Of a stretch of 64,000 nt of DNA, positions 1 through 64,000 are shown piece after piece (within the stretch, counting starts at the first letter, position 1; each line of letters opens with the position of its first letter). The notes beneath the pieces are model-generated. The model worked only from the letters and a program-made list of their open reading frames with translations. It did not search any database and was not told the origin of the DNA. The position numbers and the translations under genes are program-made. Location of the stretch: the NCBI RefSeq assembly GCF_032118995.1, contig NC_092660.1:20446501-20510500 (forward strand), written 5' to 3'. The DNA is from Asterias amurensis (taxonomy: Eukaryota; Echinodermata; Asteroidea; Forcipulatida; Asteriidae).

Positions 1-178
1 CGGGGTCCGAGTGTTGGAAGGCGAGGCAAGACACAACTACACCAACCTAACTGTTTAAATGGACCATGTAACTTTCTGTCAGTTCTGGTCGGCAATCAAA
101 AACTCTTTGGCAAAACGGTTGGCAATAAAAAAAAAAAGGTCTCCTAATTTTCTCAGTCTAGTCTTCTATTCAACTCAC

Positions 179-3100
179 ACTAAATGGATCTGCCTGTTCC
201 CACGATATAGCTGCGCCCCATGAAGCTGGACGAATCTTTTCCGGTAGTGACTCTGGTACGGCAACCAATATAAACAAGACATCACATAACGCTACAGCTG
301 TCGCTAGAAACACTACTAGATTATCCCCATAGACACTACCAAGGTAGGATCCTAATGCTGGACTGGTGATAAGGCTGGCTGCAAATGTCGCTGAAACCTG
401 AAATAATAACAGAGTTTAGAAGATGTGAATCACAGGTCTGAAGTTTGCATGTTATTGTCATATTAGTGTTTTAACACTAAAAATAGTTTATTTATTTCAT
501 TAATACTACTTTAATACTAAAAAGACACTCTCAGTAAAAAATATTGAGTTAATATAAAATATAGGCGCTGTTATTAGCTGCGGCCTCGGGAGAAATGTTG
601 CTCCCACTTTTTCTCCGGTTTACCGGAATCCGTCTTGTTGTATCGTTGATTTTATATCAACGTTTTCTTGAGTATGTCGTCCTTCATCCTGAAGCAGTTT
701 GGAGCATGGGATCTTCTCTGGAAGTACACAGTTTGGAAAGAAATTTCGGACATCGAATCCAAAATGTGAGTAGGCTTACCAATAGCCATAGTGGTTGCCA
801 GCACAACATCTTAACAATGGCTTTGAACAATGCGGTTTCGGTTCAGCAGTCAATCGACAACAGACCTCCCATTGTGTCTGCTACTGTGCATCGCTACACT
901 AAACAACAGCTACTTGACTTACGCGTGAGTAGAACCCCCATATCTGACAAGTCCTATAACACTATGAAGGAACTGGGCATTGCTCGTCACGTAAGAAGTC
1001 GACGTGCAGGAACTCATATGTTCAAAAAGATCAAGAATTGCTGTGTCCCTCGACCTGTCAATACACGAAAATCCCATACCAGTAATCTTTCTAACTTGCG
1101 ACCAATTTCCCTCGGCAAGCCATTTTCCAGTCTATCCATACATCTCTGGAATGCGAACTCCGTTCGCAACAAAACCACCACCTTATTGGACCACATTATA
1201 TTGTTTGATGTTGATATAATGCTACTGACTGAAACCTGGTTATCCGATGACGACATGGTGGTAAATGGTGAGTTTACACCCCCTGGTTACAGCTTTATCA
1301 ATTTTCCTCGTGGCGGTAAGACCTACGGTGGAGGAATTGGCATTGTGTACAAGAAATCTCTTCAACTATGCTCTACTCCATCCGATTTTTCATCCATTAA
1401 CTTTGAACATTGCATCGTTACTCTCAACAACTCCATCCAACTTATCGGCATATATCGTCCACCTCCATCACATGCAAATGGGCTGAAAACATCTGAATTT
1501 TTGGACAAGCTTGAAACCTTTCTCGACGAGAAGTTGGTCACTCCTTATACAAAACTGCCATACTAGGTGATTTCAATGTTCATGTTGAATCACTTGATAA
1601 CCGGGACTCCAATAACTTCGCCAAGATCGTTTCCAATGCAGGTTTTATTCAGCACGTCAACGGCCCAACACACAAGCATGGGCATACCTTGGACCTAGTT
1701 ATGTCTCGTGATGATGAAGATCTAATCCACGAAGTTCAAGTTGACCCCTTGCTTCACTCTGATCACCACGTAGTGAAATGTACCATCTTGTGTGCCAAGC
1801 CTCCACCACTGAAGATCTCAACTACATTTCGTGAGTATGGCAAGATGGACCACGAGCGCTTTGCAGAGCTTCTTCATGACCGGTTCACAGTCTTTCCGGA
1901 TAGTACCAACCCTAACATTCTCACAGAGTCTTACTGTTCAATAACTTCTACCGTCCTTGACGAAGTTTGTCCCTTTGTGACCAGGGAACGTACCGTCAAA
2001 CCCAAACTCCCATGGTACAACAACTCCATCCATACTGAAAGGCGTGTTCGACGTCGGCTTGAACGGAAATGGAAAAAGAGCAACTCAGCGTTTGACGAAC
2101 AAGCCTTCCGTTCTCAAAAGGAACATGTTAACAAACTGATCACTGATTCTAAGATTATGTACTTTTCCGATAAATGTACCAATTGTAATATCAAAGATAT
2201 GTATGCCATAATTAATGTTCTTCTTAACAAGACTGCTCAAGTTTTACCTGAATGTGATTCTAACACAAAGCTTGCTGACAACTTTCTGTCCTTTTTCAAG
2301 GACAAGGTTGATACCATACGCTCCAATGTCAGTTCACACCCTGATACCAATGTCATTGTTCCTAAACAGACTTCCACTGTCTTTTGTATGCCAGAATTTG
2401 AGCAGCTTACTTGTGACGCCGTTAAACAAATTATCATGCGTCTTTCAAACAAATCTTGCTCATTGGACACCTTACCATCCTGGTTGGTTAAAAACAATCT
2501 ATCCACTCTTCTCCCGGTTATCACAAAGATTGTTAATGCTTCCCTCTCATCTGGTATATTCCCGTCCAATCTTAAACACTCTGTAACTACTCCTGTACTT
2601 AAGAAGAGTTCTCTTGACCGTAATGATCTTAAGAGTTACCGTCCTGTAGCCAATGTACCCTTTTTGTCCAAGGTCATAGAGAAGGTGGCAACATGTCAAG
2701 TAATTAACCATGTGGACAGCTACACACTAGGGGAACAGTTCCAGTCTGCTTACAAGCGCTTTCATAGCACTGAGACTGCCCTCCTTCGGGTGAAAAATGA
2801 CATTCTTCGTTCCCTTGATAAAAGTAAAGCTGTTCTCTTGGTGTTGCTTGACATGTCTGCCGCCTTTGACACGGTTGACCACGACATTCTCCTCCAGAGA
2901 CTTCATACTCAATTTGGAATAAGCAGTACGGTCAATACTTGGTTCAGCACTTATATCAAAAACCGTACCACCAAAGTTTTGATAAAAGGCGATTTCTCAA
3001 GACATCATATCTTTACCTATTCCATACCTCAGGGGTCCATAGTAGGTCTGTTGGCTTTCATTTTGTACACCAATCCCATTGGCGAGATCATTCGTCAACA

Positions 3101-6100
3101 TGGTATCTCATTTCATGAATACGCTGATGATATTCAGCTTTATGCTGAGTTTGACCCTAAGTCTGAAGGTGATCGTCAGCGTGTACTCAGCAAATTATCA
3201 TCATGTGTGCTTGCCATCAACAAATGGATGGCTCAAAACATGCTTCAGCTGAACCAGGGAAAGACGGAGTTTATTGTTTTTGCGAACAGTCATGTTTTAT
3301 CCACTCTCCCTAATCTTGAACTAATATTGGCCGACTTTACAATTCCTGCTTCCACATCTGTTAAGAACCTAGGAGTCTCGCTTGATTGTTCTCTGAATAT
3401 GTCTCATCACATTAGCTCTGTATGTAAAACTGTTAATTTCCACATACGTAATCTATGGCGTATTCGCCGGTTTATTACACAAAGCGCTTGCCATCATGCC
3501 GTCAGAAGTCTGGTCTTGTCCCGTCTTGACTATGCCAACTCTCTTTTGGTAGGTGCCCGCGAAAATGACCTCGCTCGACTCCAGCGTCTACAAAACAAGG
3601 CCGCTCGGCTAGTATTTGCGTGTGGCCGTGACCAGCCTTCTGCCGGCCTGATTGCATCGCTGCATTGGCTCCCTGTTAAAGAACGTATCAACTTCAAAAT
3701 TTTCACTCATGTATACAAAATCCTCCACACCCAATCTCCATCATATCTGGTTGAACTTGTTCATTCCCAAAACTCCAATACTGCTGATGAATACAGGCAA
3801 CGACTCCGCTCATCAGCTGATCAGACCCGGCTTTCCGTTCCTAGAACTAGACGGAAAGTTGGGGATAGCTCATTCTCCATAGCTGCCCCTCGCCTATGGA
3901 ATGAGCTCCCCGCGGGTCTGAGAGAGGCGATCTCGTTGCCTGTATTCAAAAGCCTCCTCAAGACATTTCTTTTTGCCCACCCATCCTAGTTTGTTTGTTT
4001 TTCTTTTGTTTTGTTGTCATAGTCTCATGTAAAGCGCTCTGTTCTCCGTAGAGCGCTATATAAATGTTTCATATTATATTATTATTATTATTATTATTAT
4101 TATTATGTTCTCTAAAGTACAATATGGTAGTTGATACAATAAAAAGCAGTAAACGACAAAATAACAAAACTGTTGACAAAAGAAAATCATTTAGGGTGAT
4201 CATATAAATACCACATGTATATCAATATGGATTCTTATGGCCAAGTCACACTGCAGCGATAACAAAAACGATAACGCAGAACACGCGCACGCTCATTCAA
4301 CCAATCGAGAGCGTGCATTGTTAACGTTCTCATTTTCGAGGCCGGTGTGACCGGGGCTTTAGAAGTATTCACAGTTCCTTTAGAAGTAACCACAGTTCTG
4401 GAGAGGATATGGGGCAAGTTTGTCTCAACGCTCTGGACGTTAACCTCCTCATGTCTTCCAAGGTTACTAGACTGATGAGCACTATGTTCACTTACCAGTC
4501 CATAGGCTGAACTTCTCTCAGACTCATCAGTGATGTCAGCAACATATGCAAATATGATTGAGAAAGTTACTGCAAATGTTCCGGAAACGGACAACATGGC
4601 AAAGAACCACCTGGGCAGAGAAAAGAATGTAAATAGTTGGTAAGAAACAATGTTTTTGCTAACTTGACCTGTTTTGACGCAAAACAGAGCAAACAAACAT
4701 TTATCTGTTCTACTCTCGACCACTCAATATATTATAATCCACTGTGGTTTAAGGAAATAAAAGAGTGGCGCTAAGTGTTGTTTATAAAATTATAGTAGGA
4801 TTTGAAACTTTGCATGGTGGAAGTATTTAAGTAAGAGAGGTTTGCATTAGCATCATGTGTAAACCTCTTTTGAGTAGTGTTGGTTCTGAAAAGAACAGGT
4901 GGTTGACAACTCAATGTTTTGATCAGTGTGCTCTGATCATCTTCAGGAGGATGCTGGACTCTGTTGCTACGTAGATGCTACAAGGCAGTACATAAGCAGC
5001 ATCCAGCAACAATGTCCAGCATTCTCAGATCATACCGATCGTATCATACCGATTGAAACGTCAAGTTGTCAACCAACACTACGCAAACGAGTTTATTAAA
5101 TGGTGTTATTTATCACAAACCTCTCTTAGTTGTTGTGGTTGTTTTCTTATATTTTTCTTTACTTACCATGCACTGACTCTCATTAAAGGTATAGGCATAC
5201 AAGTAAAGAAGACTGTAAGAAGCAGGAATGATTTACGCCCCCAGACATCAGAGAGCGCCCCCAGTAACGGAGCACTAAGGAATGACAGTAGACCCTGAAA
5301 TACAAGGGAAGAGTCACAGGGCATTAAGAAATGATAACGGACACTGAAATACAAAGGAATAGGGCATTAAGAAATGATAATGGACTCTTAAAAAACACAC
5401 AGGAACAGTCACAAGGCATTATGGAATGATAATGGCCTCTAAAATACATGGGACCAGTCACAGGGCTTTATGAACTGATAACATACTCTTAAACAAAAGG
5501 CAATAATCACAAGATAATAAGACATTGTGTACAATGGGACCTGAAATACAAGGTAATAGTTACAGGGCATTATTAATTATGATAGACTTTGAAAAGTCCT
5601 TCCATTTACAAATTATAATAAACCTCGATATATACAAAGGGGTAGTCACAGTGCATGAATAAATTATAACAGACCATAAAAAACAAGGGGATAACAACAT
5701 GGTATTTAAAACATCAACCCTGAAGAACAAGGGAAGAGTAACAAGGCAAAAACAAATTATAATAATAACTTAATGAACTTATTATTGCGCTCTCTCCAGG
5801 ACCAGCCTGTTCGAGAGCGCATAACAATTTAACACAATTCCAGAAAAAAATAAAATTATGAAAATGAATTAATCCAAACGAAAACAATCAAATGCGTAAT
5901 TACATCAAAAAACCATTAAAAAGTTACAGCAATCCATTATAACATACCCAGATATACAAGGGAATAAGAAACAACAACATTGAAGTACAAGGGGAATAGT
6001 CACATGGCATTATTGGACATTGAAATAACCTAAAAAAGTTTGCAAATACTACAATAAACTTTCATCCAGGAAAAAGAAGGAAACATTACAAAACTAAAAA

Positions 6101-9100
6101 AATTATTATTACTATTGGTGTACACGAAGACCAAGTATCAGTACCAATGTACATAATTGAAGAGGGACAAATCAAGTTAACCTTTGACCTGCCACGGTAC
6201 ATGTTTGGACAGAGACCAATCCACTTAACCCCAGACTTGCTCCTGTAGAAGTTTTGTATTCAACACTCAAAACACTGGACTGAGGCAAATAGATATTTTG
6301 AGCCAAGTGGATTTTGTGACTAAACCTTTAATTCAGTGTTCACATAATGGTTATCAAATTCTATTGTATATATCTCTTTGCTTTTTGTTCACAGTTTCAG
6401 TAAAACAAATAGAACACAACAAAGTGTAGTGATAGACGTACCTTTACACCCTGGACTAGTCCATTCATGAGAAAGGTGTGTTCTGAAAATGTGTCGTGTA
6501 GCACCTGTAAAACAGAGGTTAAATACAAAAACTTATTTTAGTGATGAGTAGTTGTCTTAGAAATGACACTCACCAATGCCTGGAATAGTGCTATTGCAGG
6601 CATTGAAATACCCTGGTACCATGACACTCACAGCAATTGCCATGGTGGCCCTGTGAAAGGTGCCTAATACAAATTTATATTTTCATCAGAAGGGAATTGT
6701 TGTGCCCCTTCAAGAGCGAAGTTCAAGGCCTGTATTGGCTTTCTTGCAAGTGGTTTACAGGTCATCTCCATGGTAACACCATGCACAGGAAGTGATGTCA
6801 TACTTAATTGCATGATGGTAGAACGTAGTTTGTAACTGTTTATCCTCCTTCCTGGATTACTTGTCATGATGTCAACCTGGCCATGACTAGTGATGTGACC
6901 CCGGTTGACCTTAATGACTTCCGCTCAGTCAAGGGGTATGAGGTGATATGAGATGACTCATGGAATCAGACTAAGGGAAGATTGAATCTGAGACTGTCAG
7001 AAATCAAAACACTTGTAACTTATCAAACCAACTATGACGAGAAGTATCATACTCCACATTCTCCTGGCCAAATGCCATTTAAAACACCTGTGGACCAGTT
7101 AAAATTCACTCTTAGTGTTCTGGCTGCCTAGTTCAGTGTTTAAAAGCAACCCTATTTCCTACATTATAGACTAGTGAAAAAGCTGGCGGACGGTTGAAAT
7201 GACAAGCTAACTGGTCCTGCTGACCAGTCACTTCAATAGTTCAGGGCAATCCTTGCAAGCAGTGGCCATCTATGTTTTGTGCCCTTAGTAGGGGAAATGG
7301 TGTTTTACAGTACTTGTCGTGTGTAGTTGTTGTGTGTAATTGTCGTGTGTAGTTGTTGTCTGTGTACTTGTTGTGTGTACATGTTGTGCGTACATGTTGT
7401 GTGTACATGTTGTGTGTACATGTTGTGTGTACATGTTGCACTTGGAAGTGTCGTGGCCGAGCGGTCAAGATCACCGAATTCAAACTCTAGTGTTTCTGAT
7501 CAGCAGAGTGTGGGTTCGAATCCCAAGCCATGACACTTGTGTCCTTAAGCAAGACACTTGACCATTGCTTCGTCCTTCGGATGGGACGTAAAGCCGTTGG
7601 TCCCATGTGTTGTGTAACGCATGTAAAAGAACCCAGTGCACTTATCGAAAAGAGAAGGGGTTTGCCCCGGTGTTCCTGGCTGTGGCTGCTTAATGCGCCG
7701 TAGCACATTGTAAAACCCTTATAAGGTGCTAACTAATTGGGTCTCAAAATTCATCACTGCAATAACCTATCTTTTTGAAAGTTTGTATATACTCAGCGCC
7801 TTGAGTACCTTGTTAGGTAGATACGTGCGCTATAAGACTTCGATATTATTATTATATTATTATTGTGATTGTACTCATTGTTCAGCAATCAGTGGTAGGG
7901 CAGTCCCATCTTGCAGCCTACATCCTGAACAAGAATTTTTACAACTTCATTAACCCGTCCCAGCAGTCTTGGCAGAGGCCAGTTGTGTCAATTAAAGTAT
8001 TCAGCAATATGCAATTACAATCCTATTAGGTGGTGACAGACTTTCAAGGTAAATCTATTGTTCTTGGAAATGTGCACATGCTCTGATAAGCGTTAAACAA
8101 CGAAAAATTATCCAGTCTTCTGCCACCTACAGTGTACAAGTACCATCGCAAAGCCCCCCCCCCTCCCGCCCCCATTGTAATGTTTACTCAAATTATCTAG
8201 TATCCAATGCAAGACCTTATTTGTACCTACGTACATGTAGAGCCCCCCCCCCCCCCCCCACCACATTAAAACCCCTTTGGAGCGGTACGGTTGCCCGGGG
8301 GTTGTATACTTCCCATGGAGCTGAGAAAGATTAAAGGAATGTTATTGGACCAATGATTAGGGCACTATTGCGCATCAATACGGTGATTGATCCAATTCAC
8401 CTGATGTTATTATCAGAATCTTTAATGCGCCACTTGGTGCAAGGAGTCAATATAAGAACTTGTTTTTATTATTATTCTAAGCCCATTAAATCTGTCATGA
8501 GCAAAATATGCTGTAACCTTTTTGACCAACTGAAGTTCTACCAGACTGCATCACATTGCCCAAGTACAGTAACATATCAATCCCAAAGAGAAAGCATGCA
8601 TTAATTAGTATTTTGAATGTTCCAGTGGTCCAACAGAGTGATCCACATGCATACAATAGGATCCAAATCAAAACTTTTACATCGAATTCCAACTTTTCAG
8701 ACGCTCATTAACATCGCTGTGAAGCGGCGATACATGTTTATTACATATCTCTCATAAATGTCTCAAAATGTGCGAATAGAGCATGCATGAACCTAATTTA
8801 AGTGTGAAATCTGTCACATAATATTGCATTGTTTTTCAAGCCTTGGAGAGAGACTGAGCTAGAGTTGAAACTCCAGGCCATTAACTATGTTTTGCATAAA
8901 TATGAATGATATACAAATATGACAACACATAAAGTTGGAGAAGTTGTGCTTGGTATTGTATTTCACACTCCCATTTCACCAGTCACCTATTTCTTTGTGA
9001 TCATTGGGTAGGGACTGGGTGGGGGGGGGGGGAGGGGGTTGAACTCTGGCTCTCTCCTCCTAATCCCCATTAGCCTTTATGAAATATGGTGGACACAATA

Positions 9101-9340
9101 GGAGTACTGTTAGGTTTGGGTACAAATATAACAGAGGAATGTACTCAAACCTAATAGTGGCATATTGTGTCCACCATATCTCAGAATGACTTATGGCTAC
9201 ACCACTGGATGTCAAAGCAAATTAATTTCAGCTATAAGCTATGATCTTACCGTGAGCATTGGATTTGTGAGAAGTCCCCAAGCAAAGAACTCAAGGAAGA
9301 TTACAATTAGCGCATGGTAGATACTTGGTTCACCAATTCC
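179..9340 (-). CDS. MFSD14: MFSD14 (HIAT1-like) major facilitator transporter, five internal exons, partial
   Basis: Exons in transcript order are 9251-9340, 6442-6504, 5167-5294, 4496-4610 and 179-397, giving 205 residues in one frame with GT-AG borders. The translation follows human MFSD14A/HIAT1 almost residue for residue: IYHALIVIFLEFFAWGLLT (membrane helix 1), TFLMNGLVQGVK, then LLGALSDVWGRKSFLLLT, which carries the MFS motif A (G-x-L-S-D-x-x-G-R-K). After that come FAVTFSIIFAYVADIT and LVAVPESLPEKIRPASWG. The family are multi-pass solute carriers of intracellular membranes; the substrate is not settled. The first exon (about 30 polar residues in vertebrates) was not found upstream of 9340. 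The second half of the protein lies beyond the left edge. The last intron seen holds an antisense LINE. The intron before exon 5167-5294 holds a splice-site-derived tandem repeat. Confidence 0.93.
560..4106 (+). mobile_element. CR1/L2-group non-LTR retrotransposon (LINE), nearly intact
   Basis: One long coding region carries an AP endonuclease (WNANSVRNK near 1147-1173, LTETWL near 1225, GGIGIVYK, IGIYRPP, GDFNVHVE near 1567, SDHHVV near 1760). A reverse transcriptase follows, with FDTVDHDILLQRL near 2866-2904, IPQGSIVG and the catalytic YADD near 3121. The C-terminal part (WLPVKERINFKIF, APRLWNELP) is typical of CR1/L2 elements. The frame changes once, by one base, at about 1545-1560: 595-1566 reads in one frame and 1567-3989 in another. 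Otherwise the reading frame is open to the stop at 3987-3989. The 3' tail is a GCGCTATATAAAT motif followed by ATT repeats to 4106. It lies antisense inside an MFSD14 intron. The 5' end is set only approximately, no separate ORF1 is seen, and I could not confirm a target-site duplication. Confidence 0.9.
4238..4362. repeat. Short fold-back element in an MFSD14 intron
   Basis: The outer parts are imperfect inverted copies: AAGTCACACTG at the left against CGGTGTGACCGGGGC at the right, and inner CGATAACGCAGAAC against GTTAACGTTCTCATTTTCG. About 125 bp with no coding content. It looks like a small non-autonomous palindromic element. Confidence 0.55.
4870..5092. repeat. Fold-back element with AGTGTTGGTT ends
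   Basis: The ends are inverted repeats: TAGTGTTGGTT at the left and AACCAACACTA at the right, with an inner pair GTTGACAACT and AGTTGTCAAC. The middle holds the self-complementary stretch TGATCAGTGTGCTCTGATCA. About 220 bp, inside an MFSD14 intron, non-coding. Confidence 0.6.
5274..6010 (-). repeat. Degenerate tandem repeat derived from an MFSD14 splice acceptor
   Basis: Read on the minus strand, each unit of about 50 bp repeats a CCTTGTATTTCAG acceptor-like stretch, then a stretch like the start of the MFSD14 exon (GTCTACTGTCATTCCTTA), then intron sequence. Recognisable units begin near 5296, 5346, 5395, 5440 and 5535, and they decay toward 6010. The exon 5167-5294 uses the copy nearest the coding sequence. 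The rest of this intron, to 6441, is A+T rich with nothing else recognised. Confidence 0.6.
6505..7300. other. MFSD14 intron, no feature recognised
   Basis: Intron between exons 9251-9340 and 6442-6504. The short open frames here have no family features, and I see nothing else in the stretch up to the simple repeat. Confidence 0.5.
7315..7440. repeat. Simple tandem repeat, unit about 13 bp
   Basis: Repeats of TGTTGTGTGTACA, regular at the right end and degenerate (TGTAGTTGTCGTG types) at the left. It abuts the SINE head. The open frames across it are products of the repeat. Confidence 0.85.
7445..7872 (+). mobile_element. tRNA-derived SINE with a LINE-like 3' tail
   Basis: The head resembles a long-variable-arm tRNA (Leu or Ser type): a box A GTGGCCGAGCGG near 7451 and a near-perfect box B GGTTCGAATCCC near 7513. 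A conserved body follows (AAGCAAGACACTTGACCATTG, then GATGGGACGTAAAGCCGTTG), of the kind found in deuterostome SINEs. The 3' end, TGCGCTATAAGACTTCG followed by ATT repeats, matches in form the tail of the LINE at 560-4106. That suggests trans-mobilisation by a CR1/L2-type machinery. It lies in an MFSD14 intron. Confidence 0.85.
7880..9080. other. MFSD14 intron, no gene; C/G homopolymer runs
   Basis: Nothing coding is seen. Long C runs near 8154 and 8226 and a G run near 9018 are the main features. Confidence 0.5.
9084..9179. repeat. 96-bp fold-back element
   Basis: The ends are ATATGGTGGACACAATA and its reverse complement, with an inner pair TAGGTTTGGGTAC and GTACTCAAACCTA. It is almost fully palindromic and sits about 70 bp from MFSD14 exon 9251-9340. 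Confidence 0.7.
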
Positions 9341-11022
9341 CTGTAAAACAATCACATCAGAAACACAACTTGATTTAGTGAACAGGGTCGTAGCCACGGT
9401 GGGCGGTGCTGGGCGGGCTTGCTTGGAAATAACAAATTTCACCCAGCATACTGAGCAAAATACACTGCGCTGACCAGCACAGATTTTTCCTGAATTGAAC
9501 ATTTGAGTGTTTGAAAGACAAATACAATATGGGGAAGTCTGTGGCACTGCTATGTAAGGATCTTTAATTGTTGAGGGTTAAATGGTTTGACAATCATGTT
9601 TCAATCAATGTTGTCTGTTCTTGTTTGTCTTCTGGATGCTGCATACTGCTGATAATAATGTGGAAAGACACTATCACTTTTAAAGGTGCCAAGATGCAGA
9701 TTGCTTTGTCAAAGCAATATAGAATAGTCATAAAGAAAAAAATAGGATTTTATTAAAAGACAAAAATGCAGATTTTGCACCATTTTGCTTGTTAACAATA
9801 CACAGCTAAGGGCCAAATTTTGCGCAATGTGCAGATCCGTGGAATGCACTAAATATCCAGATCCCATACATCAGCATGATCAGTGAGAAACAGTGTCCCA
9901 TCTTCATCCCCAAAACATCAATTTGGAGCACAGCAGAAGATGATCTTGAGTATGCCTGGTGCTTCACCTTTCATAACGATATTGAACAGCTGGTGGCATG
10001 CAATTGTCCAGCTATTATTTTTTGTCATGCCTTTTTCATCATATCATTTGAGAAATTTTTGGAAGGTGTTGTTGCTGAGTGGAAAAAGCAAATTAAGTTT
10101 AGAAACAGAGTCTAGTTAAACAAGTATGGTTTACGTGTCCTGCCTCTGGTGCGAAGTACGATTGTCAAAGTCAAAACTTCACATTATTTTTTTAAAGACT
10201 AATCATTTTCTCCTTTGGTGTTAATATTTTGTGAAAAGAAAATTGAAATTGACGTTTCCCATTCCCACGTCTTGCACTAACTTCCGTGTAAACACTTTCT
10301 TGCATTGATCACTGGCGGCCTACTATTTGCAACCAAATCGCAGTCAACTTGCATCAACCAACCACTAAGTAGATGGATTAGTCAGCGAGCAATTTACACA
10401 TAGTATACTATGCGGTACCGGGTACCGAGCATTGACCTCTGTTGTCCGCCCATATGTACATGCCCTGTGAAAAAGCAAAATGGCGGCAGACGGCTTTGCT
10501 GCCTAAAGAATTTTTTCTTTTTTCACCGAAATTCAACCTGAAACTTCTAAAAATTCTATTTGAGCTGTAATACTTTACAGTTTTATGCCTCCTGGTTTTT
10601 AAATGTATATTTGAGGAGTTGAAGAGGAGTTGACGGCACCTAACCAGTTGACGGCGAATAACGGCAAGATAATGCAAATAGCGGCACTGTACTCAAAGCT
10701 ACGCGCACTTGGGCTCACACTATCAATTGGTACATGATGATCACATCGCCAGTGCAGAACTTCGACATATTTTCGGAAGTAATTTCTTCCATGGATATAT
10801 TTGTTAGCTGTGAACTTGTTGAAAATGTATGACGGACACTATGAGGATGATCGAAATTTCAACTTCTCAAATCAGGTCAAATTTGGGTTCACATTGTAAA
10901 GAACCTTTATACCCAGGACGTCAGTGCATGCAGTGGCACTGACTGCATCCAACCAGGGCTCTAGCAGTAGTAAAACTAGTATAGGCCTAGGCCCTATCAT
11001 GCCTATACTTATTTATAGTAGT
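9341..11022. other. Upstream part of MFSD14 (intron 1, perhaps promoter); first exon not identified
   Basis: The first MFSD14 exon should lie here or further right on the minus strand. An AAAATGGCGGC motif near 10479, a common core-promoter element in animals, makes 10250-10760 a possible promoter zone. No open frame joins convincingly to the exon at 9340. Confidence 0.3.
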
Positions 11023-13525
11023 GTATCGTAGGAGGTCCTGTTTTCAAGGTGTCCCTAAAATCGTGGCAAATCTTTTACCTCTCTGTGCGCGATGTAAACA
11101 GTCCCTAGATACAAAAATTTTGGTTTTATTTGCCAAGCAAAGAGTCTCCTCTCCCTTGACCAAAACTTAGAAACACGGAAGGCTCCACTGGATATTTGCA
11201 CTTGTAAATGCAAAAAGTTTGGTATTTTAGACGTTTCTACAAGGTACAAAAATATGTCATAATGTTGAGGCCGTATCAAAAAAAGAGCCCACTGAAAAAG
11301 TTTCATCAAACACTATTTCAATTCACAATTCACGATGATCAAATCAAGTGACTGAACATTCTGCTGAGCATTCTGGGAAAAAAATACAGAGGCTTAAAGA
11401 AGCCATGTGCCTTATATTATTTTCTAATATTTGTTGAGATTTTTTTGTTAACCATCGATTCAATATTATTATAATTATTAAAATGTTACCATCAACTTGG
11501 TGATTCAATTATCACTTTTTATTTTTACACTTGATTATAAATATTAAGGAGAAAAAATTGTATTAAAAATCAATAAAAATAAGATTTAAAAGCCAATAAT
11601 TGTTCACACTTTTTTTTTTTTTTGCAATTACCATGGTAATTTTCAAAATGTCATAAAAAATATTGTGAATAAAATAACGTCCGTCGATATATCGAAAATA
11701 CTCAAAAACTCGATATTTTTTTGACATCGAAATCGCCGATGTCACTTTTATAATCATATCGTAATATCGGATTTTCGATATATCGAAAATAATTTTGATG
11801 TTTTGAAAATTTCGATGTTCCTAAATGATATCGAAAATACCAAAAGAATGTCCGATTATTTAAAAGAAATCTGTGTTTGAGTATTAGAAAAGCCGTCGTC
11901 GTTATGTAGTTTCATCATTTTGAGTTCCCCTATTAAATAAAATACATTTTACAACCAAGTATGTCTGCTTGTTCTTTGTGTTTTCGCCATCAGCCGCCGG
12001 CCCGCCGCAGAAGTTCACGACCCCGCGGCGAGCGCTCGGTAAAACCTCAAAAGAAACCGCCGCTGCTGCCCCATCGGCTGTTTAAGATGCAACTTCCCAT
12101 TGCGCATGTGATCAAAATCAATGCGTATTCACCCCGCAAAAACTTCCCCGAATCAACAAGACAAAACAAAACAAGGAAGAAAACAATCTTACGTTATACA
12201 GTTAAATAATCTTTCTAACAATCCAAGGTATCGTAATGGCGTCATTTTGGTCAAATAAAGCCTACACGTTGTGTTGTTTTCGGTAAACAAGCTAACATTT
12301 CCGAGGAACTTTATGCTTCGCAGCACAGACCACGCTGTCGGCGGCTATTGCGTGCGTACCAGCGAAGACTATGCTTTTGTACGGTTTAAGCGTGCACACC
12401 AGCGTGTATGGTTATTGCAATTCGGGGGGAAAACCCGTTTGCCCAAGCATGCACAGACACGTGCAGTCTTTGGTCAAGGCGGTAACGCGTGATGCACTGC
12501 GTTATTTCGACAATAGAGGGCGTTCTAGCATTCAATGTTTCTTGCCTTTGTTATAGAATGCAAAGTAAAAAGACTACGAGCCTTTATTGGAGACTATGTG
12601 ACTGCATGCTGCGTGCGTTGTATATTGTGATCGCGGAGTGGTAGGTCTGTGTTTTGCGGGACTTTCTAGTGATTTTTTTTTCGATGATTATCTCAACCAT
12701 TTTCAACCGTAAAGGTAGTCCGGGCGCCCGTCGGACAACTTGATTGACACTTCTACGTCAATGCATCGGCAACTGACACCTTAATGTCGGCGAGTCACGC
12801 AACTCACAAAGGCTCTGTGTCATTTTGAGACGGCCAATCATGGCCAATCACGAATCGAGAATTGTGGTGAGCGTTCACCAAATGGCCAAGCCAGCGGTAG
12901 CGGCGATCATACTTTGTTGTAAAACCAGAAATAATCGGGGCGGGACTACGCAATTTGAAATTGTTTGAACTACAAACAAGTTCGGGGATCAGACAAAAAC
13001 AGGTTGAAATGTAACCCTATTAAACTGTCAGTCTACGGTATATATCTTTCTACCTCCATGAGTATACCAAGTGCTGTTTTTAGGCTTCCATCTTGCGCGC
13101 GGGAAATACTCGATATATCGAGTATACTCGATATTAAATTTTCGATATATCGGTTATGGGAAAAAACCAACATCGACGGACGTTAGAATAAAATTAAGAC
13201 AACTGCTGACTGTAGAGTCATACACAGAGTCTCACAGAACACTTGCAGTCACTGCAGATATTTCTTCCATGTATTGCTTCACTGGGAAACCATTCTTTCT
13301 CGTTTGCCTTGAAAACAGGAAAAACTCAAAACAAATGTGACCAGTTGAAGTCATTGAAGATCGGTGTGTGGTGTGAAAATTTCAATGTCCATCAAGTTTT
13401 AATTTATGTTTGCATACTTAATATAAACAAATGAAGATATTTAGGGCATCGGTTGATATATCACATCATTATTTTTTTCCCAATTCAAAGAAAAGGGCAT
13501 AGCTAATACCGTGAAAACTGGTAAA
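11023..13525. repeat. Interspersed repeat R, copy 1 (split by the hAT-like insert 11675-13185)
   Basis: The two outer parts, 11023-11674 and 13186-13525, together match the reverse complement of 45771-46762 along their whole length. Shared landmarks are CGTAGGAGGTCCTG, CCAGTGGAGCCTT (on the other strand), an ATTACCATGGTAAT palindrome and GGGCATCGGTTGATAT. No open frame is conserved, and the class is unknown. Confidence 0.75.
11675..13185. mobile_element. Non-autonomous hAT-like DNA transposon, 1511 bp
   Basis: The element has 14-bp terminal inverted repeats, TAACGTCCGTCGAT and its complement. It is flanked by a perfect 8-bp duplication, GAATAAAA, at 11667-11674 and 13186-13193. The matching copy of the host repeat near 46100 has one GAATAAAA and no insert. 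An 8-bp duplication with ends fitting the YARNG pattern is the hAT signature. Just inside both ends are subterminal CGATATATCG-type repeats. No transposase frame is present. The core, about 11960-12960, is much richer in G+C than its surroundings and holds several CCAAT motifs. Confidence 0.85.
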
Positions 13526-16500
13526 AAGAGGAGGATCAGTCAATAATCACACACTAAATATTATTATTACTATATTGTAGCGTCATACGTTATCGACCTC
13601 ATATGTTTTCGGTCCCCAACTTTGATTCCCGTTTACCGCGAGATTGTGCAAGCTGCACCGGTGACAGAAGCTATGCAGTTTACTCACGGTCTGTATTTTC
13701 ATCAGGCTTAATCATGCTGAGAATAAAGTTTCCTATCGTTGGTTATACTCAAACATTTATAAAATGATTGATTTTCGGTACAAATCACTTGTGCATTATT
13801 ATGCCAACATTCAAATGAGTCAAAGAAACATCTTCCAACCTCGAAAGTTAAAAAAAAATTTACTTTCATGCCTTATGACATCTCTGGATTCTAATAAAGT
13901 AGCCATAATGCCTTAGGACAAAAATGTAATTAAATTTGTTTAGTAATAATTGAATAATATTTTTGATTTATTTTGCACGCCATACTAGCTTCTGAATATT
14001 CAACAAAATACCAACCAATGAAAGGTGTGAAAACATATGATGTTGCTCCAATGTCGTGCATGCATAAGCACTGTTAATGGCGGACTGTCTCTCGCGACGT
14101 AAAACCAAAACTTTAAAAATTTCAACACACCATGAAGTGAAAGTGTTATTGTTAAAAAATTGGATAGATGATTGGAAAAAAATACATTTTTTGATTGTGA
14201 ACAATTTTCCTGTTATCCTACTGAAAACACATGACACCAGGATACTGTCAGACTATTGAATGCTAATATGTGGATCCGCTAATGTTATATAAATCTCATC
14301 ACTGACCTTCCTAGTTCAAATGACAATGTGTACATTGCGAGGACATTGCAACAAAATAGTTTAGTTGACACAAACAAACTGGTTCAACAATGTCAGCCAA
14401 CCAACACATGTCTACTCAACCTTCTTCGGTCAAATTCCATTTAAAATAAAAACATTGACTCACTGTAGCACCATTGTCCTTAGTCATCAGCTTCCCCTTC
14501 GATATCCGCAACTTTTTCCGCTTCTTCGCAATCATTTTAACAATTATCGGAGATTAGTTTATATCGAAAACTCACGGGAAATCAACTCATTTTTGTTCAA
14601 GATGGAAAGTTAAAACCCCCGTCGACGATACAAGCTTGCTGTAAAATCATTAGCTGAATGCTGACGATACGCTAGGCATTGTGTAATAGTATAACACATG
14701 CAGTACAAGGAGGAAATAAGCAATAAAGGGGGGGGGCAATGTGGCACATAGATGCACCGCGGAAACCCTCCCACTTTCCCCTCAAAATTAAATTGCTGTT
14801 TATATAAATAGTTTGAGAATGCTAGGCCTTTGAGGAAAACAACAAAATTAAAACAAAAACCTGAATTATATTATTACTATATAAATAGGGCCTCGCCAGA
14901 AGTCCTGCCTTGGATATTGATTGTTTAGTGATACATGATTGTATGGTTTTTCAGTCAAATTGTTCATTTTTATTTGTCGATTTTTATTTATCGAAGCAAA
15001 TCAGCAGTGTTTGAGAATGGCAATAGAATGGAGAGGACAGTTTATAGAACTTTAAATTTTAAGAAATGTTCAATATACCATCGGTTTAAAATAAATTTAA
15101 ATAAATATCTCAATTTGTAGTTCTCCTTCAAGTTCCGCCTATCAAGTACCGCCGTATCTAACTGCATGGATTATACTAAAACGAGACGCAATCGAACACT
15201 GTCTGGTCCCTGCCGCAAAGAGAATCACCGACCAGACTGAACGGACAGTTTTTTGTTTATGTTCTCTTCTGATAGCGCCCTCTTTTGAACCAGCCCATGA
15301 CATCGTTGGAATCGGTCCGTATGTAGCAATACTATAAAAAAAATTATAAATATTATTCAAAAACTCTCAAAAAATATTTAAAGTCTCTTAGCTTCTTGAT
15401 ACATTTTCATACCATTTCAGATTTCTTTTCAACCCTTGGTAGGAATTTTTGCTTAATTAGGCCTAGCTAGGCCTACATCCAGAACGCCTCAACCCCCGAA
15501 AATGTGTTTTCCCACATCGACTTGCCGTCAGCTTTTATGAGGCACTCTCATGTAAATCCCAAACTAAATAGGACCAATTTTAGTGCCAACATTTATCAAA
15601 GCTTCTCAATAGTTGAAACCCAGAACAGGTTGTGATGAATCATCTTATAATTTTACAATTTATTATAGTTGAATGACCCCAAAACGTTAGAATTAAAAAT
15701 AAGTTGCGGGTTTCTTACAAAGGCATGGGTATTAATCAATTATTTATTCAGAAGTACACCCTGTGTCCTGTGTCCAGATTAAGGATTTGCCGGTTAAATA
15801 ATAGACCAAGCTTTTCTCGTTTTGCACTTTTGTTTATTGATCGACATAAAAACTGTTCAATCCCACTTACAATGATAAAAACACCAGATTAATATTCCAT
15901 ATTTTATTTATAAGGCCTTAATTAATGTAAATAAAAATAAAATACGATCCATAATCGCCAAACGAGTTGTAATTACTTTAATAAACATTAGATTTACAAA
16001 CAATTGTTAAAGATTTTCCCTGACCAATTTCGGGTTAGTTTCCAAATAATTTCCCATCATAAATCATGTATTTCCGCATGAGTTTGATGCGAGAAAAAAA
16101 ATACGGGTTCTTTTTCCTCTTTGACGCATTAAGTTTAATTTCGCTGCATTCAAAACCTTCTTTGTTTGATTCTTACACTTTATGTTCTTGGCACCTCATT
16201 TCGACTTCACTCAAATTAACAACGCTATGACTGCATGCGAAGCAAATAAATATTCAATAATCGATAATCAAAATCGATGATGATTAGCAAAAATACTTTG
16301 CACAACCACGCCTTTTTCTTTGGTTCCATAAGTCATGTTGAAAAAGTACACTTGAAATGTGTAATAAAAATCACAGTAATTACATTCGTGGTTATAACTT
16401 TTTTTAAACATCATCTGAATCGTCCATGTTATTCACTAGGTTATTTTCTTCAAAATGTCTTCAAATTTCAGTCGCTGTAAAAGGATTGTTTCCAAATAAT

Positions 16501-17370
16501 ATTAATGTTTCATTAACATTTCGTATAATCATTTATATGGTTTTTATAATAACAATAGGTACACAATTAAAAAACATTTGTTGGTTATTCAATAAACTGT
16601 TAAACAATAGGTGTACATCCTTCTCCGGCAAAAATGACCAATTTCTTTCTATTTCGACAATAAATTATTCAAAATTTACTGTCAGTTGAGCGAGAGGATG
16701 TCTTAAGCTGACGCCTTCTCGGGACCTTGCTTATTCCAAACTAATACAAAACCCATTAAAGGTCACGTGTTCTTCATCAATTTGTTCTTCCTCCGGTGTA
16801 ACTCAACCACATTAAGTTGAAATAATTTTATTATGTAATTTTGATATTATGTTATTTCGCGCTTTCAAGAGGGTGTTCTAGAGTTGTAACTGTCACCAAA
16901 TATAGTTATCATTATATTCCTTTAATGTATGATAATAAGGGTGTATTACGAGTCATCTCGCGGGATAGTCACAGGTTACACGATGGGGTTAGAACCCAGA
17001 ACCACATCATTATAGCTGAGTTCTTTGACTCAAATGCCGTTGCTTCAGAAATCATGTTTCTTTTCGCATGGCTGAACAATTTTTTTAAAAATAGTTTGCA
17101 CCCACGAAAAATGTCTATTCCTCAATTATACAATAAATACACAAAATAATACCTGCAACTATAGTTGCTCACATTATATAGCTGAAGCACAAACAAGATT
17201 ATATTGACAAAAACAATAACTGCAAGTTGAAGTAATATTGTATGTAGTCTTGGCTCAAGACGTATGTGACAGCACGCCCCCTACGGTATGATTTTACCAA
17301 CTTGACTGCCTTGTGAGCCAAGACTATTATTTAGTGTACGAGGTGGCATCCAACCTCGCATTTTCAGGGT
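13526..17370. other. Intergenic, A+T rich, no gene recognised
   Basis: Only short open frames without family features on either strand. A reverse-strand AATAAA at 16827-16832 is the nearest clear poly(A) signal downstream of calcyphosin-like gene A (stop at 17597). Confidence 0.45.
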
Positions 17371-17556
17371 CCAATTTCATAAAGTCTGTTTAGCCAAAAA
17401 AAAAAACACCTACTTTTCAGCACAATTGTTTGCTTAGCAAAAATGGGTTACCAGCCTGAAAACAGCTACAAAGCTGCGACTGGTACCGCGGTAATTTCGT
17501 GCTTAGTTAAGCAATCTGCTAAGCAATAACTGCTTAACAGCTTTATGAAATTGTGC
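17371..17556. repeat. Fold-back element (CAATTTCATAAAG ends)
   Basis: The ends CAATTTCATAAAG and CTTTATGAAATTG are inverted repeats. Inner GCTTAGC stretches pair as well. Related elements recur in the window near 28213, 48420 and 62646. Confidence 0.65.
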
Positions 17557-17596
17557 CCAGGAACCGAGGTATCTCGGTGTAGTACTCGGTGATTCT

Positions 17597-19130
17597 TTAT
17601 AACTTCCATGTATCTTTAACCATCTTGACGAATTTAGCGTCGGAGAGTCGAGCCATCCCAGCATAATAATTCAAAAATTCCTCCTTGGATACCTGGAAGG
17701 TAAGAAACATTTCCTATATAAACGGAATCCTCGCACTTTTATAAACAAAAACAAATCAGTTAGGTTTTTATATGGCACCCTGTGAAAAAGACACGACTAA
17801 ATTTTGTTTTGATCATTAAAAAAAATTCCTTTTAGACGACAAAAAAGTGAGCAGGGACCCATCAAGCGGCTTGATTGAATTTATAAGTTACAACTTATTT
17901 ACATTCAATGTCCTTGGTCCAAAGATCAAACGAAAGAGGAAGAAGACGAAAAAAGAAGAAGACAAATTGTTTTGTTTTGTGTTGTTGCTTTCCAAACACG
18001 CTGTCATAAGTTTTCATATATTCATTTTTTTGCTGAAAAAATCTTACCTTTTTATCATTGTTCTTATCAAACATCAACAGAAACCGATTGGCCGCCTCTT
18101 CGTTCGTCATCACACTGCGTGCGCGCGCATTCTTGAAGTCGTAGCCGTCTTTCAAGTCGTCCATGTCGATCACGCCGCTGCCGTCCTTGTCTAGCTTATG
18201 GTAGGCTTGCATAACGACTTCGAGTTTAGCCTCTGACAAGCAGCCCTATGCAATGAGTAATAAAATGGATCAACTTATGAGGAACAACTTTCTTTAAAAT
18301 GATTCAAATAAAACAGGTTGACGGAGAGACCACTAGCAACATTTCTATTCTTATGAACGATTTTTTCTTCTGTACACCAAAATTGCCACTGTCGTTTGGT
18401 GCTTTTCAATGGGGATTATTAAAAACGATTTGTCTTTTAAAACGATTGTTGAAAGGGAATCTGTAAAAAAAATCAGGAAATTTCTTGAGGATGCCAATAA
18501 GCAAAACAAAGGGTGCTTAGGCTATTGTCAGTAAACCAGTTGAGAACACACACAAGCGCAATACTGTCAAATCTTCTCGTTTGTTCATAAAAATACACTT
18601 TTGCTTAGACATAATATTCTGCTATGGTTAGCACATACAACAAATTGCTTTCCGGTAAGCAGCTTTATGAAATTTCGCTAGGGTTATAAGAGCACACCAT
18701 GTTTGGTGTTTTTAACCATACTAATTGCTTTTTCCATTTTCCGTGCAGGCCTGCCCCAGCTTTACTTTAACAACCAACACCTTATTTTTTCACGTACCCT
18801 GACAGCTACGAAGAATTCATTCAAATCCAAAGTCTTGGACCCGTCTTTGTCGAGTTCTGTGAAGACATTCTGAACTTCTTCTTCGCTCATTTCAAGACCA
18901 AGTTCTTTGTTGATCCCGTGAGAGAGTTCATCCATAGTCAGTACACTATCTTTGTCTCTATCCATTTCGGTAAGGAGGCTGGATGACAAAATAATAATAA
19001 TTTTAGCATCAGACGAAAAAAATGTTCAGTGTCTGCTCAATGTTTACCCTAGATTAGGGCCTACTTACTCTGCAAGTTTCTTGATATTTTCCACTCCACT
19101 GTCGAGCAGCTTGGATCTCAACTTCTCCAT
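17597..19130 (-). CDS. Calcyphosin-like EF-hand protein A (178 aa)
   Basis: Exons in order: 19069-19130, 18798-18978, 18048-18245 and 17597-17692, 537 nt including TAA. It starts MEKLRSKLLDSGVENIKKLA. Four EF-hand loops are visible: DRDKDSVLTMDE, DKDGSKTLDLNE, DKDGSGVIDMDD and DKNNDKKVSKEE, all with acidic residues at positions 1, 3 and 5 or close equivalents, so Ca2+ binding is likely in all four. The end, EEFLNYYAGM...TWKL, matches the CAPS/CAPSL C-terminus. Calcyphosins are soluble Ca2+ sensors, and CAPSL is linked to ciliated cells. Intron positions and phases equal those of genes B-D. The third exon is 15 nt shorter than the 213 nt of the others, so this is the most diverged copy. A strong donor at 21973-21978 (minus) and an acceptor near 19148 hint at a 5' UTR exon further right. 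Confidence 0.88.
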
Positions 19131-19427
19131 TTTTAAGTCTTTAATCTGCCTGAGGTTTCAATTTGAAAAGACAAATCGTAGACAACCTACTTCAATTATT
19201 TGAAAACCAGAGTTAACGTCTATAGTATTCAGCGAAACCACCGAGGATACCATTTGACACCAGTCACACATACATTATGATAACACACGAATCACCAGCA
19301 TATGGCGCTGGTAAAACTATCTTGCAAGTGACACGCCTTGTATTAATATCTCCCGCGGCCCTCGCTCTGTCATTTTTTGAGTCAAATTGCAGTAAAAGAC
19401 AATATGGTCAAAATTTTATAAAGATGC

Positions 19428-19767
19428 TTAAAGGCACCATAGACTATTGGTAATTACTCAAAAAAATGTTTAGCTTATAAACTTAATTGACAACGAGCAA
19501 GATGGAGAGCTGTTGATAGTATAACACATTGTGGGAAACGGCTCCCTCTGAACGGTAACGTAGTTTTTGAGGAAGAGAAGAGGTATAGTTTCTCACTCGC
19601 ACCTATAAAGCCTTTTTTACAACAAAGGTGTTTTTTCTTTCATTATTTCATGCAACTTCCATGACTAAATTAGCCCAAATGTTAACCATTTTCATGAATA
19701 ATGTTGGGATACACCAAGCGAGAAGACTGGTTTTGACAATATTACTAAAGGTATCCAGTGCCTTTTC
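19428..19767. repeat. M1 fold-back element, diverged copy
   Basis: Starts TTAAAGGCACCATAGACTAT, ends GTATCCAGTGCCTTT. Inside are the family landmarks ACGGCTCCCTCTGAA and TTTTTTCTTTCATTATT. It belongs to the M1 family, seen best at 51262-51643. Confidence 0.75.
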
Positions 19768-20046
19768 AAGACAGGCTGTACTTTTGGTATCTAATCCAAA
19801 GGTTAATAACACCATCAATTACTTTTTCATCAAAAAACTTGAGTTACGAGGAATCATCAGTCAACGTCAAAATTAAATTTATTGACTGAATTTGATGGAA
19901 CAATTGATAGTTCCACCATCTATACACAGTTTGTTGTCATATGTTTAGCAAAAAAGAAGTTGGAGAAGCAATTCAGAGTATATGTATCATAAGTAACAAC
20001 AATTAATCGAGCAAGAATGTGTTATAAACATTATTAAAAACCTTTC

Positions 20047-20100
20047 AGGGTCGTTGCCGTGCGATAAAGGCCCGGGCCTTTATCACATGGCAACGACCCT
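20047..20100. repeat. Perfect-ended 54-bp hairpin
   Basis: Two 27-nt arms meet at GGCCCGGGCC. The outer arm AGGGTCGTTGCC is repeated in reverse as GGCAACGACCCT; only two positions differ between the arms. It is flanked on the right by another palindrome, TTTAAACGGCCGTTTAAA. It lies between genes A and B. Confidence 0.8.
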
Positions 20101-20551
20101 GCCGGTTTTAAACGGCCGTTTAAAAACTCGTCGCTACCCTTTTATTCCCGTAATAAAAGTATAGTAAATGACAACGTATGGCTATAATTAAATTCAATTA
20201 AAGCTAATAATTCATATACCTCTTCTCAAGATATAACATATACAAAATATGACATAGATAAGCAAAATAATAAGCACACAGGCTGGAGGGGAAATAGTTA
20301 ATTAATGTAAATCAAAATAAATAGATCGGGGAAGCCTTTCGGTTACGGAAAAGTCACTCTTTATTCTAAGACCACTGATTTATTCTGAACAAATTCATTT
20401 TCAATTACAGAAGGGTGCATCAAATCATTTGACTTTTTAAACCCCAGATTGCAGTTAGAAAGGCAGTTACATTTCACTTTGCTAAATTTAATCTAATCTG
20501 GTTCATTGATGTGGGAGAAAGACTGCCAATCAATGGCTCCACGTCACTAAC

Positions 20552-20872
20552 TGGCCACTATTGGTAATTACTCAAAATAATTATTAGCATAAAAACTTAC
20601 TTGGTAACGAGCAATGGAGAGCCTTTGGTAGTATAAAATATTGTGAGCAACGGCTCTTTCTGAAGTAATGCAGTTTTTGAGAAAGAGGTAATTTCACACT
20701 CAAAATATTAAAAGACCTGTACCAACAAGGGTCTTTTTTCTTTCTTTATACGTTTGCAACTTCATATTATTGGGGAACATTTTCACAGAATTGTTATTTA
20801 TGCGGATGTTGGGATACACCAAGCGAGCATGCTTTGTTTTGACAATTACCAAATGTGTCCAGTGCCTTTAAA
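20552..20872. repeat. M1 fold-back element
   Basis: Starts GGCCACTATTGGTAATTACT, ends with CAAATGTGTCCAGTGCCTTT. Same internal landmarks as the other M1 copies. Non-coding. Confidence 0.8.
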
Positions 20873-23252
20873 GATTTAAAGGGACGTTTGAAATGTTCCA
20901 TTGAAGACTTATTCTTCACCCCAAGTTCCGAACCCCACTAAACCCAACCTCGAACTCAAACCGCACCCTAGCGCCCAACCCTCCAAATACCCAGGTTGTA
21001 GTCGTGTGCAATTGTATAAGACCGTACACACCTATATCTTACCCTACTAAATAATAAGTAATAGACACAAGTACAAGTTGAATTAAAATTTTGGTTTACG
21101 TATGTATTGAAATTGTAGTGGTTAATCGACAGAACATGGCAATCAGAATTTAAAGACCTTTGTCTCAGTCTATCGGTAACAAGTTAGAGAAAAGAGGTAA
21201 ATTTAAGAAAATATAAGTGAGCGTTTACTTACATAAACCAAACGAGGTAGCTGGATTGTTATCACATTCACACACGTAGAAAGCAAGGGAGTGTCACTGT
21301 ATTGCAATGGAGTCTAGGTCCGGTCCAGCGTGAAGCATTATACTGTAGTAGTTTAACTATACGCTTGAAAGATTCTATTCATCTAAACACCCTCATTGAA
21401 CTGAACTGAATACCAAGGTTTACCTAGCCCCTTTTTGTGATTTTTCAATTCTGATTCAAATCCAGACTTTCAAAAGTAGGTTCTTGGAAAGACTTTCTGT
21501 AATTTCTGTCAAGAACATCTCGAGAACGAAGGTTTTTTTCCAGGGCTGGGATGTATGAAGTTAGTTTGTGGTTTTGAAGGCCCGTTATTGTGGGGGGATT
21601 CGCTGTTGTTATTTTAGTGTAATACAATATAAAAGGCTAACCTTTATGGCAACAATGGCTAATCACTAGACTGTGATGAGTTCAGTTTGGAATTATAATA
21701 AAATCTTGTTAAGGAATTTTGTCATCAAAAGCTTCAGACACAAAACAAATTGGGATGCTATGGCTTCATGCTATGGCAGAGGCGATATGATTTTGCCTTT
21801 GACGAAACAAGCTCAGTCGGGAGAGGAGGAAGGACATAGGCCTATACTGGGTTTAGAAAATGATGGCAGCATAATGGCAGCCAATTTGAAGATTCGGGAA
21901 AATGCTTTTTATTCCAGCTATATTTTTTTACATTGTAGCTAATTATGGTCATTGTGTACAAAACAAACTCATACTCACGGAAGAGGGCGTACTTCACCTT
22001 TCTTCTCCGTTGGTGTAAACCAGCGATAAGCGCAAAGCTGTCATTGAGCACAAAGTCTGTAACTTCCCAGACTCAAAGGCACGCAGTTTTGTCACTCAAC
22101 ATTTTTTCATGAAAACTGATGAGGCACCCAGGACATAGTCTGGATCCCCTTCACAACACAGTGCTATTTGGCAGAAGAAGCAGGGAACCCAACAAAAAAG
22201 GCCACACCTTGACGGTGCAAAAGCTAACAATATATAAAGTCTGAAACCCCTCTATCATTAATATCCATTCCACGTGTTAGGCCTATATAGTTGGTTCTTA
22301 CCAACGATCGTTAAACCAATATTTGAATTGAACTTTTAACAACTCTTAGGAGCGTACTAAACAACGTTATTGAATACGATTGCACACAGACTTGCTGCCG
22401 GTGCTAGGCAGCTGGTAAGTATACTGTTGTCATGATAACACTATCAGTGCATTTAGCATCCGTCAGCGAATGGTGCCCATTTTTCAAAATTCAATTTTCA
22501 GCTCATGTCCCTCTGTATGAATATTTTCATTCAGAGTCCCATGCTAAGAGCGTGATTAAAAAAATGCAATAGCCAATGCACACGGAGCCGAAACCGTAAT
22601 ATAATGATATAACCTTCCACAAAAACCCAGATGAACGGTTTATTAATACAATAGGGCCTAATAAATTAGTATTGCTTAAAGCAATCGCACATCATCTGTA
22701 AACAATATTGTCCAAAGACCCACACTTCGTGTATCACAACTTATGTATAAAATAACAAACCTGAGAAAATTTAGGCTCAAGCGGTCATCGGAGTCGGGAG
22801 TCGAGAAAATAACGGGAAAACCCACCCTTGTTTCATAACACGTTGCGCCGTGTTATGACATGTTTAAAATAAATCCATTTCTCTCGATATCGAGAATTGA
22901 TAATTGTTTTCATTTTTTTCTCAAAAAGCAAAGCATTTTATGGAATAATATTTCAAGGGGAGTCTTTCGCTATTACCTTCTGTAAACCCGTAAGTTATTT
23001 GAAATCTGTGAACTTTTAATTTTTGATCTGTTCAGAAAGTGTCCATTGGCTTCAACACTTTTCAGCTTGTCACATTATGGTAGCCAATAATGTGGAAGGG
23101 TACTGTGTCTGGTAACCTTATTCTGGTGATAACGTTTACTCTGCGAAGTTACAGCAGTTTGAAATTGGGTCCACATAGCACCATCATTGGGCCTCATCAT
23201 CAACAACATCATGGGGGCTCATCAACAACATTGCGGAACAGCAACCATCCGC
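20873..23252. other. Intergenic between genes A and B; possible 5' UTR exon of A
   Basis: Mostly A+T-rich sequence without genes. On the minus strand a strong donor, CTCTTCC|GTGAGTATG, ends a possible non-coding exon starting at 21979. A CACGTG site lies near 22271. Part of an M1-like element (TAAAATAACAAACCTG near 22747) is also present. Confidence 0.3.
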
Positions 23253-23853
23253 AATAGACTGTGCAAGTCTCGCGAGAAATTGAACTTCCGGGACCATTGT
23301 GGTCACAACCTAATGGAGTTTTACGTTGGGGAGATTTTGTTCTGTCAATAATTTTAGTTTAACATAAGTTATGACTCCAAAAAGTGAATATGTTCTTGGG
23401 AATGTAAAAACAAGTGATTAAAAACGGAAAAGTAAAACCAATTCAACAAATTAACGAAGAAAACTAAAGAAAAAACTTGACCTCCAGTTTCCGGTTACCT
23501 CTAAACAGTTAAGAATATTACCCAACTGACGTTCCCATTATCGCTGAACCTATGTGATGATCGCACTAATTAGACGTGATTCACAAACGGGGTTTATTAG
23601 AAAAACCATCCAGGTCGATGTCGAACAGCGATCCTCGTCCCGATAAATGTATAATTTTTACGTTAATTTAAACAAAACAATTATTATGTACACGAATTAA
23701 AATAATAATTATACAAAAAGTACGTGTAAAATAATAATCTTTGAGAATTTTTTAACAAATAACAATTTCAATACAATTTGGTTTTGTACAAAAATATACT
23801 TTTTTTCGAATTAAGTTCTCGTTTTCGCTACGTGCGAGACTTGCACAGTCTAT
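23253..23853. mobile_element. Non-autonomous DNA transposon, about 600 bp
   Basis: Inverted ends: AATAGACTGTGCAAGTCTCG at the left, matched at the right by CGAGACTTGCACAGTCTATT. If TA is the target duplication, this would fit a Tc1/mariner-type element; that assignment is only a guess. The interior is A+T rich with no open frame. Confidence 0.7.
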
Positions 23854-24000
23854 TACAGTTACCTTTTTGAAAGAAAGCTTATGCAATCGAAAAGCAACAA
23901 TTATTTTCGTACCCGTGAAAATACGCTAACAGTATTGTTTGCGGTATAAACCAGAATTATTAATGCAATTTTATGTTTCGAGTACGACTAAGCAACAGCG

Positions 24001-24558
24001 TTTATTAGACAACACAATGAGCACAAACCAAAATAACAATAAAGACATACTGAGGTTGTTATTTGCTTTAAAATGTTTATTCTCCTGAATACTTTTAGAG
24101 CTCTCGATATTAGAAAGTGTATCAAGAAAGAACAATTAATTGTTACCATTCACAGTTAACTTTAATTGTCTTTCTGTTCGAAAGAAAATGTTTTACAGTG
24201 GACAATTGTATGCTGATCGATTGATTAATAGTGATTCACACATGTTTGGACAAACTACCAAACCATTGTGGTTTTTCTGTGGCCAGGTCTAAAACTGATT
24301 TATTCTCCTTTTTTCTGACGTCAGTCTTGGTTTAAAACTGTTACACAATCATGGTTGTAATATTGGTCGCAGTATCAGATAGGGCGGGGTTTAAACTCGC
24401 TATGAACATTATTGATTTATAGACTTATCATAAGCCATTATTTATGCTGGACATTAGAGCTTCGAACTTAATGTATGCAAGTCGTTTTTTTATCATGGAA
24501 CCTTTTTCATGTTTTTTCCATGGAGCCTTTCCATTTTCAGTTGAGCTTTTCGATCGGT
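24001..24558 (-). other. Probable 3' UTR of gene B
   Basis: On the minus strand the stretch after the gene B stop carries AATAAA signals at 24076-24081 and 24001-24006. Both lie at matching places in the paralogous gene C 3' UTR (32006-32011 and 31952-31957), within clearly alignable sequence. Near the stop, 24491-24540 holds about two diverged copies of the ATCATGGAGCCTTTTCC unit that is expanded in gene C. Confidence 0.65.
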
Positions 24559-27500
24559 TTAGACTGTCCAGAATGACCTTATCGCAGCCGCGAAGTCTGC
24601 ATCACTGTAGGTAGTAAGCATGCTGCTGTAGTACTTGGTGAACTCTGCCAGTGTCACCTACACGAGGGGAAAGATTGACACTTTAGTCACTACAAGTACA
24701 TAAAACCTATGATACCACGTCTAAATAATCTTCTTTCTGTACAATCGACTTGGCGGCTACAGTTAACACGACAGCGATTAAACTGGGCTCCTTTGCTTAA
24801 TTTTAGCTTGGGAAAAAATGTAACAATAATTGACAAGACCTTGCAAAAGAACTTGGACAATAGAAACAAGTAATTGTTGTCCCTTTCCCACGAGGTACAT
24901 TTTGTAAAAATGTATAACCATGCTAAAACTTAGCAAGGAACCTTTGCTAAATTAATTGCTATCGTGTGAAAGGGGCTTTGGGCTACGTACAGAGCCCAAC
25001 ACAGTAGCAGTAGCTGCAGGCACCACATGGTTACAGCATCAGTCTGCTAGTTATACGTCATTGCAATTGAAACCACTGGTTTGTTGAACTGTTGTCTAGT
25101 GTTATTAGCAAGGATTAATTAACATAGAAACGGTGTGGCACGTACAAACCTCTTATGATAGCGCCCTCTTTTGAAGAATCTCCGTCCTTGTGAGTAACGA
25201 CACTTTGTAAAAGTGGTTCTGTACACACAGACCGTAACCAGAGTCACCAAATTAAAGGAACACGTTGCCTTGGATCGGTCGAGTTGGTCTTTGAAATGCG
25301 TTTGTAACCGTTTGTTATAAAATGCATATGATTGACAAGATGTTAAATGTAGAATATAATGATCCACACAAGTATCACTCGAAATTGCTTGGTTTTTCTG
25401 TTATCTCATCGACTAACACGGTCGGCCATTTGTGTGACTCCCCTAAATGGCCGACCGTGTTAGTTCGCAGAGTAAAAGGAAAACCACGCAATTTCGACGC
25501 AAATTCGTGTGGATCATTGTATTCTACTTTTTAAACATCTTTCTACCCATATGCATTCTATATAACGAGCGGTTACAAACGCTTTTCAAAGACCAACTCG
25601 ACCGACCCATGGTGACGTGTTCGTTTGATCCCCATCTCACCTTCCCATCTCTAGTAGCTACATCAGGCTCGTAGTTATTCAATATTGCCTCGAAAAGCTG
25701 TTCCTCCGTCTTCCTACCGCTCTTATAGTCCGGGTTATATCTGACGTTAAAGACACCCTTCATGTCGGCTGGGTCGATGACGCCATCGCCGTTCTTATCG
25801 GCCTTCTTGAAAACGGTCTCGATTATTGTCTTCCTGGCCTCAGACATAACTGGCTGAGAAGAAGGAAAATAATACTCGAGCATTAAGGACCAGTGCATGG
25901 AGATATTAAATCAGTTTTAACTTTGTGGAATTCAACAAACGTTTTAATTGTCGAGTCAGTTTATATGGTGTCAATGTTGATTTTGTTAGTTGCCCCAATA
26001 CGAGAAATGTCTAAACGTGACTCCCGTGGTAGGAGTGGGGAAAGAAACCCCGTGCCCGTATCAAAACTGAACGCCTTGGGAAAAGTCTAAGTCACGAGCC
26101 AGGGGTCGATTTCACAAAGAGTTAGGACTAGTCCTAACTTAGGACTAGTTCTAGGAGATATACAAATTGCATGGATAGTCTTAAGTTAGGACGAGTAACC
26201 GGTCCTAACTCGAGATAAGACTAGTCCTAACTCTTTGTGAAATCCACCCCAGATCCCCCAAATTCACCCCAAAAAACCTTAAAACCTTCTTGCGCAAAAA
26301 AAATAAGGGCAGATGGCCTTGAATTTGGCCTCTCTTCCACAAAAGATTTTCAAGCTGCGATGCGCCTCAAGTAAACTCACCCCTACCCCCTCCCTCCCTC
26401 CACTAACATCCAGGCGGCGCTCATGCTCCGGTGCATTTTTTTTTGTCATTTGCCTCCCCCTCCTCAGTACATCAATAGTCAATAGTAAACAAATCATTAA
26501 AACAAACCAATAGACAGCAATAGCATTTGTTTAAATACACCTTTTAGAATCAAATAAATTAATAAATTAATAAATTAATAAAATAACTCAAAATAGAATA
26601 ACATTCCGGATTCCGGGCCTGTGAAATTAAACCCAAATTCATAATCCTTAATACCTTGGCTGCATCATAAAACTCATCTAAGCTGAGACTGCCGTCTCCG
26701 TCTACGTCCAATGAGGTCAGTATAGCCTTGATATCTTCCGCGCTGGCACTTATACCCATATCATGGATGCCTTCTGAGAACTCTTCCAAGGACAAAGACC
26801 AACTACGGTCGTCATCAAAGATTTTAAATTTCCTAAAACGGTCACAGAGAGAAATAAAGATACTTAAGGTAAGATCTCCATTTCGAAGGAGTTGGAAACT
26901 TTTAAACGCTAGGTGGCAGCAGAGATACGAGGTAAAAATAATGTCAATAGACCTTTTTATGTAGTTGATACTGAAAATATTGAAATATCGTAACTGAATA
27001 TCCATATCTACACGTTTTTGCATATATCAGTATAACAATCAAGGGGCTAGAATGGCATGTTTTATTTTGCTTTCACTTTTTCATGAATAAAGACAGTTAT
27101 TTATTTTTAAACAATTGTTTTACTGTTATCGCGTATTGTAGTCTAAAATAATGAGCAGAGTAAAACAAATTTATGCAAAACTAACATATAACATTTTTTA
27201 CCCCCACTTTCTTAAACATATGACTCCTCTCACAAAAGGGGCAGAAATAAAGACAGTTATTATAGTTGTTAATTTTTAAATAATAATTTGACTGTCATTA
27301 TGTATTTTAGTCTGTAGTCAAAAAACTGAGCTGAAGAAAATTAAAATAGTCAAAACTAACAGATTAAATTTGTTACCCCCACTTTCTTGAAACGTAGCCC
27401 CTCCCCTAAATGGGCGAGATCTGAGATGGTTCTAAGTCTTAAAATGATCTTTAGGGTATACATGTATATAACAACTTTAGGAAGCTTTTACCATAAAGTG

Positions 27501-29050
27501 AAACATTTTCCCACATGGTCCTTAGCAGCTGGACTATTTCGCAAAATACTCGAACTTTTGATAAGACTTCCATAAATTTAGGTTTTAAAGTTGGTCCTAT
27601 ATTTAGCTGGGGAGGTGGGTTATTGCTTTCATAGCAGAAAACCATATTTGCGAGGAAATGAGCAAAAATTCATAACGGCTGCCCTGCCAAAAAATGAAAA
27701 GAAATCTGAGATTAAGCTGTCCGAACCAATCGACCAGACGGCCGACGAACATTTCATGTCTCGATTCTCTAGATTATGTTATTAAGTGACTCACTTGCCC
27801 AGCCGATTCACTTTATTTAACTCGAACAACTTGGCTTGGAGTTCGCCCCTTGCGGAGATGGACTGCAGATACAAAAGAGAAGATAGTTCACAAATATATT
27901 ACTTATACCGTTATCTACTGAGCGAACAGAAACTTTGCAGCCGTCGATTTCACAAAACTCTCCGCAAACTTAGGATTAATCTATAGGACTTAGGATGAGT
28001 TAAAGTTCCGTAACCATAGACGTTGTGACGCATTGAACCCATCCTTAGTTACGACGAGTAACTCGAGACTCGTTTCATAAAATCGGCTGCTTGTTCAGAA
28101 TAATACATAAAACGTCACAGACAATGTACTGCCAAGATGGACATTGGTAAAAAAGAAATCATCCCAGAGTTAGCCACACCATCTGTATTGACATCAACTC
28201 CAGCTAGAACAGAGCCCAATTTCATAGAGTAGTTTTCAAAGCACATAAACTAGCTTTAACACAACAAAAATATGCTAAAATGCAATTTCACAGACTGATA
28301 TCTTGCTGAGTGTTGCTTAAAGCAGAAATCTTCTATAGACTGATATCTTGCTGAGTGTTGCTTAAAGCAGAAATCTTCTAAGCAACATTTTCTGCGTAAG
28401 CAGCTGTATGAAATAGGATCCTGAAGCTCACTACACGGAACAAGATTTTTTAAAGGCAGTGGACACTATTGGTAACACTAAAAATAATTGTTAGCAGAAA
28501 CTATTACTTGGTGATGAGCAACGGTGAGCTGTTGATAGTATAAAACATTGTGAGAATGGGCTCGCATTTTTTGAGAAGGAAGTAATTTCTCATTCAAATA
28601 TTATAATTGATTTTGAGGCCTCAGCTGAGGTCTCAAATTCAAGGCATCTGAGAAAGCACACAACTTGTGCAACAAGGGTATTTTTTCTTCCACTATTCTC
28701 TCGCCACGTGACGGCCAATTGAGTTAAAATTTTCACAGATTTGTTTTTTAATGCATATTGAAATACAACAAAAGAGAAGACCTGCGGTCTGACAATTACC
28801 AAAGGTGTCCAGTGTATTGCAAAATGATTCGTCCCTTATTATACCAATGTGAAGAAGAAAAGAACCGCAGTCTCACCTTTTTCTCAAACAAGTCCTGGAG
28901 CTCATAGCCTCTTTCTTCATCTTCCAGACGCTCCCGAAGACGCTTGAGGAGGACTTCTAACTCTCCATCTAGGTTTCCTTCATCCTGGTACCCATTTACA
29001 AAGACGTTGATTACCAACGAAATAATTAACACAGCTTTGATTCCAAACAT
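24559..29050 (-). CDS. Secreted calcyphosin-like EF-hand protein B with prepro exon (243 aa)
   Basis: Exons in order: 28877-29050, 27795-27862, 26655-26832, 25641-25853 and 24559-24657, 732 nt including TAA. The first coding exon encodes MFGIKAVLIISLVINVFVNG, a textbook signal peptide with a likely cut after VNG. Residues 21-58 then form an acidic helical stretch (LEVLLKRLRERLEDEERGYE) that ends in LFEKK exactly at the exon border. The next exon (SISARGELQAKLFELNKVNR) has no start codon of its own, so translation depends on the prepro exon. EF loops: DDDRSWSLSLEE (tryptophan at position 6, odd), DVDGDGSLSLDE, DKNGDGVIDPAD, and a non-canonical fourth (ATRDGKVTLAEF). Exon sizes 178 and 213 equal those of C and D. 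A 5' UTR exon lies at about 30892-30953. Calcyphosins are normally cytosolic; secretion here is inferred. Confidence 0.85.
25252..25629. repeat. M2 fold-back element, copy 1
   Basis: A nearly full-length palindrome: TTAAAGGAACACGTTGCCTT at the left, a decayed GACGTGTTCGTTTGA at the right, and a central AATGGCCGACCGTGTTAG with its inverse. It lies in a gene B intron, ending about 11 bp from the donor of exon 25641-25853. Confidence 0.88.
26103..26250. repeat. Fold-back element with TTAGGACTAGTCCTAA repeats
   Basis: The ends GGGTCGATTTCACAAAGAGT and ACTCTTTGTGAAATCCACCC are inverted, and the inner part repeats the self-complementary motif GGACTAGTCC. It lies in a gene B intron. Confidence 0.75.
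27941..28089. repeat. Fold-back element related to 26103-26250
   Basis: The ends are GCCGTCGATTTCACAAAACT and GTTTCATAAAATCGGCTGC, with CTTAGGAT-type motifs inside. It lies in a gene B intron just upstream of exon 27795-27862. Confidence 0.6.
28213..28420. repeat. Fold-back element with an internal 45-bp tandem duplication
   Basis: The left end GCCCAATTTCATAGAGTAG and a right end CAGCTGTATGAAAT place it in the GCTTAGC-type fold-back family. Inside, a 45-bp unit starting AGACTGATATCTTGC is present twice in near-identical form (28292 and 28337), a young duplication. Confidence 0.65.
28450..28817. repeat. M1 fold-back element in gene B intron 1
   Basis: Starts TTTAAAGGCAGTGGACACTA, ends CAAAGGTGTCCAGTG. 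It ends about 60 bp from the donor of the prepro exon (28877). Confidence 0.85.
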
Positions 29051-29356
29051 GATGCTCCTATAAATAAAAGGACAAGTGTATAACTCATGAATTGGTACAA
29101 AATAGGCGCTTTCTGTATACAAAACGCACAATATTTGGTCTACAAAACAAGATAAAAACGGCCTTTTTACATGTTTTTTTTTAAAACAAACCGCTCAGCC
29201 TTGTTCATTAGGTGAAACGATTTAATAACGTTGTATTCATTGTAACTCACTGCAACATGTATGGGGCACCCAACTTAATAAACTGTCATCAACATATCCA
29301 CAAACACGAAAAGTACTTCGAATTTTGACAGTATTTTGACGATAATCCATCGAGTC

Positions 29357-29759
29357 TTAAAGACAGTGGACACTATTGGTAATTGTCAAAGACTAGTCTT
29401 CACATTGAGATACACCAAGTGTCCCACTTGGTGTATGACTCAACATAATTGAGCATAAAATAACAAACCTGTAAAAAATTGAGCTCAATCGGCCATCAAA
29501 CTTTCAAGATAATAATGAAAGAAAAAACACCATTGTCACACGAAGTTGTGTGCGTTTAGATGGTTTATTTCGAGATCTCAAGTTCTAAATCTGAGGTCTC
29601 GAAATGTCGTGGAAAATTACTTCTTTATCGAAAACTTTGGTATTTCATAGGGAGCCGTTTTTCACAATGTTTTACACCATCAACTTCTCCCAATTACTCG
29701 CCACCAAGAAAGGTTTTATACTAATAAATATTTTGAGCAATAGTGTCCACTGCCTTTAA
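29357..29759. repeat. M1 fold-back element in the gene B 5' intron
   Basis: Starts TTAAAGACAGTGGACACTAT, ends AATAGTGTCCACTGCCTTTAA. It is in the opposite internal orientation to 28450-28817: the GAGGTCTCGAAAT and GGGAGCCGTTTTTCACAATG blocks come in reverse order. Confidence 0.88.
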
Positions 29760-29899
29760 GCTTCATCTCCTTCAATATTCAATATATCCCGGGGCACGTA
29801 GATGTTTTCTCCTACCAAATATAAGCAGCCCTGGGTAAATTTCAAAACGCCCGAGCAACAATCTTGAAAAAGTTTCCCAACCAGAGATTAGCAAACGCA

Positions 29900-30180
29900 C
29901 CAGACACTAGTATTGGTAATTACTCAAACCTATTTTAAGCTTATATAAACTTACTTGGTAAACGAGCTATGGAAAGTTTTTGATAGTATTAAACATTGTG
30001 AGAAGCAACGAAATTCTGAGAAATGGGTAATTGTCAGTCAAATAATAAGATAGTCCCAGCAAGCCTTTTGATATAGGGATTTGAAAGCACACAAAATGTG
30101 TGCAACAAGAGCGAGCTTTCTTTCATTATTCTCTTACAACTCGGGATACACCCAGCGAGAATACACGTTTTCAAAATCTT
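29900..30180. repeat. M1 fold-back element, degenerate
   Basis: Starts CCAGACACTAGTATTGGTAA and keeps TTTCTTTCATTATTCTCTTAC and GATACACCCAGCGAGAA. The right end is eroded. Confidence 0.65.
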
Positions 30181-30891
30181 TATGCACGAAGGCCACGTAA
30201 ACTGCTTAAAAGCTTACCATAGCAAGCTGTATTATAGAGAGAAACATCTTTCGGCTCACCGAGCTTGCTGAAAGATATTTGCATAGGCGTGAATGAGTTC
30301 CTTGTACCTTTTATTGCAGTATTCAAATTCTTTAGAAGGTTCTTTATAAATGGTGATTTCGGCCTTCGAAGGTGACTTTTGCACAAACGAATGAAAACGG
30401 TTGATGCAAAAACTACGGCACACGGCGCCTACAGATGCCGAGTTTGCAAGGTGCCAAGGTGCCGAATTCAACGGTGCTGAGATTGCAACGTGCCAAGTTT
30501 GTTGGTGCTGAGAAAGGTTTTCCTATCACGCCACCACTTATTCATTCGATATGAAATAGTAGGATATTGTATCTAATTTACCTCAATGAGATATCCCTTT
30601 TTATAAAACAAGTGAACAAGTGGTGGCAGGATACGGAAACTTATCCCGAGAGGAATGCATAGGACTAGGCCTACAACTAAACATACAAAGAACTCGCTTA
30701 CATTATCTCGTTTAGAGATTATGCGGAAAACCTTCCGTTTGAGTAAATTGGGATGGATAGACCTACTATTTTATTTTATAACGAAGGAAAAAGTGATGAC
30801 AGGATACGGAAACCTTTCCGATTATGCAAATACAACATAGGCTTACTGAATTTCACAGAGGAAATTATACATCGATACACATTATACTTAC

Positions 30892-30953
30892 GAAAGTTCA
30901 GTCCGTCCAAGTTGTAGACCACTAGCTGGAGTGACTGTGGGGCCAAGAGATGC
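30892..30953 (-). other. Probable 5' UTR exon of gene B
   Basis: The exon ends in GGACGGACTGAACTTTC|GTAAGT on the minus strand. Its paralogue at 37554-37613 has the same end (GCGGACTGAACTTTC|GTAAGT) and the same CACTCCAGCTAGT core. The matching acceptor is TTTATTTATAG at 29058, seven bases before the gene B start codon. The 5' end is placed from the TATA-like box and is approximate. Confidence 0.65.
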
Positions 30954-31160
30954 GCCTTGATTTTTTTTTTATAGTGAGATATGTCTAATGGTCAATAGAC
31001 CATGGCCAACTATGAATATTCATCAGTCTGTGGGAAGGGCTGAGGTGATTGGTTGGAACATGGAGTGACCCCCCCCCCCCAATCAACCACGTGAGGTAAA
31101 AGGTCAAACGGAATAATAACAACTTGTCCCTCAAAACTGGGCACAAAAGGATGACATGTC
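30954..31160 (-). promoter_or_regulatory. Gene B promoter, conserved with gene C
   Basis: Reading upstream on the minus strand there is a TATA box (CTATAAAA, 30967-30974), GATGAATATTCAT, an inverted CCAAT (GATTGGTTGGAACAT on the plus strand near 31049), CCAATCAACCACGTGA (CCAAT plus a CACGTG E-box, near 31079 on the plus strand), AAAAGGTCAA and GTCCCTCAAAA. The same blocks occur in the same order in front of gene C (37680-37850), while the sequence between them has diverged. Confidence 0.65.
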
Positions 31161-31199
31161 AAGCTTTACTGATCACGATGTTTAGAAGGGAAAAAAGAA

Positions 31200-31951
31200 A
31201 GAATATATATTATGAGGCAACCAACCACAAGGTAAACCGACTGGGTGAGTTTGAAAGCATTTGAAGTATTCAATGCACATTGATGGCACCAAGTACTTTG
31301 ATGATGAAAGCGTTTACCCCCTGGATATTTTTGGAGACGACCTTTAGATGTAGATTCGACTGACAAAGATAGGCCTGGATTAAGTGTACCGCTATCCTGG
31401 GGATTTTTGGATGAATTAAGAAAGGGGATTTTACTAAACAAACGAGTAGGGAAAATGGAAAATGAGAAGGGGGGGGGGGCGATCAACTGAAATGAAGGGG
31501 TGATTGACCGATAATGTTACTTGTAATGCGCATTATATCCACCCTGCTGTGTGTTCAAGGCGCAGTAAACCCCAAAAAACTAAACGAAATAAAACAGACT
31601 CAGCAAAATTAGTCCTTGAAAACCTGTTACATAAGAAGAGTTTTGAGAAGAGATTTGAGTTTTGCGGTACAAAGGCAGGATCTAAGATTAAGTTGGAGAG
31701 AGTTCCAGATGCCCAACAGGAGTGCTTATACAAATCAAAATGGAAAGCTGTGGTTAGTCTATAATGCACATGGCACATCGGGTGAAGGACAACAACTCCA
31801 ATATTATTAAACATAACTGATGCAAATAAACATATCTACTTAATTATATGAACTTGACAAAATCCAATTGAAATAATATACACTTTTAACAACTATACAC
31901 TACACGAACAAACAAATTATATTTGGTGTTTCGTGCATGAAAGCGAAATTG
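31200..31951. other. Intergenic between genes B and C, repeat remnants
   Basis: 31500-31800 looks like a degraded interspersed repeat (AAGAGTTTTGAGAAGAGATT and GGAGAGAGTTCCAGATG). A G run lies near 31471. No gene is recognised. Confidence 0.4.
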
Positions 31952-33317
31952 TTTATTATTGAGCACAAATCAAAATTCTAGCAAGACGTTGTTAGCTATA
32001 AAATGTTTATTCTCCATAATATATTTCAGAGCCCTCGACATTTGAAGGTGTATGAAGAAAGACCATTTTTATGTTTATACCATTCAAAGTTTTTCTTTCT
32101 GTTGTCAAGAAATTGTTTTACAATATTCTGATCAATTGGTTATACGGTGATTTTGAAAACATTTTGTTAGACAAACAATACACAACCAATGTTGCTTTTC
32201 TTTGGCAAGGTCTAAACTATTTTTTTGCTTAGTCAGTCTTGGTAAATTAGAATTCAGTTACATTATTGGGGCTGAAATTGGGCGCTTTTCAAAAGGGCGG
32301 GTTTTTTAAGCTTTTAAAAGTACAAAATCTGTATAAAACTAGTTGATTAATAAACTATCGCCGTGCTAGACTTAAGTTCGTATATAGCTTCGATTTATAA
32401 TGCATCGACTACTTTTTGTCTGTAGTTGTTTTATCATGGAGATTTTTTCAGTTGTTCGACTGTAAAGCCTTTACAAATGGTTTATTATGAAGCCTTTTCC
32501 CTATATGGATCCTTTTCCCCAAATTTCATAGAGCCTTTTCCTTAAATTTATCATTGAGCCTTTTCCCAGTTCTATCATGGAGCCTTTTCCCAGTTCTATC
32601 ATGGAGCCTTTTCCCTGGTTTTATCATGGAGCCTTTTCCCAGTTCTATCATGGAGCCTTTTCCCAGTTCCATCATGGAGCCTTTTCCCAGTTCTATCATG
32701 GAGCCTTTTCCCAGTTCTATCATGGAGCCTTTCCCAGTTCTACCATGGAGCCTTTCCCAGTTCTATCATGGAGCCTTTTCCCAGTTCTATCATGGAGCCT
32801 TTTCCCAGTTCTATCAACGAGCCTTTCCCAGTTCTGTCATGGAGCCTTTCCCAGTTCTATCATGGAGCCTTTCCCAGTTCTATCATGGAGCCTTTTCCCA
32901 GTTCTATCATGGAGCCTTTTCCCAGTTCTATCATGGAGCCTTTTCCCAGTTCTATCATGGAGCCTTTCTAATGGTTTTTATCATGGAGCCCTTCTAATGG
33001 TTTTTATCATGGAGCCTTTTCCTTAAATTTATCATGGAGCATTTTCCCAGTTCCATCATGGAGCCTTTTCCCTGGTTTTATCATGGATCCCTTTCACTCA
33101 ATTTATCATGGAGCCTTCCTAATGGTTTTTATCACGGAGCCTTTCTAATGGTTTTTATCTTGGAGCCCTTTCCATGGTTTTATATAGGAGCATTTCCCAT
33201 GGTTTTATCGTGGAGCCTTTTCCCTAGTTTTATGTTTGAGCCTTTCCCTGGTTTTATCATAAGCCTTTTTGAACATGGAATCTTTTTTTTCGTGGTCCAG
33301 TTGAGCTTTCTCGTGCT
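31952..33317 (-). other. Probable 3' UTR of gene C
   Basis: It aligns with the gene B 3' UTR at the far end: AAAATGTTTATTCTCC (plus strand, near 32000) carries the reverse-strand AATAAA at 32006-32011, with a second one at 31952-31957. The part next to the stop is filled by the minisatellite 32500-33280. Confidence 0.6.
32500..33280 (-). repeat. 24-bp minisatellite, about 30 units, in the gene C 3' UTR
   Basis: The unit on the plus strand is CAGTTCTATCATGGAGCCTTTTCC, nearly identical across 32560-32970 and more varied at both ends (TTTCTAATGG and TTCCCTGG variants). Because the unit is a multiple of three, both strands show long open frames (MEPFPSSI repeats on plus, MIELGKGS repeats on minus). 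These follow from the repeat and are not evidence of coding. Confidence 0.93.
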
Positions 33318-35566
33318 TTAGACTCCCCAATATGATTTCATCATTTCCTCGAAGTCTGCATCTTCAGGAAAAGCTTGGCCGATGCTTGCGTAGTAGCTCA
33401 TGAACTCCGCAAGTGTCACCTATAACACGAGGGGAAAGATTTACACTTAAGTCAATACATAGAGGACCATGTCAAAATTCCTTCCTATCACAACCATTGT
33501 AAGGTTTAGAGTATTTAATTTGCATAAAGCTGTACTCTCATTGTTAGGCCTGGTGCATACTTCATGCGAATGACGTCACAAATGTTTTGCAGAAGTTAAG
33601 CACATCTCAACTCTTCCGAATTATTTTTTGCGAATTTGTGACGTCAAAGTTCGTTTCACATTTGCATATGAAGTATGAACCAGTCTTTGGAGGGACTATG
33701 ATGCATGATGGTTTCGAAGCAGATAAAACGAAACTATGACCAAGATGCGGTGGGCATCACCTTCCACAATTATAAAATAATGAGAGGCCGATCACAAAAC
33801 AACAACCATGCAGGTTCGCAAACCGAGTGCAATTTTTAAATTGTATTATCACATCGTAAAAACAATTTAGACATACCGATTGCAAGATTTGTATTTTCCT
33901 GTAGGGTCGGGGTACCGGGGAATTTCTACCACCGGATGTTCTGCCCCCCCCCCCCTCCCCAATGGAAAATTAACATGGTCTCGAGGAGGAGGAATCAAAA
34001 GAGGGCGCAATCAGCATAAGTTTGTACATAGTTCGCCCTTCCTCCATGGTTCGACGTATGGGGAAAGGGTGGGGGGGGGGGGGTGAGGCACAGAAAATCT
34101 CGTGCCACACCAGGATCTCACCTTCCCGTCTCTGGTAGCTTGGTCGGGCTCAAAGGTATTTAAAAACTCTTCGAAAAGTTGTTCCTCCGTCTTCTTCCCG
34201 CTCTTAAAGGCCGGGTTCCAGGAGACGTTGAAGACACCCTTCAAGTCGACTGGGGTGATGAAACCATCGCCGCTCTTGTCGGCTTTCTTAAAGACGGCCT
34301 CGATCAAATTCTTCCTGTACTCGGACATGGGTGGCTGGAGAAGGAAGAAAAAAGAAAAGAGAAGAAGCGTTACGACCAGTGGAGATATAGTTTAACTTTA
34401 TGGAGATCAACTCACGTAATAGTGATTTTGTGGTGTGGTCGTTCCTTGTACGGGAAGCCTGTTTGTTTGCACCGCAATGAAGGGTTATGTACTGTAAACT
34501 GCCAATTCTTGGCATGAGTAGGAGACTACGCTTTTTAAAATAATCCTCCAATGAAGGAGGTGTGTATAACTGCGTTATAATAAAATCAAAAAGCAATCCA
34601 GTATACCATTGTGCAAAATAAAACAAACATCAAGTCATTTATACCCTTGCAGCTTCCAAAAACTCATCTATGTTGAGACTTCCTGATCCGTCTTTGTCCA
34701 ATGTCTTCATTACAGCACTGATTTCTTCGAAGCTCATATTAATCCCCATATCACGGATGCCTTTCGTGAACTCCTCAAGGGACAGCGAACCGCTACGGTC
34801 GTCATCCATGATTCGAAATTTCCTAAAATGTTTTACAGAGAAAAAACAAAGATACCAAAGATGATATTGTATTTAATTCAAAAGAGTTGTTTGAAACTTA
34901 AAAGACACTTGACACCTTTGGTAATTGTCAAAGACCAGTCTCTCACTAAATAACAAACCTGTGAACATTTGAACTCAATTGGTCGTCGAAGTTGAGAGAT
35001 AATAATGGAAGAAAAACACTCTTGTCACACGAAGTTGTGTGCTTTCAGATGCTTGATTTTGGGACCTCAAAATCTAATTCTGAGGTCTCGAAATCATTTT
35101 TTTTTCCGTGGAAAATTACTTCTTTCTCGAAAACAACCTAACTTCAGAGGAAGCAATTTCTCACAATGTTTTATACTATCAACCTCCCCATTACTCGTTA
35201 CCAAGTAAGGTTTTATGCTAACAATTATTTTGAGTAATTACCAATAGTGTCCAGTGCCTTTAACGCTAGGTGGCCGCAGAGAGGGTTCTGATCTAGACTG
35301 GTCCCTTGTCATTATCCATATGACAGTTTTTGTGAACACATGTACGGATTTTATTGCAAACCTCATGAAAGCACGTGGCTTTTTGAGATATCAATTGACA
35401 TTATGATTTCATGCAAACAGCGTACATGTTAATTAACCAATCGACCGGAGGGCCGACGACCATTTCATGTGTCGATTCTCTATAATATTTTACAATGGAC
35501 TCACCTGCCAAGCCGTCTGAGGTTGGCCACATTCTTCTCAACAAGCTGTGCTCTGAGCTTCTCCAT
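33318..35566 (-). CDS. Calcyphosin-like EF-hand protein C (184 aa)
   Basis: Exons in order: 35505-35566, 34645-34822, 34122-34334 and 33318-33419, 555 nt including TAA. It starts MEKLRAQLVEKNVANLRRLG with no signal peptide, so it should be cytosolic. EF loops: DDDRSGSLSLEE, DKDGSGSLNIDE, DKSGDGFITPVD, and a non-canonical fourth (QATRDGKVTLAEF). The linker RPPMSEYRK matches the RPPMSRARK of CAPSL. Exons 2 and 3 are the same length as in B (178 and 213 nt), and the protein is the closest relative of B in the window. The coding exon has its own acceptor (CACTAAG, just upstream of the ATG) and is probably fed by the 5' UTR exon 37554-37613. M1 fold-back elements occupy two introns. Confidence 0.9.
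33548..33683. repeat. Fold-back element with TGACGTCA-like arms
   Basis: The ends CTGGTGCATACTTCATGCG and CATATGAAGTATGAACCAG are inverted, with inner GACGTCACAAAT and TTTGTGACGTCA. A gene C intron holds it. Related elements lie at 41125 and 42871. Confidence 0.75.
34898..35263. repeat. M1 fold-back element in a gene C intron
   Basis: Starts TTAAAAGACACTTGACACCT, ends CCAATAGTGTCCAGTGCCTTT. It is about 75 bp from exon 34645-34822. Confidence 0.85.
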
Positions 35567-35939
35567 TGTGCCTTAGTGATGGTAATGAGTAGCCGTTTGC
35601 TACACTGCAAATAATTATGAAAGAAACAATTGTTTGTACCAAGCATAAAGCATTTTGTTATTACTGAGCGAACCATAGAGGGCGCTAGTGGCAAGCATGT
35701 TACAGACTTTTCACGGTGTGCATTCACTAATTACGGGGGGGGGGGGGGTGGTGATTAACATAAATTTGATACAAGATTTTAAGTTACATGGTCCGATTTT
35801 CGTCTAAAGAATTTTGTTTAAACTCTAAGCGGTTCTTGACAGATGGTGCAATTTTCAAATCGAAAAAAAAAGAACATGAACAAAATTTCCAGAGGAGCGT
35901 GATTTTAAGTCAGAACCCCGACAATAATCCATTGTTCCT

Positions 35940-36073
35940 TTTCGTGTAATTTCCTAAATTAAAGCAGTTGATTTCAAATTTTCACAGGTTTGTTATTTTG
36001 TAAATAATATGTTAAGATACCAAGTGAGAAGAATGCGATTTGACAACTAGCAAATGTGTCCAGTGTCTTTAAA
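35940..36073. repeat. M1 element, right half only
   Basis: It keeps TTTTCACAGGTTTGTTATTTT and ends AAATGTGTCCAGTGTCTTTAA. The left half is not recognisable. Confidence 0.65.
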
Positions 36074-36385
36074 GAAATAAGATGCCATTGATTGAAGATT
36101 TTCTAGTTTTAATTTAATTAGGCAATGGAACCACAAACAAGGAAATGATTCATGGGCTTTCCTATTAACTGCACACTGAAGTTTGTAAGTATGACGTAGT
36201 TCCTAAAGCCAAGCCCACATGCTGCTGATCAATATCAAGGTTTTCAAATAGTTAATCTGAAAGGAAAACATAGTTGGTCGTGCCTTTCCAAATAGTTCTC
36301 TAGAGCATGAGGTCTTCAGTCTCGCAGCTAATATCAGTGACATACGAACGTTCGTTGACAACTGAGAAATTGTTTGTAAATCTAT

Positions 36386-36471
36386 AAGTACGACATCAGG
36401 CAGGGCTGTGCGATGGACCGAGCCGCTAGTACGACATCAGGCTGGGCTGTGCGATGGACCGAGCCGCTAGC
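36386..36471. repeat. 41-bp direct duplication
   Basis: Two near-identical copies of a unit starting AGTACGACATCAGG and ending GGACCGAGCCGCT, differing at two positions. It lies in the gene C 5' intron. Confidence 0.85.
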
Positions 36472-37553
36472 ACCACGTATTCAAAGTCTCCAAGGACAGC
36501 CGGAAACTGATTAAAAGTTTACAATTGAAAGTTCTATAAAAAGAACATTGTTCGGTTCACTGAGCTTTAGGGGAAGATATTTACCCGTCGTGAATTATTT
36601 CATTCACACAAGTTTTTACTCTTTACTCAAATTCTTTTGATGGAATGCACACATCGTGATGTTGTTGGTTGTCGAAATGTAATGATTTCAGATATAAAAA
36701 ATTAAGGATACTTTACTTAACTCTCGTCGTGGTCTGCTGCTTTGCGTAGGCCTATAAATGGTGTAAGCCTAATCCTTTTTGCTTGTATGCATAGCTTGTT
36801 AATTACACTATACGTACATGCCCTTGCATATGTTTTTTTATATTTTTTTTATCCTAGTTCTTTTCGGGGGGGGGGGGCAACCTTTCTCCCCAACCATCTA
36901 AGATTTAAACAATATTTGTTTGACTGCTTTTATTAATGACCCCGCCGAAATAAAAATGCAAAATATACAAACAGTATAGTGAGCAGGAAAATACTTCTAT
37001 ATTCTGCCTTGCACCTTTTATCTACTCATTTTTACCTAAAGGAGTATCCTTTTTGAATAAATAAGGCACTTATTTATTTGTAACAAATTAAAAAGTGGTG
37101 GCAGGGTACTGCTTCTTTCGTGCATCATCTCGTCCCATAGAGAGTCGGGGGAAATAGCTGTATCAACTACCCTTTTCTTTGTCAAAAGCCTTTTCCAAAA
37201 GAACAAAATTTGTAATCTTAATTATTGGAACAATGTTTGGTCATTTGGAATAAAGAGTTGATAAAGAGTCGAATACAGTTAGACTTATGTCAAGTGGAAG
37301 ACGCATGCATCAGATAATTGTCATTATTATCAAAGTTGGACTTTGGAATTGATTCAAAGAACAACATACCAGACGAATGGGTTTATCGACTATAATGGAT
37401 ACCATAATGACTCGATCAGAGAGGGTTGCTTTACGACTGGTATACCAACAACTCTTTTACATTACATTGTCTCATTTACATATTATGAAAAACAACAAAC
37501 TTGTCGACAATTTGTTGTCAATCACAGAGGAAACTAATTAAAATTGTACTTAC

Positions 37554-37613
37554 GAAAGTTCAGTCCGCCAATGTTTCCGATTACTAGCTGGAGTGCTTGA
37601 GGCCAGTAGATGC
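37554..37613 (-). other. Probable 5' UTR exon of gene C
   Basis: It ends GGCGGACTGAACTTTC|GTAAGT on the minus strand and shares CACTCCAGCTAGT with the gene B exon 30892-30953. A TATA-like CTACATAAA (37622-37629) lies just upstream. The 5' end is approximate. Confidence 0.62.
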
Positions 37614-37860
37614 ACGGTGTGTTTATGTAGCACCTACTACATGTATATGTATCAAACCCTTGATAATTCTACATGTCATGGGCAACGCCTTAATATTATT
37701 ACTAATGAATATTCATCGATCTGATTCCAAGGGCGGAGTTGTTCAAATCATATGCTGCGATTGGTTGGAACATTGGTGGATTAATCCCAATCAACCACGT
37801 GACATAAAAAGGTCAAGAGGAAACTGAATAAAGTGTCCCTCAAAATTTGACAAAAGGCCG
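37614..37860 (-). promoter_or_regulatory. Gene C promoter, conserved with gene B
   Basis: Blocks shared with the gene B promoter, in the same order: ATGAATATTCATC, GATTGGTTGGAACAT, CCAATCAACCACGTGA, AAAAGGTCAA and GTCCCTCAAAA (plus-strand reading). They include two CCAAT motifs facing each other and a CACGTG E-box. Confidence 0.62.
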
Positions 37861-38138
37861 ACCTGTCAGACTTGCCTGAACGCGATGTTTAGAAAAAACA
37901 AATGGAATATAAAAGTAATAAATAACTTATACCACAAGAGAAACTGACTGGGAAGTGAATGGTCGCCATCATCAAAGACTAATTGACATGCATATTATGG
38001 ACGCAAGGCAGTTTGTACCAAATAGTTGATAATACATCGTCATTTGGAATAAGGAACACACATCGTCCACTTTCTAAATTCCAGGATTTGTATAATAACG
38101 AATAATCGCTATTTAAGTTGCGGATACTCTCCATATAA

Positions 38139-38528
38139 TTAAAGGAACACGTTGCCTTGGATCGGTCGAGTTGGTCTTTGAAAAGCGTTTGTAACCGTTT
38201 TTTATAAAATGCATATGGTTAGAAAGATGTTGTAAAAGTAGAATACAATGATCCACACAAACATGCCTCGAAATTGCGTGGTTTTCCTTTTACCTCGTCG
38301 ACTAACACGTCGGCCATTTATGGGGGTCAAAATTTTGACTCCCATAAATGGCCGACCATGTTAGTTCGCACAGTAACAGGAAAACCACGCAATTTCAAGG
38401 CAAACTTGTGTGGATCATTGTATTCTACTTTTAAAACATCTTTCCAACAATATGCATTTTATAAAAAACGGTTACAAACGCTTTTGTTTTGACCAACTCG
38501 TCCGATCCAAGGCAACGTGTTCCTTTAA
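38139..38528. repeat. M2 fold-back element, copy 2
   Basis: TTAAAGGAACACGTTGCCTT at the left and AAGGCAACGTGTTCCTTTAA at the right, a near-perfect palindrome about 390 bp long with a central hinge between two ATAAATGGCCGACC-type arms. It lies roughly 280 bp upstream of the gene C promoter blocks. Confidence 0.92.
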
Positions 38529-41500
38529 TGAAGCGACATTCCAGCAAATTGAGGCTACAAGATGATAATACAGGATCGATTGAAGAATGTGGACAGATGA
38601 GGAAAGGGATTTGCTATCAAACAAACAAGTATGGGGAGAATGGCCAAGGAGGAGGGGGGGGGGGGGGGAGCTACCGTCACTCATCTCCAACTGGACAGCG
38701 GGTTAGACACATCCATGTAGGGCAACAACCTGCTATTATCAATTATATCCTTTGTATTATGCACATGAATACATTATGAGCTTTCCGATATCCAATTACC
38801 CCCCCCCCCCCACAACTTTATCATTAACAACACATGGACAAATATTTCTATTTTAAAAACTTGTTATTGTCATTTTTCAGTACAACATTTATTAATATTA
38901 TTAATGTTCGCAATAATGAATTACTTTGTTTGCCTTGATCAAATAATGTGAAACAAACTTTGTATAGAGTCCCAGCATTGTAATTTGTGGCTTAAAGTCT
39001 TAAAAAGCATTTCAGTGTATTTGATGAATCACTATAGACCTTTACTTTGAAAACTGAATATCTTGTATTGTTAACATCAATGTTATACAAGCTAAAAACC
39101 CAATACAATATTTTATCCAGTTACACATTACTCGCTGGCTAGATTATTTTAGGCGAAGCAGCTTTTGAAGTCGGATTTTGTTGACGCTACATTTGATTAG
39201 AATCCAATTGTCTTTTCTCTTCATTCTAATTAATTTCAGTTTATTTCATATCATTTTGAGAGACCCTGTATCATTAAAAAAACACCAAATGAACAAACAT
39301 TTTTACGATCAAGGAAAAAACACATCACCTATCAAAACATAAAAACCCCATTCACATTTACCAATAAAACATCAGCGACAGCAGCAATCACAACTAAGCA
39401 TAAAACCTGGGGTAGATTTCAGAAAAAGCCAAGACTGATCTTACTGCAAGACACTCTAAACTGCTTAAAGCAAAGTGTGATGTCATCATACAACTCACTA
39501 TAATAATGATTACCACTCGGCTTAAGATGAATCCTAGTGCTTTGTGAAATTGAGCCCAGGACAACTTTTCAACTTCTTACTAACTGATTACTAATTTGCT
39601 AAGCAAAATTGAACAGGAAACCAGTCTCAAACAATCATATACACCACAGGTTAATTTGGCTGGTAACCTGTAACGCAGAGCATTAGTTGCTTAGTAAGTC
39701 TGCAAGCTTAACAGCATTATAAAATTAACCCCAGCTGTATTTAATTACAACAATACACAGCCCATTAACTACAGTAAGGTAAGTCATCCATGATGCTACA
39801 CTTCTATAGCAACTGTTACTATGGTGATATCAATGTAAACATGACCTTCATCATCAGAGATGACTCAATGCAAGGTGGCAGTGCATTTATTTTAGGAATA
39901 AAGCTGGAGATATATTAAAACGCTGGTTAAAAAAACGACAACATTAAAACAGTCAGTTTAAAAGTCCTAAGATCGAATACAATAACATCAACTTGTCTTA
40001 TGTTTTGTTCAAAAACAAGCTTGTAAAAAATAAAACAATATCTCTTGGAAAGTCGGTTTAAAAACATTGAAATTTGTAAGCAATAACTTTCATTTTAATT
40101 CAAACACTTTACACTGATTTTCTTTGAGCCACTCACATCCTTGCAAGACACAGACAGAATAACCATTCTAAATTGAACCATAATTCACCCAAGCTATAAA
40201 ATATTGAAATGGATAAAAACATCTAGAATTACAAACAGTGATCTAAAAATAAATAGCTGTTTTGAACCCAATATTAATGGAATTTGATAAGGAAATGTCT
40301 TTGAGCATGGGAAACATAGAAATCACAGTTGTTTAGAATCTGGTCTGTACTTCTGCTATCGTTTTATGTTTTGAGTCAACCTTTTATTCTGAAGTTTAAT
40401 CTTTCTTCTTTATTTATTTTTTTTATTCTGGACAGAGACATTTGAAACAGTATAAGCTTACCATCAAATGAATCTAGAATGTCAAATTTGACTCATATTT
40501 GTGCATACAAAACTTACTTTTAAAATTGAAAAAAAAAATACTGATAATTTAGACCTTTATTTGGGATAATCACAAGAAGGACGGGTTGGTAAAACAGGAA
40601 TACATAGTCACATGATTTTTAGGGTTGACAAATCTCTTTTGATACTGTTTTTAAAGATTATTTACACTTCTATGAATTTGTACAACAAAAATGAAACATG
40701 ATTTCTATTTTCAGACCCCTTGAAAGATAAAAAGATAAAAATTACAATTTAAGTACGCTACAATGTGACCATACTGTTCACAATGTCGCCCTCTAGAGGC
40801 TCCTGTACATACGCAGGGTTGACAAGTATGAGACATTAGGGGGCAGCAGTTATCTCTGCAGAGCTGTGTTATGAGAGTGAAATGTCGCCACTCTCACAAT
40901 ACACAGTGCTGTTAGTCATTGTGATCATGAACAGGTGTGCTATTTTGTAACCAAATCAGATTGACTGTGAGTAAGTCTACTGCCAGCGAAAGTTAAAACA
41001 AGTCTCCTATTACAATGACAAAATGACAAAATGACAATTTACAATGATATCTTAAGTACATGAAATATTTACAATTACACAACATATGATCAAGTTACAA
41101 TAAATCTTTTCTTAAAACTTGATTTCTACTTCATGCTTAAGCGAATGCAAAGAGCATTCCCACGCACAAACAAGAAGTTTGCATTGTTCCCACAATTTGC
41201 ATGAAGTAAGAGTCAGGTTTTACTATTAATTTAAAAATGAAGACGTTATTTACGCTTCATTTTATCAGTTGAAAAATAAATTTAGCCGCAAAAAAAATTG
41301 AAGAGGTAAAATGAGATCCAGAAGAATACATTTCAATTATTTCATTTTTATTTACACACTAATTTTTTAACATTTGACGTGAGGGGGTTGTGATTTGTAT
41401 TCAAAACTTAATTCAAAACATATGAATACTTGAAAGACTGATTAAAATAGACTTTAAAATAAAAACAAAGCATATCAAAATAATCTATCGAGACTTATAA

Positions 41501-41700
41501 GAAGTGATTCATTCGGGAGCATCTCTTTTCTTATTTTTCTGAATTCCTTTCTTAATATTTGGTCACTGTGGCTTACCAGTCATTGGCACTTATGGTGGAA
41601 TGTCTCCAACAGTCTTCAGACGCTTGTCATTCAAATGATTCTTTTTACATCAGGAATTTCCAAGACAGACGATGACTTGATCAAGGTTCAACTATTCTTG
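38529..41700. other. Intergenic between genes C and D, no gene; some fold-back remnants
   Basis: A+T-rich DNA. Recognisable items are GCTTAA-type fold-back remnants at about 39410-39735 and a palindromic stretch at 41125-41213 (CTACTTCATGC against GCATGAAGTA). No open frame shows a family. Confidence 0.45.
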
Positions 41701-41707
41701 AAGAATT

Positions 41708-41713
41708 TTTATT
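41708..41713 (-). terminator. Candidate poly(A) signal of gene D
   Basis: AATAAA on the minus strand, about 420 nt downstream of the gene D stop codon. Further reverse-strand signals lie near 41345, so the true 3' end is uncertain. Confidence 0.35.
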
Positions 41714-42136
41714 TTCTATCACCTGCAATAGTAAGATAAATGTTATAAGAAAGGGTATCTGAACAAACCTTTGCAACTTACAGTCAGAAAATATTAAGCT
41801 GCACTTTCTTTATCTTAAGAGTGATTCACCATCTCCTCATCTCAACTTGATTTTAATAACTGCTATTAAAGCCAAAGCTGTTATTGTCCATGGGAATTCT
41901 GTCCCACATTAGAGGAAATTATTGTGGGTGGAAAGGGGATGATGAGAAGAAGTATGAACACAGGGGGGGGGGGGGGGAGGAGGGACGACACACACATAAT
42001 CTCCAGCCATACCAGCAAAGAACACCTAAACGACTCTGAATTTGGGTCGAGACCAGATGGATCAGGGGTGAACAATCTTGAGAAGCAACTTGGCAGACCA
42101 TTAATGCTTATAGTTATTGAAACAATGGTAAGTTAC

Positions 42137-44697
<2,561 letters not shown>

Positions 44698-44709
44698 CTA
44701 CAAAAGCAA

Positions 44710-45770
44710 ATGAAGATAAACCGTTTTTAGAGTAATTAGCTTCAACATCATGTCAGATACAATTAGGATTATTTTCACAAAAGTTTGGTAAACTTCATGG
44801 TTAATTAATTTTAATACATTTACCATAGGCCAGAATAAAACAAAATTATCAGTTTAGAATAGTTTCTAATTTGAAAAAAAAACCAAAACCCTTTTAAGAG
44901 CCCATCTAATGGTAAATTAACTATTTGTCTTTCTAACAAACAAATAAGGGACAAATATTGACAGAGAGTTACGTAGTGGAAATCGAACTTTGAAAGTTTG
45001 CCAGCAGCCAGGACTGAATTGACTAAAATAAGCAATACCCATGTACATCAGGGAGTTCATCTTAACTGACTCTAACCTTAGCCTGGTAGGACGTCAGTCA
45101 GTGCCACTGCACTGCATGCAACGGAGGAGTCCAACCTGGGATAACTCTAAGCTATGATATGCCAATGTGATGATAGCTATGAACACAAACATTTTCTGCA
45201 AAATTCTTTTTTTATATTTTTAACAATTCCCCCAGATAAATAACCACATGTTACCTGAATCAATAACCACAAGCTGACAATAAATATAATCGATATCATG
45301 GGCTGCTAAAAAAATTGCAAAGCTAAACATAACAATAGTATGAAATTGACGGACCTTCAGACAGATTTAAAAAAACCATGGGATTTTATATCAACAAAAA
45401 CACTGTAAAGATAAATGCATTGGTTTGATAGTTTACTGGTGATGGTAAAATCATCCATGTTTTGCTTATTTTTTTTAAGGGAGATCTGGTTGGCTAATAA
45501 TACAAGGGGGAAACACACGCAATAGCCCACCCGCCTTTTTTTGTTTTACAATTAAAACAAACTGGAGCACGGCTATGCTATGTCTCGATAGCGGACGAAA
45601 CCGAAATATTTCTAGGAGTACTGGCCGGCATTATGATGGCGAATCCGCTACAACATTGTATGGCACTCCTGCCACCGACTGAAAGTGAAATTATTATTTT
45701 TGGCATTTGCTTTCCCATGTGGTAATGCAAATACCGGGCTCGGTAAAATTGACAATGAAAGTATCCTCCC
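44710..45770. other. Gene D 5' intron or intergenic, nothing recognised
   Basis: No coding or repeat feature could be supported, apart from short GGACGTCAGT / GCACTGCATGCA palindromic stretches near 45090. Confidence 0.4.
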
Positions 45771-46762
45771 CTTACCAGTTTTCACGCTACTATGCCTTTT
45801 CTTTGAATTTGGAAAAAAATAATGATGCCTTATATCAACCGATGCCCTAATTACCTTCTTCTGTTAATATGAAGTATGCAAACATATATTAAAACTTGAT
45901 GGACATTGAAATGTTCACACTACACACCGATCTTCGATGACTTCAACTGGCCCCATTTGTTTTGAGTTTTTCCTGTTTTCACGGCAAACAAGAAAGCATG
46001 GTTTCCCGGTGAAGCCATACATGGAAGAAACATCTACAGTGACTACAAGTGTTCTTTGAGACTCTGTGTATGACTCTATAGCCAGCAGTTGTCTTCGTTT
46101 TATTCAAAATATTTTTTAATGAAATTTTAAAATTACCATGGTAATTTGCAAAAAATAACAAAAATAAATAATTTAATAAAAAGTGTGAATAATCATTGGC
46201 TTTCAAATCTGATTTTTATTTATTTTTTTCCCCTTTTTTTTCTCTTAAAATTTATAATAAAGCGTATAAATAAACAGTGATAATTGAATCAACAAGCTGC
46301 TCGTTTAAATTTTAATATAAATAATATTGATCGAAGGGTTAAAAAATAAAATCTCCAAAAATATTAGAAAATGATATAAGGCACATGGCTTCTTTAAGCC
46401 TCTGTATTTTTTTCCAGAATGCTCAGCAAAATATTCAGTCACTCACATGATTTGATCATCATGAATTGTGAATTGAAATAGTGTGTTTGATGAAACTTTT
46501 TCATTTTTATATGGCCTCAACATTATGACATATATTTTTGTACCTTGTAGAAATGCCTAAAATACCAAAATTTTCGCATTTACAAGTGCAAATATCCAGT
46601 GGAGCCTTACGTGTTTCTAAGTTTTGGTCAAGGGAGAGGAGACTCTTTGCTTGGCAAATAAAACCACACAATTTTTATCTTGGGACTGTTTACATCGCGC
46701 ACAGAGGTAAAAGATTTACCACGATTTTAGGGATACCTCGAAAACAGGACCTCCTACGATAC
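45771..46762. repeat. Interspersed repeat R, copy 2 (uninterrupted, inverted)
   Basis: Reverse complement of the two outer parts of 11023-13525. Where copy 1 has its hAT-like insert, this copy reads TTTTATTC once (GAATAAAA on the minus strand), i.e. the empty site. An open frame of 97 codons at 46538-46831 is not preserved in copy 1. Confidence 0.78.
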
Positions 46763-47088
46763 CATTGGTACAATTTAGTTTGGCTTTTTATCGAAATAAT
46801 TTCCATCTTTTTTTGTCCACAACCAGCGTGAGTCAATCAGCCAATGGCCATTCAATTTACAACACCTTCTTCAAAATCAAATCCTTTAACCACTGTGTTC
46901 AATACTCTGCTCCGCGCAGCGTCCACAACGACCACACAAAACAGTTATATTTCTCGAAAATTGTCATAAGGGAAACCACATAACAAAACTCTGTTCAAAC
47001 TTAGGAGCAATAAATTATTGTACTCATTCGTAGTATTTACGTTCTCAAAAAAACACAGATTCAACACAATTGTAAATATTGAGCTTAC

Positions 47089-47190
47089 CTCAGTAGAAAT
47101 GTCGACTTTTCTCACGCAGTTTGTGCACGACTGAATGGCATTCTTGAAAACATGCATCGGCTACCTGGTGACGTCACAGTGTTTTGAAGC
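47089..47190 (-). promoter_or_regulatory. Candidate first exon and promoter of gene D, with a CRE
   Basis: On the minus strand TTTCTACTGAG|GTAAGCTC is a good donor. A perfect TGACGTCA cAMP-response element is at 47169-47176. The link to CAPSL is by position and strand only. Confidence 0.35.
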
Positions 47191-47199
47191 TATGGAAAT

Positions 47200-48419
47200 A
47201 TAAACCGCCCTCTTGGGTTTAGTCTTGTCCGTGCGCAAATTGCATCTGCTTTCGTATAAAAAGCGGATGAACCAGCCTTTTTCTGACGCGAGATAATTAA
47301 TTGGTCTTAAACAGGTTGCAGTATTTTCAATATTTTGTTGGGTACTTGGCTTTTTCATTGAATGACTCGGAAACACTGCAGTTAAATTTATTTACTCTTT
47401 CAAAACTATCTGACTGTTTGTAAAAAAGTGTGATGAAAAAGTAATTAAAAAACTTTTTTTTTTAAATCACATAAAAAACAACATAAAAGTACAAATTCCT
47501 TCAAAGGCAAATCTTTTAAATCTCAAACTACACAGATAGACCTCTACTGACTACATCTTTGCATATCTTCTAATCTGATTACCATTTTCATATCCAGTCT
47601 TATTTTTGTCAAACTAAAGTTAATTAATAGCCTATGTATGTCCGTGCATTGATGCAACAAGTGAACAAACAATCGGAAATTCTACATTATGATTAATTAA
47701 TACTTGGTGAGTTACAAAAACAATCTAAACCCAAGCTTCTCCTCCTATACACTGAAACTCTTCGGAAAAAAAGTTATCCTTTTGAACCCCCCCCCCCCTG
47801 CATCATTTACCTCAATGAGCACCCGCACATCTCTCATCAGTGACCACTATGACCAATCTCAACAGCTGTTGTGTATGGGGCCTAGTCGTTTCTGATTAGA
47901 AAAAATGTGGTTTTAAACCCCTGTGGGTTCAAGTTAAAAATATCCAACCTCAGACCAGAGATTTGAGTTTTGCTGTTCCAATCTGATTACCTTTTCCATA
48001 GTTGGGGTTTACTTCCTGAATCTGAAAACGGTATATTCTTCAACATTCTCTCCGACACAGGCAGACCTACAGGTAGGTCACAGGGCAAGGGACTTTGAGG
48101 GTTCATTGGTTTTATTACCAAAAATATATAAGAAGAAACCAGACACGGGACTTGTTCAGATTTCTACACTTTTTACTTTATTGACCCGAATTTCCAAGAG
48201 ATAATAAACAATAGATCATCCTATATAACAATATTTCACAGTTATTTACTACAGAATGCAACAATTGCTGCAAAAAAAATATACAAAGAGTTTATGAATT
48301 GACAACATGTTGATAGTGTTACCATGGCGATCCATGGTTTGACCCACAACAGTTTAATATACAAGAGAAATTCACAATAATTATTGTTTCTTTAAGAATG
48401 ACCATCTTCTTTTGAATCC
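47200..48419. other. Intergenic, no gene recognised
   Basis: A+T rich, with a C run near 47787. A reverse-strand AATAAA at 48177-48182 could be a distal DOT1L poly(A) signal. Confidence 0.35.
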
Positions 48420-48600
48420 CAGGGCCCAATTTCAAGTTGAGCAGAAAACTTTGCTAAGCAAAATAGAAATTGCTTGACAATATGGGTTACCAGCTGAAAT
48501 ACAGTGTAATGTAATTAGCTTTTGACTGGTTCCCTGATACATTGTGCAAGTAAAAGTGTTTAGCAACATTTTCTGCTTAACAGCTTACTGAAATCAGGTG
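48420..48600. repeat. Fold-back element, GCTTAGC type
   Basis: CAGGGCCCAATTTCAAGTTG at the left and TTAACAGCTTACTGAAATCA at the right, with TTTGCTAAGCAAAAT inside. Same family as 17371-17556 and 62646-62880. Confidence 0.65.
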
Positions 48601-49024
48601 GTCCTGGACGCATTAAGGCATAAACTAATGCCAATTTAGTATGACCACATAACAGGCACCAGTCTAACAATTTCAACTTCATACATCTTTTTCCAGTGAG
48701 GTGTTTTTTGAGGCAATAACTCATATCTGTTCTGATTGTTACTATAGAAAGCCAAATAAATAGCAAAACAGCTACAGTAAGCAGTTTACACTACAAAAAG
48801 ACACCTCAACAATTCCAAGTGAGTATGTAACTCAGCAAGCGGCTTCATTATGGTGGCGGAAGCCACAGCCGCATCCAGAGTTTCTCAAAGGCCCCATGTG
48901 TATTCTTTAAACTGTGCGACTTTGGCAAAGGCAGTGGCTGTTGGCTCAAGCAGCAATGTTAAATTATACCGATTTGTCATTTCAGCCTTGGTCAAAGCCT
49001 ACACTCTACAACCTTCCACTTCTC

Positions 49025-49401
49025 TTAAAGGAACACGTTGCCTTGGATTGGTCGAGTTGGTCCTTGAAAAGCGTCCTGTAACAGTTTTTTATAAAATTTG
49101 TTTGGTTAGAAAGATATTGTAAAAGTAGAATACAATGATCTACACAAATATCCCTCGAAATTGCATGGTTTTCTTTTTACCTCGTCCAGTAACACGATCG
49201 GCCATTTATGGGAGTCAAATTTTTGACTCCCATAAATGGCCGACCGTGTTAGTTCGCGACGTATAATGAAAACCGTGCAATTTTGAGTGATACTTGTGTG
49301 GATAATTATATTCTACTTTGTAAACATCTTTCTAACCATATGCGGTTTCAAACGCTTTTTAAAGACCAACTCATCCGATCCAAGGCAATGTTTTCCTTTA
49401 A
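49025..49401. repeat. M2 fold-back element, copy 3
   Basis: TTAAAGGAACACGTTGCCTT at the left, CCAAGGCAATGTTTTCCTTTAA at the right in slightly decayed form, and a central GACTCCCATAAATGGCCGAC. About 377 bp. Confidence 0.9.
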
Positions 49402-51261
49402 CCTTCACCGATCTAAACATCTACTTGACACCTTCACCACAGTTTCTAAAAAATAGAAATATTTTCTAGCCACAAAGCTTATCAATCCTGTTCTGCCTAC
49501 TTAATATTTGCTGCAATTTGATGTGAAAATGTACCATGAGAGATAAAACAGTAAACCTGGGATCCAAAGAACTAAAACAAGTGTAGCAATAACAAGCGTG
49601 TTCGGGCTTTGAAAAATATTTAAATTCACGTTTTGTAAATCATAACAAACTCAGTTCAAACAAAATTTCTTTTAACAAACTAATAATAATTACAAACCTG
49701 GAAATATTTTCTTTTTTTAAATGCTAACAATTCAAGCTATAAAAAACTATTCTGTATGAGAACAAATTACCCGCCCCATCATATCTCAGGATAAGTGCAT
49801 AATTATAACACATCCCAAAATCGACTAAATAAAAAAATAATTAGGCAATTGTTTTGCAGTTCAGACTTTGACCAATGTTCTACCTGCCCAACAAGAATTA
49901 CTTATCACATTCCAAAAGAGATGATCAGATCATTATAATCTTGTAGAGAATTCTAATCCTGATATCCTGTATTCTTATTTATTATTGATGCCAATCCATT
50001 GCATTAAAATACCCCCCACACACACACACACGTGCAAAAACAAGACGCTAATTGTGCCCACTCAATTATTATTTGTGATTGTTAAACAGTTAAAAATACA
50101 TTATCATGATTTTTCAAATTCTACTTCTTCACAAACAATTTTTTTAAGCGAATCTTAACACTTTCAAAAAGTTTAACAAGTTTAAGGTACAAAATTACTC
50201 CCTAAAAGTTCCCATTTTGGGGGAATTAAATGGTTCACTTGAATACTGTTTGTTTTTATGGGAAGATTGAAACACTGCAATGAAAAACATGGTTTAGGTT
50301 CGTTGAAATTGTTGCATACATTTTTGAAAGAACTAATGTTTTAAAGGTAGGAGGTTTTCATTTGTTTGTAAGTATTCAGCCAGCAGACAAGAGGGTTTTT
50401 ATTAATGTGATTTATTAATGTAATTCTAACGCCTGCAAATGGCTTATTTCAGATTGGTTATTACTTAACAAAATTACCCCTTGCAAAATTTGTTACCTCA
50501 AAAGATACACAATTTTGCACAAATTTAAAAGAGCAAAATGTCTACAGCACCTTCCAAATTGTACTTATTTCTCCAGGACTAAAAAAAAAATGCTACGGAA
50601 GATTTGTAAATTTGCCATTTTGTGATTATTAAGAATTCTTGGATTAGTTTCAAAACTGTAAAACAGGTAACTGACCAAAATGCTTATCAGTATGGTCCCT
50701 CATCAACATATACTTTAGTAACACAATCTCCCAATGGATTAATCTGAGTAGCTTGAATAAGAAGCTGTTGGCTCCTTTATTTACATTGCGATTTAAATTT
50801 GCACACATTTTCTATCGCAATGTAACTACCCTATAAATCTCCTGCTGCTATGTAGCCCACCAACCGCACCTATAATTAAACCCTTAGCCTATACCATGTT
50901 AGTTCTTATAATTAGATATCAAAAACCTAGTCACCATTTATACACGATTGCTATTAATCCGTTATACCTAATTACTGTTAATGCCAATAACCTGGTTATC
51001 ATAAACTAGTTAATGGATTCGGATTAATAAAAACTAAGCAAATTGCTTGTTGTTATTTTGTATGGAAGCAAACAACAGTTCTGTTAATGTAGCCCTGCAA
51101 TTATTGATCATCACTTCTAGTGCACAATTTTGGAAGTTGAATCGTTGCTTTTTGTGTGCACTTGAAACCCAAATGGTTCAGGTATAACTAAGACCCCAGT
51201 AGATAATGAGGTATAGTATCCAACACAAACACAACTGCAGTAACCATTATACTTTCAGTTT
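49402..51261. other. Gene-poor DNA, possible distal DOT1L 3' UTR
   Basis: No coding features on either strand. A short CA repeat lies near 50020. Confidence 0.35.
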
Positions 51262-51643
51262 TTAAAGGCAGTGGACACTATTGGTAATTACTCAAAATAA
51301 TTATTAGCACAAAACCTTAATTGGTAAGGAGTAATGGGGAGAGGTTGATGGTATAAAACACTGTGAGAAACGGCTCCCTCTGAAGTAATGTAGTTTTTGA
51401 GAAAGAACTAATTTTCCTTGAATTTGATTTTGAGACCTCAGATTTAGAATTTGAGTTTTCAAAATCAAGCATCTGAAAGCACACAACTGAATTCTTTTTT
51501 TTTTCCTTTCATTGTTATCTCGCAACTTTGACGACTGATTGAGCTAAAATTTTCACAGGTTTGTTATTTTATGCATATGTTGAGATACACCAACTGTGAA
51601 GACTAGTCTTTGACAATTACCAATAGTGTCAATTGTCCTTAAG
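51262..51643. repeat. M1 fold-back element, best-preserved copy
   Basis: TTTAAAGGCAGTGGACACTA at the left; the right end reads TTTGACAATTACCAATAGTG. Inside are ACGGCTCCCTCTGAAGTAAT, a GAGACCTCAGATTTAGAATT / GAGTTTTC hinge and TTTTCACAGGTTTGTTATTT. Confidence 0.88.
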
Positions 51644-54600
51644 TAACGGTTCATTAGTTAAATTCTTTTTTTTTAAATTTCAGCCTTGGGTCAATTGTTT
51701 CAGAACGGCATTAACAAAAAGAAAACTCTTCATCCCTTCCCCCCCCCCCATGCCGAAAATAAAAGTATGTAACATTTACCCATCAGGTCATTAAATTAAT
51801 TTGGGGTAGAACAAAGAATAATTGACAAGAGCTGCATTTGAAGGAATGGCCTCCAGATTAACATGCTGTTGCTCTACCACCCAAGCTCTAGCCCTAATAT
51901 TGGCGATCTCCCTATATTGTCAATATACTTGTTTGGGGGTGCCAGTCAGAAGCCAGTCAACCTGTAAGAAGTTGCTTCCTCTTTAATGCGATCCCTAGGC
52001 TGACGCTTCCCTGAATGTGATCCCCGGCTATTCGACAGTCACACAGGTTGAGTGGATTCATCCCCAATAAAAAAGAAAACATGGCTCAGTTGGTAGAGTG
52101 CTGACACGTTAATCTGGAAGGCGCAGGTTTTTACTCCACACTCAAGTAATTGTTTCTTTGTCAAACCCCAAGTTAGCTAAAATGTACCTAGTTAGTTTCC
52201 CTTACGATTTATTATTCATAAAATTATCTGATACCTCAAGCCCTTGTCCAAAATTGTCAAAAGTTCAAAATTTTACAGCGATAGAAAAAAACAACGAAGC
52301 AGTTTCTCTCTGCAAACCTACAATGACAGAGAAATTGCATTAATTTGTAACCTCTGAAATACTTTGGTTTTTAATTTATTTAAGGAGCATTGATTCTGTT
52401 ACTCCACAGACACACAATAGCACCACATTAGGACAATTGCAAAATCCACCAATTCATATGCAGCATATGGAGCCAATACTTAATTATTTCAACAAGTCTT
52501 AGCAAACTTTATCACTAACTTCTAGTGCATTATGTGTTTTTATAGAACAGGACGGCGCTAACCTACAACATTATACAAACCCTTAAGGCTTATTCACATT
52601 TAAGATCCCTGCATTAAGTAGGGTGTGGGTTTTGGCCACCCTGAAAACCGGCTTGGTAGTCAGAAAAAACCTGTCAATAGATGTTAAATTTCATGAAAAA
52701 GTTCATGAATAGAACCAAAACAGTGTCTGGCTGCAAAACTAAGTATTCTCATCTGACCAAAGATCCCAATTGTTGGGAAAGAAAAAGGTGACTGAATTTA
52801 TCCAGAGTATGCACAAGGCATATCATTTAAATCTACCATGTTAGCAGAAAAATTAGTTGAATATTAGAAATTTGTGGATAGATGATGTCATCTAAACACG
52901 ACTGCAAAATGAACTTCCTGAACACCTTATTATTATAAACTCAAGGGTTTCAACTTTGATCCACTTTCCACAACGGCTCAAACGACCTACAATCTAAACT
53001 CTTCAAACCTGAAGCTTTAACGTTCACAACAATCCAACAACAGACACAGCTAAACAACGCTAATTGGGAAACATTTAACACTAAATATTCTAGAACGACG
53101 GTAGAAAGAATGTAAAACCCTGCATGTATTATAGCCAATCAAACTCTATAAGACTTGGGATCTGACCTATGGCCTTTGACCTATGGCCTTTGACCCCAAC
53201 CTAATTAATATTCATGCAGTGTTGGTTCTAGTACTGAACAGAAAGAATATCAACTTTCACACTTACTTTATTTATTTATTTTAATTCCTAATTAATGAGT
53301 AATAAATGTATATCACAACATTGATATACTTCACAAATGCACCAATTAGTTATTGTTTACTTATAGACGGGGGTGAACATTTACCCCAAAAGTTCAGTCA
53401 ACATTTTTGTTTTAATCAAATCTAGTTACGTAAACTGTAACTCCCAAAAATTGATAATTTAAATTAAATACAATAAGATGGATATGATTAGTCTTTTTCT
53501 CTCTTCTGTTACAACAGACTTAAACTTACTTTAACAATTTACAAAATGCAGCATGATAGATTGTGTACAAACTTGGCCTTCAATTTCAGGAAGCCATTCA
53601 CTGCAAAATTAATTAATTAAGAAAAAAACAAACCACAAGATACCCCTCGGTAAATTACACACTTTGTAAAAAAAACAAAAACATAATTCTGCAAACAGCT
53701 TACTCTACCTAAAAATGTACTCACTCTACCCACTTCAGCATTGGGAAACAAAACTGGGCATACTTTGTAAGCCCTACAGTTTGTCTTATGTTTTTATACA
53801 AAAAATAGTTACAGTATACTACTGTTATTATAATTTGACAATAGGAATAAATAATATAGACCTGTTTTCCTTTACATTACTTCTCAGGTCTACATATATG
53901 TTTGGTCCCATTAATATGATATTAATTAATACGTACGAAATTGCATTTTTTGCAGGCAAGCCTATGTTTATGCAGCTGTAGTAATCATTTTGAACACAAG
54001 TACTTCATATATATCAGCATTTTTTAACGTCAACTCATCTGCTTCACAAATAGAAACTAAAGAAGTGGCAAAGCATTGCATTATAGAACCACAGAGAACA
54101 ATCAATCTTGCAAGACTTCTTGAAGTTTTATAAGGATTCTGTTGGAATTCTTATATGAATTGTGAAGCAAAGCAAACATTTTTAACAAAACGTTCTTGCA
54201 AAATGTTCTAAGCAAGGTTGTTCTTGCAGCCTTGGCTGACAATATTACATTAGCAAAAATATGGTCGAGATCTTGCGCTGTATTTTGTTTCTTAAGAAGT
54301 TGTTTCAGACTTACACTGTACTCACTAAGATTGAAATGTCTGTACAAAGTCAAGGTTGTTGTTTCTTTACATTTTCTAAATTTTTACTATTTCATTTTTA
54401 AACATTTGTCATTTTATATAACTCTTTTCAAAAAATAATTTGTGACCAATCTAAGAATTTGCTTTTTCTTCCCTTTGTAGAGAAAACAATTTACATCTTT
54501 TAAAATAATTTATTTGTTGTTATTTTTTTTTATAGAAATAGTGATGGCAGTGACACTATAGGCGAGACATTAAGATAAGAGGTTGGGTTCACGCATACTA

Positions 54601-56324
54601 TAGAGGGCGCTCTTGTGCCTCAAAGTGCGCGATGAACAGATCATCAACAATATCGTTATGAGAAGTCATCTAAGAAGATTTGCAAGATTTTGGGGAAAAC
54701 ATTCTGATGAAAGACTCGCCCTGAAGTAGGGCCTCAGGAAACTGGGTAACCAGCCAAAGCCAATATATTTCACATGGTATTTTGGCTGGTACCCATTTCT
54801 GCTGAGCAGGTTTTCTAGGGCTCAGCAAATTTCAGCGAAAATAGGAGACAAAGTTCACTTTCAGTACAATCATTCCGTACTATCAGTAAGAGGTACTGCC
54901 ATTTCCAAAAACTAACAAAATGAAGGAAATTCACTAAATCCCAACAAAACCTCTTAAAAAAGAAAATCTGTGAAAATACAACTTTTCAGATCATTGTCTG
55001 TTTTTGATGCAGCAACCGAATACTGGGAGTATTCCCATGTACTGGTATTGTTCTTTTACTCTATCTACAATTCTTTATAACAAAAAACACCATCCATGAC
55101 TCTCTAGAAACATTTTACAAGTAATGAAATATAATTGTTATCTTTTGTCTTCTCAATTTGGCAGTTTGAAAAATCCTTACAATTGCTATACGTACTTTAG
55201 TACAGAAACACACCCTGTCACATTAATGAATGCCAACCATTTATAAGCGTTGCACTCAGTAAGTTTTGACATCTCTCCTCCCCCTTAGCCCAACCCCTTA
55301 TTCTCAACCCCTCATAAACTGAACTCAAGGCTTATTCTCACCGAGGTATTACTGGTGCTGATTTTAGGTCGTACCATCCTGGAAACACTCACACAGTGTG
55401 TCTGCACCGAGAGACTCTCAGACGAATCTGTAAGAAACACAAGATGAAAACAGTTGGAATAAATATTACTGAGTGTTCCAAGAGAATTTGTGTTTCTGGT
55501 TAGAGAGAGGATCAAGAGGGAAGTTCGGCAGATAAATCTCAGATATTTTTGTGATAAATTTAACCAACAATACGTGTAATATTCCTTTTATTTAAAAAAA
55601 ATATCTGCATAAGTTCATTTAGAAGTTTGATTTTTAAGTCATAGTTAACAGCGGGTGATTGTGAACAATTTGAAATTAAAGAAAAATAATTTCAATGTCT
55701 GGTACATTGACTAGATTTGTAACAAGTGAACACTTACATTGGGTTGCCCAGACTATTATGTTGCTACATCCAATGATTAAGGGAAGGTTTTTGTATATCA
55801 ACCTCAAGATGAGCAAAGCCTGGTACAAAAGTGCCGTAAACATATTCAGAGTGGTGTGACTCTCTTACAAAGACACACAAAATTCAATCCCTGAACCCTA
55901 GAAACTGTCTGTAGTCTGAGGAATTTAAACTCAAGTGGTTATTACTAAACCAGACAGTCTTTGTACCAGATATTATCCAAATCTACTTTTTCAATAATCT
56001 GGTTTTTCTTGTGTTTTAATGTTTTCTTTTGTGTGATTTTTAATGTTTCAGTGCAATCTCCTTTTTATATTGTACACTTATATTTTTATCGTTGGCAGGG
56101 GTCTGGTTTTACACACCTTTTGATGACAGTTTTTTAAAACTTGTTTTAACCTTGACAGCACCTGTACAACTTGTAACTATTGTGTATGTCTAAAGATTTA
56201 AAATAAAAATAAATAAATAAATATTGCAATAACAATTTGATATTTTGGTGGTTCAATATGACATTTAAATAACTTCATAGGCACTGATCTCAATTCGAAA
56301 CATTTACTGACCTGTGTTTGTTAT
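51644..56324. other. 3' flank of DOT1L; no other gene
   Basis: The nearest reverse-strand AATAAA downstream of the DOT1L stop is at 55587-55592; others lie near 54507 and 48177. So the 3' UTR is at least about 730 nt if the first is used. tRNA-like fragments (GGCTCAGTTGGTAGAGTG near 52083; an antisense one near 51850) look like SINE remnants. Confidence 0.4.
53163..53196 (-). promoter_or_regulatory. Array of five nuclear-receptor half-sites with 1-bp spacing
   Basis: The plus strand reads TGACCT-a-TGGCCT-t-TGACCT-a-TGGCCT-t-TGACCC. On the minus strand this is a run of AGGTCA/AGGCCA half-sites, each separated by exactly one base (DR1 spacing). No function is shown. Confidence 0.4.
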
Positions 56325-59300
56325 TCATCTGGGCGTGGTCCCATACTGCATGACATAACCGGGCGTGGCATTAGGTGCGGTAAACCCAGCTAGGTTAGCC
56401 TGTGGGTGTGGGTAGGATGAGTGTAGGTACGTAGGTATTCCTATTTCTGGACGAGTAGGCATTGGATACGGTGTTAGCATGGAGAATCCCGGGGAGATGG
56501 CCATACCAGGTCGCATGCTGTTGATGCGTGGAGGTAGTGGTCTACCAGGGGGAGGAGGGGGAGGCGTGGTCTTGTCATTCCTAGGGGGAGGAGGTGGAGG
56601 AGGGGGTGGTTGTTCAGTTGGGGAAGTCAGTGGTGGTGTCGACCCTTTTGACATCATCCTATTCTGGTGAGGGGCAGGGGGGCTTGGGTATGGGGGTCTA
56701 AAATGATTTGGGGAGGTCGGCGATGGGGTGTGGTTAAAGTTTGAGCGGGCATTTTGCAAAGGTATCCCAGCACGGTTTGGAAGACTCTGGATGTGATTAT
56801 ATGGAGTCTGCTGAGCAGGCTGCTGTTGGTGCTGCAGTGTGTTACTGTAGTGTGGTGTATTGGAGAATAATGAAGCATTGTTGAGGTAACTAGCAGTAGC
56901 ACTATTCTGAGAACATGACTTCAGAGTCGGTGACACTTCTTCAGGTTCATTCACAGCCATGTGTTTCACTTTAGAGTTAAGGTTTGCATCTCCGGCACCT
57001 TTATACTGTCCTGATTGTGCTGCTCCATGCTGGGGTGGCCCATTCCTCTGATGCTGTGATTTGAGCTCAATATACGGAGTATTGACCCTCCCTTCCTGTC
57101 TAGTACCACCACGTTGGCAAGAATTACCGGCTGCCGGAGCGGTGATATTACTCTCAGCAGCAAACTTGCCTTCCCAGTTTGGCGCATACTGCTTGTTGCT
57201 CATTTTCCAATCGCCAGTAAGCTGAGGATGAGAGAGTTTCTGAGTAGCAGCCGAAGTCACGTTGTAACCCGAGTGTTGATGACCCTGGTTTGACCGTGGA
57301 TGTTTGGACGTGTTTCCTGGGGCCGTGTATTGCATCGATGCGCCAGGTTGATGTTGGTGATTCATGGATGACTTTGGTGTAAAGTTTGCTTGTGAGTTAT
57401 AGTTAGCATTCATGTGGTGCTGTCTCTTCCATTTATGGTCAACAAGCTGATTGTCTGTCCTTACAGCTTGAGGTCCAATATCAGATGACTTACCCTGGGT
57501 TACACTCGGAGCATTAATTTTTGGATCATTATTTGGATTCAGTTGATGCTGAAGCCAAAGCTTTCCGAATTTCCGCCCCTCCTTGCGGGAGAACTTCTTA
57601 TGGAACTGATCGGCAGGGGCCACTTCGACAATACTGTTGGTGATCGAGTTAGCCGTGCTAGTCTGGCTTACAGTTGAGGTGATGGCTGCTACAGATCGAT
57701 TACCAATCGGCATGGTGGGACTGCTGCCAGACATCTGGACAAACTTGGGTTGTCCTGCTGCATGCTGAGGCACAGATTGCTGTGTTGTTCTGGCAGGCGC
57801 TGACTGCTGCGATGGTCTGGCAGGCGCTGACTGCTGCGATGGTCTGGCAGGCGCAGACTGCTGTGATGGTCTGGCGGGCGCAGACTGCTGTGATGGTCTG
57901 GCAGGCGCAGACTGCTGTGATGGTCTGGCAGGCGCAGACTGCTGTGATGGTCTGGTGGGAACAGACTGCTGCGATGGTCTGGCAGGCGCTGACTGCTGCG
58001 ATGGTCTGGCAGGCGCAGACTGCTGTGATGTTCTGGCAGGCGCAGACTGCTGTGATGGTCTGGTAGGTGCAGACGTCTGTGATGTTCTGGCAGGCGCAGA
58101 CTGCTGTGATGGTCTGGCAGGCAAAGGTGGTACACCTTGCCCAGATATGGATCCTTGCCCAGTTATGGCTCCCATCATCCCAGCTAACCTTTGATGCTGA
58201 GCAGCATACTGTCTGGCTATGTTTGCCTGGTTGTACTGCGGTCCTTGGCTAGGTGCAGTGGTATTCACAGACCGATTGTTATTGCTTACTTGTGATGCTG
58301 ACATACCCCGAGTGGAAGCAGAGAGACTTAACAAGTTGCTCTGTTGATGTCTGGCCTGAGTAGGCGAAGGGACTGCTGCCTCTGTCTTAGCCACGTTTGA
58401 AGGAGTCTTCTCTACCAGGATCACCGGCTTCTCTGGCTGAGGAGGTAACTCTTCTTCTTTTTCCTCATCAATATATTGCAGAGCCTCCTCATCTGCCATA
58501 CGTCTCCATCCTGGAGTCCTTGGTTTAAGGAGCTCCTGCATGGAGTCTGTTTCCTCCACGTCGATGTGTACATCATCGTCGTCATCAATGTCCTCAATAA
58601 GACGGCGTTCAGTCTCTCCAAACCTCACACCATCTGCAGCATTAGGTAGTGATTGCACATTTGCAGAGTGATTCAAAGATACCACACTGTTTTGAGAGGA
58701 AGGGACGCTGGGTCCCAAGTGGGAAGTCAAAGCAATCATTGGAGTGCCTCCAGCCTTCTGGATATCCTCCCCTCCAAAGCTGACTGAACTACCCTTCTTC
58801 TTATAGCTCTCCATAGTCCCTTCTGGGCTTGCTACCTGAGGTACATGGGGTGAGCGTCCTCCTGCGCCAAGAGGACTCTTTGAAGCATCTCTCCTCCCTT
58901 GGTTCTCCGGGCTGTTCCCAGCACTCTGACGACGGATTTGCTTGCTACGGTCTAGCTCGGTGGATGCAAAAGCAGCAAGAGACTCAAAACCACTGTTGAT
59001 CTTAGCTTGAAGCTTCTTGCTGTTTGGCGACTCCTTGATCTTAGGTCTTGATGGCTCTGGAGATACAGGAGAAGGAAGTCTCTCTGTGGTGATGAAAAGA
59101 TCACAACAAGCTCAAAGTTAACAACACTGCTGAGTACATTTCAGTTAATAAATACAAAGATGCTTTATTATATGGAACTGCTTATCACAGCAGTTTTCAC
59201 TTACATTTACTTTAGCCAAACCTAACATACAATTTTTGTAAGGATTCACTCTTCCACAGACTGGCACAGCAAGACTATGTACCGTGTTTTTCAATTTTCA

Positions 59301-62300
59301 AAGGCACATCTAAGAAACTGCTTAACAGATTTGGAAACCACTTAATAGCATTTGATATTAAAGATGCATGCCTTTTCCCTTCATAAATCCTAAAATAAAG
59401 GAACAACTAGCTGAATGCATGTACAATGGGTGTCTTGCAATTATTGAGCTAGTATGTGTAAAGACGTCATGGCTTATAGTGGAATTATGTCACATTAATA
59501 GACAGTAAAAGGCATCCAAGCAGACAATAAACTGGAGAGCAATCTTAGCCAGAACTGCCTCTGAGGTTAAATTAACTTACCTTTACTTTGTTCTTTTGAA
59601 GGGTCTGGTGTCTTACAGATGGATCTTTCAGCAGTTACTGATGCAGCATTGTTTGGGGGAATAATCGCCTTACACAACTTACTGTAAAAGACCAAACATG
59701 TAACATTGATGAATAACAAATAGCTATAATATCCGCTTTAATATAGGTTTGAAGAAGTGACCATTTGAAAACAAAATCAAGCTCTTTTAATTTGAATCAG
59801 TGATCTCAAGTCATCATTGAAAGTGTACTTTGAAGACACACTCTAGTCCTGGGGGTCTTTGGTGAAAGACCCTCCCAAAATACTCTACTTTTATGGCAAC
59901 TCTTCAGACAACATTGGTACATTGTATGTCCGGCTTCAGGAGTTTTTATTCCGACTCCGAGAGCGATTTTGTTTGTACAAAAAAAAAAAAAAGATAGCTC
60001 AATGATGACTCTGATAATTTTTAACAGATACAAGTTTGGTATCTAACAAAACTCATTTTCTTCTGCACAGACTCAATTTTGACTTCAGAAATAAGAAAAC
60101 TTACTTCTTTGGTATAGGTCTTGAAGTTGATCTGGCTCTTCCTCTTTGTGTCGTCTGCCCTATGGATCGATCCAAGGATGACATTTTACCCTCTGGGGAG
60201 GGAATTGCACTGATGCGCAGCGGCTGGTTCACATTGCTCAACATCGTCATGATGCTGTCTTGGGTTTCAAGACTTCTCTGTCTTGATGTGGTGGTCAACT
60301 TGGCTGGAATGTGAGTGGTCACTGTGGTGGTTGAAGCTCGCTTACGACTCTTCTTGGGTTTGACAAGCTGCTGCTGTGGCTGTGGCTGCGGCTGCGGCTG
60401 TGTCAAGACGGCTGTAGTCATAACCGATTTCGAAGACAGCTGTGCAGCGGACGGATTTGTACAAGTAGACAACAGCTGAGGTTTCCCTGCAACTGTTGAT
60501 TTCAGCACCGGGGTGGAGGTTGTGAAGACAGCCACCCCGCTGGAAGTTGTCAAAGTGTTCTGTGAGGTAGTTATGGTTGCAGTACTGCTGGTAGGCATAT
60601 GTTCTTTACTAGGCTCACTGGGGTATAATGTAACATTCATGGGACTGAGGGGAGCATCCAGTGATGCCATGCTTGTGTCCATTGCCTTATTTACCTGGCT
60701 CGTAGTTAGCAAGTTGAAGAAACCACGATGCTTGATGTCAAGCGGGCTGATCAGAGCCATTGGGGGCGTGGTCTGGGAGGTCTGAACTGTGGGCGTGGTC
60801 TTTTGGAGTGTTCCAGCGAGTCCCACTGATGTAATGACTGATGTTACCATGGCATTACTTGCCATCATGGAAGGAATTGCTTGCCCAAGGTTGGAATGTC
60901 CGACGTCACGCTGGCTTTTAGATACAACTGGTGGCTCGTTGGCCACACTGCCCTTATTGATAACAGCGCCCTCTTTCATTCCGTCCATTCCAACTCTCTG
61001 TGTCGATGCTGGGTCTGGTAGACCGGCAAGGATTGCAAAACCTCCCTGGATCTTGTCCTTCCCATTAGCGCCTTTTCCTTTGACATCAGAATTCACAACT
61101 GGTTCCTTTTCATTGCTACTCTGCGTCAGACCCAGTTTATTGGGTGACTCCTTCGTGATAAGTTCATACCCAGAGAGTCTACGATGGAGGGCTGCTTTAC
61201 CGGGGGATAGATGCGCGTAGTCTTGCATTCCGGCGGCGAGGGCAGCAGAGCGTGGGGACAGATTGGGTGGCAGTATTTTGGTGACTGGTGCAGTGGGGGA
61301 TGGACTCTCAGAGCTAACCCCCTTGGCACATCCTGGGCTCAAGCTGTTATTTCTACGATGCTCATAGTTACCATTAACTAGACCTGAGTGCAACGATACA
61401 AAAATGAATCAATCATTACTTCATCAATTCAAACAACTTGTGTTGAATCAAGGATTCACACCCAATCATGAATACAAATGAAATATTAATAAAACAATTC
61501 TACACTGAGAAATTTGTTGGGATTGCTATGTTCTGGAAACCATCCCTGACCCCCTTCCTTGACCTCATAGGCGACTACATTCTGGCTACATTCTGCTTAT
61601 GGTCCGCAAACTGCATGTAGAGATTGTAAACATTGCAGATGGTATGGATGTGACCATTCGCACACCTGCCCAAAATACACACTCAGTACCACACAAGTTT
61701 AAGCTTAGGGTCTTGTCACACGAGGCAACTTTTACAGGCAACTTGGAGGCAACAAACTGCAGTGCATGCAACAGGACCACTTTGGCAGCACATGAGTCAT
61801 TCTTCAATTAACACTAACGATCTCCAAGAATTATAAGTGAACATTGAAATGTTAATGGCTTTTCTCCAAATTGCCTCGTGTGACAAGACCCTTAGTCTTT
61901 AAGGTTTTGAGAACACAAGTGAAAAGCACAGAGCAATGGCTTCAGGAGAGTCGCTTAAATCCTTTGTACATGCTAGAATAATTTTAGTCTCACTGAGATG
62001 AAACTTATTTTTGTGAAATTGTTTGACTAGTTTCTCAAAAACTAAAGCACCTCAGCAGGTAAACTTTAAAGAGAAGCTTTATACCATCATTATCTTAAAA
62101 TCGTGTAAGTTTAATGTAAATCTGTGGACATTTGCATTTTGTGTCAAACAAAACGTGATCAAACCAAAGAACTACACAAAGACTTGCAATCTCTACTCCT
62201 TCTCCCAAGTTCACTCCTTGGTAAAGTAACAGAGCCAACACTTACCTGCAGGACTGCCACAATTCCGCTTCACACCTCGCTTGGTTTGGACAAATAGATG

Positions 62301-63663
62301 ATTATCCCCTGGAGTAACTGACATCTTCTCTAGTTTATGAACCTGGAATAAACATCAAATCAGGTATGATGGTTAGAAGATACTTTATGCCTGAAAAAGA
62401 CCAAAGCTCAGTAATTGATTGTATTGATTTTAAAATGCTGAAGCCATTCTAGAATGAATGCTACAATGCAGCAAGCAAGCGTCTGCCAAGAAGACTTCAA
62501 ACATTATTTTGTGCTTAGAATGAGCCTGATTTTTATGACACTACTTACCTTAAAACTAAACCTTAAAAATGCTGCAGACATTCCAGTTTGAAAGATACTA
62601 ACCCCACCAAGCTTCCCTCACATCAAAGTTAAACTTGGCAAAGATCCAGGGCCCAATTTGATGGCTCTGCTTACCGCCGAACCATGTGCTTACAATCACC
62701 ATTCTTCGCTTACTTGCAAGCTAGCTGTGTAAGCGTAGATGCCTAGTAATGTGAAGTACGCACACACGTAAGCAAAAATTCCCTGCTAACCCGTGAGATA
62801 CATTTGACGAAAGCGTGGAATTCCCTCCTTCCTAGAGCATTGAATCTTATTGTACGCAGAGTCATACAATTGGGCCCCAGTCAATAGCCAAAAGGGTAAT
62901 TAAAAACAAAGTCTCACCTCAGACTCCAACTTCTCCAATTCTTTACGAAGATGTTTCTGTTGATTGTATTCTTGTATAATCTGCTCAGTGATTAGCGATG
63001 TTGGATTGGAATGACTCAGCACTTCTTGCTGACTCTCCTGAACCTGAATGCAAAGAAGAATCACAGACATAGGTTACCAGACATAATATCATATTCTTTA
63101 TGTCTCTCTACTGTTTGGCTGGGCAAAGAAGCACAATGGTCACTACTTCAATGTCTGATATTACTCAACTTTTCAGATTGTGTTCTATTTGTTCTAGAGT
63201 GCATTTTCTAGTTCATTTTGAATATTGCTGTCCCAATACGACGACTCAAGGTTTCTGTTCTTCTTTATCTTTGAGATTTAAATGCCCTGTATTGAAATTG
63301 TACAGTGAACATGTGCATGTATACATGCCAATATGACACTTTATGTTTCTTTTTTTGAGTAAGTATTTGGTTATGGCCAAACTGTTGTGAATTGCTAACA
63401 TAAAACCATTCTTTTCAACAAACTATATAACACTCCACTAGTCTATGGTTTGATTTCTGACACCTGCAATACCAACCAGATTATCTTAGAAGAAGAACTA
63501 GATTATCAGAACGAGAGTATCTTACCAATTTCTGATTAGCTGATTCTATAGATAAGATTTGGTTCTGCAAAGCCTCACATTGAAGCTGTACCTCTCTGCG
63601 CTTTCCAACAATCTCCTTTGACTTCTCTACAAGCTCCGCCGGCGTCTTAGCTTCGATACCAAG
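56325..63663 (-). CDS. DOT1L: DOT1L histone H3K79 methyltransferase, last six exons (C-terminal 1499 aa), partial
   Basis: Exons in order: 63526-63663, 62918-63043, 62246-62342, 60105-61383, 59581-59681 and 56325-59083, 4500 nt including TGA. The first two encode the coiled coil (LGIEAKTPAELVEKSKEIVG, then LITEQIIQEYNQQKHLRKEL). They have exactly the 46- and 42-codon spans of the human segments LGVKALTYNDL... and LKARCEELQLD.... Later conserved blocks are DYAHLSPGKAALHRRLSGYE (human DYTRLSPAKIVLRRHLS) and MLSNVNQPLRISAIPSPEGK (human MVSNINQPLEITAISSPE). The tail is disordered, with a run of SQQSAPARP octapeptides (57782-58110), Q-rich parts and proline runs before the end (near 56540-56630). 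DOT1L methylates nucleosomal H3K79 in the nucleus and is recruited by AF9/ENL proteins. The catalytic domain lies beyond the right edge. The tail is longer than in human DOT1L. Confidence 0.95.
57782..58110 (-). repeat. Coding minisatellite in DOT1L (about 14 octapeptides)
   Basis: A 24-bp unit, on the coding strand encoding Q-Q-S-A-P-A-R-P-S style repeats, with variants T, V and G at some sites. The frame is kept throughout. The open frames on other frames and the other strand here are shadows of this repeat. Confidence 0.92.
61705..61894. repeat. Fold-back element with long perfect ends
   Basis: AGGGTCTTGTCACACGAGGC at 61707 and its exact reverse complement at the right end. About 190 bp in a DOT1L intron, non-coding. 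Confidence 0.88.
62646..62880. repeat. Fold-back element, CAGGGCCCAATT ends
   Basis: CAGGGCCCAATTTGATGGCT at the left against CATACAATTGGGCCCCAG at the right, with inner GCTTAC motifs. It lies in a DOT1L intron, 38 bp from exon 62918-63043. Confidence 0.75.
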
Positions 63664-63739
63664 CTGTAGACGACAGAAATCAATGTTAAAGCATCTCTAT
63701 AGCAATGAGGTTCCAAAGTAAAAGGGGATGCTATTATCA

Positions 63740-64000
63740 CAATGCCTAACCTCAATTGGTTAGCCCCATATAGTTTGCCCCAAAGCCTTTCCAAGGCTCA
63801 ACATTAAACCTTTCCTAGGCTAACCTCAAGTTCCATTCCTAGCCTAACCCCTTAGCCTTTCCCAGGCCATCCAACTAGCCTTTCTCGATTAACACTTTCC
63901 CAGACTAAACTACTAGCCTTTCCCAGGCTAACCCCTTTCCCAGGCTAACCCCTTTCCCAGGCTAACCCCTTTCCCAGGCTAACCCCTTTCCAAGGCTAAC
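63740..64000. repeat. Minisatellite in a DOT1L intron, running off the right edge
   Basis: A 17-bp unit, CCCAGGCTAACCCCTTT, is regular from about 63920 to the edge. Before that it is degenerate, with spaced AGCCTTTCCCAGGC motifs back to about 63740. Confidence 0.85.

What the first reader, a model, noticed from the sequence alone, without database searches (positions are those of the whole stretch)
24559..29050. A calcyphosin-like EF-hand protein that has gained a signal peptide and pro-region (gene B)
Seen: a phase-0 exon encoding a signal peptide, an acidic helix and a terminal KK splices in frame to a calcyphosin-like body whose own first exon has no start codon. The sister gene C starts with its own ATG at the matching exon and has no signal peptide. 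Known: CAPS/CAPSL proteins are soluble intracellular Ca2+ sensors. Inference: B was rerouted to the secretory pathway by gaining a prepro exon, and the dibasic KK exactly at the exon border could release the EF-hand domain. A secreted Ca2+-binding calcyphosin would be a new use of the family, for example in mucus, egg coat or mineralising tissue.
Basis: partly seen in the sequence, partly recalled or inferred. Interest (0 to 1): 0.78.

Follow-up and report, generated by a model that had tools for sequence, protein, structure and literature searches.

The report
Secretion exon shared by unrelated proteins
In a starfish genome, one small exon that encodes a secretion signal plus a short acidic leader sits in front of a calcium-binding protein and also in front of four cofilin-like proteins, two families normally found inside cells, so it looks like a portable export tag passed between unrelated genes.

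Summary
Gene B splices in silico into an intact 243-residue protein: signal peptide, acidic pro-region, KK, then a calcyphosin-like body without its own start codon. The tandem paralog C starts at its own ATG and lacks the exon.

New here: the same exon was found at four other places in this Asterias amurensis assembly (71-84% identical). All four lie upstream of genes of another 'intracellular' family, cofilin/ADF. B's copy groups with the C19 copy (98/94), with dN/dS 0.17 (0.06-0.44) between them. A basic motif ends four of five copies, with different residues each time (KK, RR, KR, RIFR); the fifth has a stop there. The cofilin bodies diverge far more than the exon.

Best reading: an 'export exon' of a secreted cofilin-like family was copied into the first intron of calcyphosin gene B, making a secreted EF-hand protein. 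Splicing in vivo, secretion, cleavage and function are untested; no RNA, proteome or other echinoderm genome could be searched. The nearest analogue is the frog-skin export exon.

The parts
30892..30945 (-). 5' noncoding exon of gene B (upstream limit guessed from a TATA-like stretch), donor at 30891
   Evidence: Lies in a block 62.8% identical over 449 columns with the promoter/first exon of gene C (31245-30853 vs 37952-37522); no ATG in 31000-30892
28877..29057 (-). Export (prepro) exon: ATG 29050, signal peptide residues 1-20, acidic pro-region 21-56, KK 57-58, phase-0 donor
   Evidence: Four paralogs, 71-84% identical; splice sites intact; purifying selection against the C19 copy
27795..27862 (-). 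Gene B body exon 1, no start codon; matches the start-codon exon of gene C
26655..26832 (-). Gene B body exon 2: EF-hands 1 (DDDRSWSLSLEE) and 2 (DVDGDGSLSLDE)
   Evidence: Pfam EF-hand_7 1.7e-19 on the spliced protein; loops located
25641..25853 (-). Gene B body exon 3: EF-hand 3 (DKNGDGVIDPAD) and the following linker
24559..24657 (-). Gene B last exon with stop TAA
29356..29759 (.). Short interspersed repeat copy upstream of the export exon
28449..28818. Second copy of the same repeat family, opposite orientation, downstream of the export exon (28450-28754)
33318..37588 (-). Sister gene C (184 aa, own ATG 35566, noncoding first exon ending 37554), no export exon found

Best explanation
Gene B is a calcyphosin-like EF-hand gene that took up a ready-made export exon (splice acceptor, short leader, ATG, signal peptide, acidic pro-region, basic site, phase-0 donor) in its first intron. 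The donor was most likely a member of a small family of secreted cofilin/ADF-like genes, closest to the copy on C19. The noncoding first exon now splices to the export exon and on to the old body, whose own start codon is gone. The product should enter the secretory pathway, lose its signal peptide after VNG (residue 20), and be cut after KK, releasing an acidic peptide of about 36 residues and a cysteine-free, Ca2+-binding calcyphosin domain outside the cell or in granules. Shown by sequence: exon structure, homology, open frame, selection, absence of another start before EF-hand 1. Inferred: splicing in vivo, direction of transfer, secretion, cleavage, Ca2+ binding.
For: Intact spliced frame, canonical sites, and no other start before EF-hand 1. 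Five genomic copies of the exon, the same five places with two protein queries. All four others are upstream, on the same strand and 0.9-3.1 kb away, of a cofilin/ADF coding exon with a phase-0 junction. Pfam Cofilin_ADF scores 7.7e-24 for the spliced C19 protein and 1.8e-11, 3.5e-9 and 9.3e-11 for the exon-2 products of C5b, C5a and C3. PDB relatives of the C19 and C5b bodies are actophorin and cofilin. The B body is closest to calcyphosin-like protein and calcyphosin (9e-33, 8.3e-31). B groups with C19 (98/94), with dN/dS 0.17 (0.06-0.44) between these two copies. Basic motifs end 4 of 5 copies. Gene C, the sister, lacks the exon. No cofilin/ADF remnant was found in the window (best E 0.44).
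Against: No transcript, proteome or other echinoderm genome could be examined. My signal-peptide rule is home-made and narrowly fails one of the five copies (C19). Amphipathicity of the pro-helix is not above shuffles (148 to 459 of 2000 shuffles reach it, B 459). The tree of five short exons is rooted only at its midpoint, so the direction of transfer is not proven. The C3 copy has a stop at codon 57, so this exon does not always make a full-length secreted protein.
Confidence: 0.78

Rival explanations
1. The exon is a passenger in B's first intron (a stray copy) and is not spliced to the body; B is translated from an unseen start or is decaying.
For: No RNA evidence (not available here). Repeats flank the exon on both sides, so a chance landing is possible.
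Against: Frame, phase and both splice sites are intact across the junction; the body has no start before EF-hand 1; dN/dS is 0.17 for the exon against C19 and 0.35 (0.23-0.53) for the body against C.
Confidence: 0.1
2. The exon is ancestral to the B/C pair and was lost from C, or it moved from calcyphosin to the cofilin family rather than the reverse.
For: The five-exon tree is rooted only at its midpoint. Exon copies are about equally diverged at synonymous sites (dS 0.30-0.55 over ten pairs). The B-C body dS (0.79, 0.55-1.18) and B-C19 exon dS (0.41, 0.20-0.73) have overlapping intervals.
Against: Point estimates put the B/C split before the B-C19 exon split. Four of five copies sit in the cofilin family, and B is nearest to one of them. 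Gene D, the more CAPSL-like neighbour, starts with its own ATG exon.
Confidence: 0.17
3. The hydrophobic start is an uncleaved anchor or an ER/granule-retention signal, so the domains stay in the lumen or on the membrane and are not released.
For: Cleavage was not tested. The pro-region is strongly conserved (16 of 20 residues from 29 to 48 invariant), which would fit a sorting or retention helix.
Against: VNGY is present in all five copies and fits the -3,-1 rule (rule recalled). The hydrophobic stretch is short, and a basic motif follows the pro-region in four of five.
Confidence: 0.2
4. The pro-helix is itself the active secreted peptide and the C-terminal domains are exchangeable carriers.
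For: The exon is more conserved than the cofilin bodies (dN 0.069-0.168 against 0.396-0.622; mean dS 0.37 against 0.78). The C3 copy could make only the leader peptide, because it stops at codon 57.
Against: The C3 copy may simply be dead. The B body is under purifying selection against C (dN/dS 0.35), so its domain matters too. No match to the peptide strings was found in print.
Confidence: 0.2

Closest known systems
Frog-skin 'export exon' (Kuchler, Kreil and Sures 1989; only its title seen, in the reference list of PMC3731216)
   Same: One homologous exon encoding a signal peptide and part of what follows stands in front of different products (as its title says; further detail recalled).
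   Different: Frog cargos are short peptides made for secretion. Here the cargos are two folded protein families that are normally cytosolic (calcyphosin, cofilin/ADF), on four chromosomes of one animal.
Calcyphosin / calcyphosin-like protein (CAPS, CAPSL)
   Same: Gene B body matches CAPSL (PDB 11yj, 9e-33) and CAPS (3e3r, 8.3e-31) and has three recognisable EF loops.
   Different: Extra N-terminal prepro exon, no own start codon, no cysteine in the body, EF-hand 1 loop position 6 W where gene C has G.
ADF/cofilin family (actophorin, cofilin; Pfam PF00241)
   Same: The four partner genes match the ADF-H domain; the C19 product covers it almost whole.
   Different: Signal peptide and pro-region in front; fast protein divergence between paralogs (body dN/dS 0.51-0.92).
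Hessian fly SSGP-11 precursors (PMC2990301, passages read) and conotoxin precursors (recalled)
   Same: Conserved signal peptide, diverging cargo.
   Different: Those cargos are read as descendants of one ancestor; here the cargos are unrelated folds.

Membership tests
Calcyphosin (CAPS/CAPSL) | Body aligns over its EF-hand region with CAPS/CAPSL as best relatives | tested here: met
   PDB phmmer best hits 11yj 9e-33 and 3e3r 8.3e-31, B residues 76-242
Calcyphosin (CAPS/CAPSL) | Soluble intracellular protein starting with its own ATG on the conserved N-terminal exon | tested here: not met
   No ATG before body codon 48; signal exon in front. Gene C has its own ATG there. Location in the cell was not tested.
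Calcyphosin (CAPS/CAPSL) | Ca2+ binding | not testable with these tools
   Loops 2 and 3 look canonical by eye, loop 1 has W at position 6; binding not measured
Export exon (frog-skin type) | Homologous signal exon in front of different cargos | tested here: met
Export exon (frog-skin type) | Cargo secreted after processing at basic sites | not testable with these tools
   Basic motif present in 4 of 5 copies; no peptide data
ADF/cofilin (for the four partner genes) | Complete ADF-H domain | tested here: met
   C19 spliced product covers PF00241 positions 2-125 of 125, E 7.7e-24; of C5b, C5a and C3 only the exon-2 products were scanned, positions 2-78, 7-78 and 5-78; exon-3 matches for C3 and C5b, none listed there for C5a
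ADF/cofilin (for the four partner genes) | Actin binding | not testable with these tools
   Not measured; residue-level check of the actin face not done

The most novel reading that the evidence does not exclude
A self-contained export exon (acceptor, leader, ATG, signal, pro-helix, basic site, phase-0 donor) moves or is converted between genes in this sea star lineage and turns cytosolic proteins into secreted ones. Its pro-helix has a sequence-specific job of its own, such as granule sorting or a co-released peptide, so that a secreted cofilin set and a secreted calcyphosin enter one shared secretory route.
Probability: 0.35. Interest if true: 0.85.

Novelty: new variant of a known kind. Interest (0 to 1): 0.72.

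Why it matters
How cytosolic proteins become secreted is usually argued from single cases with no trace of the donor (general knowledge). Here donor family, recipient gene, unaltered sister gene and shared exon all stand in one assembly, so capture of a signal peptide by exon shuffling can be tested directly. Secreted cofilin-like and calcyphosin-like proteins would also be unusual tools outside the cell, for example for handling released actin or Ca2+ in coelomic fluid (inference). A secreted calcyphosin with a signal peptide in an echinoderm did not appear in the listings of searches (6 papers; 5 papers), nor a starfish cofilin with a signal peptide in one search (1 paper). Of all these only PMC2990301 was opened (passages). 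One search was too broad to help: 4,565 papers, and none of the 15 listed holds 'calcyphosin'. The library lacks most subscription papers.

Tried and rejected
A chance reading frame was rejected, since the exon has four paralogs. The exon as a leftover of a cofilin gene inserted whole was rejected: the best ADF-H match in the window is E 0.44, while the same queries found their own loci (7, 14 and 7 hits as controls); the reverse search for EF-hand pieces in the three cofilin regions gave one weak match, E 0.76 on C19. Export exon at other ADF-H loci: a profile of the five exons run over six further regions of 14-20 kb found nothing better than E 1.0; an exon lying outside those regions would be missed. 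A composite transposon was left as a lead only. Two inverted repeat copies flank the B exon at 123 and 306 bp, against 162 of 27000 random spots flanked on both sides within 350 bp. The test was made after seeing the case, the spots came from the nine regions with copies (the tenth, C1:26.77 Mb, had none and was left out), and none of the other four exons has copies within 350 bp on both sides. Pro-helix amphipathicity was not above shuffles. Literature strings of the peptide gave no paper. Phrase searches on signal-peptide exons gave 25 papers, of which only titles and abstract starts were seen; one is on crinoid neuropeptides (PMC9793003) and was not opened. A five-term search on exon shuffling gave none. 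The Hessian fly paper mentions calcyphosine only as an unrelated control gene in the passages shown (12 of 16 places).
Full report
WHERE IT IS. The window is C13:20446501-20510500 of an assembly of 491,506,623 bases in 23 contigs. The lengths of C1 (38,009,675) and C19 (15,767,093) equal the longest scaffold and the N90 scaffold of the published Asterias amurensis assembly (PMC10625585, passages read). The published total is 491,537,102 in 22 scaffolds, so totals differ slightly. Four calcyphosin-related EF-hand genes lie in tandem on the minus strand (A about 18-19 kb, B, C, and D about 42-44.5 kb). A search with B's EF-hand exon finds B, C, D and A as the best four of nine places genome-wide.

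THE OBSERVATION. B was rebuilt exon by exon. The result is 243 residues: a 58-residue exon ending in KK, then a calcyphosin-like body, splice sites GT-AG, phases 0, 2, 0, 0. C has phases 2, 0, 0 and starts at its own ATG (184 residues). B and C bodies are identical at 113 of 181 aligned residues. The first ATG in B's body is codon 48, and no ATG occurs in 31000-30892 around the noncoding exon. Without the signal exon B would lose its first EF-hand loop. Promoter and first exon are shared by B and C (62.8% over 449 columns), as is an intron block further down (30339-30164 vs 36643-36474). No B-C match covers the exon, and the exon profile finds nothing else in the window better than E 5.7.

THE SOURCE OF THE EXON. 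A genome search with the 58-residue exon returned five places at E up to 10: B and four others, on C19, C5 (two) and C3, at 84, 76, 76 and 71% identity over the matched parts. A second query from one of the C5 copies returned the same five places; a DNA query found four of the five. More diverged copies may be missed. DNA similarity covers the exon and a little of its upstream flank, and ends at or near the donor. At all four other places, 0.9-3.1 kb downstream on the same strand, an exon encodes the first part of an ADF-H (cofilin) domain and a later exon the rest: at C19 2016176-2016453 and 2021446-2021623, at C5 (a) 5591504-5591230 and 5589944-5589782, at C5 (b) about 5601.3-5601.0 kb and 5597.0-5596.9 kb, at C3 8301440-8301166 and 8300971-8300806. 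The spliced C19 protein matches Pfam Cofilin_ADF at 7.7e-24. The spliced C19 and C5b bodies match actophorin and cofilin-type structures best. Searching with one cofilin-like exon finds just these four places. A Pfam search gives 19 ADF-H matches: 7 are exons of these four genes and 12 fall in six other loci. In stretches of 14-20 kb around those six, a profile of the export exon finds nothing better than E 1.0. One of them, C1:26.77 Mb, resembles starfish egg depactin as I recall that sequence; this was not tested.

SELECTION AND HISTORY. Nei-Gojobori estimates. Signal exon, ten pairs: dS 0.30-0.55, dN/dS 0.17-0.49; the upper bootstrap limit reaches 1 or more in 3 of 10 pairs, all with the C3 copy. 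B against C19: dN/dS 0.17 (0.06-0.44). Cofilin bodies, six pairs: dS 0.64-1.08, dN/dS 0.51-0.92, with the upper limit above 1 in 3 of 6. B-C body: dS 0.79 (0.55-1.18), dN/dS 0.35 (0.23-0.53). Among the four cofilin genes mean dS is 0.37 for the exon and 0.78 for the body; the difference was zero or less in 1 of 500 bootstraps. So the exon copies look younger than the bodies they serve, or their synonymous sites are constrained. Copying or conversion of the exon between genes is the simpler reading but is not proven. The exon tree splits B+C19 from the other three (98/94). Its root is a midpoint.

THE EXON AS A MODULE. By eye, an AG acceptor stands just before a short leader and the ATG in all five copies. 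Thirty columns are invariant across the five: 10 of residues 1-20 and 20 of residues 21-52; within 29-48, 16 of 20. The pro-region is thus at least as conserved as the signal. Four of five copies end in phase 0 shortly after a basic motif: KK (B), RR (C19), KR (C5b), RIFR (C5a). The C3 copy has TAA at codon 57 and would make only the leader peptide. The C19 exon carries three more codons and ends in ATG just before its donor. I recall that cofilin genes often have an intron right after the start codon, so this may be the old cofilin start; not tested.

HOW IT LIKELY WORKS. The module gives any gene with a noncoding first exon and a phase-0 boundary downstream a start codon and an ER signal. 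The pro-region would travel with the cargo and be cut at the basic site (inference). For B the released domain keeps EF loops 2 and 3 in canonical form by eye; loop 1 has W where C has G. It has no cysteine. In a Ca2+-rich fluid such loops would be filled all the time, so a structural or buffering role is likelier than sensing (inference from general knowledge).

LIMITS. No RNA, protein or other echinoderm sequence could be searched. The signal-peptide test is home-made: 4 of 5 copies pass, C19 misses the cut-off at 2.46 against 2.5, and 3 of 154 open ATG frames in the window pass, B's own among the 154. Literature searches cover open papers only; three papers were opened, and of each only passages were seen.

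COMPARISON. The nearest precedent is the frog-skin export exon, whose title stands in the reference list of PMC3731216. This case differs in its cargos: two folded families not normally secreted. I therefore file it as a new variant of a known kind.

Noticed in passing
C3:8303354-8303530 of the same genome (L013, L016): The export exon copy in front of a cofilin-like gene has a stop at codon 57, so it could encode the leader peptide alone; either a decayed gene or a peptide-only product.
   Followed up: partly
window 29356-29759 and 28449-28818: Two copies of one abundant short repeat family in opposite orientation flank B's export exon; a possible vehicle for the exon, but the family is common (61 merged copies in the 291 kb examined).
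   Followed up: partly
window 42137-44510, minus strand: Gene D starts [11 protein letters not shown] and looks by eye like the conserved CAPSL ortholog; B and C are more diverged members of the same tandem row (B-D 69 of 185, C-D 83 of 184 identical).
   Followed up: partly
window about 17900-19025, minus strand: Gene A, a further calcyphosin-related EF-hand gene; its full exon structure was not worked out.
   Followed up: no
C19, C5 and C3 cofilin-like genes (L019, L021-L023, L025-L026): The four cofilin-like bodies diverge quickly (dN/dS 0.51-0.92) for a family that I recall as conserved.
   Followed up: partly
window 32526-33268: A tandem array of a 24-bp unit (24.5 copies at 88% match in 32526-33117) just downstream of gene C; a trace of a similar unit follows gene B by eye (about 24540-24490).
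   Followed up: partly
window 28292-28380: An exact 45-bp tandem duplication in gene B's intron between the export exon and the body.
   Followed up: no
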